Assembly: GCF_014695975.1 (NCBI RefSeq)
Contig: NZ_JACJPI010000073.1
Span: 124,001 to 188,000, forward strand
Length of the DNA: 64,000 nucleotides
Direction of reading: 5' to 3'
Origin: Leptolyngbya sp. FACHB-321
GTDB lineage: Bacteria; Cyanobacteriota; Cyanobacteriia; Leptolyngbyales; Leptolyngbyaceae
Under the pieces are notes generated by a model. It ran no database searches, was not told where the DNA came from, and worked only from the letters and a program-made list of their open reading frames with translations. Positions 1 through 64,000 of the stretch are shown here, piece after piece. The first letter of the stretch is position 1. Every line of letters starts with the position of its first letter. The translations under genes were made by a program, and so were the position numbers.

Positions 1-1005
1 GATCGTTCGGTAAGGCGTGGCGCGGATTGCGTGCAGTTTACTCAACCAGGCAGGCAGCAACCCATCACGCGACATACCAAAGAGCAACCGTGACGCTGTA
101 ATAAAATTCAGCAATGCCGTATTTAGCACCGCAAACAGCGCGATGAACGTAAAGATGACACCTGGAAAATTTGGCTGTGCCCGTAGCACCACATCCAGCA
201 ATGGCGCACCAGAAGCAGACAGTGCTGCAGGATCTAAGACTTGAGCCGCCAGCCAGGAAACCAGAACATAAATGACTCCAGCGATACCCAGTGATAACAG
301 AACGGCTCTTGGGACATTGCGCTCAGGGTTTTTCACCTCTTCCGCTACATTCACAATGTCCTCAAAGCCAATGAAGGCGTAGAAGGCAAGCGCAGCGCCT
401 TGAAAGATGGCAATCCAGCCGATGTCTCCACTGGTTGCAGTTGCAGTCGCAGCAGCATTACCAGCACTACCACCCCCGCTCAGAAAGAGGACTGAAACTA
501 AGATAACGATGAGTAGCCCCGAAACCTCAAGCGTTGTACAAAAAATGTTAAGGCTGGACGATTCCTGCATCCCCCGAAAATTGATAAACGCAAGACCGCT
601 AAAGAGCGCCAGGATAACTAACCATTCTGGAAAAATGGGAGCAAACTTGAACAAATAACCTGCGAACGCTTTCGAGATAACTGCCATCGAAACAACACAG
701 GTGCAAAACATGAGCCAACCGACAATGACAGAGAGCCATTCGGTACGAAACGCCCGCTGCACAAAGATCGCCACGCCGCCGCTAAATGGCAAACGACTAC
801 CGAGTTCGGCATAACTCAACGCTGTCAGCGCTGCGACTGACATCGCCACTAAAAACGAAGCCCAAACAAGTGCCCCAGAAAGCCCAGCGATTTTGCCTAC
901 AACGGCATAAATGCCAGCACCTAAAATATCGCCAACGCCATAAATAACTAGCGTGGGTAAGCTAAACACCCGTTTTAATGAATCTGCCGCTTCGATCTTT
1001 TCCAT
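1..1005 (-). CDS. APC-family amino acid permease, 3' end cut by window edge
   Basis: A multi-spanning inner-membrane permease of the amino acid-polyamine-cation superfamily, expected to import an amino acid by secondary transport. The reading frame opens at an ATG (1005-1003) and stays open for 335 codons to the edge of the window, so the C-terminus is missing. TM1 carries the family's Gly-rich motif GVGDILGAGIY (about residues 23-33), and the TM6 to loop signature GFEDIVNVAEEVKNPERNVP lies near residue 225. At least eight hydrophobic segments are visible. A short Ser/Ala/Thr-rich loop (SGGGSAGNAAATATATS) sits before TM6. The start has only a weak purine-rich stretch upstream. The family call is secure; the substrate cannot be read from the sequence. 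Confidence 0.85.
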   Translation of the reverse strand, partial: MEKIEAADSLKRVFSLPTLVIYGVGDILGAGIYAVVGKIAGLSGALVWASFLVAMSVAALTALSYAELGSRLPFSGGVAIFVQRAFRTEWLSVIVGWLMFCTCVVSMAVISKAFAGYLFKFAPIFPEWLVILALFSGLAFINFRGMQESSSLNIFCTTLEVSGLLIVILVSVLFLSGGGSAGNAAATATATSGDIGWIAIFQGAALAFYAFIGFEDIVNVAEEVKNPERNVPRAVLLSLGIAGVIYVLVSWLAAQVLDPAALSASGAPLLDVVLRAQPNFPGVIFTFIALFAVLNTALLNFITASRLLFGMSRDGLLPAWLSKLHAIRATPYRTI

Positions 1006-1398
1006 ACTTTTCTGTTTAGTGGGTTAATCCAATATCTTGTCTAGTCAACGAAGGTCTTGAAGAAACGAAGGCTTTCTGAAAGTCGATCGCGGTTGACGGG
1101 CAGAGAGAAACGCCAGTTTATTAGTTAGGGAGTTTGAGGGCTGTAGTGTTTGATGCTAGGGCAACACTGGTTACGATCACCCACACCCTTCTATTCCTAT
1201 GACTGATTTCAACAGCATGGAGAATGTCTGCGATCGCGTCAAGCTTCTGCAATTATCCTGCTCCAGAGCGTTGCAGAACGTTACGATTGCATCCAATTGA
1301 GCGCGACAACGCCAGTAATTATTGCGTTTTAGAAACAATTTTCTGCACAGCTTAAGATCAAGGCTGGTCTTTCAACGTCAATCATCAACGCTAATAAC
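1006..1398. other. Divergent intergenic region
   Basis: About 390 bases between the divergently transcribed permease and dienelactone-hydrolase-like genes, so it should hold both promoters. I see one HIP1-like GCGATCGCG at about 1231 and no convincing ORF, RNA gene or hairpin terminator. Confidence 0.5.
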
Positions 1399-2229
1399 AT
1401 GCCAGAATTTACACGTCGCCAGTTTATGGCTACGGCTGCTTTTGCCAGCGGCTTTGCACTTGCAGTACAGCCGATCGCAGCAAGCGTCATCACAACTAAT
1501 GCTGAGGGAATCGTTGCTGGTGCAGTTAAGATCCCTGTCAGCGATGGCGCGATGCCTGCCTACAGAGCTATGCCAGCGAAGGGCACAAATTTCCCGATCG
1601 TGCTGGTCATTCACGAGATTTTTGGCGTACACGCGCATATTGAGGATGTCTGCCGTCGCTTTGCCAAGTTAGGCTACGTGGCGATCGCGCCCCAGCTCTT
1701 TACGCGGCAGGGCGATGTGCTGAAGCTAAGCAGCGTTGACGAAATTCGCCCCATTGTTGCCAAAGTACCGGATGCTCAGGTGATGTCTGACCTCGACGCA
1801 ACCGCAGCTTGGGCAGCGAAAGCCTCTAAGGGGAACGCAGCAAAGCTAGCCATAACAGGCTTCTGCTGGGGTGGTCGCATTGTCTGGCTGTATGCGACTC
1901 GCACTCCCACGATCAAAGCAGGTGTAGCATGGTACGGACGGCTTGTAGGTGAGCCAAATCCACTCATGCCAACGCATCCAGTTGATGTTGCCTGTGCGCT
2001 GAAAGTGCCTGTGTTGGGGCTTTACGGTGGCAAAGATACAGGCATTCCGCTCACTACCGTGGAGCAAATGCGCGATCGCCTTAAGTCCAGCAGCAGTAAG
2101 TCTGAAATCATCGTTTACCCCGAAGCCCCGCACGCCTTCTTTGCCGACTACCGCCCCTCATACCGCGAAGCGGATGCAAAGGACGGTTGGAAGCGGCTCC
2201 AAGCATGGTTTAAGCAGAATAGTGTCTAG
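1399..2229 (+). CDS. Dienelactone hydrolase family protein with Tat signal
   Basis: An alpha/beta-hydrolase of the dienelactone hydrolase (carboxymethylenebutenolidase) family, which hydrolyses lactone or ester bonds with a Cys-Asp-His triad. The triad is visible: Cys156 in GFCWGG, Asp213 in GGKDTG and His245 in APHAFF. The N-terminus has twin arginines (RRQF, residues 6-9) followed by a hydrophobic Ala-rich stretch, so export by the Tat pathway to the periplasm is likely; many cyanobacterial homologues have this. The [12 protein letters not shown] motif near residue 73 is typical of the family. It appears to be a single-gene unit. Its last codons and stop lie inside a 21-bp tandem duplication. 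The natural substrate is unknown. Confidence 0.88.
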
Positions 2230-2252
2230 CCTAAGCAGAATAGTGTCTAGCC
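2211..2252. repeat. 21-bp tandem duplication across a stop codon
   Basis: The 21-mer beginning TAAGCAGAATAG and ending CTAGCC occurs twice head to tail (2211-2231 and 2232-2252) with no mismatch. The first copy contains the last codons and TAG stop of the dienelactone hydrolase gene; the second is wholly non-coding. This looks like a recent slippage or short duplication. Confidence 0.9.
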
Positions 2253-2262
2253 TTAAAACGGT

Positions 2263-3612
2263 TTAACGGGGTGGCACCCAACCTTTCATCACGTCTGGTC
2301 GAGGGACTGGCGGCGAAAAGAGCGATCGTAAGACGGCTTTGCGATCGTTCGCTGGCTCTGTCACTAGCTGCCACAGTGTTTCATAGAAGAAAAACGAGAC
2401 CCCTGCAAAACCCTGCTGCCGTACGATCTGAATTTGGTCGCGTACCTGCTGCATGGGTATAGGACGCTTTCTCAACCCAGTCAGAATACCAACCCCAGTT
2501 GGGATATGCCGCCGAGCCGCCTGCATCTCAGGGGTTTGCAGTTGTGCTGTAAAGGCTTGCGGACTGCTGGTATAAACCTGGAGCACAAGTTCTTCAATCA
2601 GCCCTTGCTGCTCCCAGGCTTTCCAGTCCTGCAAAGAATTATTGTAGGCAAACTCGTAATTATTGGGCGACAACGCAAAAATAACATTCTTCTTACGCGC
2701 TTTGACCGCACGGAAAAGCTGTGTCGTAAAGCTGGTGAGCTTATTTGCCCGCCACCGCACCCAAGCAGGGTCACGGGGGTTGGTAGGCGGTGCTTTACCC
2801 TGTTCACGCTTGTAAAGCTGCGCAGTATAGTCATCGTAGCCAAACTGGTAAGGCAGCCCAAAATGGTCATCAAACTGAATGCCGTCAATATCGTACTTAT
2901 TGACAAGTTCCAGAACGAGAGACTGCATGAACTGCTGCACTTCAGGTTTGAACGGGTTAAGCCAGACACGCGGATAAATGCCTTCTTGCCAGACACGTGT
3001 GCCGTCTTGCTGCTGAGTCAGCCAATCAGGATGCCGTATTGCCAAAGCAGAATCTTCGGGTGCCATGAAGCCAAACTCAAACCAGGGCAGCACTGCCATA
3101 CCGCGCTGGTGTGCCTGCTGCACCAGTTCTGCCAGTGAATCACGTCCCTCGAGCCCGATCGGTCGTGGGTCAACAGCAGCACCGCTCGCTTGCTTTGCCA
3201 CTGCACTGGGATAGGTTGTGTAGCCCCAGTTCCAAGCGACGGGATAGAGCGTGTTGAAATGCAGTTGCGCCAGTTGCTGCACAGCATCTTTAAGCACAGA
3301 CCCGTTAAACAGCACGGCGCTGTCAACATTGGTGATCCACACACCGCGAATCTCGCTACGAGGCGCGATCGATGCTTGGGAAACTCTTGGTGCAGCCGTT
3401 TGGGCTGCAAGCGGCATTGCGGCTAGCAGTAGCACGCATCCTGTCAGCAGCAGCACGAGCACGTTAGCCCGCCTTGGCACAGATTGTCGGACAACGCGTA
3501 GCCATCGATCGCACTGCTGCACTAGCGGCACATTCACCACAAGACGGCATAAACTCAACCATTTAACCCAAATGCCCCTACCAAAAACTACATGATTCAT
3601 CGCGCAAAGCAT
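2263..3612 (-). CDS. GHL10/DUF187-type glycosyl hydrolase-like protein
   Basis: A secreted or membrane-anchored TIM-barrel protein of the glycosyl-hydrolase-like 10 family (PF02638, YngK-like), thought to act on cell-wall or extracellular polysaccharide. Family marks include RGVWITNVDS at the domain start (about residue 89), the NTLYPVAWNWG segment, VLPWFEFGF, and the IDGIQFDDHFG strand with acidic residues that resemble the catalytic area of retaining glycosidases. A hydrophobic stretch at about 50-70 ending in LAAQ is a signal peptide or anchor; the 50 residues before it are unusually long and basic, so the true start may be internal, for instance the GTG just before LVLLLTG, which has an AAGG upstream. 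Stands alone, convergent with the preceding gene. Confidence 0.82.
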   Translation of the reverse strand: MLCAMNHVVFGRGIWVKWLSLCRLVVNVPLVQQCDRWLRVVRQSVPRRANVLVLLLTGCVLLLAAMPLAAQTAAPRVSQASIAPRSEIRGVWITNVDSAVLFNGSVLKDAVQQLAQLHFNTLYPVAWNWGYTTYPSAVAKQASGAAVDPRPIGLEGRDSLAELVQQAHQRGMAVLPWFEFGFMAPEDSALAIRHPDWLTQQQDGTRVWQEGIYPRVWLNPFKPEVQQFMQSLVLELVNKYDIDGIQFDDHFGLPYQFGYDDYTAQLYKREQGKAPPTNPRDPAWVRWRANKLTSFTTQLFRAVKARKKNVIFALSPNNYEFAYNNSLQDWKAWEQQGLIEELVLQVYTSSPQAFTAQLQTPEMQAARRHIPTGVGILTGLRKRPIPMQQVRDQIQIVRQQGFAGVSFFFYETLWQLVTEPANDRKAVLRSLFSPPVPRPDVMKGWVPPR

Positions 3613-3792
3613 GGTTACGTGTGCAATTTAGCTGACGCCAGGGAAAGCTAAAAGTAGCCTGATTTGATTGACCAAACCCAGCCGAGTCATGTTAATCGTT
3701 TGCAACGCTCCATGTCACCCATATTTAAAGGCAACTGGTAGCGGTTATTGCTTGATCCACTTAAACACTTACTGAAAAAATTAGGAGAACCG

Positions 3793-4260
3793 ATGCCCAA
3801 ACGTAAATTGCCCCGTGGTGGTAGCACTCAGGTAGCTGTAAGTCCTGATCTGGCGATCGCAGCGATCGGACTTTTTTCAACCTTTGCCGATGGCGAAGCT
3901 TCTGATGATGCAGAAACTTACGCGCTTGGGGAAATGCTCTCCAGCATTGATCTGTATGAAGATTACGCTGAGGAAGACTTTGAAGCGCTAGGAGCAGAGA
4001 TTGCTGAACTAATCAGCAGCGAAGGGATTGAGGCTGTCGTTAGTCAGGCGCTCGCTACTGCTAGAGAAGAAGGACTTGAAGAAGCCGCTTTCATTGTTGC
4101 CCTCGTCATTATTGCTTCAGATGGCGAAGTGCCAGAAGAAGAGCAAGAATACATTGATAATCTGAGTGCAGCACTGGGTCTTTCACCAGAACGCTCCAAC
4201 GAGATTATTGACGAACTCTTTGCTGAAGAAGAAGAGGAAGAGGAGGAAGAGGAAGAGTAA
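3793..4260 (+). CDS. TerB-like (tellurite-resistance B family) acidic protein
   Basis: A 155-residue soluble all-helical protein resembling the TerB domain family, whose paired acidic helices may bind metal. Two DGE-type repeats are visible (FADGEASDDAE near residue 33 and ASDGEVPEEEQ near 113), the hallmark arrangement of TerB-like domains. The C-terminus ends in an unbroken run of glutamates. I chose the ATG at 3793 because AGGAGA lies 8 bases upstream; an in-frame TTG at 3748 would add 15 residues but has no such site. It is monocistronic, followed at once by an intrinsic terminator. Its cellular function is not known. Confidence 0.75.
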   Translation: MPKRKLPRGGSTQVAVSPDLAIAAIGLFSTFADGEASDDAETYALGEMLSSIDLYEDYAEEDFEALGAEIAELISSEGIEAVVSQALATAREEGLEEAAFIVALVIIASDGEVPEEEQEYIDNLSAALGLSPERSNEIIDELFAEEEEEEEEEEE

Positions 4261-4290
4261 CTCGAAGCAGTCCTAACCTCACAACAAAAG

Positions 4291-4325
4291 CTCCTTGCAA
4301 CGGTATGTCATTGCAGGGAGTTTTT
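4291..4325 (+). terminator. Intrinsic terminator of the TerB-like gene
   Basis: A 10-bp stem CTCCTTGCAA / TTGCAGGGAG (one G-U pair) with a 10-base loop, followed by TTTTT, 30 bases after the stop codon. Confidence 0.85.
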
Positions 4326-4532
4326 GCATTTTCACCGATAGAGGCGAATACTTGATGCTCTCAACTTGGGAGGAACCAGGTCTAGAGCAAATGTTGTTTA
4401 ACCCTGTTATGCAGTAATTGATTAAGCACCCTCAAGACGAATGAGGGGCATCATACTATGCATACTATGCATCACTTTAGTTGAAAGCCACGGAGCTTCT
4501 TGAATCAAAGCTTTTGACTTGTTTTACTTAAA

Positions 4533-4605
<73 letters not shown>

Positions 4606-4853
4606 GCGTCTTTAGCGCTTACCCAACTTACCAAACCTGTGTCACTAAATGCAAGCAAATTAAGGAAACAGGGATAATCGTGCCAAAAGATGGCGTTACA
4701 TCACAGTAGAGCTTGTGTATGAGCTTGGTCGATCGCTAGATAGACCATTGACGCAGCCACGCTATGACATCAGGTACATCACAGGAAAGAAGGGTTGTAC
4801 GGCAGAATAGAAATAATGCAGTACCCCACTGCTAATTGTTTATTTTCTTACGC

Positions 4854-5621
4854 ATGGACTGGCAGGACATTTCTGGTAACTGGGTTTTGGTGCCGCCGCG
4901 CCCTACTGCAATCGTGCATTTTCTTGGCGGTGCGTTTGTGGCAGCGGCCCCTCATGTAACCTATCGCCGATTGTTAGAGCGTCTGGCAGTGCAAGGCTAT
5001 GTCATTGTCGCTACGCCCTTCGTAAATACGTTTGACCATACGACGATCGCGCGGACTGTGCTGCAAGATTTCGATCGTGCCCTGGAGATTTTGCATACCA
5101 AGATGCTTAGCAAGCGCTATTTGCCGATTTATGGGATCGGGCACAGCATGGGTTGCAAGCTACACCTGCTCATTGGTAGTCTCTTTTCAGTAGAGCGATC
5201 AGGCAATATTCTGATTGCCTTCAATAACTTTTCGGCTCGTAATGCAGTGCCTCTGGTCGAGCAATTTTCGCCCGTTTTTGCAGTCGAGTTCACACCATCC
5301 CCCCTAGAGACCAATCAGCTTATTGCCAAGAGCTATCAGATCCGTCGGAATTTGCTGGTGAAGTTTACCAATGACACGATCGATCAAACCACTGTGTTAA
5401 CAGACGTGTTGCAAAATCGGTTTCCAGGTATGGTTGTTGCTCAGACCTTACCCGGCAACCACTTAACACCACTGGGTCCCGATGTAAACTGGCAAGCGGG
5501 CACTGTTTTTACGCCGTTTGATGCGATCGGGCAGTGGGTACGTCAAGAAGTCTACCGAGAACTCCATCAGTTAGAGCGTACAGTTTTGCGCTGGTTAGAC
5601 CCACTGGCATCCCTTAGCTAA
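4854..5621 (+). CDS. DUF1350 alpha/beta-hydrolase-like protein
   Basis: A 255-residue protein of the DUF1350 family (PF07082), found in cyanobacteria and plastids. It has an alpha/beta-hydrolase fold with a nucleophile elbow GIGHSMG (Ser98) and the opening strand IVHFLGGAFV. Substrate and role are not established. The ATG at 4854 was preferred to the TTG at 4836, since the shorter form begins at the family's usual MDWQ(D/E)xxGxW(V/L)L motif. It lies alone between tRNA-Phe and a set of small genes. No signal peptide is visible, so a cytoplasmic or thylakoid-peripheral location is likely. Confidence 0.8.
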   Translation: MDWQDISGNWVLVPPRPTAIVHFLGGAFVAAAPHVTYRRLLERLAVQGYVIVATPFVNTFDHTTIARTVLQDFDRALEILHTKMLSKRYLPIYGIGHSMGCKLHLLIGSLFSVERSGNILIAFNNFSARNAVPLVEQFSPVFAVEFTPSPLETNQLIAKSYQIRRNLLVKFTNDTIDQTTVLTDVLQNRFPGMVVAQTLPGNHLTPLGPDVNWQAGTVFTPFDAIGQWVRQEVYRELHQLERTVLRWLDPLASLS

Positions 5622-5722
5622 CGCGATCGTATCGGTCTTACCTAAACCTCCAGACAATGACTTTTCAAGAAGTGAAGTTGCGTCATGAATTTGGCTTGCC
5701 TCAGTAGCTCAATAAGTGATTG

Positions 5723-5887
5723 ATGATGGAATTGCTCAAGCCTCTGCTGCAACTGGGAATGCTTTTTGTACTGATTTCCCTGATGTGTTTAGCGCTAATC
5801 GCGCTATTGCCAGCTAACCCTTTATGCGGCCTCGTCTTTTTTGTAGTCAGCATACTGGCTATTCTCTTGACCGTTGATGCTCTCTAG
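5723..5887 (+). CDS. Small two-helix membrane protein (54 aa)
   Basis: A short frame starting ATGATG and ending TAG encodes 54 residues that are almost entirely hydrophobic: two predicted membrane helices (about residues 9-29 and 34-52) separated by a PANPLCG turn. There is no good Shine-Dalgarno sequence. The composition argues for a real small membrane protein in the otherwise empty gap between DUF1350 and the next gene, but I cannot name a family and the frame could be chance. Confidence 0.4.
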   Translation: MMELLKPLLQLGMLFVLISLMCLALIALLPANPLCGLVFFVVSILAILLTVDAL

Positions 5888-5979
5888 CATTGAGGCATTG
5901 CCGGTTTACCGCCATAACCTCTAAGGGTGCTTAAATCTCATGGTAGGATTCATTGAGTCTTAAGGTTAAAACGTCGGTA

Positions 5980-6333
5980 ATGCTCATGGATACTGAAGCA
6001 AGCACTGAGTGGAATGGGCTGATGGACATTGAAGCGGTGCAAAAAACGCTGAACCGTTCTAGAGCTTCGATTTACCGCTATGCAAACACAGATCCAACCA
6101 TCTTAAACTCACCCTACGATCCCACGCGGCTAAATCCAGAACTACGTTTGCACAAGGATGATGTCCTGCTCTTTCACCCCAATGAGGTTGCACGTTTCGC
6201 GAAAGATGTGCTCAAGATTAAAAACGTTACAATCGAAGTCCTTGAAGCAGCACCTACACCTACGCAGGAGCTCTTGCAAGCGATCCTGGCAGAGTTGCAA
6301 AGTATTCATCAGCTATTGAAGGAGCGATCGTAG
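5980..6333 (+). CDS. Helix-turn-helix (MerR/excisionase-like) cyanobacterial protein
   Basis: A 117-residue protein whose first half reads as a winged-helix DNA-binding module of the MerR/excisionase type: LMDIEAVQKTLNRSRASIYRYAN (about residues 14-36) is a helix-turn-helix in which SRASIYRY would be the recognition helix. It is followed by a region ending in HPNEVARFAKDVL, and a helical C-terminus (QELLQAILAELQSIHQLL) that could form a coiled coil for dimerisation. Similar proteins are common in cyanobacterial genomes and remain uncharacterised. Start chosen at ATG 5980 (ATGCTCATG; 5986 also possible) over the TTG at 5953. Targets are unknown. Confidence 0.7.
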   Translation: MLMDTEASTEWNGLMDIEAVQKTLNRSRASIYRYANTDPTILNSPYDPTRLNPELRLHKDDVLLFHPNEVARFAKDVLKIKNVTIEVLEAAPTPTQELLQAILAELQSIHQLLKERS

Positions 6334-6478
6334 ACAACAAACCTAGAAAGTACAGCGTGCAGGCGGATTTGAGTTGCAGCCTGCTTTCTACGTTTTCTGA
6401 GACTGATGTTTTCTGAAATTTACGTTGAGTTTGTTTACTGGAAACTACAGCCTGGGGCAAACTCGTTAGAATTACTTA

Positions 6479-6500
6479 TATAGAGGAGATTTTCTCTATA
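6479..6500. promoter_or_regulatory. Perfect inverted repeat before a small gene
   Basis: TATAGAG and CTCTATA separated by 8 bases (GAGATTTT) form a perfect 7-bp dyad 57 bases before the ATG at 6557. It could be an operator or a short hairpin; no terminator T-run follows on the + strand. Confidence 0.35.
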
Positions 6501-6556
6501 CAGGCATTAAATACAGTCATGCCTTTTCAAATTCCCATTGGTGCATAGCTATTTTT

Positions 6557-6739
6557 ATGGAATCAGGTAGTCAGCCTGCCAGTACGACCGAGCGATCGAC
6601 CCACCGCTTTGCAGAGCTTGTAGGGGTGGTCATCGCTCTTTTAACGCTTACAGTACCTTTAGCAGTCATTGCTCATTATTCAGGCGGGGCACAGTTCTCC
6701 CAGCCCGTTAGCGGTGTTCTATCCCGACCGAATCGTTAG
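6557..6739 (+). CDS. Small single-pass membrane protein (60 aa)
   Basis: A 60-residue protein with a polar, Ser/Thr-rich N-terminus and one clear membrane helix (FAELVGVVIALLTLTVPLAVIA, split here by an inner Val/Ala run, about residues 18-39). The tail SGGAQFSQP is polar. Short proteins of this shape (polar head, one helix beginning FAE-LVG) occur in many cyanobacteria, but I know no function. Start is the only ATG in frame. It is flanked by non-coding sequence on both sides and is probably transcribed alone. Confidence 0.55.
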   Translation: MESGSQPASTTERSTHRFAELVGVVIALLTLTVPLAVIAHYSGGAQFSQPVSGVLSRPNR

Positions 6740-6980
6740 CTTTAAGAGGTTCTGCTGACAGGAGAGTGGTTAATAAAGGTAGATAGTGCTGCTATCAACT
6801 TCGGCATAGCTGCAAGGGGGTAAAATGCTAAAAGCGTCAGCCCATTACTGCCTTAGTGGCTTCGCGAGTGTCACGTCAAAAGGGCTATAAGCAATTTTGT
6901 GGCGATCGTACTTGCATGAAGGCAGCACAATCCTAGAGAATGAACAGAACGGCAAAGGCTTCCTAGGATCGCTATGATTT

Positions 6981-7026
6981 AAAGGAGGCACTTTTGAAAT
7001 TCGAGATTTTTCAAGCGGAACCATGA
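6981..7026 (+). promoter_or_regulatory. Ten-codon leader ORF coupled to the DUF3318 gene
   Basis: A textbook Shine-Dalgarno AAAGGAGG (6981-6988) sits 5 bases before a TTG (6994). From that TTG a frame of ten codons (MKFEIFQAEP) ends in TGA at 7024-7026, overlapping the ATG at 7023 as ATGA. The DUF3318 gene itself has no ribosome site within 20 bases of its ATG, so its translation may depend on termination of this leader. The arrangement is seen directly; the coupling is inferred. Confidence 0.45.
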
Positions 7027-7670
7027 CATCATACGCAACCACCTCTGCTAAGGCTGAAATGAGTGAACTGCGGCGGTTAAGAACCTTACTGCCGCCAGAG
7101 CTTCAGAGTTGGGTTTCGGTTGAAGCGACAACAGCCGTTAACCCACCGCTGCTCACTTGTGAAGAAATTGGCAAGGATGAGGTCGAAATTCAAATCGACA
7201 TGGTGAAGTGGGAGCAGTTAGCCACGGATCAGCGTAATCTGCTGTTCTGGCACGAGGTGGCACGCATCCAAAACGATACGATCCCCAAGGATGGTTGGGA
7301 GATGGCAGCACTGGCGATCGGTTTGGGTGGCGCAGTGGGTGAACTGTGGGTACAAGATGGGCTGCTCCTGCTCTTAGCCCTTGGTCTCTGCGGTGTTTCA
7401 GGCTGGAGGCTGTGGCAAAAAAACAACACTGAGAAGACGCTGAAAGAAGTGCTGGAGGCAGACGAAAAGGCGATCGCGCTAGCAACTCGCTTTGGTTATA
7501 CATTACCCAATGCGTACAAAAGTCTTGGTAGCGCCTTGAAAGTGCTGATTGAACAATCGCCCAAAAAACGGCTGCGATCAAGATATGAAGCTCGGTTAGA
7601 TGCGTTGAAGAAAAGCGCTGCTAAAGCTAAAGCCAAAATGAAAGCACCGGAAAACGAAGCAGCCTATTAA
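7023..7670 (+). CDS. DUF3318 domain protein
   Basis: A 215-residue cyanobacterial protein of the DUF3318 family; no function is established. Visible features are a soluble N-terminal part with ELRRLRTLLPPELQSWV (about 15-31), an HEVARIQNDTIP motif near residue 77 typical of the family, a hydrophobic double segment (about 93-125: MAALAIGLGGAVGELW, then LLLLLALGLCGVSGW) that should form one or two membrane passes, and a basic Lys/Ala-rich C-terminal tail. The HEVAR pair of charged residues just before a membrane segment is reminiscent of membrane-embedded peptidases but is not sufficient to call one. The start overlaps a ten-codon leader by ATGA. Confidence 0.75.
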   Translation: MTSYATTSAKAEMSELRRLRTLLPPELQSWVSVEATTAVNPPLLTCEEIGKDEVEIQIDMVKWEQLATDQRNLLFWHEVARIQNDTIPKDGWEMAALAIGLGGAVGELWVQDGLLLLLALGLCGVSGWRLWQKNNTEKTLKEVLEADEKAIALATRFGYTLPNAYKSLGSALKVLIEQSPKKRLRSRYEARLDALKKSAAKAKAKMKAPENEAAY

Positions 7671-7834
7671 ATGCTGTTCCATTTAGCGATCCCTGGTAGC
7701 CTCAAAGGGTCAAGACAAACAATTTTAGATTTAGCTAACATCAGGTTTTGACTGAAAATGAGTCAAAAATTAGAGGCTGTTCCTTAATTGGTGCACGCTC
7801 AATTCACAACCGTACGATTCCTGAAAACATAGAG

Positions 7835-7895
7835 TTTTCCACAGGAAGGCCTGCTTTGGCATAGGTTTTCCACAGACTTGCACGGGTTTTCCACA
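7835..7895 (+). promoter_or_regulatory. Cluster of three DnaA-box-like nonamers
   Basis: The nonamer TTTTCCACA occurs three times in the same orientation at 7835-7843, 7866-7874 and 7887-7895, each followed by G. Start-to-start distances are 31 and 21 bases, close to three and two helical turns, so all three face the same side of the DNA. TTTTCCACA is the DnaA-box form reported for cyanobacterial origins (for example Synechococcus elongatus). The cluster lies in a 390-bp non-coding region between DUF3318 and the 3' end of guaA. It could be part of oriC, a DnaA-titration site or a DnaA-regulated promoter. Confidence 0.6.
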
Positions 7896-7970
7896 GATCA
7901 CTTCCGCTACAGAGTGTCTGAAGCTAGCCTAATAAGTAGCTAGATAATGGAACAAAGGTGTGCTTAACGG

Positions 7971-8020
7971 AGCAAGGGGCTTCAGCGTGAGCGCTTAATG
8001 GAACGATGAAACCCCTTGCT
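7971..8020. terminator. Inverted repeat downstream of guaA
   Basis: AGCAAGGGG (7971-7979) and CCCCTTGCT (8012-8020) form a perfect 9-bp stem with a 32-base loop just past the guaA stop codon. There is no T-run, so it may be a transcript-end hairpin processed or stabilised rather than a classical terminator. The loop and left flank share a TAATGGAAC repeat. Confidence 0.4.
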
Positions 8021-8061
8021 TAGAGACCACTCTTCTTTGCAGAATATGGAGGGCTACGTAG

Positions 8062-9675
8062 CTATTCCCACTCAATTGTGCCAGGCGGTTTGGAGGTGAT
8101 ATCATAAACCACGCGATTAACGCCCCTTACTTCATTCACAATTCGGTTGGAGATCGTCTCCAGAAGATCATACGAAACGCGCGACCAATCCGCCGTCATA
8201 CCATCTTCGCTAGAAACAAACCGTAGCACAATCGGGTAAGCATAGGTACGTTGGTCGCCCATGACACCAACACTACGGATTGGCAAAAGCACCGCAAATG
8301 CCTGCCACAATTCGTTATACAGCCCTGCTCGATTAATCTCTTGCCGCACAATCAAATCAGCATCGCGCAAAATATCCAGACGGTCTTCAGTGACCTCTCC
8401 CAAGATCCGAATCGCTAAACCAGGACCGGGAAACGGCTGTCGCAGCACAATTTCTTCCGGTAAACCGATCGACCGACCCACTTTACGGACTTCATCCTTA
8501 AACAGTTTGCGAAGCGGCTCAATCAGTTTGAACTGCAAATCTTTAGGCAAACCGCCAACGTTATGGTGACTTTTAATTTTGACTGCCACTCGCTCACCTG
8601 TCTGGGGATCAACGTTCGTGTCAGCCGATTCAATCACATCTGGATAGAGAGTGCCTTGAGCCAAGTAGTCGAACGGTCCCAGTCGCCGCGATTCTTCCTC
8701 AAAGACGCGAATAAATTCATGTCCAATACGCTTGCGTTTGACTTCGGGATCGGTAACACCTTGAATCTGAGCGAGAAAGCGTTCACGAGCGTTAACATAC
8801 GCGACTGGAATGTGGAACTGTTCCCGGAATAGTTTGACCAAGCGCTCTGGCTCTAGCTTTCGCATGAAGCCCTGGTCAATGAACATACAGGTTAGCTGTT
8901 CGCCGATCGCTCGATACAGTAAAAACGCTAGCGTTGATGAATCGACACCGCCAGAAAGGGCTAGTAGAACCCGTTTGTCGCCGACTCTGGCGCGAATTTC
9001 ACGAATGGCTTCTTCAACAAAGGCATCAGTTGTCCAGGTTGGTTCGCATTGGCAAATATGGTAAACAAAGTTGCGAATCAGCGCTAGTCCGCCAATGGAA
9101 TGCACGACCTCTGGATGAAACTGCACTCCATAAAGCTTGCGATCATGATGAGCGACCGCAGCGCAGGCAGTGTTTGCCGTATGCGCTAACAACTCAAACC
9201 CCTCTGGAAGTTGTGTCACTGAGTCACCATGACTCATCCACATCGTTGTGCCATCTTCAACATTGGTCAGCAGATCGGTGGGATCATCGATCATTAGGGA
9301 CGCTTTACCGTATTCTGCAAGCTCCGATCGCTCTACCCCGCCACCAAGCTGCTGCACCATCAGCTGCATTCCGTAGCACACACCCAGAACTGGTACGCCC
9401 AATGCCCAAATCTCTGGGTCACAGTGAGGGGCAGCGCTGTCATACACCGAACTAGGACCACCCGACAAAATGATCCCCTTCGGGTTAAGTTGTCGCAATT
9501 GTGCCGCTGTTGTCCGGTAAGAGAGCACCTCGGAGTAGACCTGAGTCTCCCGAATCCGACGGGCAATTAATTCAGAGTACTGCGAGCCAAAATCTAAAAT
9601 GACAATGAGTTGGCGGTTGAGCCGATTTTGCTCAATTGGCTCGACCTGAAGCTGTTGTTCTGTCTGTAGAGTCAC
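8062..9675 (-). CDS. guaA: GMP synthase (glutamine-hydrolysing)
   Basis: Converts XMP to GMP using ATP and glutamine, the last step of guanine nucleotide synthesis, in the cytoplasm. The class I glutamine amidotransferase half is complete: Cys100 in GVCYGM, His187 and Glu189 in FHPEV. The ATP pyrophosphatase PP-loop SGGVDSS lies at 241-247, and the C-terminal dimerisation domain ends in the family's KPPGTIEWE. Length 537 aa is normal for cyanobacteria. The start is a GTG at 9675 with AGGA 8 bases upstream. cbiD follows on the same strand 140 bases upstream, a neighbour pairing common in cyanobacteria, so the two may be co-transcribed. Confidence 0.98.
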
Positions 9676-9814
9676 CGAGGTATCCTAAATTTTGCTACAA
9701 GAGTGGATAGATGCGTAGCGGTATTGACGCCAGCAGTGAGTTTCAAACAGTAGGGGGGCAAACAGCAGATTACGAAAGATCAGTAAAGCTGCGTACTGTA
9801 GTTGGATATTATAT

Positions 9815-10933
9815 CTAGCCTAGCAAAACTTGCTCAAGTAGGATGTTTCCTCTCTGGCTCTTGGTTATAATCTGCCGACTTCGATCAAACAGAATGGTGC
9901 CCACGCTGACCACTTGCTCACTATGCGTCTGAATATACGCTTGTGAGCGATCGTCAATGGTTTGAGCGATCGATTCATATACCTGCTCCACCCAGGTTTT
10001 TCCTTCTGTCGCATCAAGCTGCTGCAAATACTGTAAACCAGCTTCAGCCGTAGCGCAGCTAAAAAGCATTTGCAGATGCTGGGTTGGTAGTCCAGCGATC
10101 GCGCACTGAGCCGTTAAAATTTCTAGCCGAGCGTCTGCCACATGATGATGGGTGTGAAAGATGCCGCCTGCCAACTTTAAGAGCTTGCCATGGTACCCGA
10201 ATAAGAGCACAGACTGCACACCTTGCAACCCGGCTTCTACCAGCAACGGACCGAGCCAGTTTGCTGTTTTTACCAAACGTGACGGCTCGACCCCTAATTG
10301 CCGTACTAGATCTAACCCATTCTCGCCAACACAAAACACTAAACAGTCAAACCATGCAGCCTTTTGCCGCAGATCTTTACGGAACGCCTCAAGCTGCCCT
10401 GGCGCGCTAAGGGGTTGCGAAATGCCTGTTGTGCCCAGCAGAGACAGCCCTTCCACCACCCCAAACGCTTCATTGGAGGTACGTTTGGCAAGGGCACGTC
10501 CCTCTGGCAAAATTAACGTTACTTGAATCTTCTCACCTGCCTCTAGCCAGCAGTTGAGGTTCTCAAGCAGGAGTCGTTTGGCATAGGCATAAAGCGCTAA
10601 TTGTCCGTCTGCTTGCCGTCCTAGTCCTTCACCACCCTGTAGTACGATCGCCTCTGCCTGATTTGTATTACCCCATTCGACTAATGCCCAGAGTGGTGTG
10701 TGGCGAGTCAAATCGAGATTGTCGCCAGGGTCGCTACGGGTTATTGCCAGAGCCGCACCGGGTTTTAGCCCTGCTACTTGCTCAATGTCAATCTCTACTG
10801 TTTCGGCTGGCTCAAGCAAGTCTATGCTGACTGAAACGATCGACTGTGGCTGCCGTAACCAGCGGAGAGCGGCGATCGCAGCAGCGCAGGCAAAGACAGG
10901 CAAGGTATAGCCAGCGCGAGGGGGGGATGACAT
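9815..10933 (-). CDS. cbiD: Cobalt-precorrin-5B C(1)-methyltransferase
   Basis: CbiD methylates C-1 of the corrin ring in the oxygen-independent (early cobalt) branch of cobalamin synthesis, using S-adenosylmethionine. Recognisable segments are the N-terminal SGYTLPVFACAAA-like motif (here AGYTLPVFACAAAIAA, residues 7-22), DPGDNLDLTRH, and the highly conserved PEGRALAKRTSNEAFGV..GLSLLGTTGI block near the middle. Length 372 aa fits. It lies upstream of guaA on the same strand. The organism therefore has at least this step of B12 or pseudo-B12 synthesis. The ATG at 10933 is the only good start. Confidence 0.95.
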   Translation of the reverse strand: MSSPPRAGYTLPVFACAAAIAALRWLRQPQSIVSVSIDLLEPAETVEIDIEQVAGLKPGAALAITRSDPGDNLDLTRHTPLWALVEWGNTNQAEAIVLQGGEGLGRQADGQLALYAYAKRLLLENLNCWLEAGEKIQVTLILPEGRALAKRTSNEAFGVVEGLSLLGTTGISQPLSAPGQLEAFRKDLRQKAAWFDCLVFCVGENGLDLVRQLGVEPSRLVKTANWLGPLLVEAGLQGVQSVLLFGYHGKLLKLAGGIFHTHHHVADARLEILTAQCAIAGLPTQHLQMLFSCATAEAGLQYLQQLDATEGKTWVEQVYESIAQTIDDRSQAYIQTHSEQVVSVGTILFDRSRQIITKSQRGNILLEQVLLG

Positions 10934-10983
10934 GAGGCAGAGTGAAAGAGAACAACAGGTGGAGTAACACGACGATCGCCAAT

Positions 10984-11009
10984 AAAAAAGCCACGCAAAT
11001 CACGTGGCT
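10984..11009 (-). terminator. Intrinsic terminator of sodB
   Basis: On the minus strand AGCCACG and CGTGGCT pair around a 7-base loop and are followed by TTTTTT, 40 bases after the sodB stop codon. Confidence 0.9.
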
Positions 11010-11048
11010 GGCTTCGATACTTAACAAAGTAATTGAGCTAGCTCAGAG

Positions 11049-11648
11049 TTAAGCAGCCAAATTTTTAGCAGCAAAATCCCAGTTAACCAAATTCTCAAGA
11101 TAGTTTTTGATAAAGGCAGGACGAGCATTTCTAAAGTCGATGTAATAGGCGTGTTCCCATACATCAAGTGTCAGAAGGGCTTTCTGTCCGTGCGCCAGTG
11201 GGTTCTCAGCATTAGGAGTTTTAGTGACTTTCAAGGTGCCGCCATCATCAACTAACCATGCCCAACCGCTACCAAATTGAGTTGTCGCAGCAGTTGTAAA
11301 CTCTTCTTTGAACTTATCAAAGCTACCAAACGCACTGTCAATTTTCGCTGCAAGTTCGCCAGTGGGAGCACCGCCACCAGAGGGCGAAAGGCTATCCCAA
11401 AAGAAGGTATGATTCCAGACTTGAGCGGCATTGTTGAAGATACCAGCCTTTGAGGAATCTTTAAACGAGGCTGTAATCACTTCTTCGAGTGTTTTGTCAG
11501 CCAATTCGGTGTCTGCAACCAATTTATTCAGGTTATCGACATATGCCTTGTGATGCTTGCCGTAATGGTACTCAAAGGTTTCGGCTTTCATACCATGTGG
11601 CTCTAGGGCGTTAAAGTCGTAAGGAAGGGGGGACTGTTCAAATGCCAT
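11049..11648 (-). CDS. sodB: Superoxide dismutase [Fe]
   Basis: Dismutates superoxide to oxygen and hydrogen peroxide in the cytosol, protecting against photosynthetic oxidative stress. All four metal ligands are present: His28 (EYHYGKHH), His80 (AAQVWNHTFFW), Asp162 and His166 (LDVWEHAYY). Gln76 in NNAAQVWNH is the second-sphere glutamine position characteristic of iron rather than manganese enzymes. At 199 residues it has the usual SodB length and no signal peptide. It is monocistronic with its own terminator. The ATG at 11648 is followed by the standard family N-terminus. Confidence 0.98.
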   Translation of the reverse strand: MAFEQSPLPYDFNALEPHGMKAETFEYHYGKHHKAYVDNLNKLVADTELADKTLEEVITASFKDSSKAGIFNNAAQVWNHTFFWDSLSPSGGGAPTGELAAKIDSAFGSFDKFKEEFTTAATTQFGSGWAWLVDDGGTLKVTKTPNAENPLAHGQKALLTLDVWEHAYYIDFRNARPAFIKNYLENLVNWDFAAKNLAA

Positions 11649-12105
11649 TGTGTTCTTCTCTCTATCTAAATCTGTGTTGAAGATCGAATCTACGTTGAAG
11701 TTTAAGGCAACTCACAAGCTCTCGTACTTGCGGTTTTTGTCTGCGGTTGCTTACTTTATCGATCGTTTGTCCGATCGTACAGTCTCTACCAACTGCAAAA
11801 GTGTGAGGGACGCGTAGAAACAGAACTTAACACCTGAATTCTACCGTAGAATTACACACTCAATGAGGCTTTAGTGCTCCCTCAGAGGACAGAGATTACG
11901 TATCTGAGCGTAGCTAGAGCCAAAGAATGTCAGGAAAAGATAACTTTTAGAATGTTGTAAAAGCAATGTCATGAACTGATGACCCTGACTACTAAGGCTT
12001 ACAGCCGATGACAGCTCGCAGAGCAAAATTAAGGCATGGTTATGGCACGACAAGGTTCTCTATAATTTTGGTAAAGGCAGAGACATTATGTCCTGAACTG
12101 AACTA
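11649..12105. other. Divergent intergenic region with a sigma-70-like -10
   Basis: About 460 bases between sodB and the M16 gene. A consensus TATAAT lies at 12061-12066, 40 bases before the M16 start, with only a poor -35; it is the best promoter candidate for the peptidase pair. A CGATCG inverted pair occurs at about 11759-11776. No ORF or RNA gene is convincing. Confidence 0.45.
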
Positions 12106-13413
12106 TTGAGCTTACTTGATTTGCCTCCGGTTCTCAGTCAATCCTTTTTCCCAGCGAATGTAGTGACGCTGGATAACGGATTAACTATTATTCACCAGCA
12201 CACACCTGCCACGCCTGTAACTGCTGTTGATGTCTGGGTGAAAGCAGGCACGCTCGCCGAACCTGATGAATGGTCTGGTATGGCGCATTTTCTAGAACAC
12301 ATGATCTTTAAAGGGACAGATCAGTTGCCACCCGGTGCGTTTGATCTGGCGATCGAGCGGCGTGGTGGTGTCACCAATGCAGCAACAAGCTACGACTACG
12401 CCCACTACTTCATTACTACAGCCGCTCAGCATTTAGCAGAAACGTTGCCATATCTGGCAGATTTGCTTTTACACGCAGCGATTCCAGACAGCGAGTTTGG
12501 GCGAGAGCGTCAGGTGGTGTTAGAAGAAATTCATCAGGCGCAGGATGATCCTGACTGGCTCACGTTTCAGTCACTCAACGAAATGGTGTATCAACGTCAT
12601 CCGTATGGGCGCTCGATCTTAGGTACGGCAGAAACGTTGCTGGCACGATCGCCTGCCGAAATGCGTCAGTTTCATGCTCACCACTATCAGCCTGAAAAAA
12701 TGACGGTCGTGGTTGTAGGCGATATTGCTCAAGATCGAGCGATCGATCTGGTAAGCGAAACCTTTCAATCCTTTCCGGTTCCAACGACGTGTCCTCTCTC
12801 TATACCGGAAGCCGAACCACCGATTACTACCATTCGCCGTCAGGAACTTTACCTGCCGCGCCTAGAACAAGCACGACTGCTAATGGCGTGGATTGGACCC
12901 GGCGTAGATTGCCAGTCACAAGATTTGGATGAGCAATTGCAAGCAGCATTCGGGCTAGACATCCTTTCGGTGCTGTTAGCCGAAGGACGCACATCCCGTC
13001 TGGTGCGAGAACTGCGCGAAGAGCGGCATCTTGTGCAGGCGATCGGCAGTAGTTTTTCCCTTCAGCGCGAGTCGGGGCTATTTACCATCAGTGCATGGCT
13101 AGAGCCAGAAAATTTAGAGCGGGTAGAGGCAATCATCTGCGATCGTGTCTCGCAGTTATCTGCTACACCAATCTCCGAAGCCGAACTTTCTCGCTGCAAA
13201 CGCCTGCTCTGTAACGATTACGCCTTCTCTACTGAAACACCCTGCCAGCTTGCTGGGTTATACGGGTACTACAGCATCCTTGCTAACCCTCAAATGGCTA
13301 CTAGCTACCCACAGCGCCTCCAGGCAATTCAGGCAACCGATCTTCAGCGCCTCGCCAATCGCTACCTTTCGCCCTACCATTATGCGGCGACAGTGGGCAA
13401 ACCATTGTTGTAA
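12106..13413 (+). CDS. M16 family zinc peptidase, catalytic subunit
   Basis: An insulinase/pitrilysin-family (M16B) metallopeptidase resembling mitochondrial processing peptidase and bacterial PqqF/YmxG-like enzymes. The inverted zinc motif HFLEH is intact (His61, Glu64, His65), and Glu141 in VVLEEIHQ is the third ligand at the expected 76-residue distance. The C-terminal inactive-like repeat (about 240-430) is present with the R/Y substrate-clamp region. The start is most likely TTG at 12106, since no in-frame ATG precedes the catalytic domain. The downstream M16 gene lacks the catalytic motif, so the two probably form an active/inactive heterodimer. No signal peptide is evident, suggesting cytoplasmic action. 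Confidence 0.88.
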   Translation: MSLLDLPPVLSQSFFPANVVTLDNGLTIIHQHTPATPVTAVDVWVKAGTLAEPDEWSGMAHFLEHMIFKGTDQLPPGAFDLAIERRGGVTNAATSYDYAHYFITTAAQHLAETLPYLADLLLHAAIPDSEFGRERQVVLEEIHQAQDDPDWLTFQSLNEMVYQRHPYGRSILGTAETLLARSPAEMRQFHAHHYQPEKMTVVVVGDIAQDRAIDLVSETFQSFPVPTTCPLSIPEAEPPITTIRRQELYLPRLEQARLLMAWIGPGVDCQSQDLDEQLQAAFGLDILSVLLAEGRTSRLVRELREERHLVQAIGSSFSLQRESGLFTISAWLEPENLERVEAIICDRVSQLSATPISEAELSRCKRLLCNDYAFSTETPCQLAGLYGYYSILANPQMATSYPQRLQAIQATDLQRLANRYLSPYHYAATVGKPLL

Positions 13414-13422
13414 CTGTGTGGA

Positions 13423-13592
13423 GCTATCAGCGGTCAGCTTAACTGGTGTCTATCTATCGCAATGCTTGATTGAGTGTGTACAACCTGAGCGAAAAGCCTT
13501 TAGCCCTTGCCGTTGGAGCAGTAATGTCAGTTGAGAATCACTACATCCATGACCACTGTTAGTTTCTAGAAATTAGCTGATGGCTGACCGCT
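13423..13592. repeat. Inverted-repeat-bounded spacer between the M16 genes
   Basis: AGCGGTCAGC (13429-13438) reappears inverted as GCTGACCGCT (13583-13592), with partial matches on both flanks, bracketing about 145 bases of non-coding sequence. AGCTATCAGCGGTCAGC-type strings are frequent in filamentous cyanobacterial spacers, so this may be a degenerate miniature element. Confidence 0.45.
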
Positions 13593-13634
13593 AACCGCTT
13601 TCCATTGTTCGCTCTTCGCAAAAAGGATGGTTTC

Positions 13635-14972
13635 GTGAATCTAGGTATTAAGCAGTCTCCTCAAACGCGCACAGTGCTCAAAAACGGCATCGTTGTTTTG
13701 GTGTGGGAGAATCCTGCCGCAGACATCGTAGCGGCTCGCATCTTTGTCCGAGCGGGTAGCCAGTGGGAATCGTCAAAGGACGCAGGTTTGTCGCATCTAG
13801 TCGCTGCTGTATTAACGAAAGGTACTGAGCAGCGATCGTCCCTGGAAATTGCTGAACAGGTTGAGTCTGTCGGGGCAAGTCTTAGTGCTGATGCGGCTAC
13901 TGATTACTTTTTGTTGAGTCTCAAGACTGTCTCTTCAGATTTTGCTGCCATTTTGGCACTGGCAGGCGAACTGTTGCGATCGCCCACGTTTCCACAGTCA
14001 GAGATCGACCTGGAGCGCCGACTGACGCTTCAGGCAATTCGCTCTCAACAAGAACAACCCTTCTCGATCGCCTTCGACCAACTGCGACAGTTGATGTATG
14101 GCGATCACCCCTACGCGCTTTCGGGTTTGGGTACAGAAACTAGCGTGTCGCAGCTTGAACGTGCCGATCTTCAGCGCTATCACCAGACACACTTTCGCCC
14201 CGACAACATCGTTATTAGCCTCTCAGGTCGGCTTCAGCCCGATGCCGCGATCGCTCTGGTTGAACAAGTGTTTGGCGATTGGCAAGTTCCCTCCACGCCC
14301 TTACCCGTTCTTCATCTGCCCGCCATCACCTCTACGCCAGCAAGAGCAGCGATTGCTCAAGAAACCCAACAGTCGATCGTGATGCTGGGCTATCTCGCAC
14401 CCGCTGTTGTCCTTGATCATGCTGATGTACTGCGGCAGAGTAACGGAACGTCCGGTAAGCCTAGCCCTCACCCTTCCCCCCCTACTATTCAGGACTATGC
14501 CGCACTCAAACTACTCAACAGCTACCTCGGCAACGGGCTTTCTAGTCGCCTCTTTGTCGAGTTGCGCGAAAAGCGTGGTCTAGCCTACGAAGTGTCTGCT
14601 TTCTATCCCACTCGCCTGCATCCCGCGCAGTTTGTCGTTTATATGGGCACCGCTCCTGAAAACACCGCGATCGCCCTTGATGGGTTAAAAGCAGAAGTCG
14701 ATCGTCTGCGAACCCACCCCTTCGATCCAGAAACGTTGCAAGCCGCTAAAGATAAAATTCTGGGGCAACATGCACTTGGCAAGCAGACCAACGCTCAGAT
14801 TGCTCAGACCTTTGGCTGGTACGAAACAGTCGGCTTGGGCATCGGCTTTGATACACAGTTTCAAGCACAAGTAGCAGCTGTTACAGTTGAAGCAACTCAG
14901 CATGTGGCAGAACAATATCTTGTGGAGCCGTACCTTTCCTTAGTTGGTCCTGCTGCTGCTGTAAAGGCATAA
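13635..14972 (+). CDS. M16 family peptidase-like protein, non-catalytic subunit
   Basis: A 445-residue second member of the M16 family. The segment aligned to the zinc motif reads GLSHLVAAVLTKGT, so the Glu and the second His of HxxEH are lost and the protein cannot be a zinc peptidase by itself. The later GYLAPAV and the LSSRLFVELREKRGLAYEV block (about 320-338), including the conserved Arg/Tyr clamp, are well kept. It should pair with the active subunit encoded 220 bases upstream, as in other bacterial M16B heterodimers. I chose the GTG at 13635, which has AAGGA 8 bases upstream, over the TTG at 13605. Confidence 0.85.
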   Translation: MNLGIKQSPQTRTVLKNGIVVLVWENPAADIVAARIFVRAGSQWESSKDAGLSHLVAAVLTKGTEQRSSLEIAEQVESVGASLSADAATDYFLLSLKTVSSDFAAILALAGELLRSPTFPQSEIDLERRLTLQAIRSQQEQPFSIAFDQLRQLMYGDHPYALSGLGTETSVSQLERADLQRYHQTHFRPDNIVISLSGRLQPDAAIALVEQVFGDWQVPSTPLPVLHLPAITSTPARAAIAQETQQSIVMLGYLAPAVVLDHADVLRQSNGTSGKPSPHPSPPTIQDYAALKLLNSYLGNGLSSRLFVELREKRGLAYEVSAFYPTRLHPAQFVVYMGTAPENTAIALDGLKAEVDRLRTHPFDPETLQAAKDKILGQHALGKQTNAQIAQTFGWYETVGLGIGFDTQFQAQVAAVTVEATQHVAEQYLVEPYLSLVGPAAAVKA

Positions 14973-15373
14973 CTGCTGAAGCAGTGGCTGGTCAAGAAAT
15001 ATGTTGCACTCCGTGATTCTACGGAGGATTCACATAAAACCCTCAAGAAGGTTAGAACAACTACTGAATACGGCAAGGTGCCAAAGCAGTAGGCTGTATT
15101 GCAGAGGGTGTGTTCTCAGCAGCTACCAGGGTGCGTTCCGGTCAAGCAAGTGTAGACAGTCTTCGCGTCTTAAACTGATTGACTAAACTTGTGAGGCTTG
15201 GACTTGTGACGCTTGCCTTATATAAGGGATCTACCACCGTTTGAACCACTACTTAAACCATTACACGGGCTGACAGTTGCTTAACATTGAGCGTCTGAAC
15301 AGTGTGTTTGAGCACTTCATCCACTGTTAATAGCCCGAACACTCCCCGGCTATACCACCCAAGCAACGACATT
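14973..15373. other. Intergenic region before the TPR gene
   Basis: About 400 bases. It holds possible promoter sequence for the TPR gene, including TTATATAAGG near 15220. An in-frame GTG at 15302 could extend the TPR protein by 24 residues, but without a ribosome site. Nothing else stands out. Confidence 0.4.
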
Positions 15374-16468
15374 ATGAACAGCGACCTTGCAGCGAGAGAC
15401 CAAACGCCTGCATCTTCCCGCGAGACAGTGTTTCCCTCTGAGCCTGAGCTTCTAGCTGCGAAAGCCATCGGCTCCTTTAGTGACTCTAACGAAACGCTGG
15501 TAGCCGATGCAGCACAGGCAATGGCAGAGCGCTTTCTACATCAAGGCTGTGAATACTATCAGACAGGGCAATTTGAAGCAGCGCTAAAAGCATTTCAGGA
15601 AGCCTTTTTGCTGTACCGCGATCGCCAGGACGAACATGGGCAGGAGAAAGCGTTAAGCAGTTTAGGCTTAACCCACTATAGCTTGAGAGACTATGCTAGA
15701 GCAGTCAAATACTCTAAGCAAAGTTTAGAAGTGGCTCAAAAGCTGGACGATCGTCATAGCCTGGTCAAAATCTTTGGCAATCTGGGCAATGCGTATCGTC
15801 ACCTCAAAGAGCAAGCAAAGGCTATTGAATGCCAGCAGCAAAGCCTAACGCTCGCGCAGGAACTTGGCGATCGACGTGGTGAGATGGCGGCACTTAATAA
15901 CCTGGGCTTGGCGTATAAAGCGTTAGGTGACCACCCGATCGCCATTGGCTACGAAGAACAAAGCCTGGAGATTGCCCGTGAGCTGCGGGATGACCAGATT
16001 GAGGAGCAAATTCTCAAGAACTTGGGCAATGCCTGTTACGCGCTGGGCAACTACACCAAAGCGGTTGATTATTACGAGCAACGACTCGTCTTGGCACGAG
16101 AACTCAGCGATCGCCGTACAGAAGGACAAGTGCTACGAAATTTGGGCAATGCTTGCTACGCGTTAGGCGACTACGATCGTGCGATTGAATACAGCAAGCA
16201 ATGGTTAAGCGTCTCTAGAGAAACACAAGATCGTCGCGGCGAAGAGCAAGCGCTGGGCAGCGTGGGCGTTGGCTATGATGCCTTAGGTAACTATGCCCGA
16301 GCGATCGACTACTACGAGCAACGACTCGCGATCGCTCAACGAATGAAAGACCACCGCATTGCCGAACAGGTCTTAGGTAGCCTCCGTGTTGCCTACTATG
16401 CCCTCGGTGATTATGCCAAAGCTGTCAACTGCACTAAACAGCGCGAGACACTTATAGGAACTAGCTGA
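15374..16468 (+). CDS. Tetratricopeptide repeat protein (LGN/Rapsyn-like TPRs)
   Basis: A 364-residue protein built almost wholly of 40-residue TPR units of the TPR_12 kind (G-AY-LG-Y--A--Y--Q-L-IA-E--D). At least seven repeats can be counted from about residue 60 onward, each with an LGN/LGxA..Y core such as NLGNACYALGNYTKA. These units form protein-protein scaffolds; related arrays occur in cyanobacterial signalling and NTPase-linked proteins, but here no effector domain is attached. Adjacent repeats are very similar even at the DNA level (about 120-bp period), which points to recent unit duplication. The ATG at 15374 was preferred to GTG 15302. Confidence 0.8.
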   Translation: MNSDLAARDQTPASSRETVFPSEPELLAAKAIGSFSDSNETLVADAAQAMAERFLHQGCEYYQTGQFEAALKAFQEAFLLYRDRQDEHGQEKALSSLGLTHYSLRDYARAVKYSKQSLEVAQKLDDRHSLVKIFGNLGNAYRHLKEQAKAIECQQQSLTLAQELGDRRGEMAALNNLGLAYKALGDHPIAIGYEEQSLEIARELRDDQIEEQILKNLGNACYALGNYTKAVDYYEQRLVLARELSDRRTEGQVLRNLGNACYALGDYDRAIEYSKQWLSVSRETQDRRGEEQALGSVGVGYDALGNYARAIDYYEQRLAIAQRMKDHRIAEQVLGSLRVAYYALGDYAKAVNCTKQRETLIGTS

Positions 16469-16655
16469 GCAATGTCAGGAGATGATGACGCTAAGCGACC
16501 AGTAAACCTCCTTAACCACTAGTTAGAATCGGCATTGCAAGGATTAGCGGTTGTCGATTAAACCCCTCGACAGGGATCGGAATCCGCACTAGACTTAAGT
16601 TCTAACGTTTAATGCATCGTTCGATACAAATTCATCTAAGGGTTGGTGGTTCCTA

Positions 16656-18494
16656 GTGCAACTGCAACAACGTGTGGCTGTAAAGCGGGTGACTGGCGCG
16701 TTCGCATTGATTGACAGTTTAAAGCGCCACGGTGTCAAGCATATCTTTGGCTATCCTGGTGGCGCGATTCTGCCAATTTATGACGAGGTTTATCGGGCAC
16801 AGGCAGAAGGTGGTTTTCAGCACATTCTGGTGCGGCACGAGCAGGGTGCTGCCCATGCTGCCGATGGCTACGCCCGCGCGACTGGTGAAGTCGGCGTTTG
16901 CTTTGCCACCTCTGGACCTGGCGCTACAAACCTGGTAACGGGGATCGCAACGGCTCATATGGATTCCATTCCGCTGGTCGTCATTACTGGGCAGGTTCCC
17001 AGCTATGCGATTGGTAGCGATGCCTTTCAGGAAACAGATATCTTTGGCATTACGCTGCCGATCGTCAAGCATTCCTATGTTGTGCGCGATCCGAAAGATA
17101 TGGCACGCATTGTGGCTGAGGCATTTTACATTGCGACTACGGGTCGTCCGGGTCCAGTGCTCGTTGATGTACCCAAAGATGTCGCGCAGCAGCAGTTTGA
17201 CTATGTACCGATGGCGTTGGATGAGGTCAGGTTGGCAGGATATCGCCCCACTGTTAAGGGCAACCCCCGTCAAATTGCCCATGCGCTCAGACTAATCCGG
17301 CAGGCAAAACAACCGTTGCTCTATGTGGGTGGTGGCGCGATCGCCTCCAACGCTCATGCCGAAATTAAAGAGCTAGCCGAGCGCTTTAGCCTACCTGTTA
17401 CGACCACGCTGATGGGCATTGGTGCCTTTGATGAGCATCATTCACTCTCAGTTGGGATGTTGGGGATGCATGGTACTGCCTATGCAAACTTTGCTGTAAC
17501 AGAGTGCGATTTATTGATTGCCGTTGGTGCCCGTTTCGACGATCGCGTCACGGGTAAACTGGACGAATTTGCCGCTCGCGCCAAAGTGATTCATATCGAT
17601 ATTGACCCTGCTGAAGTGGGTAAAAATCGCGCCCCAGAAGTGCCGATCGTTGGGGATGTGCGCCAGGTCTTGATTGAGCTATTGCGCCGGAGCCAAGAGG
17701 ATGGCGATGTGCGTGAGCCGCAGCGTAACCGAGCATGGCTGAACTGTATTGCTCGCTGGCAGGAAGATTATCCTCTGGAAGTGCCTCATTATGCCGATAG
17801 TCTTTCTCCTCAAGAAGTGATTGTCGAACTCAGCATTCAAGCGCCCAACGCTTACTACACAACTGATGTTGGGCAGCATCAGATGTGGTCAGCACAGTTC
17901 CTCAAAAACGGTCCGCGTCGCTGGATTTCTAGTGCAGGGCTGGGCACAATGGGCTTTGGGCTGCCTGCGGCAATGGGCGCCAAAATTGCTGTACCAGATG
18001 AGGATGTTATCTGTATCAGCGGCGATGCCAGCATTCAGATGAATATTCAAGAACTGGGCACTCTGGCGCAATACGGCATCAACGTGAAAACGGTGATTAT
18101 CAACAATGGCTGGCAGGGTATGGTACGCCAATGGCAGCAAGCTTTTTATGACGAACGCTATTCTTGCTCCAGTATGGAAGTAGGAATGCCAGATTTCGTT
18201 AAACTAGCTGAGGCTTATGGCATTAAAGGCATGATGATCAGCACGCGGGACGAGCTCAAGAGCGCGATCGCCCAAATGTTGACTCACGATGGTCCCGTTT
18301 TGCTGGATGCCCGTGTTCGCAAAGATGAGAACTGCTATCCAATGATTCCGCCGGGTAAGAGTAATGCTCAGATGGTGGGCTTGCCAGAGCGCAAAACGTT
18401 GGAGAAAGCCGCCGAACTGATTTATTGTGGCAGTTGTGGCGCAAAAAACGTGACGAACAATAACTTCTGCCCAGAGTGCGGCACGAAATTATAG
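16656..18494 (+). CDS. ilvB: Acetolactate synthase large subunit with C-terminal zinc ribbon
   Basis: Thiamine-diphosphate enzyme that condenses pyruvate with pyruvate or 2-oxobutyrate in the first common step of Val, Leu and Ile synthesis. The catalytic Glu62 lies in [12 protein letters not shown], the FAD/acetolactate signature follows through [12 protein letters not shown], and the ThDP-binding GDAS..N motif lies near residue 458. The C-terminus carries an extra zinc-ribbon-like tail with Cys591, Cys594, Cys605 and Cys608 (CGSC-x10-CPEC). The start is GTG at 16656, as no ATG precedes the conserved [11 protein letters not shown]. The regulatory small subunit is not in the window. Confidence 0.95.
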
Positions 18495-18534
18495 AGACGA
18501 TCAGCGGTTCTTACCTCACTTTAAAGTGGGGCTG

Positions 18535-18560
18535 TAGGGACGTTCTATGGAACGTCCCTA
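18535..18560. repeat. Perfect palindrome of the cyanobacterial GGGACGTTC type
   Basis: TAGGGACGTTC and GAACGTCCCTA form a perfect 11-bp stem around TATG, followed by TTT. It lies between the convergent ilvB and 18580-19467 genes and can serve as a bidirectional terminator. The same kind of palindrome recurs in spacers of many cyanobacterial genomes. Confidence 0.75.
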
Positions 18561-18579
18561 TTTAAGGGGTGAATCGCGC

Positions 18580-19467
18580 TTAGATTTCTGCTACAGCACG
18601 TTCAATTAAACGACGGGCAAGTGTCTGTGTACCTGTGTGAGTGTAGTAATTCACTGAAATATCTAGAAACGCGCCGACATAATCTAGCTTGTCTTTAGAG
18701 ACTTCAACAAACTTGGTCAAGTTGTCAAGCACATTGTCCTGAGTCAAGTTGCGCGATGTGACAAAATCGCTCATCCAGCCTTTGACCGAATCAAAACTTT
18801 GGTTGATGAAGCCGAGTTTGCCAGCAGAGTCGCCACCGGGAATCAGTTCGTTTACGCCCTTAAAGGTCTGATTACTTTCTAGCTCTTTGGGCGACATATT
18901 CTGAATGGTCGACAGCCCTTTCAGAATAAAATCAGGACCCAGCGGAATCAGCCCGTCAAAACAAACGAGTGCTGCCATCCGCATCAATGATTCGCCGCCG
19001 TAGTCGCCCAATGCTGCCAAAAAGTCACCAATGCTGTCACCAGGAATGCCGTTAATTTGGCAAAAAGCAACCAGTTCAACGACGAGCTTAACGGTCAGGT
19101 CAATGCTCTGTGCTTTTTCTGGTTTGGGCGTAAGGTTGCCCAAGAAGCCCAGGAAAGAAATGTCTTGCCCAACTTTATTTGCCATAGCAGCCGCGCCCAG
19201 CGCTCCAGAAGCGCTGTCTACGGTTTGGTAAAGCCAAAGTGCACGCTGATAGCCCTGAGACTTGTCATTAAATAAATAGACTGCCCGTTCGCCGATTTGC
19301 TGAATCAGCGCCTCGTCAGTTTCGCCAGTGACATCGCGGATTGTGTTGGTGAAGCCAGTCAGGTTCTGCCATTGACCAGGAACCGCGAAATCAAGCGCTC
19401 GTAATGCCTTGACTGTAATGCCACCGGTTGGCAGTTCATCAACCAACTCAAAAATGGATTTGCTCAT
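18580..19467 (-). CDS. Conserved cyanobacterial protein of unknown function (295 aa)
   Basis: I do not recognise a named domain. The protein is soluble, helix-rich and slightly acidic, with no signal peptide or clear membrane helix, starting MSKSIFELVDELPTGG. Glycine-rich turns (SASGALGAAA, IPGDSIGDF, DYGGESLMRM) punctuate amphipathic helices. Its C-terminus TGTQTLARRLIERAVAEI is basic and amphipathic. It is followed, on the same strand and 50 bases upstream, by no partner other than the lipoprotein gene at 19522-20049, with which it may share a transcript. The long intact frame and ordinary codon use make it a real gene. Confidence 0.65.
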   Translation of the reverse strand: MSKSIFELVDELPTGGITVKALRALDFAVPGQWQNLTGFTNTIRDVTGETDEALIQQIGERAVYLFNDKSQGYQRALWLYQTVDSASGALGAAAMANKVGQDISFLGFLGNLTPKPEKAQSIDLTVKLVVELVAFCQINGIPGDSIGDFLAALGDYGGESLMRMAALVCFDGLIPLGPDFILKGLSTIQNMSPKELESNQTFKGVNELIPGGDSAGKLGFINQSFDSVKGWMSDFVTSRNLTQDNVLDNLTKFVEVSKDKLDYVGAFLDISVNYYTHTGTQTLARRLIERAVAEI

Positions 19468-19521
19468 AAGTTAAAAGTAGTTTGTCTACAAAACAGTGAT
19501 CTGCTAAAAGTTGGCTATCGC

Positions 19522-20049
19522 TTATTTCTTCAGTTTTGCTAACCCAGCTAAGTCAAACCGCTGAATCCAAGCCTGACGATCGACTTTGGTAAACAATGGG
19601 TTACGCGACAAGACCTTCACCTGGTAGCGATCGGAAACCAGCACGGCTGTTTGTGTTGTGCCGACATCTACGGCTGGATAACCCGCAATCTTGGTCACGC
19701 TTTTTTCAAATTTCTTTGTCGCGCTAATGCCACCTGTAGAGTCACTAGCAGCATCTGAAATTGCCAGCACTGCCAAATCTTTGCCATCTTTCTTCAGCTT
19801 TGCTTCGGCAAAGCCTTTTTTCTCTTGCGTAAAGACGCGCTCATAACCATTACCTGGCTTAGGGAAGAACTTATTAAAGCTGCTACCCTGGGTTGCATTT
19901 TTAGCAACTGCGGGTTGTGCGCCTTTTCGAGTGCTCTCTTGTTGTGCTTGATCAAATTGTGACGGCTCGTTTGCAGTACAGCCTGTCACCAGAAGCAGTA
20001 AAGACAACATGAGCGGCGCGATCGCTCTGCGCCAGTTTAAAACAGTCAT
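19522..20049 (-). CDS. Small secreted lipoprotein of unknown function
   Basis: A 175-residue protein with a lipoprotein signal: basic MTVLNWRRA, a hydrophobic core of leucines, then the lipobox LVTGC, after which the mature chain would begin at the cysteine. The rest has a Lys-rich core with KFFPKPGNGYERVFTQEKKGF, resembling other cyanobacterial lipoproteins of unknown role. The ATG at 20049 is preceded by AAGGAG at ideal spacing, so the upstream in-frame ATG at 20124 is unlikely. Probably anchored to the outer face of the plasma membrane or to the outer membrane. Located just upstream of the 295-aa gene on the same strand. Confidence 0.72.
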   Translation of the reverse strand: MTVLNWRRAIAPLMLSLLLLVTGCTANEPSQFDQAQQESTRKGAQPAVAKNATQGSSFNKFFPKPGNGYERVFTQEKKGFAEAKLKKDGKDLAVLAISDAASDSTGGISATKKFEKSVTKIAGYPAVDVGTTQTAVLVSDRYQVKVLSRNPLFTKVDRQAWIQRFDLAGLAKLKK

Positions 20050-20315
20050 GCTACTCTCCTTGATTGTGTGATGCGTAGTTGTGCGATGAATGAAGCTCGA
20101 TGGCTGAAGCGTAGTGCTCATCATCTAAAGCTAGCTTGCCTTTTTATTAGACATGAGTTTGATTAGACATTAGATAGTAGTGCACCGATCTGGTCATACC
20201 TAGAAGTATCGTCTTCCTTCTAGCTGCCCCCAAGCACAGTTTTTCTTCAAGTTTGCTGAAAAAGCTTGATCGTAGCCTGCCTGCTTTACCAACAGAGGCG
20301 TTAGGGCGATCGTCC

Positions 20316-21176
20316 CTAACGTCTAGCGGAACCCCGGTAGATCCGTTCTGCTTGTTCTGGGGGTAGCCCAAACTCATCCACAAGCTCTTGAGTGGCAGAC
20401 AGTTGACTGTTCTGAGTTATAGGACTCTTATTGCCATTAGAAGAGGTTGATTTAGAGGTAGATTGCAATTGCTCAAAGCGCTGGGGCAGTTCACATGCGA
20501 CTGGCGATGGGAAGTTACCTGTTGATTGCCCTGATGGGTCTTGCTCGTCCCCAAAAAATTGCGGTAGAGGTACATAGGTGTGGTCGGCAGCGTCATAGGC
20601 AAACACTTCCCCTGATTCAATGTGGTAGATCCAGCCGTAGATTTTGAGGCGTCCCTGATACAGCCGTGAGTGGATGACGGGGTAAGTTCTAAGGTTATCA
20701 ATTTGCGTCAGCACGTTTTCGGCGATCGCAACCTCCAGCAGTTCCTCGCCTTCATATTCACCGTAGTTTTCCATCACTAGTCGGCGTGTTGCTTCAGCAT
20801 GTCTTAACCAGTCATAAACCAGCGGCATTTCCTCTTCGAGCGTGCCCAATTGCAGCATCCCCTTCATGGCACCACAGTGAGAATGTCCGCAGACGACAAT
20901 TTGCTCAATCCCCAGTGCATGAATGGCATACTCAACCGTTGCACCTTCTCCACCATTCGTCGCGCCAAAGGGTGGAATGATGTTGCCAGCGTTGCGAATG
21001 ACAAACAGTTCTCCCGGCGCTGCCTGTGTGATTAAGGTTGGGTCAATCCGAGAATCGGAGCAGGTAATGAACAGCACCCTTGGCTTTTGTTTGTGTGAAA
21101 GCTGTTCAAACAACTCTCGATGCGTTGAGAAGTAGTTTGCTCGAAACTCTCGTAGCCCTCTCACTAATTTCTTCAT
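20316..21176 (-). CDS. ccaA: Beta-class carbonic anhydrase (CcaA/IcfA type)
   Basis: Interconverts CO2 and bicarbonate; in beta-carboxysome cyanobacteria this form works inside the carboxysome as part of the CO2-concentrating mechanism. Zinc ligands Cys39 (CSDSR, with Asp41-Arg43 dyad), His98 and Cys101 (GHSHCG) are intact. The 286-residue protein has the C-terminal extension of about 80 residues (Ser/Asn/Thr-rich, ending in an ELVDEFGLPPEQAERIYRG segment) that distinguishes carboxysomal CcaA from plain bacterial enzymes. The ATG at 21176 gives the usual MKKL(V/I)xGL N-terminus. It is not next to the ccm genes in this window. Confidence 0.9.
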   Translation of the reverse strand: MKKLVRGLREFRANYFSTHRELFEQLSHKQKPRVLFITCSDSRIDPTLITQAAPGELFVIRNAGNIIPPFGATNGGEGATVEYAIHALGIEQIVVCGHSHCGAMKGMLQLGTLEEEMPLVYDWLRHAEATRRLVMENYGEYEGEELLEVAIAENVLTQIDNLRTYPVIHSRLYQGRLKIYGWIYHIESGEVFAYDAADHTYVPLPQFFGDEQDPSGQSTGNFPSPVACELPQRFEQLQSTSKSTSSNGNKSPITQNSQLSATQELVDEFGLPPEQAERIYRGSARR

Positions 21177-21467
21177 GGCACTAAATCCCTGCTCCCTTGA
21201 AGTACCTGGCTGTTGTCGTGCCGATGATCGCTTTTCTATCAAAACATACTTCCTTGAGCGCAACGGTGATCAATCTTGAAGATTCCTTCCACCATCGCCA
21301 GAGCTAGCGTGTGTGAATGACGTAACTGCGACATCGCCGCACTCAGTTTAGCGTTTGTCGCCGACATTGCCACTTGCATGGAGCGATCCTGATAGGGTAG
21401 GAAGAAAGAGACGCCTTTAACGCCGTGCGTGTCAGTGCGTCTAGCATGACGAAGGAGCATTCAACCA

Positions 21468-21998
21468 GTGGAACCCCATGCATGGACAGCACACATAATC
21501 GCTAATGCTGTAACGGTTGGTTCAACGGTGCATCCCTGGGATATGGGAGCCAATGTTGCTGAACTACAGGAACTACTTGTTGCTCACGGGTTCTCAAAGG
21601 TGCGGGTAGACGGTAACTTTGGCTATGTAACAGAGGCGGCAGTCAAAGCCTTTCAGCGACAGCACGGGTTGAGGATTGACGGCTGTGTGGGACCAAAAAC
21701 ATGGATCGCCTTGAAAACAACTGTCCAACCAGGCAGTCGCTTGCTCCGACCAGGGCACACGGGCGTGGATGTGGCAGAATTACAGGGCTTACTGCATATT
21801 AATGGCTACGCGATCGAGCGCACCGGCATTTTTTGCCCTGGAACGCAGCGGTGTATCACCGCTTTTCAACAGCAGCACAAGCTAAGAAATGATGGTGTAG
21901 TGGATGCTGTCACCTGGACAATTTTACGCGGACAACCACTAACAGAGCCTCGCCGCCAACAGCGACGTTGGTTTTGGGATAATCGCCAATGGTGGTAA
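21468..21998 (+). CDS. Peptidoglycan-binding protein with two PG_binding_1 repeats
   Basis: A 176-residue protein made of two PG_binding_1 modules (about residues 23-83 and 92-152), each with the pattern of a GxxVxxLQxLL helix, a DGxFG/TGIFCPGT turn and a VxxFQxQHxLxxDGxVGxxTW end. Such modules bind cell-wall peptidoglycan. There is no signal peptide, and the C-terminus is short and rich in Arg and Trp (RRQQRRWFWDNRQWW), which might attach to membrane or wall. The start is GTG at 21468 with AGGAG ten bases upstream. It precedes a transglutaminase-like gene on the same strand by 57 bases, probably in one operon. Confidence 0.85.
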   Translation: MEPHAWTAHIIANAVTVGSTVHPWDMGANVAELQELLVAHGFSKVRVDGNFGYVTEAAVKAFQRQHGLRIDGCVGPKTWIALKTTVQPGSRLLRPGHTGVDVAELQGLLHINGYAIERTGIFCPGTQRCITAFQQQHKLRNDGVVDAVTWTILRGQPLTEPRRQQRRWFWDNRQWW

Positions 21999-22055
21999 GT
22001 CGCTGGATCGCTTCGTAGAAATAGTTAGTGCTACCGATTGAATAGAGAGGTGCAG

Positions 22056-22862
22056 ATGCGATTGAATGCTGGTTGTGAACTATCCTTTGAGGCAAGCGCC
22101 CCCACCCCTCTGATTCTAATGCTGCGACCGCGTAGTGGTTTGGGTCAGTGGGTGGTGCGCGAAGAATATACGCTAGAACCAAGTACGCCGATCGTTGAAT
22201 ATACAGACAGCTACGGCAATCTGTGTCAGCGGTTGATGACTCCTGAGGGTGTCTTTCGCGTTTACACCACTGCCTGTGTTGAAACTGCCGATGCAATTGA
22301 TGTTGAACCGGATGCACCCTATCTTCCCGTGCAGAATCTACCCGATACCGTGCTGCAATTTTTGTTGCCTAGCCGCTACTGTGAAGCCGATCGTCTGGGT
22401 GACTTAGCAAGTGAGATTGTCGGCGACAGTCCACCGGGCTATGGGCAAGTAGAAGCCATTCGCCATTGGATTCACACGAATGTAACCTACGAATACGGCA
22501 CTAGCGATGCGTCTACGTCAGCGGTCGACATTGCTAAAAACCACGTCGGCGTTTGCCGAGATTCTGCTCATTTAGGGATCGCCCTTTGTCGGAGCCTCAG
22601 CATTCCAACGCGGATGGTGGTCGGCTATCTTTACCAGCTTGACCCGATGGATCTGCACGCCTGGTTTGAAGTCTATCTAGGCGATCGCGGCTCTTCTACA
22701 GAGGGTCGCTGGTTTACCTTTGATGCCACCCAGCCAAAGCCACGGGGTAATCGGATTGCGATCGCCTATGGGCGCGATGCTGCTGATGTTGCCCTGGCAA
22801 CCCAATTTGGACCACTCACGCTCAACGAAATGAAAGTTTGGGTGGATGCCGACGAAACGTAA
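22056..22862 (+). CDS. Transglutaminase-like cysteine protease family protein
   Basis: A 268-residue member of the transglutaminase-like superfamily, usually peptidases or amidases in bacteria. The catalytic triad is visible: Cys167 in GVCRDSAHL, His201 in LHAWFEVY and Asp223 in FTFDATQ. The N-terminal half is a beta-rich domain seen in cyanobacterial and proteobacterial members with the LPSRYCExDRL segment (about 104-114). The ATG at 22056 has a GAGAGG box; the TTG at 22038 is less likely. The gene sits just after a peptidoglycan-binding protein, but no wall-directed signal peptide is visible, so its substrate remains open. Confidence 0.85.
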   Translation: MRLNAGCELSFEASAPTPLILMLRPRSGLGQWVVREEYTLEPSTPIVEYTDSYGNLCQRLMTPEGVFRVYTTACVETADAIDVEPDAPYLPVQNLPDTVLQFLLPSRYCEADRLGDLASEIVGDSPPGYGQVEAIRHWIHTNVTYEYGTSDASTSAVDIAKNHVGVCRDSAHLGIALCRSLSIPTRMVVGYLYQLDPMDLHAWFEVYLGDRGSSTEGRWFTFDATQPKPRGNRIAIAYGRDAADVALATQFGPLTLNEMKVWVDADET

Positions 22863-22934
22863 GCCGGCACGCTTCAAAATCCAAAGGTCACTCGGTCAGA
22901 GGGGAAAGAAGAAAGTCCCTTTAAATTGAGAATC

Positions 22935-22972
22935 GACTGCACTCGCTCTACAACAAACGGTTGAGTGCAGTC
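22935..22972. terminator. Hairpin between convergent genes
   Basis: GACTGCACTC and GAGTGCAGTC form a perfect 10-bp stem with an 18-base loop between the convergent transglutaminase-like and msrA genes. A short T-run flanks it only when read on the minus strand before the stem, so its terminator role is likely but not clear-cut. Confidence 0.5.
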
Positions 22973-23020
22973 AAAACCTAGTTGATGAGTTCTACCTAGC
23001 TTGCAGATCTACGACAGTTG

Positions 23021-23677
23021 CTATGCAGTGACAACACCGATCGGGCAAGTCACATTTGTTCCACCCAGACCGCAGTAGCCACCTGGATTTTTGGCGAGGT
23101 ATTGTTGATGGTACCCTTCTGCGTAGTAAAACTCAGGCGCATCAATAATTTCAGTAGTGATTTCCCCATAGCCGGAAGCATTGAGCGCTTTCTGATAGGT
23201 AACACGGGATGCCTCCGCTAGTTGGCGCTGTTCGTCAGAATAGGTGTAAATGCCAGAGCGATACTGTGTACCTGCATCGTTCCCCTGTCTCATGCCCTGG
23301 GTCGGGTTATGGCTTTCCCAAAAGACTTTAAGCAGCGCCTCGTAGCTAATTACAGAAGGGTCAAAGACAACCTGAACAACCTCGTTATGCCCTGTCCGAC
23401 CCGAACAAACTTCCTGATAGGTTGGATTGGGCGTAATGCCAGCAGCGTAACCAGCAGCAGTCGAAAAAACGCCGTTTTGCTGCCAAAATTTGCGCTCTGC
23501 ACCCCAAAAACAACCCAAGCCAAACACTGCGACCTCAAAACCTTCTGGATAAGGAGGTTTGAGCGGATTACCATTAACGAAGTGTTTAGCGGGTACAGGA
23601 ATGGGTTCTGTACGCCCTGGCAAGGCTTCTTCAGGAGTCGGAAGGCTGAGCTTTTTGCCAAGTCCAAAAATTGCCAT
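23021..23677 (-). CDS. msrA: Peptide methionine-(S)-S-oxide reductase
   Basis: Repairs oxidised methionine in proteins (S-epimer) with thioredoxin as electron donor. The nucleophile is Cys56 in the GCFWG signature; the conserved YAGG-like [20 protein letters not shown] and YRSGIY blocks follow. Further cysteines near the C-terminus ([14 protein letters not shown]) are placed as resolving cysteines. At 218 residues it matches the usual cyanobacterial MsrA with an N-terminal extension of about 45 residues ([20 protein letters not shown]). Stands alone between convergent and same-strand neighbours. Confidence 0.96.
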
Positions 23678-23812
23678 AAGTTTTGACTCCGATTTCTAAT
23701 CACTTCACCTTTCTTTATAGTAGCTTGTCGCCCAGAGGTCTGCGATCGCCATTGCTCCTCAAGCAGACCAGGCAATGATAAACGGTTGCAGGTACATTGC
23801 ATTCGTGCTGTT

Positions 23813-24739
23813 TTAGCCAAAAACACTCAAGTTTAAGGTTTGAGTAAGCTGTTCCAGGAGAAAAAGTCCGGCGACCGAGTTGCCTGTATCATCCAGCGTG
23901 GGGCTGTAACAGGCGATCGCCCCTTGCCCTGGCACAATAGACAGCAAGGCACCGCTGACTCCCGATTTGGTGGGTAGTCCGATGCGTACGGCAAAGCGAC
24001 CCGACGCTTCATACAAGCCACAGGTCAGCATCAGGGCATTAGTCGCACGCTGGTGGATTGGCTGGACTTGAACATTTGGTTGAGCGAGTAATAGTCCTAC
24101 TTGCGCTAGATCCGTGACGGTGCCAGCGAGACAGCAAAGATGATTGTAGGTATCAAGGGCAGATTCAACATGATTAATGTAGCCTGCTCGCAGAAGGACA
24201 TCTGCGATCGCCCGATTGACCTCGTTTCGCAACGATCGTACCGATGCCAGCATGGCAGTGTCCAGCACAAAACGGCTCCCAGCAGCCTGGTTAAGCCACA
24301 GCCGCAGCGTTTCGCACCGCTCAGCACCCTTTTCTCCTGGCAGCATAGCAGCAAGCGCGATCGCGCCACTGTTGAGCATCGGGTTACGTGGAAAGCCACG
24401 ATCAGCATTTAATTGTGCCAGTGAATGAAAGGGCTGTTCTGACGGATCGATGCCCACTCGCGCAAAGACTGCGTCCCAACCCAATGTTTCTAGCAAGAAC
24501 AGCAGCAACAACGGCTTGACCACACTCATTAACGCAAATGGTTGGTCGATCGCGCCTGCAACGTATCCCTGTCCTTCTGTTGTTCGTATGCCTACAGCAA
24601 TTAGTTCAGCGTCTGCCTGTGCCAGTAAAGGAATATAGTCCGGCAACCGCCCAGCGTGAGCATAGACCTTCGCTTGCGCCACCCAGCTTTCTAGCTGAGG
24701 TTGAGTCAACGCGGCAAAAGGTGTGAAGGAGAGGACCAC
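23813..24739 (-). CDS. glsA: Glutaminase
   Basis: Hydrolyses glutamine to glutamate and ammonia. The serine-dependent beta-lactamase-like fold is indicated by Ser72-x-x-Lys75 (ALMSVVKPL), the NPMLNSGAIA motif (about 119-128) and TKSGVSGALL near the C-terminus. Length 308 aa is standard. The start is a GTG at 24739 without a clear ribosome site; the pyrimidine-rich spacer upstream carries a 31-bp tandem repeat. It is separated by 135 bases from msrA downstream. The enzyme would return nitrogen from glutamine, which in this window is also made by the type III synthetase. Confidence 0.92.
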   Translation of the reverse strand: MVLSFTPFAALTQPQLESWVAQAKVYAHAGRLPDYIPLLAQADAELIAVGIRTTEGQGYVAGAIDQPFALMSVVKPLLLLFLLETLGWDAVFARVGIDPSEQPFHSLAQLNADRGFPRNPMLNSGAIALAAMLPGEKGAERCETLRLWLNQAAGSRFVLDTAMLASVRSLRNEVNRAIADVLLRAGYINHVESALDTYNHLCCLAGTVTDLAQVGLLLAQPNVQVQPIHQRATNALMLTCGLYEASGRFAVRIGLPTKSGVSGALLSIVPGQGAIACYSPTLDDTGNSVAGLFLLEQLTQTLNLSVFG

Positions 24740-24856
24740 GGGAGAAAAGGGGGAGGGGTAAAAGTTTTAAGTTTTGGGTTAATTCAGCCTTTAGCTTATT
24801 TTGAACGTGAGGAACTCAGCAAACTACTTCTAGCAAACTACTTCCTCTTCATCCTT

Positions 24857-24918
24857 TACTCCATCACGCTTTCACTCCTTCATCCCCTACTCCATCACGC
24901 TTTCACTTCTTCATCCCC
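24857..24918. repeat. 31-bp tandem repeat, two copies
   Basis: A pyrimidine-rich 31-mer starting TACTCCATCACGC and ending TTCATCCCC occurs twice in tandem (24857-24887, 24888-24918) with one substitution, just beyond the 3' end of the HpxZ-like gene. Confidence 0.9.
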
Positions 24919-24926
24919 ACTTTCTC

Positions 24927-25313
24927 CTACCCCGGCAGCAGTGAAACATGAGCTGAAACAATCTTCCATCCTTGCGGCAACTTGCGCCAGACTTGGCTTT
25001 GTCTGCCTGCACGGAGCACGTTATCAGTAAGGCGCTGAAACTCTAGTGTGACGATCGCAGTATCAGCATCAAAGGTGACCACTTTGAGGTTAGAAATATC
25101 TCGCTCCAAGTTTTTGGTCGAGCGACCTTGCCGAAAGGCTTTAATTGCCTCCATGCCATAAAGATTTTCGGTGACGCCAAACCGCAGAACATCAGGAGAA
25201 TTCCAAAACAAGTTGTCTAGGGTAGCAAGATCATTCTCAACCAATGCCTTTTCGTAGGTGAGATACAGTGCTGTGAGTTCAGTGACGATCGCGGGATCGT
25301 TAATTTGGGGCAT
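24927..25313 (-). CDS. AtzH-like / HpxZ family (DUF3225) protein
   Basis: A 128-residue cone-shaped NTF2/SnoaL-like protein of the DUF3225 (AtzH-like) family, known from the hpx oxalurate-catabolism locus as HpxZ and elsewhere as a subunit that stabilises an amidase. The family segments NSPDVLRFGVTENLYG (about 38-53), IKAFRQGR and GRQSQVWRKLPQGWKIVSAHVS are present. No hpx or amidase gene adjoins it here, so its partner is unknown. The ATG at 25313 is the sole good start. Purine- and pyrimidine-rich tandem repeats flank both ends of the gene. Confidence 0.8.
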   Translation of the reverse strand: MPQINDPAIVTELTALYLTYEKALVENDLATLDNLFWNSPDVLRFGVTENLYGMEAIKAFRQGRSTKNLERDISNLKVVTFDADTAIVTLEFQRLTDNVLRAGRQSQVWRKLPQGWKIVSAHVSLLPG

Positions 25314-25341
25314 GGGGGAAGGAGTGGGAGAGTGAAGGGAT

Positions 25342-25389
25342 GGAAAGGGGGAAGAATGAAGGGGTGGAAAGGGGGAAGAATGAAGGGGT
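25342..25389. repeat. 24-bp purine-rich tandem repeat, two copies
   Basis: The 24-mer TGGAAAGGGGGAAGAATGAA plus GGGG is repeated exactly at 25342-25365 and 25366-25389 upstream of the HpxZ-like gene. A CCTTCTGCCTTCTGCC low-complexity stretch, frequent in cyanobacterial spacers, follows at about 25410-25440. Confidence 0.9.
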
Positions 25390-25432
25390 AGGAATAGGTT
25401 TAATTTAGCCTTCTGCCTTCTGCCTTTAGCCT

Positions 25433-26326
25433 TCAGCCCTGCCTTTCGATGCTAAAGTCCAGAATCGCTGCTGCTGTCACTTGAGGCTGTTCCAAATGAG
25501 GCACATGACCACAGTTTTTCACCCAAACGAGTTTGCTGTGGGCAATCGCCTGCTGGAATTTAGTGGCATCTTGCGTGCCCAAAATCTTGTCGGAGTCGCC
25601 CCACACAAGGAGGGTTGGCTGCTCGATCGCTGCAATTTTGTCTGCTAAAAAGTTGTAGCCACCGCTTTTGGTAAACGAAATAATCGCTTGCTGCCAGTTG
25701 GCACACGTTAGATGCAGGGCACCACACACAAGTGCATCAGGTGAGACAAAGCTAGAGTCGTAGTATGCCTGAAAGCTCACCCTGCGTCGCACACTGGGGC
25801 TACGAAGAAAGTTAGCTGCGAGTTCGCCCAACGGTGGAAAGAGAAATCGTGCCATTGCTGGACCGCGTGCAAAACCAGCGCTGTCGATAAGTACCAGTTT
25901 CTGTACAGCATCGGGATAGGTCAACGCAAAATCGATCGCGGCGGCTCCACCCATCGACGCACCCACCAAAATCATGGGTCGAGCAATGAGCGTTTTCCAA
26001 AAGTGATAAAGATGAGTTTTAATTGCGGCTGGGCTGAAGAGACTACCAACAGGGCGATCGGTGAAACCAAAACCAAGCAAATCGACGCTCCAGGTTTCTT
26101 GCGTTTCTGCCAATAGCGGCAGCAGACGACGAAACTCAAACACAGAGCTATCAAAACCGTGTAGCAGCACGATCGGTATGCCTCCGGAGCCTTTGCGGAT
26201 GTAGGCAGTTGCGATCGGTGAAACACAGAGCGACGTTGAAATGTCTGTGCGCTCAATGCTTTGGGCTAGAGCGATCGACGTGGCTTCGGTTAATTGGGCA
26301 CTTTCGGGCGGTAGCATCGTCATCAT
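25433..26326 (-). CDS. Alpha/beta-fold hydrolase
   Basis: A 297-residue serine hydrolase of the alpha/beta fold-1 family. Recognised parts are the oxyanion strand VLLHGFDSS, the nucleophile elbow GASMGG, the late acid strand PTLLVWGDSD and the histidine in CGHVPHLEQP. No signal peptide is seen, so it acts in the cytosol. Substrate specificity cannot be told; similar proteins include esterases, haloalkane-dehalogenase relatives and chlorophyll-pathway hydrolases. I start it at the ATG at 26326 (two further ATGs follow within four codons); the TTG at 26350 would add eight residues. Confidence 0.85.
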   Translation of the reverse strand: MMTMLPPESAQLTEATSIALAQSIERTDISTSLCVSPIATAYIRKGSGGIPIVLLHGFDSSVFEFRRLLPLLAETQETWSVDLLGFGFTDRPVGSLFSPAAIKTHLYHFWKTLIARPMILVGASMGGAAAIDFALTYPDAVQKLVLIDSAGFARGPAMARFLFPPLGELAANFLRSPSVRRRVSFQAYYDSSFVSPDALVCGALHLTCANWQQAIISFTKSGGYNFLADKIAAIEQPTLLVWGDSDKILGTQDATKFQQAIAHSKLVWVKNCGHVPHLEQPQVTAAAILDFSIERQG

Positions 26327-26440
26327 AAAGCTCAGTTTATCTCGTTCCAAGCATCAAACAGAGCTGACTACCAGCCACCTTCCCTTGCAGCAACGATCAG
26401 AGTTCGCTAGGCTTTGGTTGTTGTTATTAGATGACAAACG

Positions 26441-26725
26441 ATGCCGAAAGCAATTTGGAATGGTGCTGTGCTAGCCGAGAGCGATCGGTGCGAAGTGGTA
26501 GAAGGCAATCAATACTTTCCACCTGATGCAATCCATCGCGAATATTTCAAAGAGAGCAACACCCACACGGGCTGTCCGTGGAAGGGCACTGCCAGCTACT
26601 ACACGATCGAAGTAGATGGCAAAACCAACCCGGATGCTGCCTGGTACTACCCCACGCCCAAAGATGCTGCCAAAAATATCACTGGCTACATTGCCTTTTG
26701 GAAAGGCGTGAAAGTGGAAGCCTAA
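26441..26725 (+). CDS. DUF427 domain protein
   Basis: A 94-residue small protein consisting entirely of a DUF427 domain. Its signature is easily read: MPKAIWNGAVLAES at the start, VVEGNQYFPPDAI, the THTGCPWKGTASYY block with its lone cysteine (about residue 45), and AWYYPTPKDAAKNITGYIAFW near the end. The family is found in bacteria and fungi; structures show a small beta-barrel, and no enzymatic role is settled. The start follows a pyrimidine-rich region divergent from the hydrolase gene; a strong hairpin follows the stop codon, so it is probably a one-gene transcript. Confidence 0.88.
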   Translation: MPKAIWNGAVLAESDRCEVVEGNQYFPPDAIHREYFKESNTHTGCPWKGTASYYTIEVDGKTNPDAAWYYPTPKDAAKNITGYIAFWKGVKVEA

Positions 26726-26732
26726 AAGGCCC

Positions 26733-26771
26733 CAGCGGTATGACAGCACAAAGTTTGCTGTTATGCCGCTG
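26733..26771 (+). terminator. 16-bp hairpin after the DUF427 gene
   Basis: CAGCGGTATGACAGCA and TGCTGTTATGCCGCTG pair over 16 positions (two G-U) around a 7-base loop, 8 bases after the stop codon. There is no T-run. Shortly after it lie three imperfect 11-bp repeats of TGAAACGTCCA type (26797-26829). Confidence 0.65.
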
Positions 26772-26958
26772 TAACGAATGCAAGGTGCAACGTTCCTGAA
26801 ACGTCCATGAAACGTCTATGAAGACGGACAAGTATTCGTAGCTGCAATGGGATGCCTTGCCTCACTGGCAATGAGAGGGCTAACGATAACGCATTTGCAA
26901 GTGTGTCATTGGGCGCGATCGCAGGGCAGACTAACAGGGTGAAACCGTTCTTACCCCC

Positions 26959-28560
26959 ATGAACACCTCCCCCCATGCCAGCCTTTATTGGCAACACCTC
27001 CAGCAGGTATGTCCATCGATTAACCCTGCCACTTTGTCCTACATCCACACGGCGTTAGAAGCAACCAATTGGGACGAGCCACAGTCGCCACTCGATTGGA
27101 ACAACTACGGAGTCATCGCCCTAGTTGAGGCAGAACAAAGCACAGATCCTGATCTCCGTGGTCTCTATATGGAAACCGCGATCGCAGCCTTTGAAAATGG
27201 AGCCGATGCCCACCCGCTCTGTGCGGCTCATCTTGCCCTTGCCCATACTCTGATTGGAGAGACAGAAAAAGCCGTTCAGATTGCCTTCCCCGCATTAATC
27301 AACGTTCTGCAACCTGCTTTTGCCAGCCAAGCTGCTGCACCCGGTTTAATCTACGTCCCGGTTCTATGGCAGGAGCCGCGATCACATTATTTTGAAGGCT
27401 CAAGTAGACTTTGGACAGACACGAATGCGTTTCAGCAGAGTGTGTTGTTGCTTGGGGAAATTGTCTGGCGATCGCAAGCGATCTTCTACAATGCAACCGG
27501 ACGCCGTATGCTTCAGGTTGCTGCCCAAGTCTTACCAGACTCTGCCGCTGTCCACTTACGGCTGGGGCTTGCCAATCTCATCAGTGATCAGTGGGAAGGG
27601 CTGATTCATTTACAGCGTGCCAATCAGCTTGTACCCAATTGTTCACCGATTCTGCAAGCCCTCTACCTTGCCTATCAAACGTTGCAGCAAACGGCAGCAG
27701 CAACAACCTGGTTAGAGACGGCTCACGCTTTACATACGCAACACCCCAACGCGCTCGAGTGGCAGTGGGCGAAACTTGCACTAGACAGTTCGACGACTTG
27801 TGTTCCGTTTGAAGGTAACCTGCTGCTGGTAGTCGAGCCTAGCTTTCACAGCATTGTGACAAGTGTATTGCTAGGTGCTGGCGATTGGTTTGAACGCGAA
27901 ATGGAGTTCTGGCGCAGTGCCATTCAACCCGGCATGACCGTGATTGATGTCGGAGCAAATGTGGGTGTCTACACCTTTAGCGCGGCTTCTCAAGTCGGCG
28001 CCAGTGGACGGGTGCTGGCGATCGAACCTTTTTCTGGCTGTGTGCAGTGTTTACAGGAAACGTGCCGCCTCAATCAGTTTGATTGGGTGACAGTCTGTCA
28101 GGGCGCAGCGAGTGATTATGACGGTACAGCACGGCTATCACTACAGACAGCTAGTGAAATGAATCAGATTGTCACTGCTGGAACAGAGAGCGCTACACAA
28201 ACTGGACCGTTTGAAGACGTTGCTTGCTTTTCGTTAGACAGCTTGATTAAGCAAGAAAAACTAACTCAGGTCGATTTTTTGAAGATTGATGCCGAAGGTC
28301 ACGAGTTACAAGTGTTGCTGGGTAGTGATCGACTACTAACCGAGTTCGCACCCGTCATCATGTATGAAAACATCAGTGGCAATCAAGGTAGCAACTCACC
28401 AGTCGCTAATTTCTTGAACGCTAATGGTTATCAACTCTTCCGCTATCAACCCTACTTACAGACATTAGTTGCAATTGAATCTGTAGAGGATTTACAGGGA
28501 AACCTCAACATCATCGCAGTACCGCTGGCGAAGGTGGCAACCTTTGGTCTGCGAAAGTAA
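26959..28560 (+). CDS. FkbM-family methyltransferase with TPR-like N-terminal half
   Basis: A 533-residue protein. The C-terminal third is a class I S-adenosylmethionine methyltransferase of the FkbM type: motif I VIDVGANVGVYTF (about 330-342), the acidic strand RVLAIEPF, and the FkbM end-motif VDFLKIDAEGHELQVLLG. FkbM enzymes usually O-methylate sugars or polyketides. The N-terminal 290 residues are helical repeats resembling degenerate TPRs (AAIAAFENGADAHPLCAAHLAL; HLRLGLANL..W..LIHLQRANQLVP), which may recruit the acceptor. A second FkbM gene follows 37 bases downstream, and glycosyltransferase and pilin genes come next, suggesting a surface-glycan or pilin-modification cluster. Confidence 0.82.
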   Translation: MNTSPHASLYWQHLQQVCPSINPATLSYIHTALEATNWDEPQSPLDWNNYGVIALVEAEQSTDPDLRGLYMETAIAAFENGADAHPLCAAHLALAHTLIGETEKAVQIAFPALINVLQPAFASQAAAPGLIYVPVLWQEPRSHYFEGSSRLWTDTNAFQQSVLLLGEIVWRSQAIFYNATGRRMLQVAAQVLPDSAAVHLRLGLANLISDQWEGLIHLQRANQLVPNCSPILQALYLAYQTLQQTAAATTWLETAHALHTQHPNALEWQWAKLALDSSTTCVPFEGNLLLVVEPSFHSIVTSVLLGAGDWFEREMEFWRSAIQPGMTVIDVGANVGVYTFSAASQVGASGRVLAIEPFSGCVQCLQETCRLNQFDWVTVCQGAASDYDGTARLSLQTASEMNQIVTAGTESATQTGPFEDVACFSLDSLIKQEKLTQVDFLKIDAEGHELQVLLGSDRLLTEFAPVIMYENISGNQGSNSPVANFLNANGYQLFRYQPYLQTLVAIESVEDLQGNLNIIAVPLAKVATFGLRK

Positions 28561-28597
28561 AAAACGCTGTTCAATCTATCCTTTGAGAGCCTTACCT

Positions 28598-29614
28598 ATG
28601 GCACTTTTTCTTCCAAGTCTTAAGAAAAACGGTTGTTTAGATCCAGTTCATATCACCCTGTGCAATGTTGGTTCTCGCAAAACGGGCACCAAAGATGACT
28701 ATGGAACGCAAGCATGGGGTATGTTTGCGCCTAATCTGACGATTTATGGGTTTGATGCTGATGCTGCCGCTTGCGAAGCCGCGAATGCTGATGTTGAAAG
28801 GCGTGAGATTAATTGGCTCGAACAACACTTTCCCTTAGCGCTCGCTAAAGAAGTGGGTACATCAACGCTTTACATCACGAACAACCCGCAGTGTAGCTCG
28901 TTGTATCCACCTAATGCTCCTTACTTAAAACGTTTTTTGCGCTTGCAAGAGATGGTGGCTTTAGAGTCTACTACTGACATTGAAACCACTAATCTGGATA
29001 CAGTCTTTCAAACTGAAGGCATTGATGAAATTGATTTTTTGCAAATTGACGTTCAGGGTGCAAGTTTGCAGGTTTTAGAAGGTGCATCCTGGCTTTTAGA
29101 GCGCAGTGTTTTGGCGATTCAAGTCGAGGTTGAATTTTCTCACCTATATGCCAACGAGCCATTATTTGCCGATGTTGATACGTACCTGAGGCAGCTAGGC
29201 TTTACGCTCTTTGACTTAGCGCCGATTTCACGGGGATATCGATCGCTACTTCATTCCACAGAACGTCCTGGTCAGGTGCTTTGGGCAGATGCTATCTACT
29301 TTCGAGATCTCCTTCAAGAGAATGTAAACGCTCAATTCAAAAGCCCTGATCAGCTTTTTAAGCTTGCTTGCGTTGCAGACGCCTTAGAGTTTACTGACTA
29401 TGCGTTGGAACTGCTGGAGCACCTGACACTACACTACGGTAACGACCCAATTTATAACGTTGCAAACCACATTGTTGAAAGTCTGACTCAAATCCCTGAA
29501 CTGGTTCAAACTGGGCTAAGTACGTTTCCAGCCGTTGCCAATTTACAGGATTACATTACAGGTGCTGCTGCCGATTTTTTAGCAGCAAACCCACCTGCAC
29601 CATCGATCGGTTAG
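28598..29614 (+). CDS. FkbM-family methyltransferase, second copy
   Basis: A 338-residue protein. The central part resembles FkbM methyltransferases, with VHITLCNVGSR replacing the usual motif I glycine loop, LTIYGFDADAAACE as the adenosine-binding acidic strand, and IDFLQIDVQGASLQVLEGA as the FkbM end-motif. The motif I difference makes me less sure that it binds S-adenosylmethionine normally. A helical 80-residue C-terminal tail follows. The ATG at 28598 is used; the overlapping GTG at 28544 would run into the preceding gene. Convergent with the GT41 gene across a hairpin. Confidence 0.78.
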   Translation: MALFLPSLKKNGCLDPVHITLCNVGSRKTGTKDDYGTQAWGMFAPNLTIYGFDADAAACEAANADVERREINWLEQHFPLALAKEVGTSTLYITNNPQCSSLYPPNAPYLKRFLRLQEMVALESTTDIETTNLDTVFQTEGIDEIDFLQIDVQGASLQVLEGASWLLERSVLAIQVEVEFSHLYANEPLFADVDTYLRQLGFTLFDLAPISRGYRSLLHSTERPGQVLWADAIYFRDLLQENVNAQFKSPDQLFKLACVADALEFTDYALELLEHLTLHYGNDPIYNVANHIVESLTQIPELVQTGLSTFPAVANLQDYITGAAADFLAANPPAPSIG

Positions 29615-29617
29615 TTT

Positions 29618-29652
29618 GATCCTCTCTTGTCAAAGGAAAGCTAGGGAGGATC
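29618..29652. terminator. Hairpin between convergent FkbM and GT41 genes
   Basis: GATCCTC (29618-29624) and GAGGATC (29646-29652) form a perfect 7-bp stem directly between the two convergent genes. No T-run follows on either strand, so this is a tentative bidirectional terminator. Confidence 0.4.
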
Positions 29653-29696
29653 GCTCGACCGATGTATACGGTAGCCTAGTACAATTTCTAGAACCA

Positions 29697-31934
29697 TTAC
29701 TGCGTGTGAATTTTCCACATTTGCTCGTAAGCGTTTTCCATTTCGCGGGTAAATTGTTTAGCATTCCAAAGGGGTGAGGTATGTCTAGACTGGCGCAGCT
29801 TCCAGACAGCTTGCTGTCGCAGTTGAGTATCACTACCTAACCGAACGCCCCACTCTACATACTCCTCGTCCGTCCAAGCAATGCCTTCGGTAATACCTGC
29901 ATTTACCATCATGGTGTAGCTGTTACGAGCAGCAAATTGCTCACCAACGCGAGTGACAAGCGGAATTCCCATCCAAAGCGTTTCTAGAGTGGTTGTCGCA
30001 CCGTTATAGGGAAATGTGTCTAGTACAACATCAGCAATAGTTAAATTGGCTCGATGAATCGCTTCTGATTCAACCCCTCCTAAGAAGCGTAAGCGATCGC
30101 TGCTAATCCCTTCTGCTTCAGCAATCTCAGTAAAAAAGCGTTTAATTGAATCTCCGTCTGCTAAACCTTTAATAAGAAAATAGCTATTTGGTACTTGTGC
30201 AAGGATTCTCATTTGCAGCCGCGCTGTCTCGGCATGGCGTTTGTAGCCCTTCTGAGCGCTCAGATATACAACTGCATCTTCAGGGATGTTGAGATCGTCG
30301 CGACGAAGCGTCGGTACGGCAACTTCAAACCCATCCACCGCAATGTAGGTTTGAGGTAAGCGCCAAATTTTTTCGGGGTAATAGTCCTGTGCCCAATCCG
30401 GCAACACGTAAGGATCAGCAATACAGTAGTCAACTGATGGCAAACCAGAGGCATCCCAACCTAACCAGGTAACTTGAATAGGCGCAGGCTTGAGCGCCAG
30501 CAAATCACTGTTCAAATCTAGAGTCAGGCTGTCTAGATCAACCAAAATATCAATTTGGTCCTCATAAATCTGGTCAGCCAAACCAGAAATACTATTAGAG
30601 CAATCAACGCCTAACTTACAAGCCTTCTCAACCTGATTAACGTACCAGTCATGCAGTGGGTCGTTCTGTCGATTGTTAATGAAGTAACCATGCATCTGAA
30701 AGCGATCGCGATCGTGGTACCGCAGCAGCCACCGGGCTAACCAGCCCACAGAATGCGTTCCCATGCAGTGAGAGAGATAGCCTATTTTCAGGCGATCAGT
30801 AGAGCGACTGCCGTGATGGAGTTTTTGGGGTTGCCGATACCGCTCTACTCGATCTGGGTGTTGATTTCGGATGTAGTCATGACATAATGCCGAAGCACGA
30901 TTTTGAATGGAGCGGGTTTCTCTTAAGTCGTCTTTAAAGTACGGCAGGAAGTAAGTCGAAGTAAATAAACGGCTGACATGGGCAGGTTTGGCATCTTTCA
31001 GTGTCTCAGCACTTAGTGAGGTGAGCAATTGTTTGTGCCGCTCAAGCGTTTCCAATGATTCTTGCCAATAGCCTCCTGCTGTCATCAACCCCCGTAGCAC
31101 AAGAAAGTTAGAGAAAATTTTCTCAACCAAACTATCTGTCAAGCCATACAGTCGTTTCGCTACTTCAATGCCTTTGTCGTAGTAACCCGCATTCTGATAA
31201 AACGGTGCCAAATGACCTAGCACTTCTACATTGTCAGACTCCAGACGTAGATACTGTTCTAGTAGATGTGCTGCAAGTAGGGGAAAACCTTCTGAAAAGC
31301 CAATTTTAAGTGCAGCAGGCAACAGAACCACTAGGAGTGGTTGATACTGCTCAACCGCTTCAATGTTCGGTAGGCAGGCTTCTGTAAAATCAAGAATAAT
31401 CGGGTCTGGTGCAAGCGCTTCCAAAACATTTTTCAACGACTGCAACAACAAATCAAAGTCAACGCTGATGTGTTGCTCTTGAAGTTGCTGCATTATATCT
31501 AAATCACGCAAGTCGTCGCTATTGAAATTATCTAAAGCGATCGCGCCTTGAATAAGGTGCAGCAAATTAGCGATGTTATTCGGCTGAATTTCCCGAATGT
31601 ACTGCCGGATTGTCCAGGCAACAGAGTATTCTTGACCTGCCTCGCGCCGCTCTGCCTCAGTTAGCAACACTTGAAGGAGTTCGGTAGTCCACTGCTCAAT
31701 TTGCTCCGGTTCGCCATCTGACATACCAAACAGCCATGTGGTCTGTGCTTCGCCCTCCTGCCCCTGCAACAGCAACAGCAATCCTAAATGCCAGTAGTGT
31801 GCTTTGACCTCAGGTTCAGCCTCGATCGCCTGTTCATAGAACTGACTCGCCTGTCTGTAGTCGGCTTGCAGCAACCATTGATAAGCTTTGGGTTGCCATG
31901 TGACTGGGTTTGACAAATTAGAGGTAGCACTCAT
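29697..31934 (-). CDS. TPR protein with GT41 (O-GlcNAc transferase/SPINDLY-like) domain
   Basis: A 745-residue protein whose C-terminal 360 residues form a GT41-type glycosyltransferase: KIGYLSHCMGTHSVGWL at the domain start (about 380), ILVDLDSLTLDLNSDLLALKPAPIQVTWLGWDASGLPSVDYCIAD in the first Rossmann lobe (conserved PIQV-WLGW), and the nucleotide-sugar lobe FLGGVESEAIHRANLTIADVVLDTFPYNGATTTLETLWMGIPLVT. The N-terminal half is TPR-like (RQASQFYEQAIEAEPEVKAHYWHLGLL). Such enzymes add a sugar to Ser or Thr of proteins. The pilin gene lies 340 bases upstream on the same strand, making pilin a natural candidate substrate. The motif strings are quoted in pieces from the chain. Confidence 0.85.
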   Translation of the reverse strand: MSATSNLSNPVTWQPKAYQWLLQADYRQASQFYEQAIEAEPEVKAHYWHLGLLLLLQGQEGEAQTTWLFGMSDGEPEQIEQWTTELLQVLLTEAERREAGQEYSVAWTIRQYIREIQPNNIANLLHLIQGAIALDNFNSDDLRDLDIMQQLQEQHISVDFDLLLQSLKNVLEALAPDPIILDFTEACLPNIEAVEQYQPLLVVLLPAALKIGFSEGFPLLAAHLLEQYLRLESDNVEVLGHLAPFYQNAGYYDKGIEVAKRLYGLTDSLVEKIFSNFLVLRGLMTAGGYWQESLETLERHKQLLTSLSAETLKDAKPAHVSRLFTSTYFLPYFKDDLRETRSIQNRASALCHDYIRNQHPDRVERYRQPQKLHHGSRSTDRLKIGYLSHCMGTHSVGWLARWLLRYHDRDRFQMHGYFINNRQNDPLHDWYVNQVEKACKLGVDCSNSISGLADQIYEDQIDILVDLDSLTLDLNSDLLALKPAPIQVTWLGWDASGLPSVDYCIADPYVLPDWAQDYYPEKIWRLPQTYIAVDGFEVAVPTLRRDDLNIPEDAVVYLSAQKGYKRHAETARLQMRILAQVPNSYFLIKGLADGDSIKRFFTEIAEAEGISSDRLRFLGGVESEAIHRANLTIADVVLDTFPYNGATTTLETLWMGIPLVTRVGEQFAARNSYTMMVNAGITEGIAWTDEEYVEWGVRLGSDTQLRQQAVWKLRQSRHTSPLWNAKQFTREMENAYEQMWKIHTQ

Positions 31935-32157
31935 GGGCAGTTACAGTGGGGGTAGATAGGGGGAGCAGCCATTAAACGGTGACAAAGGGCTGTCAGGTCT
32001 AGCACAGACACGAGTAAAAGCAGGTAGGAGAGAAATTAGAAAAAAGCAGAGAAACCAGACTCAAAGTCAAGCCGATTCGCGTTCAAAATGCTTACATTAA
32101 AACAGTTAGTCTAGCGCTACAGTTTTGTAGTTAATTCAGTATCACCACTGAATCCCT

Positions 32158-32197
32158 AAAAAAAGAAACGGCAATAGGAACAAGCCCATTGCCGTTT
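32158..32197 (-). terminator. Intrinsic terminator of the pilin gene
   Basis: On the minus strand AAACGGCAAT and ATTGCCGTTT form a perfect 10-bp stem with a 12-base loop, followed by CTTTTTTT, 80 bases after the pilin stop codon. It separates the highly expressed pilin from the downstream glycosyltransferase. Confidence 0.92.
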
Positions 32198-32275
32198 AGC
32201 GAAACAAACATATAGAGGAACCAAAGCAGACTAAATGCCCCCTTCCGATCCCTCTACATGTTAGCCGCAAAGGGT

Positions 32276-32836
32276 TTAGTTAAGTGTAGTAAAGCTACCG
32301 CCGCAGGTAGGAGCCGCTGTCGAGGTGAACCCTAGACCAGCAGCGCTACCTTGAGCGCCACTGTTGACAGCCGCAGCATTCGCTTCGCACAAAGTAGCAA
32401 GCGTTGTAGCTTCGCTGGTCGCTGCTACGGTACCAACTGCTACGCCACCAGCATAGGTTTTAAGAGGCGCTTTTGGAAGTACAGTGTCAGCCCAGTTTGT
32501 CACCTGAGAACTGGTGCCGCCACCACCAGTGATGCCGTACTTGTAGTTCGTTGTTTGAGTGGCAACACCCAGACCCAAGTTGCCAAAGTCAGTCTGAGCA
32601 GCAAAGGCGTTCTTCTCCAGGTAGTAAGCTTGTTGCGCCCGGTTCATGGAACCAACGTAGGTCTTAGCTTCGGATTGCTTGGCTTTGTTTGCCTGGTTAA
32701 GGAAGGAAGGCAACGCGATAGCTGACAAAATACCGATGATGATGATAACAACCAACAGTTCAATCAAAGTGAAGCCTTGAGCTTCTTTCTTTTGAATCAA
32801 GTGGCTCAGGAACTTTGCTTTAAATTCGGACTTCAT
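32276..32836 (-). CDS. pilA: Type IV major-pilin-like protein
   Basis: A 186-residue prepilin. The leader ends in AQG and is cut by prepilin peptidase before Phe22 of FTLIELLVV, leaving the conserved Glu5 of the mature chain and the hydrophobic alpha1 spine IIIIGILSAIALPSF. The rest is a small-residue-rich globular head with two cysteines near the end (LCEAN and PTCGGS), placed to form the D-loop disulphide. A strong AAGGAG precedes the ATG at 32836 and a strong terminator follows, fitting abundant expression. Role: adhesion, motility or DNA uptake. Methyltransferase and OGT-like genes on both sides suggest modification. Confidence 0.9.
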   Translation of the reverse strand: MKSEFKAKFLSHLIQKKEAQGFTLIELLVVIIIIGILSAIALPSFLNQANKAKQSEAKTYVGSMNRAQQAYYLEKNAFAAQTDFGNLGLGVATQTTNYKYGITGGGGTSSQVTNWADTVLPKAPLKTYAGGVAVGTVAATSEATTLATLCEANAAAVNSGAQGSAAGLGFTSTAAPTCGGSFTTLN

Positions 32837-32968
32837 GAGAGGATCTCCTTAAAGATGCGGGGTTGGTGTTGGGGTTGGGGTTTCTAACTCCTGAATCTAA
32901 CTTGCCCACATTAGTCAGCTTTCATATCACCCCAACGCAGAAAGTTTGGGCAATTATTTCAAAAGCTT

Positions 32969-34291
32969 TTATGCGGAGCACGCCAGCAGAATGTAGCCCA
33001 GGCTTTCGAGCGTTGTGAGGCGTTGCTGCACCCGTTCAAAACCGTTTTCAAGCGTGGTTGGTTCCAGCGTGACAGGATTGAAGGGGCAGAGAGTTTGCCA
33101 CCGCTGCGCTAGAGCCGTCACGGGTTGCGGTTGCTCTAGCAGGGGCAGCAGGCAGCCTGCCATCAAGCTGTCAATGCTTACAGGCTCATCAACTATTTTG
33201 AGATGGCGGCTAATTTCAAAGGGATTTGACTGTGTAACGCAAGCAATGAGATCTTCTTTCAGCGCTGTCGTTTTTAGCTGCGGATGGAGATGTGCGTAGG
33301 CAGTCTGCCAGGAATCGGCTGTCCATTCTGCTACTGGTGTGTAAGGTATACCCTCATGCGGATGACCACACCAGAGATCTAGCAGGCGATCGACTGGATG
33401 CAGCAGTTCAAACAGGTGTAGCTGCTCCTCTGCCGATTTTTCGCCGATTTCCAACGTCACAGAAATGGGAAGTTCTTCAATATCGGTAAAGAGACTGAGC
33501 AGATCCCACTTTCGCCAGTTCACCATGCTAATGAATTCCAGATCAGCCGCACGCATTGCAGCAAAAAACTCTGGAATTGTCCAACCTTTGTCACCCTGAA
33601 GCAGATAGTTGGCGAGAACAATTTCGTCATCCGTTTCAAAATTTGGGTTCCAGACCATGGATTTAAGAAAAACGTGGTTCTTCAACGATCGCATGGTTTG
33701 CCGCACCAGTTCTATATCCTCGTCCTGAGTGGTGCCGCCCATCAGCCCCACTGACTTGAAGAAGGCTTGAGCGCGAAAGTAGATCATCCGCTGCAAGGCA
33801 CTGTGAAAGTTAGTGCGGATAATGCCATTTGGCTTTAAGACTGACCGCATTGCCTGAAGCCCTGCAACTGGGTCAGGTAGCAAATACAGCACTTCATCCG
33901 CATTAATATAGTCAAATTGCAGATTCAAGCTGGGCAGATCTTCAATCGAGATGGCATGAAACTCAGCGTTATGAAAGTCGTAATGCTTCAGGCGTTGTTC
34001 TGCTAGCTTGACTGATTCTGAGGAGAGATCAACGCCAACGATCGTGGCTCCTGGGTTCGCCTCTGCCAACATCAAGGACTTATAGCCAGTGCCGCAACCT
34101 GCATCCAGAATGACGGCTCCTTGCGTGTTGACGATCTGCTGATTTCTGAGATAGAAGGCTGTGGCTAAGTTGTGCGTATAAAGATTAGTGGCATCATTTT
34201 TGGGAGATTGCTCTAGCGGCACTCTTGGGTATGGAGCTTGGTCAAACTGTTGACGAACTTTTTCTAGCGCATCGATCCCTGGCTGGCTCAT
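32969..34291 (-). CDS. Class I SAM-dependent methyltransferase with C-terminal extension
   Basis: A 440-residue protein. The N-terminal 200 residues are a class I methyltransferase: motif I ILDAGCGTGYKSLML (about 61-75), ATIVGVDLSSESVKLAEQRL as the ribose-binding strand, and YINADEVLYLLPDP as motif IV. The C-terminal half (from about 215) contains an IPEFFAAMRAADLEFISMVNW segment and a region of unknown fold, seen in cyanobacterial proteins located near TPR/glycosyltransferase genes. Acceptor unknown. It lies 130 bases upstream of pilA on the same strand and could be transcribed through into it. ATG 34291 is the only good start. Confidence 0.82.
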   Translation of the reverse strand: MSQPGIDALEKVRQQFDQAPYPRVPLEQSPKNDATNLYTHNLATAFYLRNQQIVNTQGAVILDAGCGTGYKSLMLAEANPGATIVGVDLSSESVKLAEQRLKHYDFHNAEFHAISIEDLPSLNLQFDYINADEVLYLLPDPVAGLQAMRSVLKPNGIIRTNFHSALQRMIYFRAQAFFKSVGLMGGTTQDEDIELVRQTMRSLKNHVFLKSMVWNPNFETDDEIVLANYLLQGDKGWTIPEFFAAMRAADLEFISMVNWRKWDLLSLFTDIEELPISVTLEIGEKSAEEQLHLFELLHPVDRLLDLWCGHPHEGIPYTPVAEWTADSWQTAYAHLHPQLKTTALKEDLIACVTQSNPFEISRHLKIVDEPVSIDSLMAGCLLPLLEQPQPVTALAQRWQTLCPFNPVTLEPTTLENGFERVQQRLTTLESLGYILLACSA

Positions 34292-34902
34292 GGTTCACTC
34301 ATCCTAGTGGTAAAAGACCGTGGTTTCCTGGTTGGCTTTTGGTTTAAGTCAGCATACCCATTTTTTATAAAGGCGAGCCAGGCAGTCTACATCGACTGCT
34401 GTGCACCAAAAGGATGGTTGCAATGCGCCACTACCGTCTTGCACTGCACGATCGAAGTTCTGTCGCCAAAGTGGAAGCGAAAAAAGCAACGTCTGGGGTA
34501 AACAGCTAGATGTCATGGTGGAAAACTGTGCATCAATGCCTGAGAATGGCAAGGGATCAGACGCGAAATGGTCGATCGATCACTAACTTGAAAGCCAAAG
34601 CCTTGAAAGCCAAAGCCTAGTGAGCAGCTTAATGACTGTGCTGAAATTTCTCTAGAGTTGCGCGACTACAGGACATCTGAGCTAGATAGCTGCCTGAGCT
34701 AGAGGACAGCGCTTGATCCCTCTATTTTCAGAGTTCAGACGGGCACCTGGACTGGTGGTGCTGTTTAGTAAGCTTCTGTGTTGTTTTTCATAAAAGTTTT
34801 TTCATCAGCCTTTTAGTTGCCGTTTATCTCAATCTTGAATCATTGCTAGAGTAAAGCCGTTGAGGTGAAAGGCTTTATGCCCTTGCTTTCCAGCACTGAT
34901 GG
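34292..34902. other. 610-bp divergent intergenic region
   Basis: Divergent spacer between the methyltransferase and sensor kinase genes. It holds an exact 15-bp tandem duplication CTTGAAAGCCAAAGC (34587-34601, 34602-34616), the promoter-proximal motif described separately at 34789-34816, and several short frames (up to 64 codons) without ribosome sites or domain signals, which I regard as chance. Confidence 0.5.
34789..34816 (+). promoter_or_regulatory. 28-bp motif shared with the efflux-operon promoter (copy A)
   Basis: The stretch CATAAAAGTTTTTTCATCAG.. ending CCTTTTAG matches the stretch at 36389-36416 at about 20 of 28 positions, with common core ATAAA-TTTTTTCA-A-CTTTTA. It ends 87 bases before the kinase ATG, while copy B ends 82 bases before the membrane-fusion protein ATG. 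A shared regulator site, for example of the kinase's response regulator, is the likely reading. Confidence 0.5.
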
Positions 34903-36354
34903 ATGGAGCGAATGAAGAACCATTGGTATCGTGCCTTTTTCAGTGTTCGCACCCGGCTACTGGTTTGGTACTTTTTGCTAACAACGGGCACCGTCTTTAT
35001 CTCGATTCAGACAACGTATAGCCTTTTCTGCGATCGCATCCGCATCCAGGCAGAAGACTCCGCGTTGCAGCAGGCGAACCAGTTTACGGTGTTAGTGCAA
35101 AAGCATCGTGAAAAAGGAAATTTAGGACCCAGTAATATCAGTGTGTTGTTCGATCGCTTGCTCTCTAGCTATGTGCCAACGCGGGGTGAATACATCATTA
35201 CGCTGGTGGGCAATCGCGTTTATGACACCAAGCCAGCACTACCGTCGGGCTGGCTAACGCAGCACTCTAAACTGATACAAACCTGGACAACGGCGGCAGG
35301 AGAACGCCGTCAAGCTAAAGCTCAGGAGAAACAGCTTTACTACGTGGTAGAGCCTGTGACCTGGCAGGCGACCAATGAAACCGGCTTAATCGTAGTTCTG
35401 AATGACAGCACACTGGATTATCAGATTGCGCGGAGTGCGATCGGATTGGTAATGCAGGTAACGTTTGTGCTGCTGCTGATCTTCTTCTTGCTTGCCTGGT
35501 TTACGGCTGGACGGGTACTGTATCCGCTGCGGTTGCTTACAAAGACAGCACATTCCATTACCGAGTCCGATATGACTCAACGCCTTCCGGTGCAAGGTAG
35601 GGATGAAATTGCTGAGTTAGCGACCACTGTAAACGAAATGCTCGATCGCTTGCAAGCTGCCTTCGATAGCCAAAAAGAGTTTTTGAAGGATGCTAGCCAT
35701 GAGCTGCGAACGCCGATCACGGTGATTCAGGGACATCTGGAAATGCTGCAATATCAGCCAGAGAAGGATGCGTCGATCGCCCTGGTGATGGATGAGCTAG
35801 AACGCATGAGCCGTCTGGTAAACGATTTGCTGTTGCTGGCAAAAGCGGAGCGATCGGACTTTCTGCGGCTTAAGCCAGAAGAGTTGGATTGGTTGACGGA
35901 GGAGGTTTACCTCAAGGCACGGGGGCTTGCCGATCGCGCTTGGCGCTTGGAGTCAAAAGGGTTAAGCCCGATTACAGTCGATCGTCAACGGCTGACGCAA
36001 GCCGTGATGAATCTGATTCAGAATGCCATCCGACACACGAAACCAGGCGATCCAATTACGCTTGGTTCCTCAGTGAAGGGAGACTGTGCCTACTTATGGG
36101 TTAGCGATACGGGCGAAGGCATTGCATCCGTTGATCAAACCCGCATTTTTGAACGCTTTGTACGGGCAACGGGCGATGCTCACAGTGAGGGCTACGGCTT
36201 GGGGTTGTCGATCGTTGCAGCAATCGCTCAGGCACATGGCGGTCGCGTGGAGCTTGCTAGCCAGGTTGGGCACGGCTCCACGTTTACGATCGCCATTCCG
36301 CTAGATGGCACGCTTACGAAACTTCCTGCGGAACGGTTAGAAATCAAAGGCTAA
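34903..36354 (+). CDS. Membrane sensor histidine kinase (HAMP-HisKA-HATPase)
   Basis: A 483-residue orthodox sensor kinase. TM1 (about 19-40), a 140-residue periplasmic sensor region, TM2 (about 182-203), a HAMP linker (204-256), the H-box ASHELRTPIT with phosphorylated His266, N-box QNAIRHT, and G-boxes DTGEGI and GYGLGLSI. The arrangement resembles CopS/CusS and heavy-metal sensors. No response regulator gene adjoins it; it sits directly upstream of a membrane-fusion protein and RND pump, and shares a promoter motif with them, which suggests it senses a substrate of that pump. Its partner must be encoded elsewhere. ATG 34903 or the ATG three codons later may be used. Confidence 0.88.
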   Translation: MERMKNHWYRAFFSVRTRLLVWYFLLTTGTVFISIQTTYSLFCDRIRIQAEDSALQQANQFTVLVQKHREKGNLGPSNISVLFDRLLSSYVPTRGEYIITLVGNRVYDTKPALPSGWLTQHSKLIQTWTTAAGERRQAKAQEKQLYYVVEPVTWQATNETGLIVVLNDSTLDYQIARSAIGLVMQVTFVLLLIFFLLAWFTAGRVLYPLRLLTKTAHSITESDMTQRLPVQGRDEIAELATTVNEMLDRLQAAFDSQKEFLKDASHELRTPITVIQGHLEMLQYQPEKDASIALVMDELERMSRLVNDLLLLAKAERSDFLRLKPEELDWLTEEVYLKARGLADRAWRLESKGLSPITVDRQRLTQAVMNLIQNAIRHTKPGDPITLGSSVKGDCAYLWVSDTGEGIASVDQTRIFERFVRATGDAHSEGYGLGLSIVAAIAQAHGGRVELASQVGHGSTFTIAIPLDGTLTKLPAERLEIKG

Positions 36355-36388
36355 CAGCAGATTAGCTGCTATCTTTTTGTAAAGTAAA

Positions 36389-36416
36389 TATAAACTTTTT
36401 TTCACAAAGCTTTTAC
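36389..36416 (+). promoter_or_regulatory. 28-bp motif shared with the sensor-kinase promoter (copy B)
   Basis: Starts TATAAACTTTTTTTCACAAA and ends GCTTTTAC; paired with the copy at 34789-34816 (core ATAAA-TTTTTTCA-A-CTTTTA). It lies in the 143-base gap between the kinase stop codon and the membrane-fusion protein ATG, so the efflux genes probably have their own promoter here. Confidence 0.5.
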
Positions 36417-36497
36417 CGCTAATTTATCCGCCTGCTTGAAACTTCTGAATAACGATTGACGCAACGCTTTTGTTCTCTAGCCCTTTTATTGCGAACT

Positions 36498-37841
36498 ATG
36501 AACAACGTTGACCCTCAAGTTCAGACTCCTGACCCATCTACTACTTCTGAGCCAACGAATCAGTCACCTAAGCCCAAACGCTGGGTGTGGGCAGTCGTGC
36601 TACTAATGCTAGCAACGGGTGGCATTGCGACCTGGCGATCGCTCACAGCAGGACAAACCTCAAAGCCTGCCGTTGCTCAACAAGCACCTCCACCCCGCGC
36701 CGTGGAAACGATCGCTCTCGCTGAGGGTAGTGCTGCTAGACCCGTGCAGCTATTGGGACAGGTAGAAGCAGCAGAGCGGGCAACCGTGCGCGCCCAAACC
36801 AGCGGTGTAATTCAGGAACTATTCGTGCAACCGGGTGATCGCGTTGCACCGGGCACCACGATCGCCGTGCTGGATGATGCCGACCAGCAGCTGGCGCTGG
36901 CACGAGCACAGGCACAGTTGGCACAACAGCGCAGCAACCTGGCACGTCTAACGGTGGGGACCCGTCCCGAAATCGTTGCTCAACGCAAAGCCGCACTCAG
37001 CGCTGCCACAGCCCGCGAGCGGGAAGCGATCGACAACCTCAGCCGCACCTCTGCGCTGGTCAAAGACGGGGCGCTGTCGCAACGGCTGCTGGTCGAGGCA
37101 AAAGCCAGCGTTGATACGGCGCGGAGCGAGCGACTCCAGGCCCAAGCACAACTGGCAGAAGCGCAGGCGGGTCCTATGCGTGAAGAAATTGAGGCGCAGC
37201 GAGCCAATGCAACGGCAGCCCAAGCAGAAGTCAATCAGGCACGGCTGACCCAACTGCGGACACAGGTAAAAGCAACGTCTGCTGGCGTGGTCGATCGACG
37301 GGTGGTCAGTCGGGGCGACTATGTAGAAAGCAACGGCGAAATTGTGTCGCTCATTGCGGGCGATCGTCTCGACATTTTCCTGGAATTACCCGAAGAGCTG
37401 ACGGGCAGAGTCACGGCTGGAATGCCCATTCAGCTCACCTCACGGGCGCTGCCCCAGTGGAAACAGCGAACCACGATTACAGCCGTCGTCCCAGCAGCAG
37501 AAGCATCCTCTCGACGGCAGCGCGTGCGCGTGCGGCTAGAGAATGCAGGACAGCGCTTGCTGCCTGGTATGGCGATCGCTGGCACGTTAGAAATGCCCGC
37601 TGATCGCCGCAGCTTTGTGGTGTCGCGTGACGTGCTGACCCAGCGACAAAATCAGTGGTTTGTGTTTGCGATCGAGGCTGGCAAAGCCAAGCAGGTTCCG
37701 GTGGAACTGGTGACGGATATGGGCGAAAGGGTTGCTATTTACAGCAATGCTTTACGTACCGGGCAGGAAATTGTCTTACGCGGCAGCGATGGACTGCGGG
37801 ACAGTGCACCTGTGAAAGTCGTTCAGAACAGCAACAGCTAG
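36498..37841 (+). CDS. RND efflux periplasmic adaptor (membrane-fusion protein)
   Basis: A 447-residue periplasmic adaptor of the HlyD/AcrA family that couples an RND pump to an outer-membrane channel. A Pro/Thr-rich cytoplasmic head leads to a single anchor helix (about residues 33-50), a barrel-sandwich hybrid domain with VRAQTSGVIQELFVQPGDRV-like lipoyl half-motif (split copy before and after the hairpin), a long alpha-helical hairpin rich in Ala, Arg and Gln (about 140-260), then the beta-barrel domain. The ATG at 36498 is used; an upstream TTG is unlikely. The RND gene follows after 11 bases, certainly the same operon. No outer-membrane factor gene is present. Confidence 0.9.
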   Translation: MNNVDPQVQTPDPSTTSEPTNQSPKPKRWVWAVVLLMLATGGIATWRSLTAGQTSKPAVAQQAPPPRAVETIALAEGSAARPVQLLGQVEAAERATVRAQTSGVIQELFVQPGDRVAPGTTIAVLDDADQQLALARAQAQLAQQRSNLARLTVGTRPEIVAQRKAALSAATAREREAIDNLSRTSALVKDGALSQRLLVEAKASVDTARSERLQAQAQLAEAQAGPMREEIEAQRANATAAQAEVNQARLTQLRTQVKATSAGVVDRRVVSRGDYVESNGEIVSLIAGDRLDIFLELPEELTGRVTAGMPIQLTSRALPQWKQRTTITAVVPAAEASSRRQRVRVRLENAGQRLLPGMAIAGTLEMPADRRSFVVSRDVLTQRQNQWFVFAIEAGKAKQVPVELVTDMGERVAIYSNALRTGQEIVLRGSDGLRDSAPVKVVQNSNS

Positions 37842-37852
37842 AGGATACTGCG

Positions 37853-40800
37853 ATGAATCTCATTGAACTGGCTGTGCGATGGCGACACGGCACCTTCGTC
37901 TTGTTTTGCTTGCTGGCAATCTTTGGGGTGTTTGCCCTGTTAGGGCTGCCGCTGGAGCTACAGCCCGGTGGCGATCGTCCCGAAATTACCATCACGACCA
38001 CCTATCCTGGAGCGGGACCCACTGAAGTAGAAGACTTGGTGACACGCCCGATCGAAGAACAGATGGAACAGGTGTTGGGCGTGCAAGAGATTAGCAGCAA
38101 TTCTCGTGCTGGACGCAGCGCCATCACCCTGGAATTCACGCCCGGTGCGGATCTAGAAGGGCGATTGGTGGATGTGATCAATCGGCTCCAGCAAGCAGAT
38201 AGTTTGCCTCCCGAAGCAGACGAGTCCAACGTGGAACTGGTGGGCGGCAGCAGTTCGCCGATGATGTGGATTCCGATGGTGCCCCAGGATAGCAAAGGCG
38301 ACCCCAACCACTACCGCGATCTGGCAGAAGAGGTGATTGTACCGCGACTGCGACGGGTAGAAGGCACCGGGCAATTTTTGATTGTGGGTGGACAGCGGCG
38401 AGAAGTAGAAGTCAAAGTTGACCCGAAAGCGCTGTCGGACCGCAACCTGACGATCGGTGATGTGGTGCAAATGCTGCAAGCCAACAACCGTGATATTCGC
38501 GGCGGTCCGTTGATTCTGGGACGGCGCGAATACCGCGTCAGAACGCTGAGTCGATCGCAAGATTTGGCGCAAATCGAGGGTTTTGTGCTGCGGCGAGATG
38601 CCTCCGGGACGGTGTATCTGCGGGATGTAGCCAAGGCGCAAATGGGGCGCAAAGTGCAGGATAGCGCGCTGGTTTTTAACGGTACGCCAACGGTGGCGAT
38701 CGGCGTGATTCGGCAAGTCGGTGCCAACGTGCCCGAGGTTGCCAAGGGGGTACGCGATACTATCACGCAGTTGGAAGGCGAGCTAAACCGTCAGGGAGAA
38801 GCCCTGCGCTTCGCCTACAACTACGACGAAAGCCAGTACATTCAGCAGTCGATCGACCTGCTGCAAGGAAACCTGATCAGCGGTGCCTTACTAGCCACAC
38901 TCGTGCTGTTGCTGTTCTTGGGTTCGATGCGAACCGTTGCCGTGGTAGCCCTGACGATTCCCATTTGCTTGATTACTATTTTCATTGTGTTGCAACTGTT
39001 TGGTCGCACGCTGAATCTCATTAGTCTGGCTGGAGTCGCTTTTGCGGTGGGTATGGTGGTGGATTGCGCGATCGTTGTGATCGAAAACATTTTCACCCAC
39101 ATGCAGAAGGGCAAAAGCGCAATGCGGGCTGCGATCGAGGGCACGCAAGAAGTGTGGGCAGCGATGCTCGGCTCGACGCTGACTAATGTAATCGTCTTCC
39201 TGCCTCTGATTATGGTGACCGGGGAAGCGGGACAGTTGTTTGCCGATATGGCGATCGCCCTTTCGTGTTCTGCCATCTTTGCCCTGTTTTCGGCGGTTAC
39301 CCTGGTACCTATGCTTTCTGGGCTATTTCTTGACCAGGCAGAGGCACAGCGAATGCTATCGACCACCACGTCATCCGCTGTACCGCTTCCACCGGGTCTG
39401 TTTGGCAAAGTGCAGCAGGCGGTTTACCGCACCTCCGATGTCTTCCGCTACTTTCAGGGCAAGCTAGAAAACTTTCTTGCCTCAACGGTGAGTTGGTCGA
39501 TCGGTCGCCGACGCGTAGGGCGTAGACTGCTGCTATTGGGCATTCCGGTCGGGTTGCTCTTGCTGAGCATTCTCCTGTTGCCGCCTGCCGACTATTTGCC
39601 CGAAGGCAACCGTAACCTAGTAGTGCTGCGGGCTGAGCCGATGCCCGGAACCAGCATTCCCGAAGCCATTCGGCAGTCGCAACCTGTGCAAAATTTCCTA
39701 CGATCGCAGCCGGAAGTCGAGCGCATCATGTACGTCGATCGCCCCGGTGCCTTGCGTGGCATTGCTACCATCCTCAAACCAGAATTTGCCACCACCGCAG
39801 GGTTAGCTGAGATGGTCAACCGCCTGAGGGCAAAGGCTAGCGATTTTGCGGGCTATCGCTTTGTCATTCCTACCCGCATCTCCATCTTCCGCGATCCCGG
39901 TAAGGAATTTGATGTGGATATTGTGGGAGCCGAGCTGGAGCAGTTGAGTGACCTGGAGCAAGAAATTACGGGTAAACTGCGTGCCTTGCCCGGAGTGCAA
40001 AGCGTGCGATCGAATTTTGTGATGGGCGCTGGCGAAATTCAAGTCATTCCCAACCGCGAGCGGCTAGCAGAAGTAGGGTTGTCTGAGACAGAAGTTGGTT
40101 CACTGGTGGAAGCAGCGCTGGGCGGACGGTTAGCATCGAATTTTATCGACGGCAAAGAGGAACTGGATGTCTCAGTGGAATTGAGCAGCGCAGCGGTGGA
40201 AACGCCAGAACAACTGCGCCAGTTGCCCCTATTTGCACGGCAGCGACAAATCCAACTGAGTGATGTTGCCGAGGTGCGAGAAACCACCGGACCCGATGTG
40301 ATCAACCACGTTGATCTAGAACGGGCGGTTTCGCTAACCATTTCTCTTGCCCCCGATGCGCCACTTGGCTCTCTTGTCCAACGCACCGAGAATGAAATTT
40401 TGGCTCCTCTGCGATCGCAGCTCCCCGCAGGCTACCGTCTGGAGCTTGCAGGTTCAGCCGATCAATTAGCAAAAACAGTGTCTGAGTTGGCAAGTGCCTT
40501 CGCGTTTTCTGTCTTCATTACCTACCTGTTGCTGGTCGCGCTCTACCGCTCTTTTCTCTATCCACTGGTGATTATGGCAACGGTGCCGATGGGCATGAGC
40601 GGGGCGTTGTTGAGTCTGGTGCTGGTGAATCGGGTGCTGGGCTGGGTAGTGCCGCTGGATATGATCACGGCGCTGGGTTTTGTTATCCTGACGGGAGTCG
40701 TGGTGAACAATGCGATTCTGCTGGTTGATCGCGCCCTGCAACTCCAGCAGGAAGGCGACGACTACGATGCCTCGCTCTACAACGCTACCCGCGATCGTCT

Positions 40801-41047
40801 GCGGGCGATCTTCATGGCGGCTGGCACCAGTATTTTGGGAATGCTGCCGCTGGCGGTGGTTCCCGGTCAAGGCGCAGAGCTGTATCAGGGCTTGGGCATC
40901 GTTCTGACCGGCGGACTTGCCTTCTCTACCATCCTGACGCCCACGGTGGTTCCAGCTATTATGGGGCTGCTGCGTGATTTCTCCGATCGAACGTCCTCAA
41001 AGTCTCAACCTGCCACACCCAAAGTCAAAGTCCAAAACCCTACTTAG
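37853..41047 (+). CDS. RND family efflux transporter (AcrB/HAE-1-like)
   Basis: A 1064-residue proton-driven inner-membrane pump of the resistance-nodulation-division superfamily. It has the expected two-fold layout: TM1 near residue 15, a large periplasmic loop (about 40-330) starting with YPGAGPTEVEDLVTRPIE, TM2-6 with the RND motif GMVVDCAIVVIENI (conserved Asp/Glu relay region about residue 400), a second loop, and TM8-12 with GVVVNNAILLVDRA. The second motif reads NNAILLVD as in HAE-1 (drug-type) pumps rather than the DxxxDEE pattern of heavy-metal CzcA pumps, so a drug or lipid substrate is as likely as metal. RBS AGAGGA precedes the ATG at 37853. Confidence 0.92.
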   Translation: MNLIELAVRWRHGTFVLFCLLAIFGVFALLGLPLELQPGGDRPEITITTTYPGAGPTEVEDLVTRPIEEQMEQVLGVQEISSNSRAGRSAITLEFTPGADLEGRLVDVINRLQQADSLPPEADESNVELVGGSSSPMMWIPMVPQDSKGDPNHYRDLAEEVIVPRLRRVEGTGQFLIVGGQRREVEVKVDPKALSDRNLTIGDVVQMLQANNRDIRGGPLILGRREYRVRTLSRSQDLAQIEGFVLRRDASGTVYLRDVAKAQMGRKVQDSALVFNGTPTVAIGVIRQVGANVPEVAKGVRDTITQLEGELNRQGEALRFAYNYDESQYIQQSIDLLQGNLISGALLATLVLLLFLGSMRTVAVVALTIPICLITIFIVLQLFGRTLNLISLAGVAFAVGMVVDCAIVVIENIFTHMQKGKSAMRAAIEGTQEVWAAMLGSTLTNVIVFLPLIMVTGEAGQLFADMAIALSCSAIFALFSAVTLVPMLSGLFLDQAEAQRMLSTTTSSAVPLPPGLFGKVQQAVYRTSDVFRYFQGKLENFLASTVSWSIGRRRVGRRLLLLGIPVGLLLLSILLLPPADYLPEGNRNLVVLRAEPMPGTSIPEAIRQSQPVQNFLRSQPEVERIMYVDRPGALRGIATILKPEFATTAGLAEMVNRLRAKASDFAGYRFVIPTRISIFRDPGKEFDVDIVGAELEQLSDLEQEITGKLRALPGVQSVRSNFVMGAGEIQVIPNRERLAEVGLSETEVGSLVEAALGGRLASNFIDGKEELDVSVELSSAAVETPEQLRQLPLFARQRQIQLSDVAEVRETTGPDVINHVDLERAVSLTISLAPDAPLGSLVQRTENEILAPLRSQLPAGYRLELAGSADQLAKTVSELASAFAFSVFITYLLLVALYRSFLYPLVIMATVPMGMSGALLSLVLVNRVLGWVVPLDMITALGFVILTGVVVNNAILLVDRALQLQQEGDDYDASLYNATRDRLRAIFMAAGTSILGMLPLAVVPGQGAELYQGLGIVLTGGLAFSTILTPTVVPAIMGLLRDFSDRTSSKSQPATPKVKVQNPT

Positions 41048-41064
41048 CTGATGATCGTAGGGTC

Positions 41065-41104
41065 ATTACCAGGGGGAGCGATCGTTTTCCCCTATGGTAA
41101 TTTT
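41065..41104 (+). terminator. Terminator of the efflux operon
   Basis: ATTACC and GGTAAT, continued inward by GGGG/CCCC, form an interrupted stem starting 17 bases after the RND stop codon and followed by TTTT. Confidence 0.7.
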
Positions 41105-41175
41105 GTATGTTTGCACAAATGCGGTGATGATTTTGGTTTCTGCTATCGGGAAAGGCTGCCTTAATTCAGATCTCC

Positions 41176-41751
41176 TTACAGTGCAGTAAGCTGACGCATT
41201 GGCTTCGGTGCAGCCGCTTCAACTTCTACAACACCCTGAAACATATTCATGCCGCAGGTGAATGGATAGTGCCCCGGCTTATCGGGCGTAAACTCCACCG
41301 CTGTGACCTGATTCAAATTCAGCTTCCGTGCAATGTGGAAAGCGGGTACTAATACGGTTTCAAGGCAACTACTAGGATCTTTGCGAAAGAAATTGAGCCG
41401 GACGGGTTGCCCCACGCTTGCAACAATCCGGCTGGGTTCATAGCCACCATCAACGATAATGGTCAGCTCTTGCACGCCTTGCGTTGCTTCTGCCTTACGT
41501 GACTGCTTTTTGCTGAAGAGAAACCACCAAACTTCTAGCCCTATTAATGCAGCACCACCCACAACCACACCAATTTTTAGACCCAGAGGTTGCTCAAGGC
41601 GGTGAAACTGAGACGTTTGATGGTCAGGCATTGCCATTGCCATCTGAGCGTTAGCGTAGTCGCTCGAAGAAAGAAGTGCTCCGCTTGAAGCTAGACCCAG
41701 AAAGAGACCTAAACCTGCAAGCTTGGTAACTAGCGTTTTTCTGCTAACCAT
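41176..41751 (-). CDS. Membrane-anchored cupredoxin-domain protein
   Basis: A 191-residue protein with an N-terminal signal segment (about 8-30), a second membrane helix (about 58-78, LKIGVVVGGAALIGLEVWWFLF split by charge) and a C-terminal cupredoxin-like beta-sandwich (about 92-182). Possible copper ligands lie in DPSSCLETVLVPAF (Cys and nearby acids), FHIARKL and PGHYPFTCGMNMFQG (His, Cys, two Met), a Met-rich arrangement like the C-terminal cupredoxin seen next to CopA ATPases. It is the third gene of an atx1-copA operon, 34 bases downstream of copA. Probably holds copper on the periplasmic side of the membrane. Confidence 0.82.
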   Translation of the reverse strand: MVSRKTLVTKLAGLGLFLGLASSGALLSSSDYANAQMAMAMPDHQTSQFHRLEQPLGLKIGVVVGGAALIGLEVWWFLFSKKQSRKAEATQGVQELTIIVDGGYEPSRIVASVGQPVRLNFFRKDPSSCLETVLVPAFHIARKLNLNQVTAVEFTPDKPGHYPFTCGMNMFQGVVEVEAAAPKPMRQLTAL

Positions 41752-41785
41752 TGATTAAGCCTCCTGTCAGCTTGTGTTTGCCAGC

Positions 41786-44107
41786 TTATGTTGTCGCTTT
41801 GAGCTGAAAATTTCGTAACCGCAGGGCATTTGTGATGACTGAGACAGAGCTAAACGCCATGGCACCACCTGCAATCATGGGACTCAACAACCAGCCAACG
41901 AAGGGGAACAGAATGCCAGCGGCGATCGGAATGCCAGCAACGTTGTAGATAAAGGCAAAGAAGAGATTTTGGCGAATGTTTTGCATCGTGGCACGAGACA
42001 GTTGAATGGCGGTGACAATACTTTGCAGATCGCCCGAAATCAAGGTGATATCGCTCGCGGCGATCGCCACATCAGTGCCCGTTCCAATGGCGATCCCTAC
42101 ATCTGCTTGAGCTAGAGCCGGAGCATCATTAATACCATCACCTACCATTGCCACGATTTTGGCTTTAGTATGTTTGGCTTTAGCACCTGCCTTTAACGGC
42201 CTAGGGGCAGCGGCGGGTACGCCCATAGTGCCGCGTTGCAGTGACTCAATCACAGCGACCTTCTGGTCGGGACGCACCTCGGCAATGACGTTTGAGATAC
42301 CCACTTCACGAGCGATCGTCTCAGCCGTAGGGCGATTGTCTCCTGTCAACATGACTACGTCTAACCCTAAGCGCTGCAAGGCTCGAATGGCTTGAGCCGA
42401 CGAGGGTTTAATGGCATCGGCAATGCCCATAATTCCCTGCACCTCACCATCAATGGCAAGACAGATCACAGTTTTGCCGAGTGCTTCCAAGCGGTCTCGA
42501 TCATGTTGCAGTGCTTGAGTGTCAATACCTAGCTCGTTAAACCAGCGTTGTGTACCAATCTGTACCAGCCGATCCGATACGTTGCCTTGCACACCACTAC
42601 CCGGGACCGCTTCAAAAGCCTGCACGTTGGTTAAGTTCACCTGTTGCGCCTGAGCATAGTTAACGACTGCTTCCGCCAGGGGATGTTCTGAGTTGCGTTC
42701 AACCGACGCTATTAAGCGCAGCAGCTTTAACTCATTGCTATTCGCCGTGCCCTGCGTGGTGACAAAATCAGTCACCGTTGGCTTGCCCTGCGTGATGGTG
42801 CCTGTTTTATCCAGCACAATGATCTGGATTTGATGCGCTAGCTCTAAGCTCTCTGCGCCTTTGATCAAAATGCCGTTTTCTGCGCCCTTGCCCGTACCCA
42901 CCATGACAGATGTGGGTGTTGCTAGACCCAGCGCACAGGGGCAGGCAATAATCAGCACGCCAACGGTGGCGATCAGCGCCAGGGTAAAATTGCCCATCGC
43001 TAAAAACCAGATGACAAAGGTAGCGATCGCAATGGCAATCACAACTGGCACAAACCAGCCTGTTACCTGATCGGCTAATCGCTGGATGGGCGCTTTCGAG
43101 CCTTGAGCCTCCTGCACCAGCCTGACAATCTGAGCCAACACCGTATCTTTGCCAACGCGGGTGGCACGAAATTTGAAGCTGCCTGTCTTATTAATTGTGG
43201 CTCCAATGACCTCATCGCCTGCTTGCTTCTTAGTGGGTACACTTTCGCCCGTAACCATCGACTCATCGATCGTCGAGGAGCCTTCGACAATTTCCCCATC
43301 GACAGGAATTTTTTCACCCGGACGGACTAGGACGACATCGCCAATTTGTACTGCCTGAATGGGTACTTCCATCTCTTGCCCAGCACGGATAATGCGGGCA
43401 TCTCTAGCCTGTAGCCCAATCAGTTTGCGGATGGCATCTGAGGTTTGCCCTCTAGCGCGGTTTTCAAACAGCCGCCCGAGTAAAATCAAGGTGATGATGA
43501 CGGCTGCGGCTTCGTAGTACACCTCGGGCATCAGTCCCTGAGCGGTAAAAAAGCCAGGGAAAACCGTGGCAAAGATGGAATAGCTGTAGGCAGCACCTGT
43601 ACCGATCGCCACTAGCATATCCATTGTTGCGGTATGCCGCTTGACCGCTTTCCAGGCATTTTTAAAGAAATCAGCCCCACACCAAAACAGCACTGGCGTT
43701 GCAAGTACGAGTTGTATCCACGGACTGTCTAACGCTCGGATGCGAAACGGCAAGTTGAACATGGCAGACATGGCTCCGACCACAATCACAGTGCTAAGAA
43801 TGCCGCCAACTAAAACTTTGCGTGTAAGCTGCTGCCGTTCTGCTACACGCGCCGTTTTTTCGGTATCGTCTTCACCAGCCAGCAGGCTTTGGTCTTGGAG
43901 CGAGAATGCTGCATAGCCTGCTTCACTCACCGCAGCTTGAATGTTTTCTAGATCGGTTTTTTGAGGGTCGTAGGTGACAGTGGCTTGCTCGGCACCAAAG
44001 TTTACAGTGCTTGCACTGACTCCTGGCACCGAACGAATCGCGCCCTCAATGCTGTTAGCACAGGACGCACAGCTCATGCCCCGCAGTTTGAGATTGACGG
44101 TTTCCAT
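41786..44107 (-). CDS. copA: Copper-translocating P1B-type ATPase
   Basis: A 773-residue heavy-metal pump. The N-terminal metal-binding domain has GMSCASC (Cys13, Cys16); eight membrane helices follow, with the transport motif CPC at 389-391 (IIACPCALG), phosphorylated Asp433 in DKTGTIT, the TGES actuator loop (about 286), the HP locus SEHPLAEAV and hinge [14 protein letters not shown] plus the Atx1 neighbour points to monovalent copper. Cyanobacteria use such pumps either to export copper or to load thylakoid plastocyanin; sequence alone does not decide which. ATG 44107 has AGG-type site upstream; an ATG five codons earlier is possible. Confidence 0.95.
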
Positions 44108-44122
44108 GCTTCTATGCCTCAT

Positions 44123-44317
44123 TTAAGTGACAGAATAGCCAGCCGCCACGATCGCCGCTTTCACCGTTGCTTCAGGCGTTTGCGTTTCAATCACGACGAG
44201 TTTAGTTTTAGTATCGGCTTGCACTGTTGCACTAGGGTCGATCGCCTGCACAGCCTGGGTAATAGTATCGCTACATGCAGAACAAGCCATATTGGGTACA
44301 GTCAGTTCAATCGCCAT
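44123..44317 (-). CDS. atx1: Copper chaperone (Atx1/CopZ-like, HMA domain)
   Basis: A 64-residue soluble heavy-metal-associated domain that carries Cu(I) to P-type ATPases. The binding site is NMACSAC (Cys12, Cys15), followed by the typical beta-alpha-beta-beta-alpha-beta fold ending AGYSVT. In place of the histidine at position 61 found in Synechocystis Atx1, Tyr/Ser are present near the end, so copper affinity may differ. It is the first gene of the operon, its stop codon 15 bases before the copA ATG, with a MerR-type promoter upstream. AGGAG lies just ahead of the ATG. Confidence 0.93.
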   Translation of the reverse strand: MAIELTVPNMACSACSDTITQAVQAIDPSATVQADTKTKLVVIETQTPEATVKAAIVAAGYSVT

Positions 44318-44349
44318 ACTTCAAGTTCTCCTAATAAGGAATTACGCTC

Positions 44350-44381
44350 ATCTTAAAGTCTCCATCCGGCTGGACAGTCAA
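44350..44381 (-). promoter_or_regulatory. MerR-family-type promoter of atx1-copA
   Basis: On the minus strand a -35 TTGACT (44381-44376) and -10 TAAGAT (44355-44350) are separated by 20 bases, longer than the normal 17, as in promoters activated by MerR-family metal sensors (CueR, ZntR, CoaR). Within the spacer lies the dyad TGTCCA-N6-TGGAGA (44376-44359). The -10 is 33 bases before the chaperone ATG. No MerR-family gene with a metal-sensor signature lies in the window. Confidence 0.7.
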
Positions 44382-44766
44382 GTGGTAGTGATCAATCATT
44401 TACAGTTCTCTACGTCGTTATGTTTGCGCTCTTGATTGAGCAAGTAATAGTGAGACTGTTTCTTCTCCAAGGCGTTTTTTGCTTGGAGATCTCCTTATCG
44501 AAACAGGTAGTGTTTCTTCCCTACAGCAGCTTGCAATGCTTGCGGCTGCAACTGCCGTTGCAAAAATTAATACATCTTGTCAGGTTTGCACGGAGAGGGT
44601 ATCCAACAGCCAGTCTTCCGTCAGTAAGCCATGGCAAAGTACGCCACGATCGCCCTTATCACTCACCGAGTTTCCATACGTAGCACGATCTCTATCTAAA
44701 GGTTACACCGCTTACGGAAGCGACTATTCATACTTGAGTTCGTGGTGGGTAAAAAGAAAGGTGCAT
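44382..44766. other. Divergent spacer upstream of the 74-aa gene
   Basis: About 385 bases. A hairpin CTCCAAG/CTTGGAG lies at 44465-44488. An open frame runs through much of it in phase with the downstream 74-codon gene, but it begins with TTG, lacks a ribosome site and has no recognisable protein features, so I do not call it. Confidence 0.35.
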
Positions 44767-44991
44767 ATGAGTCCGATTAATCTGGTTGTACAAAAGGCAA
44801 TTTGTCGCGGCTATCTCACGGCGGAAGCGGAGCAGACCTTGTGCGAATACTTTAATAGCAACTGCAATCTGCAAGATATTACGGCGCTGACAATGCTACA
44901 ACGCACCTTGATATCGGGTCAGGTAAAGCGCTTGTCAAATGATGATCAGATAGCGTTGACCAATCGGCAGGCACTTCACCCCTACATTTAA
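44767..44991 (+). CDS. Small cyanobacterial protein (74 aa), unknown function
   Basis: A 74-residue soluble helical protein starting MSPINLVVQKAICRGYLTAEAE. The AICRGYLTAEAEQ segment, followed by an acidic aromatic stretch and an LxxLQRxLxSGQV helix, occurs in several short cyanobacterial proteins whose function is unknown to me. The ATG at 44767 has AAGG about seven bases upstream; longer readings from TTG at 44479 add a low-complexity, unlikely N-terminus. It precedes the SRP RNA gene by about 150 bases. Confidence 0.6.
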   Translation: MSPINLVVQKAICRGYLTAEAEQTLCEYFNSNCNLQDITALTMLQRTLISGQVKRLSNDDQIALTNRQALHPYI

Positions 44992-45140
44992 GGGGTTTGT
45001 GTGCATTTAGGCATTGACCAGTGGTTGAAATGCACTTCCCGCAGCGATGCCGCAATTGATCGCTTCTTAAAACTAGAGGGATGAACAACGTTAGTTTAGG
45101 CTTCTGACTGTCACCAGATGATGCTATCCTAGTAAATGAT

Positions 45141-45236
45141 CCGGACCCATGCGATCGCAACGCCTAAATCTTGTCAGGACCGGAAGGTAGCAGCAATACA
45201 GGATGCTTGTGATAGGCGTGGACTCCGGGTCGCTTT
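45141..45236 (+). ncRNA. ffs: Bacterial small signal recognition particle RNA (4.5S)
   Basis: The RNA partner of Ffh in co-translational membrane targeting. The universally conserved tip is intact: GTCAGGACCGGAAGGTAGCAGC (45173-45194), with the GGAA tetraloop and symmetric and asymmetric internal loops. Outer pairings ACGCCTA/TAGGCGT and GACCC/GGGTC close the hairpin, and TTTTTTT follows as terminator. A TATCCT -10 lies about 12 bases before the inferred 5' end, which is placed to within a few bases. Confidence 0.93.
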
Positions 45237-45419
45237 TTTTGAGCGATGATCCCTTCAGCCATTGCTCAGCTTCGTTTATTTCATCAGCGTTTTTGGTACG
45301 GTTTTCCACCTGAAAGACCGATGACACTCGTTCATCTTTGTCCCTATGCTAAAAACATTGCAGACGGCACTGTAGAGTCGTCGTTCGCAGAATTGAGATT
45401 TTCAGGAGCTTAAAGCATT

Positions 45420-45788
45420 ATGGGTTTGGGAGATTTAGTCCAAAAAGCAGTGTATCTCGGTATTGGCGTTGCTTCCTATGCAGGCGAAAAGGCAAGCGCA
45501 AAGCTTGGAGAACTGCGATCGCAGTTTCAAATACTTGCTGACGAAATGGTAGAGCGAGGCGAAATGACGAGCGAAGAAGCCCGTCGTTTTGTTGATGAAA
45601 TGGTAAACAAAGCACAGCAGCAAGCGGTTGAGGCTCCAGAGACCCCACGCCCAACGGAGCCACGTCGTATAGAGATCGTCACTGATGATGATGAACCTGC
45701 TAAAGCAGACCCATCCGATGTAGGGCAGATGCGGCAGCAAGTTATGGATTTGCAGGAAGAACTCAAACGACTGAGACGCGATCAGTGA
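45420..45788 (+). CDS. Phasin-like / cyanobacterial helical granule-associated protein
   Basis: A 122-residue protein with an N-terminal amphipathic/hydrophobic helix (MGLGDLVQKAVYLGIGVASYA), then a Lys/Glu-rich helix with the phasin-like pattern EKASAKLGELRSQFQILADEMVERGEMTSEEARRFVDEMV (about 23-63; quoted only for its pattern in parts), a Pro/Glu linker and a short C-terminal coiled coil (MRQQVMDLQEELKRL). Homologues are annotated as phasin family proteins; they may coat polyhydroxyalkanoate granules or simply be structural. AGGAG precedes the ATG at good distance. Lies between the SRP RNA and a Cys-rich gene on the same strand. Confidence 0.68.
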   Translation: MGLGDLVQKAVYLGIGVASYAGEKASAKLGELRSQFQILADEMVERGEMTSEEARRFVDEMVNKAQQQAVEAPETPRPTEPRRIEIVTDDDEPAKADPSDVGQMRQQVMDLQEELKRLRRDQ

Positions 45789-45940
45789 GGTAAGCTTGAC
45801 CTCAGTCAAGGTGAGCTATACTTGAAGGATCTCACAGATATGAAGGCGACTCAAGCGTCCTAGAGCAGACCCCTATGTGACCTTGCATCTGTGGCGTTAG
45901 AATGCTTACGTTTAGGTGCAGAGGCTTAACGGATAGGCGT

Positions 45941-46357
45941 ATGAAAACTTGGTCGCAGGAATTTTCTGAAATGCTTGAAACAATGGTGAGTGAAGTAGAG
46001 CAGTTTTGTACTGAAGTTGTCACTGACTTTGGTGAAATGGTTGATTCCTTTCTTGAAGCATCAGAAGAAGTTGTAGAGCAGGTACAATCTGTTTTCGTTG
46101 TTGAGCTTGAGCAACGCCTTGGTGATCTCATTGATCCCATTTTGGAGGCGTATTTAGGCATTGAGCTTGCGGTGGAAGAGACAGCACAACCAATGATCCA
46201 TACAGTCGAGCCGTTTTTGAACGATCGCCCGACCTGTGTAGGGTGCCGACATTATCATGGTCAAACCTACGGTGGCACAATGCTGGTTTGTGGGATGCAT
46301 CCTTACGGCTGGGAAAGCGACAAGTGTCCCGATTGGCAATCAACCTGGCAGGAATAG
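45941..46357 (+). CDS. Acidic helical protein with C-terminal CxxC zinc-like motif
   Basis: A 138-residue protein in two parts. The first 80 residues are strongly acidic helices (EFSEMLETMVSEVEQF and on), probably a coiled coil. The last 45 contain a compact cluster CVGCRHYHGQTYGG..LVCGMHPYGW..DKCPDW with four cysteines and three histidines, fit to bind zinc or iron. I know similar C-terminal cores from other cyanobacterial proteins of unknown function. The ATG at 45941 is chosen over 45902 because the shorter product begins with the acidic helix. It follows the phasin-like gene by 150 bases, same strand. Confidence 0.65.
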   Translation: MKTWSQEFSEMLETMVSEVEQFCTEVVTDFGEMVDSFLEASEEVVEQVQSVFVVELEQRLGDLIDPILEAYLGIELAVEETAQPMIHTVEPFLNDRPTCVGCRHYHGQTYGGTMLVCGMHPYGWESDKCPDWQSTWQE

Positions 46358-46383
46358 CTGGACTGTTAGTGTTTAACAACGCT

Positions 46384-47232
46384 TTAACTGCTTGCTGACC
46401 ACGAGTTATGGACTAATAAGGGAAAGAAGTGCCCAACGGGTCCTTGTCCCTTGCCGATCGCCAGTGCGTACTTTAAAGCAGTAGTGACATATTCTTTGGC
46501 GCGGCGGGTTGCTGTAAGCGGTTCGTAACCAAGCGCAAGATTTGCTGCGATTGCGGCTGACAAGGTGCAACCTGTGCCATGTGTATTCGTCGTTTCTACC
46601 GTCTCTGCCGTTAACGTTTCCAGCTGCTGACCATCAAACCAGACATCAACACTGCGAAGATCGCCCTGTAAGCCACCACCTTTAACCAAGACGGCTTTTG
46701 CGCCTAGTTGATAAATTCGTTGAGCGGCAGACTGCATATCTGCTAGGGTGTGAATTTCTAGATTGCCAAGCATTTGTGCTTCGTAGCGATTGGGCGTTAG
46801 TACCGTAGCGTGAGGAATAAGCGCCGTTCTAAGCGTGGCGATCGCGGCATCATCAATTAACTGTGCTCCCGTCCGTGACACCATTACTGGATCAACGACC
46901 AGATTAGTCAGGTTTAACGCCTCCACCTGAGCCGCAACTGCCGCAATGATAGTCTGATTCAGCAGCATTCCCGTTTTAGCTGCCTGCACCCCAATATCCG
47001 TCACGATCGCTTCCATCTGAGCCACCACGCTTTCTGGTGGCAAGGCATCCACACGCTCTACACCCAGCGTATTCTGCGCTGTAATACATGTAATCGCGCT
47101 GGTTCCATGTACTTTGTGAAAGGCAAACGTCCGCAGATCTGCCTGAATGCCTGCACCGCCGCCACTGTCAGATCCCGCGATCGTCATCGCTACGGAAATC
47201 TTCGGCGTACCAATGTCCTGCTGCTTTTCCAT
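46384..47232 (-). CDS. thiD: Hydroxymethylpyrimidine / phosphomethylpyrimidine kinase
   Basis: Phosphorylates HMP and HMP-P in thiamine synthesis. Family signs are TIAGSDSGGGAGIQADLRTF at the N-terminus, TAQNTLGV, the DPVMVSRTG strand, KGGG, and the ribokinase-family anion hole and catalytic Asp in THGTGCTLSAAIAA. The start is set at ATG 47232, giving 282 residues, the normal length; the open frame extends to 47559 through a low-complexity pyrimidine-rich spacer with no domain content. The MBL gene is transcribed divergently. No TPP riboswitch is apparent in the short spacer. Confidence 0.94.
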   Translation of the reverse strand: MEKQQDIGTPKISVAMTIAGSDSGGGAGIQADLRTFAFHKVHGTSAITCITAQNTLGVERVDALPPESVVAQMEAIVTDIGVQAAKTGMLLNQTIIAAVAAQVEALNLTNLVVDPVMVSRTGAQLIDDAAIATLRTALIPHATVLTPNRYEAQMLGNLEIHTLADMQSAAQRIYQLGAKAVLVKGGGLQGDLRSVDVWFDGQQLETLTAETVETTNTHGTGCTLSAAIAANLALGYEPLTATRRAKEYVTTALKYALAIGKGQGPVGHFFPLLVHNSWSASS

Positions 47233-47346
47233 ACGTTTTACCCTCAGCCTTCTACCTTCAGCCTTTAGCCTTCTCTCCCACCCTACACCCCCTACCCCAC
47301 ACTCTTGTAAGATGGAGGCTAGATTCTTTAAGAAAGATTGCGAACG

Positions 47347-48126
47347 ATGAGACTCACACGGATTGACCTGAACAGTTGGCTCTTTCATCTTGCTGGGCGC
47401 ACGATTCTCGTTGACCCCTGGCTGGTAGATCCATTGGTTTTTTATGGTCAACCCTGGCTGTTTACGGCTTCTCACAATACGCCTCTCGCTGTCACACCCG
47501 AAACCCTCCCCCCGATCGATCTGATTTTGATCTCTCAGGGCGTAGACGACCATTGCCACAAACCAACCTTAGAACGGATCGATCGCGCCATTCCTGTCGT
47601 TGCCTCGCCAACGGCAGCCAAAACAGTACGGCAACTTGGCTATCAACAAGTCACCACGATCGCCCATTGGGAAACCTTTACGCTAGATGACACGCTTAAA
47701 ATTACCGCGATTCCGGGTGCAGAGCTTCAACCAGGACGGGTTGAGAATGGCTATCTGTTGAGCGACCGTACCACTGACGAAAACCTTTACTACGAACCGC
47801 ATCTCTTTCCCCTTAAGACACCCATAGAGCGCCTTGGTCGAGTGGATGTAGTGATCGCACCGGTTGTCGGTCAAGTCTTTCCACTGTTGGGGCAGGTTAT
47901 TATGGGTCCCTTAGAAGCCATGCATCTAGTCGAAACATTGAAGCCCCACTTCTTTGTACCAACGGCAATCGGCGACATTCGCGCTGATGGCATCCTTCCC
48001 AAGCTCATCCAAACCATTGGCAGCGTAGAAGAATTTCGCGATCGGTTACTTGCTTCCGGCTTACCGACCCAACTGCGCGTTCCTGCTGCTGGAGAGACCT
48101 TGGAGTTAACGGCGATCGTTCGCTAA
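47347..48126 (+). CDS. Metallo-beta-lactamase fold protein with reduced metal motif
   Basis: A 259-residue protein of the MBL superfamily. The opening TRIDLNSWLFHLAGRTILVDPWLV is the usual UlaG/YcjY-like first layer. The metal motif reads SQGVDDHCHKPTL, so the first His of HxHxDH is replaced by Gln and Gly/Val, though D-D-H-C-H remains; later, IAPVVGQVFP and HFFVPTAIGD lie where further ligands occur. Activity may be altered or use one metal. Found widely in cyanobacteria, function unknown. The ATG at 47347 was chosen; a TTG three codons earlier is possible. Divergent from thiD. Confidence 0.78.
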   Translation: MRLTRIDLNSWLFHLAGRTILVDPWLVDPLVFYGQPWLFTASHNTPLAVTPETLPPIDLILISQGVDDHCHKPTLERIDRAIPVVASPTAAKTVRQLGYQQVTTIAHWETFTLDDTLKITAIPGAELQPGRVENGYLLSDRTTDENLYYEPHLFPLKTPIERLGRVDVVIAPVVGQVFPLLGQVIMGPLEAMHLVETLKPHFFVPTAIGDIRADGILPKLIQTIGSVEEFRDRLLASGLPTQLRVPAAGETLELTAIVR

Positions 48127-48226
48127 AGCCTGCGGTCAGCGTTGGAACAAACTTTATTGAGAAGGGATTAGGGGCGATCGTGATGAGAGGGCGAAAGAAT
48201 TTGTTATGATAAGCTTCCTGCCCCAC

Positions 48227-48298
48227 GGGTGACTGGCGCAATGGCAGCGCATCGGACTCTTAATCCGCTGGTTCTGGGTTCGAATCCCAGGTCACCCA
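48227..48298 (+). tRNA. tRNA-Lys (CTT)
   Basis: A 72-nt cloverleaf: acceptor GGGTGAC/GTCACCC perfectly paired, D-arm GCGC..GCGC, anticodon loop CTCTTAA giving anticodon CTT, T-arm CTGGG TTCGAAT CCCAG, discriminator A. The outermost pair of the anticodon stem is a T-C mismatch; all else is regular. CCA is not encoded. Confidence 0.93.
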
Positions 48299-48953
48299 TT
48301 GCTTGAGCACTGTTTGCTTTCCATTGATCATGTGACCTAACCTTACTAGCCTGTTCCTGCTTTCTCCACTTCCCCCTAGCATCGATTGAGCCAAATTTCT
48401 TTGGTTCCAGCAACTGGTTGAATGAAGCCAAAGCCTCGTTCGTCCTTCCATTTGATCAGTCGACTCGTATGCAAACTAGGTTTTATCAAGTTCGTCCTGC
48501 ACTTCATCAGGTACAAATTTTTGGTTTAGGCAATGTTTAGTGGCTTTTGATACAAATATCTTATGTTTCTATTCCTACTATAGGGCGGGTGTAAAGACAC
48601 TATCATGGCCGTGTAAAAGCTGAAATTTAGGAACTTACCGCCTCATTTATGACATCACGTAATGAGTGATTAGGCTCAAAGCTTTGATTGCAGGCAGGTT
48701 GACCAGGAGTAAGGAAAGAATTACAACAAAAGATTGGAAAGCTCGGCTTCTAAGTTCACCTCGTGTTACATCTGTCTAAAGAACTGTACAAAACGTTGTA
48801 GAGATAGAGGCGTTAGTCTGTAGTGCTTTACCTATCATTTAACGGTATTTGCCTTTCTAGATCTGATGTCGCTTAGAAGGTTGTGTTCTCTTAGAGCCTT
48901 ACCTTTAAGCCTGTCTGTTAGCTGCTTCGCCCTCATGTCATGTAAAGGCAATC
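48299..48953. other. 655-bp region without a supported gene
   Basis: Between tRNA-Lys and the PPK2 gene. Several short frames exist but have no ribosome site and no domain pattern. A TACTATAGGG string near 48577 could be a -10. I see no repeat, RNA gene or pseudogene remnant. Confidence 0.4.
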
Positions 48954-49940
48954 ATGGAACCCGAAACTGTAAACGGCACCAACTCGCCCACTACAATGCC
49001 AGAGTCTTTAGCTGCGGAGCCGAAACACTCGAAGAAGAAGGACAAGAAAAAGAATAAGAAGAAAAAGGATAAGAAAAAGAAAGAAGCCGAGCTGGACAAC
49101 GCTAAGCAGGACAAAGCTGAGGAGCAGAAGCCGTTCTACCATCTTTCTGAAAGCGAAGGTAGCTCTAAACTTTCAAGCAAAGTATACGAAAACGAACTGT
49201 CTCGTTTGCAAATAGAGCTAGTGAAAATGCAATATTGGGCAAAGCACGTTGGTGCCCGCATTGTCATCTTGTTTGAAGGGCGAGATGCTGCCGGTAAGGG
49301 TGGCACGATTAAGCGCATTACCGAACCGCTCAATCCTCGTGGCTGTCGAGTTGTCGCTTTGGGTACGCCCAGTGATCGCGAAAAAACTGAGTGGTATTTT
49401 CAACGCTACGTAGCGCATCTGCCTGCTGCTGGTGAAATTGTGTGTTTCGATCGCAGTTGGTATAACCGGGCTGGAGTCGAACACGTGATGGGTTTTTGCA
49501 CCGATGAACAATACCAGGAATTCTTACAAAGCTGCCCTGAGTTTGAGCGGATACTCGTCCGGTCGGGCATTGTTTTGCTGAAGTACTGGTTTTCGGTGAG
49601 TGATGACGAGCAGGAGCGTCGCTTTCAGTCTCGTACGACCGATCCGGCGCGTCGGTGGAAGCTAAGCCCGATGGATTTGGAGTCGCGCGATCGCTGGGTG
49701 GAATATTCCCAGGCAAAGGACGTGATGTTTGCCCATACCAATATCCCTGAAGCGCCCTGGTTTACGGTCGAGGCAGACGACAAAAAACGCGCCCGCCTCA
49801 ACTGCATCCATCACTTCTTGAGCAAAATTCCCTATGTTGATATGACACCAGCACCGCTAGAACTGACGCCACGTAAGTCTGCTCGTAACTACGTGCGTCC
49901 GCCACACAACGAACAGTTCTTTGTTCCACAAGTGTACTAA
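48954..49940 (+). CDS. ppk2: Polyphosphate kinase 2 family protein
   Basis: PPK2 enzymes transfer phosphate between polyphosphate and nucleotides, usually making GTP or ATP from NDP. Walker A is FEGRDAAGKGGT (residues 108-118) and Walker B/lid is FDRSWYNRAGVEH (Asp166), followed by RFQSRTTDPARRWKLSPMDLESRDRW, all diagnostic. The N-terminus has an exceptional lysine tract (about 26-44, nearly all Lys with few Asp/Asn), which may bind polyphosphate or be lysine-polyphosphorylated as proposed for PASK motifs. Length 328 aa. ATG 48954 has AAGG upstream. glnN follows 100 bases later on the same strand. Confidence 0.93.
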   Translation: MEPETVNGTNSPTTMPESLAAEPKHSKKKDKKKNKKKKDKKKKEAELDNAKQDKAEEQKPFYHLSESEGSSKLSSKVYENELSRLQIELVKMQYWAKHVGARIVILFEGRDAAGKGGTIKRITEPLNPRGCRVVALGTPSDREKTEWYFQRYVAHLPAAGEIVCFDRSWYNRAGVEHVMGFCTDEQYQEFLQSCPEFERILVRSGIVLLKYWFSVSDDEQERRFQSRTTDPARRWKLSPMDLESRDRWVEYSQAKDVMFAHTNIPEAPWFTVEADDKKRARLNCIHHFLSKIPYVDMTPAPLELTPRKSARNYVRPPHNEQFFVPQVY

Positions 49941-50042
49941 GCTCTCACCTACAGCCTGGTCAACTACAACGTCCCTTTTGTAGAGGTTGTGGCGTTTAGT
50001 TTCGTTCGTCCGTAGATTCCAACCGTTTAGGAAAAAAGCCCC

Positions 50043-52214
50043 ATGACCCATGAATTGCGCGTTCAAGCTGTTTCTCAAGTCACCGATCGCAAACCCCAAC
50101 CACCCAAAATGCCCCAACGTCTGGAAGCGCTGTGGGCGACGGATGTCTTCACGCTGAGCAAGATGCAGGCAAGCTTGCCCAAAGAGGTATTTAAGTCTAT
50201 TAAAAATACGATTCAAACGGGTGGAAAAATCGATGTATCGGTGGCAGGTGCGGTTGCCGCAGCAATGAAAGACTGGGCAACGTCCAAAGGCGCGCTCTAT
50301 TACGCGCACGTTTTCTACCCGATGACGAATGCAACGGCTGAGAAGCATGATGGGTTCATTTCAGTGCAAGGTGATGGCACGGTCATCACCGAATTTACTG
50401 GCAAAGTGCTAGTGCAGGGCGAACCAGATGGTTCTTCCTTCCCGAACGGCGGACTGCGCTCTACGTTTGAAGCGCGAGGCTATACGGCATGGGATGTTAC
50501 CAGTCCTGCCTATGTGATGGAGACCGACAATGGCGTGACGCTTTGCATTCCCACAGTGTTCATCTCCTGGACGGGTGTCGCGCTGGATAAGAAAACGCCG
50601 TTGCTGCGATCGAACGCCGCGATGAACAAAGCCGCCACTCGCGTACTGAAGCTGTTAGGACACACCGACGTTGCGCCTGTAAACTCCAGTTGTGGTGCAG
50701 AGCAAGAATACTTCTTAGTAGATGCTCACTTTGCCCATAGTCGCCCCGATCTGCTGCTGGCTGGCAGAACCCTCTTTGGCAAACCGCCTGCTAAAGGACA
50801 ACAGTTTGATGACCACTACTTTGGAGCCATTCCCGATCGCGTCCAGGTGTTCATGCAGGACGTAGAAGAGAAGATGTACAAGCTGGGCATTCCAGCCAAA
50901 ACACGACACAACGAAGTAGCGCCGGGTCAGTTTGAGATTGCGCCCTTTTTTGAAGCGGCGAATGTAGCGAGCGATCACCAGCAGCTCACGATGACCATTC
51001 TCAAGAGCACTGCTAAAAAGCATGGCTTTGCTTGTCTGCTGCACGAGAAGCCGTTTGCTGGCATTAACGGTTCTGGCAAGCACGTCAACTGGTCGGTTGG
51101 CAATGCGACTCAAGGCAACTTGCTTGATCCAGGCGATACGCCTCACGCCAATATGCAGTTTTTGCTCTTTTGCGGCGCGGTCATTCGGGGTCTGCACAAG
51201 TATGGTCCCTTGCTGCGGGCTGTGGTTGCTACTGCCAGTAATGATCATCGCCTGGGTGCGAATGAAGCTCCTCCAGCAATTATCTCTATGTATCTAGGGA
51301 CGCAACTGGAGCAGGTGTTCAATCAAATTAGCCAGGGACAACCCACTAGTTCTGCCCACGCTGGGGTCATGGAACTCGGCGTAGACACATTGCCGATCTT
51401 CCCTAAAGATCCGGGCGATCGCAACCGCACGTCACCCTTTGCTTTTACAGGCAATCGTTTTGAGTTCCGAGCCGTTGGTTCGGGGCAGTCGGTTTCGGGC
51501 CCGCTTGTCGCGATGAACACCATCCTGGCAGATTCCCTTACCTGGATTGGCGATGCCCTGGAGAACGAGATGGCAAAGGGTACGGAACTCAATGCTGCCG
51601 TTCATACTGTACTGAAAGAGGTGATGGACAAGCATGGCGCTGTCGTCTTTGGTGGTAACGGCTATTGTGAAGAATGGCACAAAATGGCGGTCGAAGAACG
51701 TGGTCTACCGAATCTGCGGACGACTGCCGATGCACTACCCGTCTTAAAAGCTGATTACATTGAAGAACTGTTTGAGCGCGTTGGTGTGCTGACTCCGGTG
51801 GAACTCGAAAGCCGCTTCGATGTGTATGCCGAGCAATACATCCTGGCGATCGAGGTAGAAGCCAAGCTGGTAGTGAGTATCGCCAAAACAATGATCTATC
51901 CGGCTGCAATGCGATACCTTTCTGAACTGTCTACCGCGATCGTCAACGCCAAGGCGATCGGCATCGAAATGGGCAAGGAAAGCGCCGAAAAAGTGGCAGC
52001 GCTGATTCAACCCATGCTGGATAACATCAGCAAACTCAGTGAGGCAATGACTAAGCATGATTTTGCTGCACCGGAAGAGCATATGCAGTATTCTGCCCAA
52101 ACAATTCGTCCATTAATGGATAAAGTGCGGGAGTATGCTGATGCACTTGAAAGCGAAGTAGCCGACGATTTTTGGCCGCTACCGACCTATCAAGAAATGC
52201 TGTTTGTCAAATAA
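50043..52214 (+). CDS. glnN: Glutamine synthetase type III
   Basis: A 723-residue GSIII enzyme that makes glutamine from glutamate, ammonia and ATP. Type III is set apart from GlnA by its length and N-terminal domain; here the [20 protein letters not shown] segment, the [15 protein letters not shown] motif, [14 protein letters not shown] active-site region, and the [14 protein letters not shown] and [13 protein letters not shown] blocks are seen. In several cyanobacteria glnN is the nitrogen-starvation glutamine synthetase under NtcA control; I found no clear GTA-N8-TAC in the short upstream spacer. ATG 50043. It is followed by a strong hairpin terminator. Confidence 0.95.
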
Positions 52215-52256
52215 GCTGCGTTCGGGATAGTAAGCTCTTTGATTTCATCCCTGCTT

Positions 52257-52291
52257 CAAGGCTTCTCTAGCATTACGTTAGGGAAGCCTTG
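52257..52291. terminator. Bidirectional hairpin between glnN and the PAS kinase
   Basis: CAAGGCTTCTCTA and TAGGGAAGCCTTG form a 13-bp stem (one G-U) with a 9-base loop between the convergent genes. Only short T-runs flank it; strength comes from the long stem. Confidence 0.7.
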
Positions 52292-52386
52292 AAGTTTCAG
52301 GTCAGAATTTTCTGATAGAATCTGGAGTTTGCCTCCCAACGGGTAGGACATTGCTATCAGAGCCAATCAGGGAGCTGCAATCATCT

Positions 52387-55314
52387 TTACTGAGGCACTT
52401 GCTTTAGAGGAATTTCAATCAGGAACTCTGTACCTTCCCCAGTAGAGGACTGGCACTGTAGCGAGCCGCCATGCCTCTCTGTAATGATTTGGTAGCTGAT
52501 AGATAAGCCCATGCCAGTGCCTTTGCCCACGGGCTTCGTGGTAAAGAAGGGATCAAACAGCTTTTGACGTACCGCTTCGGGGATGCCGGGTCCATTGTCT
52601 GCGATCGCAATCAGGACGCGATCGCTGTCGCAAACTTCGGTGCGAATGCGAATGACACTGGGATTTTGCTCCATCATTGCAGCATCACGTCGACTGTCGC
52701 GCTCATCCAGGGCGTCGATCGCATTACTCAGCACGTTCATAAACACCTGATTAAGCTGCCCTGCATAGCATTCAACCAGCGGTAAATTGCCGTATGCCTT
52801 CACGACTTCGATCGCGGGTCGGGCATATTCACACCCCTTTAGCCGCATCTGTTGTGCTTTGAGACGGCTTTGCAAAATCATCAGTGTGCTGTCAATGCCT
52901 TCGTGAATATTGACCGCTTTAAATTCGGCTTCATCCATGCGCGAAAAGGTTCGCAGAGACGCGACGATTTGCTGAATGCGGTCTGCACCGACTTTCATTG
53001 ATGCCAGCAATTTGGGTAAATCTGTCATCACAAACTGAAGGTCGATCGCAGTAGCAACGGTCTGAATTTGTTTCGTCGGTGTTGGGTACTGCTCTTGATA
53101 CAGGTTAATCAGTTGCAGCAGATCCTGAATGTATTCGTTGGCATACGTGAGGTTGCCGTAGATAAAGTTAACGGGGTTGTTGATTTCATGTGCGACCCCT
53201 GCCACCAGTAGCCCTAGGCTAGACATCTTCTCGCTTTGCACCATTTGCGCCTGCGCCTCCTGAAGTTCTTGCAGCGCTTCCTCTAGCTGCTGTGTTTGCT
53301 GTTGCGCCGTGTTGGCAGCAATCACGCTCTGGTGATAAAGCTCTGCCTGGTTGATGGCGATCGCAAGTTGACTTGCTACGGCTTGCAGTAGCTCAATTTC
53401 TGATTCGCTCCACGGACGTATAGCGCTGTGATGACCGCAATGAATACCGCCCCGTCGCCCCGAAAGTATCTGTACCGGCAGTAGTAGCTCCGAGTGATAG
53501 TGATAAAAACGCAGAATGTCGCGGGCTTCTGGCTTGAGACGTGGATCGGTCTCCACATCATCAACACGGTAAGGGGTCTGGCTTAAGAGGCTTTCGATAA
53601 TGGGGTTATGGCGATCAGCTGGCTTACTGAGGTCTTGTGGGTATGTGCCCAAAAAACTCGGAAAGTCAGCACCCCGCGATTCGTGCGTAAATTCGAGGTT
53701 CGCAAGCTGATCGGCTTCGGCGTGAAACCAGCAAAAGCTACAGCGATCGATTTGCAACAGATTGCGGACTTCATGCACGGTCGTTTGCAGAATAGTGTCC
53801 AAATCCAGCGAACTACGAATCTGGTTGGCAACGCGATTGAGCAATTCTTCGCGCTGCGCCAATGCTCGCAGCTGTGCTTCATTTTGCTGCAAGGCGGCTT
53901 CGGCTTGTTTGCGCTCAGTGATGTCTTCGGTGATCGCTAAAAGATACTGTGGGTTGCCGTCTTCATCAAAGACAGCAGTTTTTTTAGTATGCAAGATGCG
54001 TGTCTCTCCCCCGTCGGCTGGCACTAACTCTTCGGGAAGATCCAGGATGTCTCTGGTCTGCAACACCTGGCGATCGTAAGCCATTAGCGCCTCAGCTTGC
54101 TCTAGAGGCAACAGATCGTAAGCATTCTTACCCATCACCTCTTTAGCGGTCGCACCGAGTACTGCCTCAGCCGCCGGATTCCACAGTACGTAGCGCAAAT
54201 CCTTTGCCTCTTTCGCAATCACTGCTACTGGCAGCGTCCGGAGTACAGATTCCAAAAACTTGCGGATGTATTGCAGCTTTGACTCCGCTTGATCACGCTT
54301 GTGCAGCGCTGCTTGTCGTTCATGAACTTGTTGCTGAAGTTGCACAACGGTTTGCTGAAGTTCGACTGTGCGAGCCTCTACACGCATTTCTAGCTCTTCC
54401 TTAGACTGCTTTAGCGCAGCTTCTGCGGCTTTTAAGGCAGTGATGTCGCGCATCGTGCCAACCATAAATTTATTGCCAGTAGCATCGCGCAGGCACGACT
54501 TTTTGGTTGAGAAGAGGTGAGTCTGACCGTGCAGATTGGTCAGGCTTTCTTCGTCTTCTCGATCGCATTCTGTGGTCAGCACAATCTGGTCAGTATCGCG
54601 AAAAAAGTCGGCTTGTTCGCTATCAGGAAAAACCTCATGATCAGTCAACCCCAGCACATTAGGGCGATGCCAACCCATAAATTGACAGAAGACATCGTTC
54701 AAGAGGATGTAGCGATGCTGCTGGTCTTTGACAAAGAGAGGATCAGTCGTGGTGTTAATGATCGCGTTCAAAAAATCGCTGGAAAGGGGTGCGATCGAGT
54801 GTTGTGTTGTGTCGTGAGCCTCTGTCAATACGGCTGTGGCGGGCGAGTCTACGTTTACGTGCACCAGGGAAAGCACGCCCGTCACTTGTTGCTGCCCATT
54901 CATTAGCGGTGCGTTGTGCCAGGTGTAGACAGCAAGCTTGCCATCCGGTGTCACCGTTTGATGAAGCGTGCGATCGCCGGGCGCTTGATTACGTGCGGTA
55001 GCTATCAGTCGGTGGCTCTGTTCTAGCGACAGCAGATCGGTGACATGACGACCGATCGCATCTTGCTTGCTGTAGCCCAAAAGCCTTTCAGCCGTCAGAT
55101 TCCAGTCAACGACCTCAAGCGCGGCGCTCCACTCGATGATGGCGATCGACGACTGCTGCAATGGCACTGAGAGCTTTTGATGCGACGCTTCCAGGGGCAG
55201 TTCAGCTTGCTGAAAGTGCAGCAACTGCTGACCCATCTGGGTCAGCATGAGGGCTTGTTCGGCTACACGCTGTCGTAAGTCAATTAACTCTTGGTGCAAC
55301 GATTCAGACAGCAT
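52387..55314 (-). CDS. Multi-PAS/GAF sensor histidine kinase (soluble)
   Basis: A 975-residue cytosolic sensor kinase. In order: a short N-terminal coiled coil; PAS1 (about 50-150, WNLTAERLLGYS); PAS2 (about 185-300, VKDQQHRYILLNDVFCQFMGW) with PAC; a coiled coil rich in Gln/Glu (about 300-345); PAS3 (about 350-470, LRYVLWNPAAEAVLGATAKEVMG); GAF (about 480-650); a second coiled coil; then HisKA with the cyanobacterial H-box GVAHEINNPVNF, N-box NVLSNAIDAL and G-boxes DNGPGIP and GTGMGLSI. No membrane segment and no receiver. The GAF lacks the chromophore Cys of phytochromes, so light sensing by bilin is unlikely. Partner and signal unknown. Confidence 0.9.
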   Translation of the reverse strand: MLSESLHQELIDLRQRVAEQALMLTQMGQQLLHFQQAELPLEASHQKLSVPLQQSSIAIIEWSAALEVVDWNLTAERLLGYSKQDAIGRHVTDLLSLEQSHRLIATARNQAPGDRTLHQTVTPDGKLAVYTWHNAPLMNGQQQVTGVLSLVHVNVDSPATAVLTEAHDTTQHSIAPLSSDFLNAIINTTTDPLFVKDQQHRYILLNDVFCQFMGWHRPNVLGLTDHEVFPDSEQADFFRDTDQIVLTTECDREDEESLTNLHGQTHLFSTKKSCLRDATGNKFMVGTMRDITALKAAEAALKQSKEELEMRVEARTVELQQTVVQLQQQVHERQAALHKRDQAESKLQYIRKFLESVLRTLPVAVIAKEAKDLRYVLWNPAAEAVLGATAKEVMGKNAYDLLPLEQAEALMAYDRQVLQTRDILDLPEELVPADGGETRILHTKKTAVFDEDGNPQYLLAITEDITERKQAEAALQQNEAQLRALAQREELLNRVANQIRSSLDLDTILQTTVHEVRNLLQIDRCSFCWFHAEADQLANLEFTHESRGADFPSFLGTYPQDLSKPADRHNPIIESLLSQTPYRVDDVETDPRLKPEARDILRFYHYHSELLLPVQILSGRRGGIHCGHHSAIRPWSESEIELLQAVASQLAIAINQAELYHQSVIAANTAQQQTQQLEEALQELQEAQAQMVQSEKMSSLGLLVAGVAHEINNPVNFIYGNLTYANEYIQDLLQLINLYQEQYPTPTKQIQTVATAIDLQFVMTDLPKLLASMKVGADRIQQIVASLRTFSRMDEAEFKAVNIHEGIDSTLMILQSRLKAQQMRLKGCEYARPAIEVVKAYGNLPLVECYAGQLNQVFMNVLSNAIDALDERDSRRDAAMMEQNPSVIRIRTEVCDSDRVLIAIADNGPGIPEAVRQKLFDPFFTTKPVGKGTGMGLSISYQIITERHGGSLQCQSSTGEGTEFLIEIPLKQVPQ

Positions 55315-56110
55315 ACTGTTCTAAGACCATTCTGAGGCTTCAGTGCGGAGAAGTGTTATCTATCAGTGCTATGGTTTAGGGCGGGTATAGGGGGAAGCTC
55401 TGGCTAGGAGAAATACACCCACTACTCCTTTAAGGCAAATGTTCTTAGCTCTTTCAAGATAGCGATGTAATCAGCGACGATCGCTCAACGTAGTACTGTA
55501 AAAGTTCTGTCTATAGCGGTTGGGGCAAGCATTCGCTAAGGTCGAGAGCAGAGATGCACGCTGCGCTCTAACGGGTGAGGTTGTCTGGAGGTGATGTAGC
55601 ACATCCTTCTCTTAAGTTATCTTAAGGCTCGTTGACTGTACCCAGCGTCAAATACCGCACTTCTATCCAGTTAATTGATGAATTTTGGGTAAAGATTGCA
55701 GTTTTACTCTGCACATGCGCGGCTTTTTAGCTAGTCGTCCACTGGAGCTTCGCTGACTCGGTAAGTATTCTCAACATTTATCAGAGGGAGATATGAGCTT
55801 TGTTTGCAATTAGGGGGTTTCAGCCCCTTCACTGCTAAAACATCCTTGGGATTAAGCATTGAATTACCTGTAACGTTGACAACTTACAGGAGGTATAGCA
55901 TTGCCATAACCCTACACAAAACCTGACTTTAGGAGATTTCTAGCAAACAAAATACCCGTAGGGGCAGGTTTGATACCAACGTGGTCGGTTATTCACAAAG
56001 CTTCTGGCAAAACCTGTCCCCTACAAGCGGTACATTCTTTCTCAGAAATCTCTTTACTTAATCTAAGCCTCACAGTTTAACTATGCCCAACAACTGAGAG
56101 GATGCTGCAA
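55315..56110. other. 800-bp intergenic region with element remnants
   Basis: Between the PAS kinase (start side) and PBP (3' side), both on the minus strand. It carries the fold-back element at 55928-56057. At 55793 a six-codon frame ATG..TAG follows a good ribosome site (GAGGGAG) and runs into a GGGG/CCCC hairpin at 55814-55827; an AGGAGG at about 55889 is followed by no usable start. These orphan ribosome sites may be remains of a decayed + strand gene. No complete gene is visible. Confidence 0.45.
55928..56057. repeat. Nested fold-back (MITE-like) element
   Basis: Two inverted repeats lie one inside the other: outer GAGATTTCT (55933-55941) with AGAAATCTC (56044-56052), and inner GTAGGGGCAGGTTT (55958-55971) with AAACCTGTCCCCTAC (56010-56024; one inserted base). 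GTAGGGGCAGGTTT-type ends recur in cyanobacterial genomes. The DNA could fold on itself over about 120 bases. No transposase gene is present. Confidence 0.6.
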
Positions 56111-58384
56111 TCAACGCACACTTTTACTCATGTAGTTGCCCCAAAGTTGGGCTGCTTCGCCGCTGCTGCCAGACGTAGGGGAATTGTTATCATTCCCTAA
56201 CCAAACACCCGTGACCAAGCTACCGGGGATATAACCTACAAACCATAGGTCAACATTGTCATTAGTAGTGCCTGTTTTTCCGGCTTCGCCTTGCCCGATT
56301 GCCGCAGCGCGTCCCGTACCTCCACGCACGACACCTTGCATTAAACTGGTCATTGTCTCTGCAATGTCTGGGCTGAGAACGGGTTGTCTAAGCTGTGGAT
56401 CTCGGTCGGCACTGTAGATAATGCGGCAGGTTTTGACATCTTTCGGAATTTTACAGTCACCACCGTCCAGTATGCGTCGGATAGCACGGGGTGGGTTGCT
56501 AACGCCGCGATTGGCAAAGATGCTAAAGGCTCCTGTTAGCTCTAGCGGTGTCACTTCACTCTCGCCTAGTACCAGCCCAGGTGTGGCTTTGAGGGTAGAG
56601 CGGATACCCATGCGTTGAGCCGTGCGGATGGTGTTGTCTAGCCCTGCAGCTTGAGCTACTCGTAGCGCAATGACGTTCTCAGACTGTGCCAAGCCTGTAG
56701 ATATATCGAGGCTACCGCCGCCAGTCCGACAGCCTGCAAACGATTGTCCCTGCCAGTCTAGCGGTGCACACGAGTAGGTGGTGCCAGGTGAAATGCCTTG
56801 CTCAAATGCTGTTGTATAGGCAAAGACTTTGAACGTAGAGCCAGGTTGCCGTAGTGCCTGGGAGGCTCGATTGAACTGGCTTTTTTTGTAGTCTACGCCG
56901 CCTACAAGCGCAAGTACTTCGCCGTTTTGAGAATCAATGGTGACGATCGCCCCCTGCGAGAAGCCTGCGCTAGCCCCAGCATTATTGACCGCCTCTTGCA
57001 GACTGGCTTCGGCGCGGGACTGTAGTTTGAGATCAAGTCCCGTTTCAATGATGAAGTTGCCTTCTTCGGCAAGCTCTGAACCTAAAAGCTGCTGAAGTTC
57101 AGTAAACACATAGCTGTAGTAGTAGGGCGCAAGCACATTATCTAGCTGCGCTTTGGCTTTGGGGTTGACATCAACGCGCGATCGACGTGCCCGTTGGATT
57201 TCTTCAGCGCTGGCTAGATTTAGCTCTGCCATGCGCTGCAAGACACCATCGCGGAGTTCGATCGCCTTGTTGTAGTCGCGCACAGGGTTAAAGCTATTGG
57301 GTGCAGGCAGAATGCCCACTAGAGTCGCGGCTTCTGATAACGTCAGGTCTTTGGCAGACTTACCCAGATAAAACTGCGCCGCATCTTCAAACCCATAAGC
57401 TTCGTTGCCCAGATAGACACGGTTGAGATAGGTCAGCATGAGAAAATCTTTGCTGTAAAACGTCTCCAGCTTTAGAGCAACTGCTGCTTCGCGCAGTTTG
57501 CGTCCGGCCGAATCCTGGGTGCCCACGTACTGCCGCAGCAGGCTACGAGCAAGCTGTTGGGTCAGCGTACTGCCGCCCTCACGAATTTCGCCGCCTCGCA
57601 CGTTAGCGACCAATGCCCGCAGCGTGCCGATCGGGTCAACGCCAAAATGCCAGTAAAAACGGGAGTCTTCGGAGGCGATCGCCGCCTTCGCAAGGTATGG
57701 CGAAAAGTCTGACAGGTTCTTAAACTCGGTATGGGTACGGTTTGTCACCGGACTAAGCGGCGTTTGCCCATCCCGCGCTAATACTACAAAGGGTCCCTGT
57801 ACCGAATCAGGCAATGGCTGTACCGAAAATTTTTGCCACTCCAGCAGCACCCCTGCCACTGCAAGGGCTGTCACGCCACCAACGCCATACATCCAGTAGC
57901 GAACGGCTTGCACATACCAGGGTGGTGGATCAATAAACTGAATGCGAACGGCAGCCGCTAGTTCTGGTGGACCGAGCGTATAAGCTGCTTTGTGTCGTAA
58001 GCGAGTCGATCGCACCCGTCGCTTGCCACGATAAATGCCATTTGTAGAGTTTTCGTCTTTAAGAAAAAACGGCGGACGAAACAAGGTGCTCAAAAGGCTT
58101 TGCCGCTGGCTGTCTCGGTTAAGCGAGAGATGCACCTGGCTAACAACTGGATTCCGCACGACTATATCGCACGTTTTGGAGCTGCGCCCCAGCATATAGC
58201 GATCGCCTAGCAATGGATAGACCTCTGCCTGCTCGGCTCCTGCCTCCTGCACCCATAGTTCTGGCACCCGTGCGTTTGGCTTTAGCTTCAGCTTAGAAAA
58301 ATTGATCTTTGCCTGAACAGTCTGCACTGCCTGGGTAATGGCACCGACAAGCGTTTGCGATCGACGAGGGGGCGGCGGGGTCAT
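56111..58384 (-). CDS. Class A penicillin-binding protein with N-terminal FHA domain
   Basis: A 757-residue bifunctional murein synthase. Unusually it starts with a forkhead-associated domain (about 41-150: GRSSKTCDIVVRNPVVSQVHL, then ENSTNGIYRGKRR), which reads phosphothreonine. A membrane helix (about 165-182) follows, then the GT51 transglycosylase with catalytic Glu239 (ASEDSRFYWHFG) and GGSTLTQQLARS, and the transpeptidase with Ser in PGSTFK (about 510), SEN and KTGTT. Because the FHA precedes the helix it lies in the cytoplasm, so the enzyme may be steered by a Ser/Thr kinase. This fusion is known in cyanobacteria. Stands alone. Confidence 0.93.
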   Translation of the reverse strand: MTPPPPRRSQTLVGAITQAVQTVQAKINFSKLKLKPNARVPELWVQEAGAEQAEVYPLLGDRYMLGRSSKTCDIVVRNPVVSQVHLSLNRDSQRQSLLSTLFRPPFFLKDENSTNGIYRGKRRVRSTRLRHKAAYTLGPPELAAAVRIQFIDPPPWYVQAVRYWMYGVGGVTALAVAGVLLEWQKFSVQPLPDSVQGPFVVLARDGQTPLSPVTNRTHTEFKNLSDFSPYLAKAAIASEDSRFYWHFGVDPIGTLRALVANVRGGEIREGGSTLTQQLARSLLRQYVGTQDSAGRKLREAAVALKLETFYSKDFLMLTYLNRVYLGNEAYGFEDAAQFYLGKSAKDLTLSEAATLVGILPAPNSFNPVRDYNKAIELRDGVLQRMAELNLASAEEIQRARRSRVDVNPKAKAQLDNVLAPYYYSYVFTELQQLLGSELAEEGNFIIETGLDLKLQSRAEASLQEAVNNAGASAGFSQGAIVTIDSQNGEVLALVGGVDYKKSQFNRASQALRQPGSTFKVFAYTTAFEQGISPGTTYSCAPLDWQGQSFAGCRTGGGSLDISTGLAQSENVIALRVAQAAGLDNTIRTAQRMGIRSTLKATPGLVLGESEVTPLELTGAFSIFANRGVSNPPRAIRRILDGGDCKIPKDVKTCRIIYSADRDPQLRQPVLSPDIAETMTSLMQGVVRGGTGRAAAIGQGEAGKTGTTNDNVDLWFVGYIPGSLVTGVWLGNDNNSPTSGSSGEAAQLWGNYMSKSVR

Positions 58385-58603
58385 GAGGGTCTACAAGTAG
58401 AACTGCTGAGATCAGAATCACAACCGTATTTGCAAGTTCCGACCTACTTCAGACTCATTCTAGACAACCACCGCCATTTCTGAACTTTACTCATTGCCAG
58501 TTAAAGGGTTGGGCGATCGATTCAGTTGAGTCAGGCTAATACGCAAGGGAGAGATGCAGGGGAAGCCAGGCGAAGCCCTAATACCCTTCACTTCTTCACT
58601 CCC

Positions 58604-60532
58604 TCATCCCCCCACATGAATCCCCGGACGCTGTTCCGGATTAGGCTCTGCTCGACGAAGCACTTCACGCGTCACGACGGGAATATCGCCTTCACCAAAG
58701 AGGATGAAGCGCAGCAAATACTGGATGGGATTGCCCTCAATCCAGCCAAAGTAAGCGTGTGGGAGCTTGCCGGTTTGGTTGCGAAGCTCTAGCAGGATGG
58801 CGGCAATGGCATTCGGCACAGCCGCACTCTGAGCGCGCAAAATGCGGTATTTACCTACTTCTACCCCTACGACCTGGATCTTATCGATAAACTCAGACGC
58901 ATCAGCGACTTGAATCTCAAGAAACAAAACGGGATCAGTTGGGGGAATCAGGTTGTCCTCACGGACTTCTCGTTCTTTTAAGTAATACTCCTCTACATCG
59001 CCTGTATGGAGCCGATTGGCAATTAAGCGGATGGTGCCCTGACTTTCTTCTGCAATGAATTGACGTGCTGTGGCATCAAATTCAATGTGCTCTGCTCGTA
59101 GCTCGGTCGATCGCCAAACTCGTGAGATGAGAGAGGTTGCCACGATCGCGCCGATAAAGAAGGCAGCAATTCTGATGCCCTCTGGGCGCTCGATAATATT
59201 AGTGACAGTGGTATAGAGAAACACGAGCGTAATGAGGCTAAAGGCAATCGTGCCCCGTTGCGATCGATGATGACGCGCTGCCAGAGCGACTGCAAAGGCA
59301 CCAGAACTCATCAGCACTAGCACACCAGTGGCATAGGCTCCACCCTGCGCTTCTACGTTTGCCTTAAAGAGAATCGTGACTACAAAGGCAATGAGCGTAT
59401 AGACCACTACTAAGGGTCGTGCTGCCAGTGTCCAATTCGGAGCCATACCATAACGAGGCAGATAGCGCGGCACAATGTTGAGCAGCCCTGCCATAGCCGA
59501 TGCCCCTGCAAACCAGAGAATGGCGATCGTGCTCAGATCATAAATAGTACCGAAGGCATCACCCATATAGAAATGTGCCAGGTAGGCAAGGGCGCGTCCA
59601 TTGGCTTTACCGCCTGCCTGAAATTCGGCAGTAGGAATGAGTAGTGTCGTCACCAAACTGCTGGTCAGCAGAAAGAAGCTCATGATGACTGCTGCCGCCG
59701 TCAGCAGCTTGCGGGTATTGCGGATGCGCCCATGCGGAAACTCTTCAGTGTCAGTACTGCTTCCCTTGACTAACGGCATTACCACTACACCTGTCTCAAA
59801 CCCAGACAGCCCCAGCGCTAACTTAGGAAAGAGCAACAGCGCGACCCCCAGCATGGCAAACGGGTTTTGATGTCGGGTAAAGAGCGCAGTTTGCCAGTCT
59901 GCGATCGCCGATGGATGTTGCCAAATCTGGTATGCACCCACACTAATGGTGATCAGGTTCAGCAGCAGGTAGATACTTACCAGGAAAACAGCAAGCCCGA
60001 TCGCTTCGCGGAACCCCCTCAGAAACACTGCACCCAGCAGCGCGATCAAGACTAGGGTAATCGCGATCGCCTGGTCATGTAGAAAGTCTGGCACCAGCGG
60101 ATTTTCAATAACGTGTGCTGTCGCATCTGCTGCCGAAAGGGTAATAGTGATAATAAAGTCGGTCGCGACGAAGCCCAGCAAACACAGCACAAACAGCTTG
60201 CCCTGCCACCAAGGGAGCAGATGTTCGAGCATGGCGATCGATCCTTCACCATTAGGGCTTTTGGCAGCAATGCGCCGATAGATTGGCAAGGCACCAAATA
60301 ACGTTAACAGCACCAAGATTAAAGTTGCTAGCGGCGAAAGCGCTCCTGCTGCCAGCGCCGCAATACCAGGCTGATAGCCCAGCGTCGAGAAATAATCGAC
60401 ACCCGTTAAACACATGACCTGCCACCAGGGATGCGTTGAGTGCGCTCCTCCCTTTTCGTGGCGGTTTTCTTGCAAGAACCAATTAATAAGCTGTTGGCGA
60501 CGCTGTTCAATTGGATTAATCGATTGAGCCAT
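58604..60532 (-). CDS. APC-superfamily permease with large cytoplasmic C-terminal domain
   Basis: A 642-residue transporter with about 12 membrane helices and a C-terminal soluble domain of about 140 residues (from [14 protein letters not shown] on). TM1 starts [24 protein letters not shown], typical of the APC-like amino-acid/potassium permease branch; [15 protein letters not shown] matches a family loop. It resembles the cyanobacterial APC or KUP-like permeases annotated as amino acid transporters; the substrate is unknown. The ATG at 60532 has GGGAG eight bases upstream; the ATG at 60547 lacks a ribosome site. It is divergent from the gene cassette described next. Confidence 0.85.
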
Positions 60533-60705
60533 CAACACTACTCCCATGCTGTGTCGCTACTGTTAGGTTATGGCAAGTTGCAGCAATGCTCAAAGTAAAT
60601 TTCACTAAATCTATAGTCTGGTGAGCAGCGTTTCTGATAGACGGGGAAGGGGGGAAGGCAATGTGATTTTGTTCCACCCCTCTACCCTTGATGCCAAACG
60701 CATTG

Positions 60706-61229
60706 TTAGACATCTTTCTCTTGATGAACCGATATGACACGGAAGAGCTTCAGAATATTGCTAGTGCTCAGTTGGCTACTTGTAATTGCCGGGGTTGTAA
60801 CCTCTTTCGCAACCGAGAACTCCCTCCCCCCCGAGTTGCAAAGTTACCTTGCAAGAATAGAAAACGCTCCGCTTGCGAACGGCGAAATTGTTCTAGTCGT
60901 CGTGGATATGACATTTATTGTTTTTGCTGCCGTGCTTACCGTCGGGCTTTTCCGTTTCAGGCGATGGGCATTGACCCTCCTGCCAGTGAGCTACGTCCTC
61001 GGATTTGTTCTCATACCCGTTAATGGGCCTTATGTTGAATCAGGGTGGGTGAGCATCCTGTTCTATTTGGGTAGCTTGGTGGACGGCATCATTTTGGCTC
61101 TCGTTTACTTCACTCCCTTGAGAGAATCCTTCGAGACAAACGGTGCTGTCTAACCAACGGCAGGCGGCGGACGTGCAAATTAGCGGTCACCTCAAGATGA
61201 AATTGAATGCGCGTCGTTGATGACGGGCG
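60706..61229 (+). mobile_element. Lone integron-type gene cassette
   Basis: A 524-bp unit with the full anatomy of an integron cassette. Left junction core site GTTAGAC (60705-60711) and right junction core site GTTAAGT (61229-61235) both fit GTTRRRY, the integrase crossover consensus (cut after G). An ORF begins 28 bases inside the left end and its stop codon overlaps the R'' box GTCTAAC (61148-61154) of a terminal attC-like palindrome. Joining the two ends in a circle makes G+TTAGAC, which is the exact complement of that R'' box. No integrase gene, attI or other attC is present in the window, so this is an isolated insertion. The unit has no HIP1 octamer, unlike its surroundings. Confidence 0.7.
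60734..61153 (+). CDS. Cassette-encoded four-helix membrane protein
   Basis: A 139-residue membrane protein with about four hydrophobic segments: residues 7-26, 50-73, 81-97 and 105-125. Between TM1 and TM2 lies a polar loop TENSLPPELQSYLARIENAPL. It starts MTRKSFRILLVLSWLL. I know no function; small TM proteins of this kind are common cargo of integron cassettes in proteobacteria, and this one looks unlike the neighbouring cyanobacterial genes. There is no Shine-Dalgarno sequence, as is frequent in cassettes. The TAA stop is part of the attC R'' box. An overlapping frame from ATG 60724 is a shadow. Whether it is expressed here is unknown. Confidence 0.7.
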   Translation: MTRKSFRILLVLSWLLVIAGVVTSFATENSLPPELQSYLARIENAPLANGEIVLVVVDMTFIVFAAVLTVGLFRFRRWALTLLPVSYVLGFVLIPVNGPYVESGWVSILFYLGSLVDGIILALVYFTPLRESFETNGAV

Positions 61230-61235
61230 TTAAGT
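61148..61235 (+). other. attC-like recombination site of the cassette
   Basis: An 88-bp imperfect palindrome. Outer boxes: R'' GTCTAAC (61148-61154) and R' GTTAAGT (61229-61235), of the RYYYAAC and GTTRRRY forms. Inner boxes: GACGTGC (61170-61176) with GCGCGTC (61209-61215), one G-T pair. The CGGGCGTTA string before R' is common in known attC sites. The R-to-L spacers (15 and 13 bases) are longer than in textbook sites, so fold and activity are uncertain. Confidence 0.62.
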
Positions 61236-61572
61236 GTTCATTCACTCTAAATGCCGCTTCAGGCGAATAATGAATAGATTTGCATTCACAAGGGATAGAT
61301 CATTGGCAGCTTACGCTATAAACTTTAAATGGAAAGCGATAGGTATTGTTGCTCACTCTTTTCTGATCATTTCTTTCTACCTTATCTAGTAGAGTAAGTT
61401 GAAGGTTTTGCAACGCCCTTACACCGTCTTCGCCACCCTTCTCCTAAGGAGAGGGAGCCATATTGTAGAATTAACCATTTGAACTACGCGCTGCTTCATT
61501 GCATCACTGAACCCGATCGCTTGCCCCTGTCCGCCTGCCCACACCCACGCCGTTATTAAACTAAGAGAAGTC
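61236..61572. other. Spacer before transketolase
   Basis: About 340 bases. It includes a CCCTTCTCC-TA-AGGAGAGGG palindrome (61436-61455), a string type frequent in cyanobacterial spacers. An opposite-strand frame (61419-61658) overlaps the tkt start and looks like chance. Confidence 0.45.
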
Positions 61573-63588
61573 ATGGCTGTCGCAACCACCCAAACCCTCG
61601 AACAACTTTGTATTAATTCCATTCGCTTTCTCGCGGTCGATGCCGTTGAAAAAGCCAAATCTGGTCATCCCGGCTTACCGATGGGTGCTGCGCCGATGGC
61701 ATTCGTCCTTTGGGATCAGTTTCTGCGGTTTAATCCCAAGAATCCCAAATGGTTTAACCGCGATCGCTTTGTGCTGTCTGCGGGGCACGGCTGTATGTTG
61801 CAGTATGCTCTGCTGCATCTGACAGGCTACGACAGTGTGACGATCGACGACATTAAACAGTTCCGTCAGTGGGAGTCGAGAACACCCGGACACCCCGAAA
61901 ACTTTGAGACGGCTGGCGTAGAAGTGACAACGGGTCCGCTAGGCCAGGGGATTGCAAACGCTGTTGGGTTAGCGATCGCCGAGGCTCATCTAGCAGCTAA
62001 GTTCAACCAGCCTGACCTGACTCTAGTTGATCACTACACCTACGTCATTTTGGGCGATGGCTGCAACATGGAAGGCGTATCGGGTGAAGCCTGCTCTCTT
62101 GCAGGGCACTTAGGGCTAGGCAAGCTGATCGCGCTCTATGACGACAACCACATTTCGATCGACGGCTCCACCGACATTGCCTTTACCGAAGATGTCTCCA
62201 AGCGCTTTGAGGCATATGGTTGGCACGTCCTGCATGTTGAAGATGGCAACACGGATTTGGAAGGATTAGCAAAGGCGATCGCGGAAGCAAAAGCCGTGAC
62301 CGACAAGCCCACCATGATCAAGGTGACAACCACGATCGGCTACGGTTCTCCCAACAAGCAAGGCACCGCAGATGCGCACGGCTCGGTGCTTGGTCCCGAT
62401 GAAATCCAACTCACTCGCGATAACCTGGGCTGGGAGTACGAACCCTTTGTTGTGCCCGATGATGCACTGGCACATCTTCGCAAAGCGATCGATCGTGGGG
62501 CTAGCCTCGAAGCCGAGTGGAATGAAACCTGGGCGCAGTACAAGACGAAATATGCCGAAAAAGCAGCGGCGTTCGATCGCCTTCTCAGCGGCAAGCTTCC
62601 CGACGGTTGGGAGAGCGTTTTGCCCACCTACAAGCCCGAAGACAAACAGCTTGCCACTCGCAAACACTCCGAAATCACCCTGAATGCGCTGGCGAAAGTG
62701 CTGCCGGAACTTATTGGCGGTTCCGCTGACCTCACCCACTCCAACCTCACCGAACTGAAAGGAACTGGCAACTTCCAGAAAGGGCAGTACGAAAACCGTA
62801 ACGTTCACTTTGGCGTGCGCGAACACGGTATGGGAGCCATCTGTAACGGCATGGCGCTGCATGGGTCTGGGTTGATTCCCTATGGTGCGACCTTCCTTAT
62901 CTTCACGGACTACATGCGGGGCGCGATTCGCCTGTCTGCACTGTCCCAAGCGGGCGTAATCTGGGTGATGACCCATGACTCGATTGCGCTGGGTGAAGAT
63001 GGTCCTACCCACCAACCCGTAGAAACGATCGCCTCGCTGCGAGCCATTCCCGAACTCACGGTGCTACGTCCCGCTGATGGTACGGAAACTTCAGGAGCTT
63101 ACAAAGTAGCGGTGCTAAATGCTAACCAGAACCGATCGACGTTGATTGCGTTCTCACGTCAGGCAGTGCCGAATCTAGCCGGTTCCTCGATCGATGGTGT
63201 GGCAAAAGGAGCCTACGCAGTCATCGACTCTGATGGTACACCTGATGTCATTTTGATTGGTACAGGCGCTGAAGTCGGTCTGTGCGTCAAAGCGGCTGAA
63301 CAACTCACCAGCGAAGGCAAAAAGGTTCGCGTCATTTCCATGCCATCCTGGGAACTCTTTGAAGCGCAAGATGCCGCCTACAAAGAATCCGTGTTACCTA
63401 AAGCCGTAACCAAGCGCCTGGTTGTAGAAGCAGGCATCAGCATGGGCTGGCAGAAGTATGCTGGGGCTGAGGGCGATATTCTTGCAGTCGATCGCTTCGG
63501 TGTTTCGGCTCCTGGCGGCACGATTATGGAGAAGTTCGGCTTTACCGTTGAGAATGTGGTTGCGAAAGCAAAAGCATTGCTTGCGTAA
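61573..63588 (+). CDS. tkt: Transketolase
   Basis: A 671-residue thiamine-diphosphate enzyme of the Calvin cycle and pentose phosphate pathway. Its N-terminal signature [15 protein letters not shown] (about 29-43), the ThDP GDG..N motif in [14 protein letters not shown] (about 155-168), the metal-site NHISIDG, and the transketolase signature near DGPTHQPVE (about 476-484) are all present. Length matches other Tkt proteins. AAGAGAAG precedes the ATG at 61573. It is probably monocistronic, with a hairpin terminator 80 bases downstream. In a phototroph this is a high-flux carbon-fixation enzyme. Confidence 0.98.
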
Positions 63589-63667
63589 GTTGTTGGTTGT
63601 CAGTAGTTGGTGAGCCAACGCTTTCGCCATGAACGATCGCCCAGAACCGCTCTAATGCCATGCCGAA

Positions 63668-63695
63668 GGCTCTCTGAAATTTCAGGGAGCCTTTT
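63668..63695. terminator. Terminator between tkt and the HTH gene
   Basis: GGCTCTCTGAA and TTCAGGGAGCC form an 11-bp stem (one G-U) followed by TTTT, 80 bases past the tkt stop codon. Its right half overlaps the last codons of the convergent HTH gene. Confidence 0.8.
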
Positions 63696-64000
63696 CGGCT
63701 TGTGCAACTAGGCGATCGATAATTGGCAAAAAGCGCTGAGTTTGAGCCGCATAAGACCAGCCCACACCGTCTGGATCGCGAGTTTGAGTCCAGTCGCTTA
63801 AGAGCGGCAAGTGCTTTTTGCGACTGATAGTTTTTGCTGCCACGCCCAGCCGTTTGGCGAGTTCAGTTTGCGTTAGAGAGTTGGGCAGCGCTGCTACCCC
63901 GGTGTGGTCACCAGCGACAGTGTCAACTACTGGTATAGAGGCAGATGGCGATCGAGACAATTGCAGTGATGAGAAGACGTACACTACATCACCGTGCTCT
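63682..64000 (-). CDS. HTH domain protein, probably continues beyond the window
   Basis: The frame ends at 63682 and stays open to the window edge; the first usable start inside is GTG at 63984, which would give 100 residues. A helix-turn-helix of the Cro/C1 or MarR kind is readable: SLTQTELAKRLGVAAKTISRKK (about residues 36-57), with KTISRKK as recognition helix, followed by a Trp-rich segment DWTQTRDPDGVGWSYA and a helix RFLPIIDRLVAQAE. Function unknown; similar DNA-binding proteins occur in cyanobacterial genomes. Because no upstream stop is seen, I treat the N-terminus as unresolved. Confidence 0.6.
   Translation of the reverse strand, partial: EHGDVVYVFSSLQLSRSPSASIPVVDTVAGDHTGVAALPNSLTQTELAKRLGVAAKTISRKKHLPLLSDWTQTRDPDGVGWSYAAQTQRFLPIIDRLVAQAEKAP

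Follow-up and report, generated by a model that had tools for sequence, protein, structure and literature searches.

A probable off-target insertion of a single integron cassette with a decayed attC site in the chromosome of Leptolyngbya sp. FACHB-321

In the chromosome of the cyanobacterium Leptolyngbya sp. FACHB-321, a short open reading frame (ORF) bounded by sequences that resemble integron core sites lies between a gene for a membrane protein and a transketolase gene, which raises the question of whether this unit is an integron cassette and, if so, how it came to stand there. The analysis started from a stretch of 64 kb around the locus, hereafter called the window. The best explanation, which is considered very probable, is that the unit is a single cassette drawn from the pool of its own lineage, inserted by the integrase IntI at a GTT-containing site other than an attC and subsequently locked in place. 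The features on which the argument is built have the following window coordinates:

58604 to 60547, minus strand: left neighbour, an ORF of 647 aa resembling a membrane transporter, without a Pfam family.
60705 to 60711, plus strand: left core site G/TTAGAC, in which G belongs to the host and TTAGAC is the cassette's own end; exact complement of the R'' box.
60706 to 61229, plus strand: cassette unit of 524 bp, defined by a core anatomy that is unmatched elsewhere among 777 open frames.
60734 to 61153, plus strand: ORF of 139 aa (139 codons), predicted to encode an all-helical membrane protein of a family that recurs in integron cassettes.
61148 to 61154, plus strand: R'' box GTCTAAC, overlapping the stop codon TAA at 61151-61153.
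61148 to 61235, plus strand: degenerate attC of 88 bp, recognised by similarity to an attC on contig 70 (C70) and by end-to-end alignment to the model R2 (see below); folding lost.
61160 to 61176, plus strand: L'' arm GCAGGCGGCGGACGTGC, its register taken from the alignment with the C70 attC.
61209 to 61223, plus strand: L' arm GCGCGTCGTTGATGA, pairing partner of L'', from the same alignment.
61229 to 61235, plus strand: right core G/TTAAGT, read from the sequence, in which TTAAGT is host target sequence.
61573 to 63588, plus strand: right neighbour, a transketolase identified by Pfam.

The arrangement is that of an integron cassette, with a single ORF between two GTTRRRY cores and an R'' box that is complementary to the left core. 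A preliminary description of the locus had placed the cores GTTAGAC at 60705-60711 and GTTAAGT at 61229-61235, a stop codon within an RYYYAAC R'' box and, upon circularisation, an R' of GTTAGAC that exactly complements the internal GTCTAAC; both cores are present in the sequence, GTCTAAC at 61148-61154 spans the TAA, and the complementarity is confirmed. Its argument that such an anatomy is hard to obtain by chance also withstands counting, as a single one of 777 open frames (at least 80 codons, from 201,513 bases of cyanobacterial DNA) displays it: 37 of them end in TAAC, the cassette ORF alone of these 37 has an exact complementary core near its start as well, and a GTTRRRY core additionally follows this ORF at a distance of 40-150 bases. 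In the arrays of the host, the same rule of complementarity between R'' and left core applies at 7 of 7 positions in 11 of 22 consecutive attC pairs, compared with 4.7% of random (all) attC pairs, an excess with P ~1e-9. With regard to the neighbours, Pfam supports the proposed transketolase and gives no support for the "APC permease" proposed on the left. A search of Rfam at E 10 returned chance matches only.

The 3' end of the unit was examined with covariance models, a first energy-based attC finder having been dropped as too crude. The model R1, derived mostly from proteobacterial attC sites, picked up sites of uniform length (approximately 81-95 bp, mostly 83-88) across the host genome and its relatives, and an alignment of 30 of these sites yielded the cyanobacterial model R2. 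This alignment covaries strongly where the R''/R' and L''/L' arms should lie and has its bulged bases at the expected places; 87% of cells are paired, and the covariation score of 0.391 drops to 0.127 upon shuffling and does not exceed 0.11 in slid alignments. A covariance-model hit had been proposed as a check on the window site; neither R1 nor R2, the latter with its filters on, finds the site in a scan of the 64 kb, and with the filters off R2 aligns end to end to exactly 61148-61235 at a weak 12.2 bits. A minus-strand match of both models at 60693-60711 was rejected as an attC, since it comprises two paired cores and no arms.

Over 87 columns, 64 of 87 positions (74%) of the window attC are identical to an attC on contig 70 of the same genome (G000:C70:2313-2399), and the alignment score of 102 far exceeds the maximum of 65 among 3000 core-preserving shuffles. 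This sibling closes a small cluster of cassettes and follows an ORF of 108 aa that terminates within the R'' box of the sibling. The folding energy of its bottom strand is -24.1 kcal/mol (z = -4.8), and a count by hand finds 15/15 positions of its L''/L' arms paired. The corresponding count for the window arms gives 9 Watson-Crick pairs, 4 G-T pairs and 2 mismatches, and the site, treated as single-stranded DNA with its native R' restored, folds no better than its shuffles (z = +0.5). It had been described as an 88-bp imperfect palindrome, but the arms inside the cores pair no better than shuffled sequence, and neither a stable hairpin nor the paired L''/L' arms with extrahelical bases that recombination needs were found. 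Judged by its similarity to the sibling, the window site is a real attC by descent, albeit a decayed one, and given the unstable hairpin and the weak model score it is by descent that the unit is called a cassette. Given its low scores with the two covariance models and a fold no better than that of shuffles, the site would be missed by an attC detector alone.

For the 139-aa protein, searches of Pfam, NCBIfam and PDB found no relative; its AlphaFold2 model is all helical at moderate confidence (mean pLDDT 72), and a Foldseek search with this structure was without matches at E 0.001. The homologue search that had been suggested as a further check did place relatives of the protein, 27-33% identical where aligned, in real cassettes and cassette arrays. 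On the Moellerella wisconsensis plasmid NZ_CP129023.1, a homologue (30% identity) lies in a cassette beside dfrA1 with an attC of its own; in a Sphingomonadales metagenome-assembled genome (MAG; L066), another is found inside an array of approximately eight attC sites; and in three further genomes, G554 (L131), G589 (L133) and G595 (L139), an attC lies immediately beside the gene. The homologue in G587 (L132) is probably a cassette too, as suggested by its core GTTAAAT, which is complementary to an R'' box ATTTAAC located past an assembly gap. The homologue of Paraferrimonas has attC sites approximately 2.7 kb away and none of its own, and no attC was seen at the remaining, more distant homologues. 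Two phage records match the protein weakly (E 0.04), and the viral contigs searched gave no match. No copy of the gene turned up in 57 related genomes, congeners lack it, and among 386 cyanobacterial genomes searched it occurs in one other only, being absent from 384. As side observations, the Moellerella cassette (L010:7983-8489), which encodes an uncharacterised membrane protein, carries an attC of its own and stands immediately after dfrA1 on a conjugative plasmid, was found in no other record among 72,556 plasmid records, and the homologue of cyanobacterium MS004 (L065:4986-5405) has a GTTATGC core just upstream of its start codon and no recognisable attC after its stop; it is perhaps another cassette that has lost its attC.

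The unit had been described as a lone cassette, which is accurate for its surroundings, as R2 has no other match within the 64 kb, but not for the genome, where R2, at E<0.001, detects no fewer than 59 further attC sites (18 belonging to its training set and 41 outside it), which make up 12 clusters, each of 2-5 sites, and 18 singles. An exact left core accompanies 2 of these 18 singles, so that the usual pattern in this genome is not the intact, isolated cassette. Across cyanobacteria, attC sites of the R2 type occur in 51 of 194 species, with match numbers per genome to be read as "at least". The whole-genome scan for intI and attC, also proposed beforehand, found no intact intI anywhere in the genome: nothing in the assembly, which has 91 contigs and is 97% complete, matched at E 1e-30 or lower; the tyrosine recombinases present are low-scoring, none of them over the IntI cut-off, and no complete integron, in which intI adjoins attI and cassettes, was found. 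IntI-like matches on contig 13 were discarded, as they are far below the family cut-off and their ORFs look XerC/D-type by eye. Full-length intI is present in 5 of 7 genomes of the genus, the host genome and G006 being without it, and approximately 5% of the cyanobacterial genomes sampled (22/386) have an intI match that exceeds the cut-off, interrupted in some cases. The attC-bearing contigs of the host (G000) include C22, C36, C57, C70 and C72. In addition, two clusters of three attC sites near contig ends (G000:C16:33697-35104 and G000:C2:93505-95049) seem to be parallel copies, and their similar core series together with a 164-codon ORF in each suggest a duplicated array.

Off-target insertion of a cassette by IntI elsewhere in the genome is a published route to integrase-less attC sites (PMC8618304), which are termed SALINs when single and CALINs when clustered (PMC9024848; PMC12690207), and genomic attG sites are a published type of target (Loot et al., 2024, as cited in PMC12901181 and PMC12444791). 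The insertion itself and its enzyme, the sequence in which intI was lost and the attC decayed, and the immobility of the cassette are all part of a reconstruction, which would begin with a free circular cassette whose folded bottom strand is the substrate of IntI. The cassette attC would then have recombined with a GTT-containing non-attC site of the attG type between the left membrane-protein gene and the transketolase gene. The sequence before insertion may have been CGCATTG/TTAAGTG, and an empty allele would read CGCATTG-TTAAGTGTTC. As the attC belongs to the 86-bp type of cyanobacteria, with tens of copies in the genome and the genus, the cassette most likely came from the lineage's own integron or attC-cluster pool, and thus probably from a native cyanobacterial integron system. 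After insertion, the attC arms would have drifted out of complementarity, and because of this drift, and with no intact intI found, the cassette should be locked in place. The preliminary description had envisaged horizontal transfer by an integrase at a secondary site; the cores, the sibling attC and the cassette homologues bear out the identity as a cassette and the insertion outside an integron, whereas a distant transfer need not be invoked in a genome with 59 attC sites.

One further proposal adds to this explanation. It is possible, though on the doubtful side, that the unit is a domesticated cassette, which would be expressed from the divergent intergenic region and whose gene would be kept by selection while the attC decays. 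Despite the degraded attC, the ORF is intact and its GC and third-position GC are host-like, as this proposal would have it; against it stand the failure to find a sigma-70-like promoter and a relative of solved structure for the protein.

Considerably less probable than off-target insertion is that the unit is the remnant of a former integron or attC cluster at this locus, reduced by deletion of its other cassettes and of intI with no off-target insertion involved. The many attC clusters of the genome and the intI genes of congeners would accord with such array shrinkage, but the 64-kb window holds no other attC match and no intI remnant, the combination by which an off-target (attG) insertion or a SALIN is recognised, and no second cassette follows the right core TTAAGT. 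Moreover, in the congener G003 the same two genes flank a spacer of 482 bp that lacks the cassette gene; in the window, the neighbours are 1042 bp apart, or 518 bp once the unit is subtracted. The spacer of G003 is too diverged to align at the junction, and none of six congeners searched yielded an empty site exact to the base. Apart from this comparison, a stretch of approximately 130 bp 5' of the transketolase gene (61365-61500), which contains the palindrome CCCTTCTCCTAAGGAGAGGGAG, is missing in most or all of the six congeners and is possibly a small dispersed repeat. That an ordinary orphan gene merely has ends resembling core sites is scarcely credible, as the low attC model score and the missing hairpin, which would suit this reading, face an anatomy unique among 777 open frames, an 88-bp region with 74% end-to-end similarity to an attC verified in this genome, and homologues borne on cassettes.

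Off-target insertion, the preferred reading, connects the locus with several known systems. The insertions into attG sites of Loot et al. (2024), as cited, likewise consist of a single cassette between GTT cores at a genomic place that is neither attI nor attC; those derive from cassette libraries in E. coli, whereas the present case is natural, cyanobacterial and has a decayed attC. With SALINs and CALINs the locus shares an attC without adjacent intI, but its attC does not reach the detection level of the models constructed here, so that an automatic scan would probably not report the cassette. The preliminary description regarded cassettes outside integrons as mainly proteobacterial, yet cyanobacterial integrons have long been known (PMC2426708; PMC8352920; PMC8618304), and a cyanobacterial attC model has been published (PMC8352920). 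Cyanobacterial chromosomal integrons (PMC2426708; PMC8352920) have in common with the window the cyanobacterial host and the attC type of approximately 86 bp, also seen in the intI-bearing congeners, and differ in that the window locus has no array and no intact intI was found in its genome. The Moellerella cassette beside dfrA1 carries a homologous membrane-protein gene and, unlike the window cassette, has a well-paired attC, an array context and a conjugative plasmid as its carrier.

While cyanobacterial integrons, integrase-less attC sites and off-target (attG) insertion of cassettes are already published, what the locus contributes is a single insertion that arose in nature in a cyanobacterial chromosome, almost escapes detection and has a sibling attC that can be traced, together with a family of membrane proteins that recurs on cassettes and whose members travel as passengers even beside a trimethoprim-resistance gene on a plasmid. 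Cassettes can thus outlast the detectability of their attC sites, and scans with attC models will therefore report too few stray cassettes. Integron decay can usefully be studied in the host genus, which has tens of attC sites but retains intI in some members only. Tentatively, the loss of intI with some 60 attC sites kept, the fixation of the cassette in a regulatory spacer and the erosion of its attC may represent natural domestication; if so, a mobile gene would here have been made into a permanent chromosomal one.
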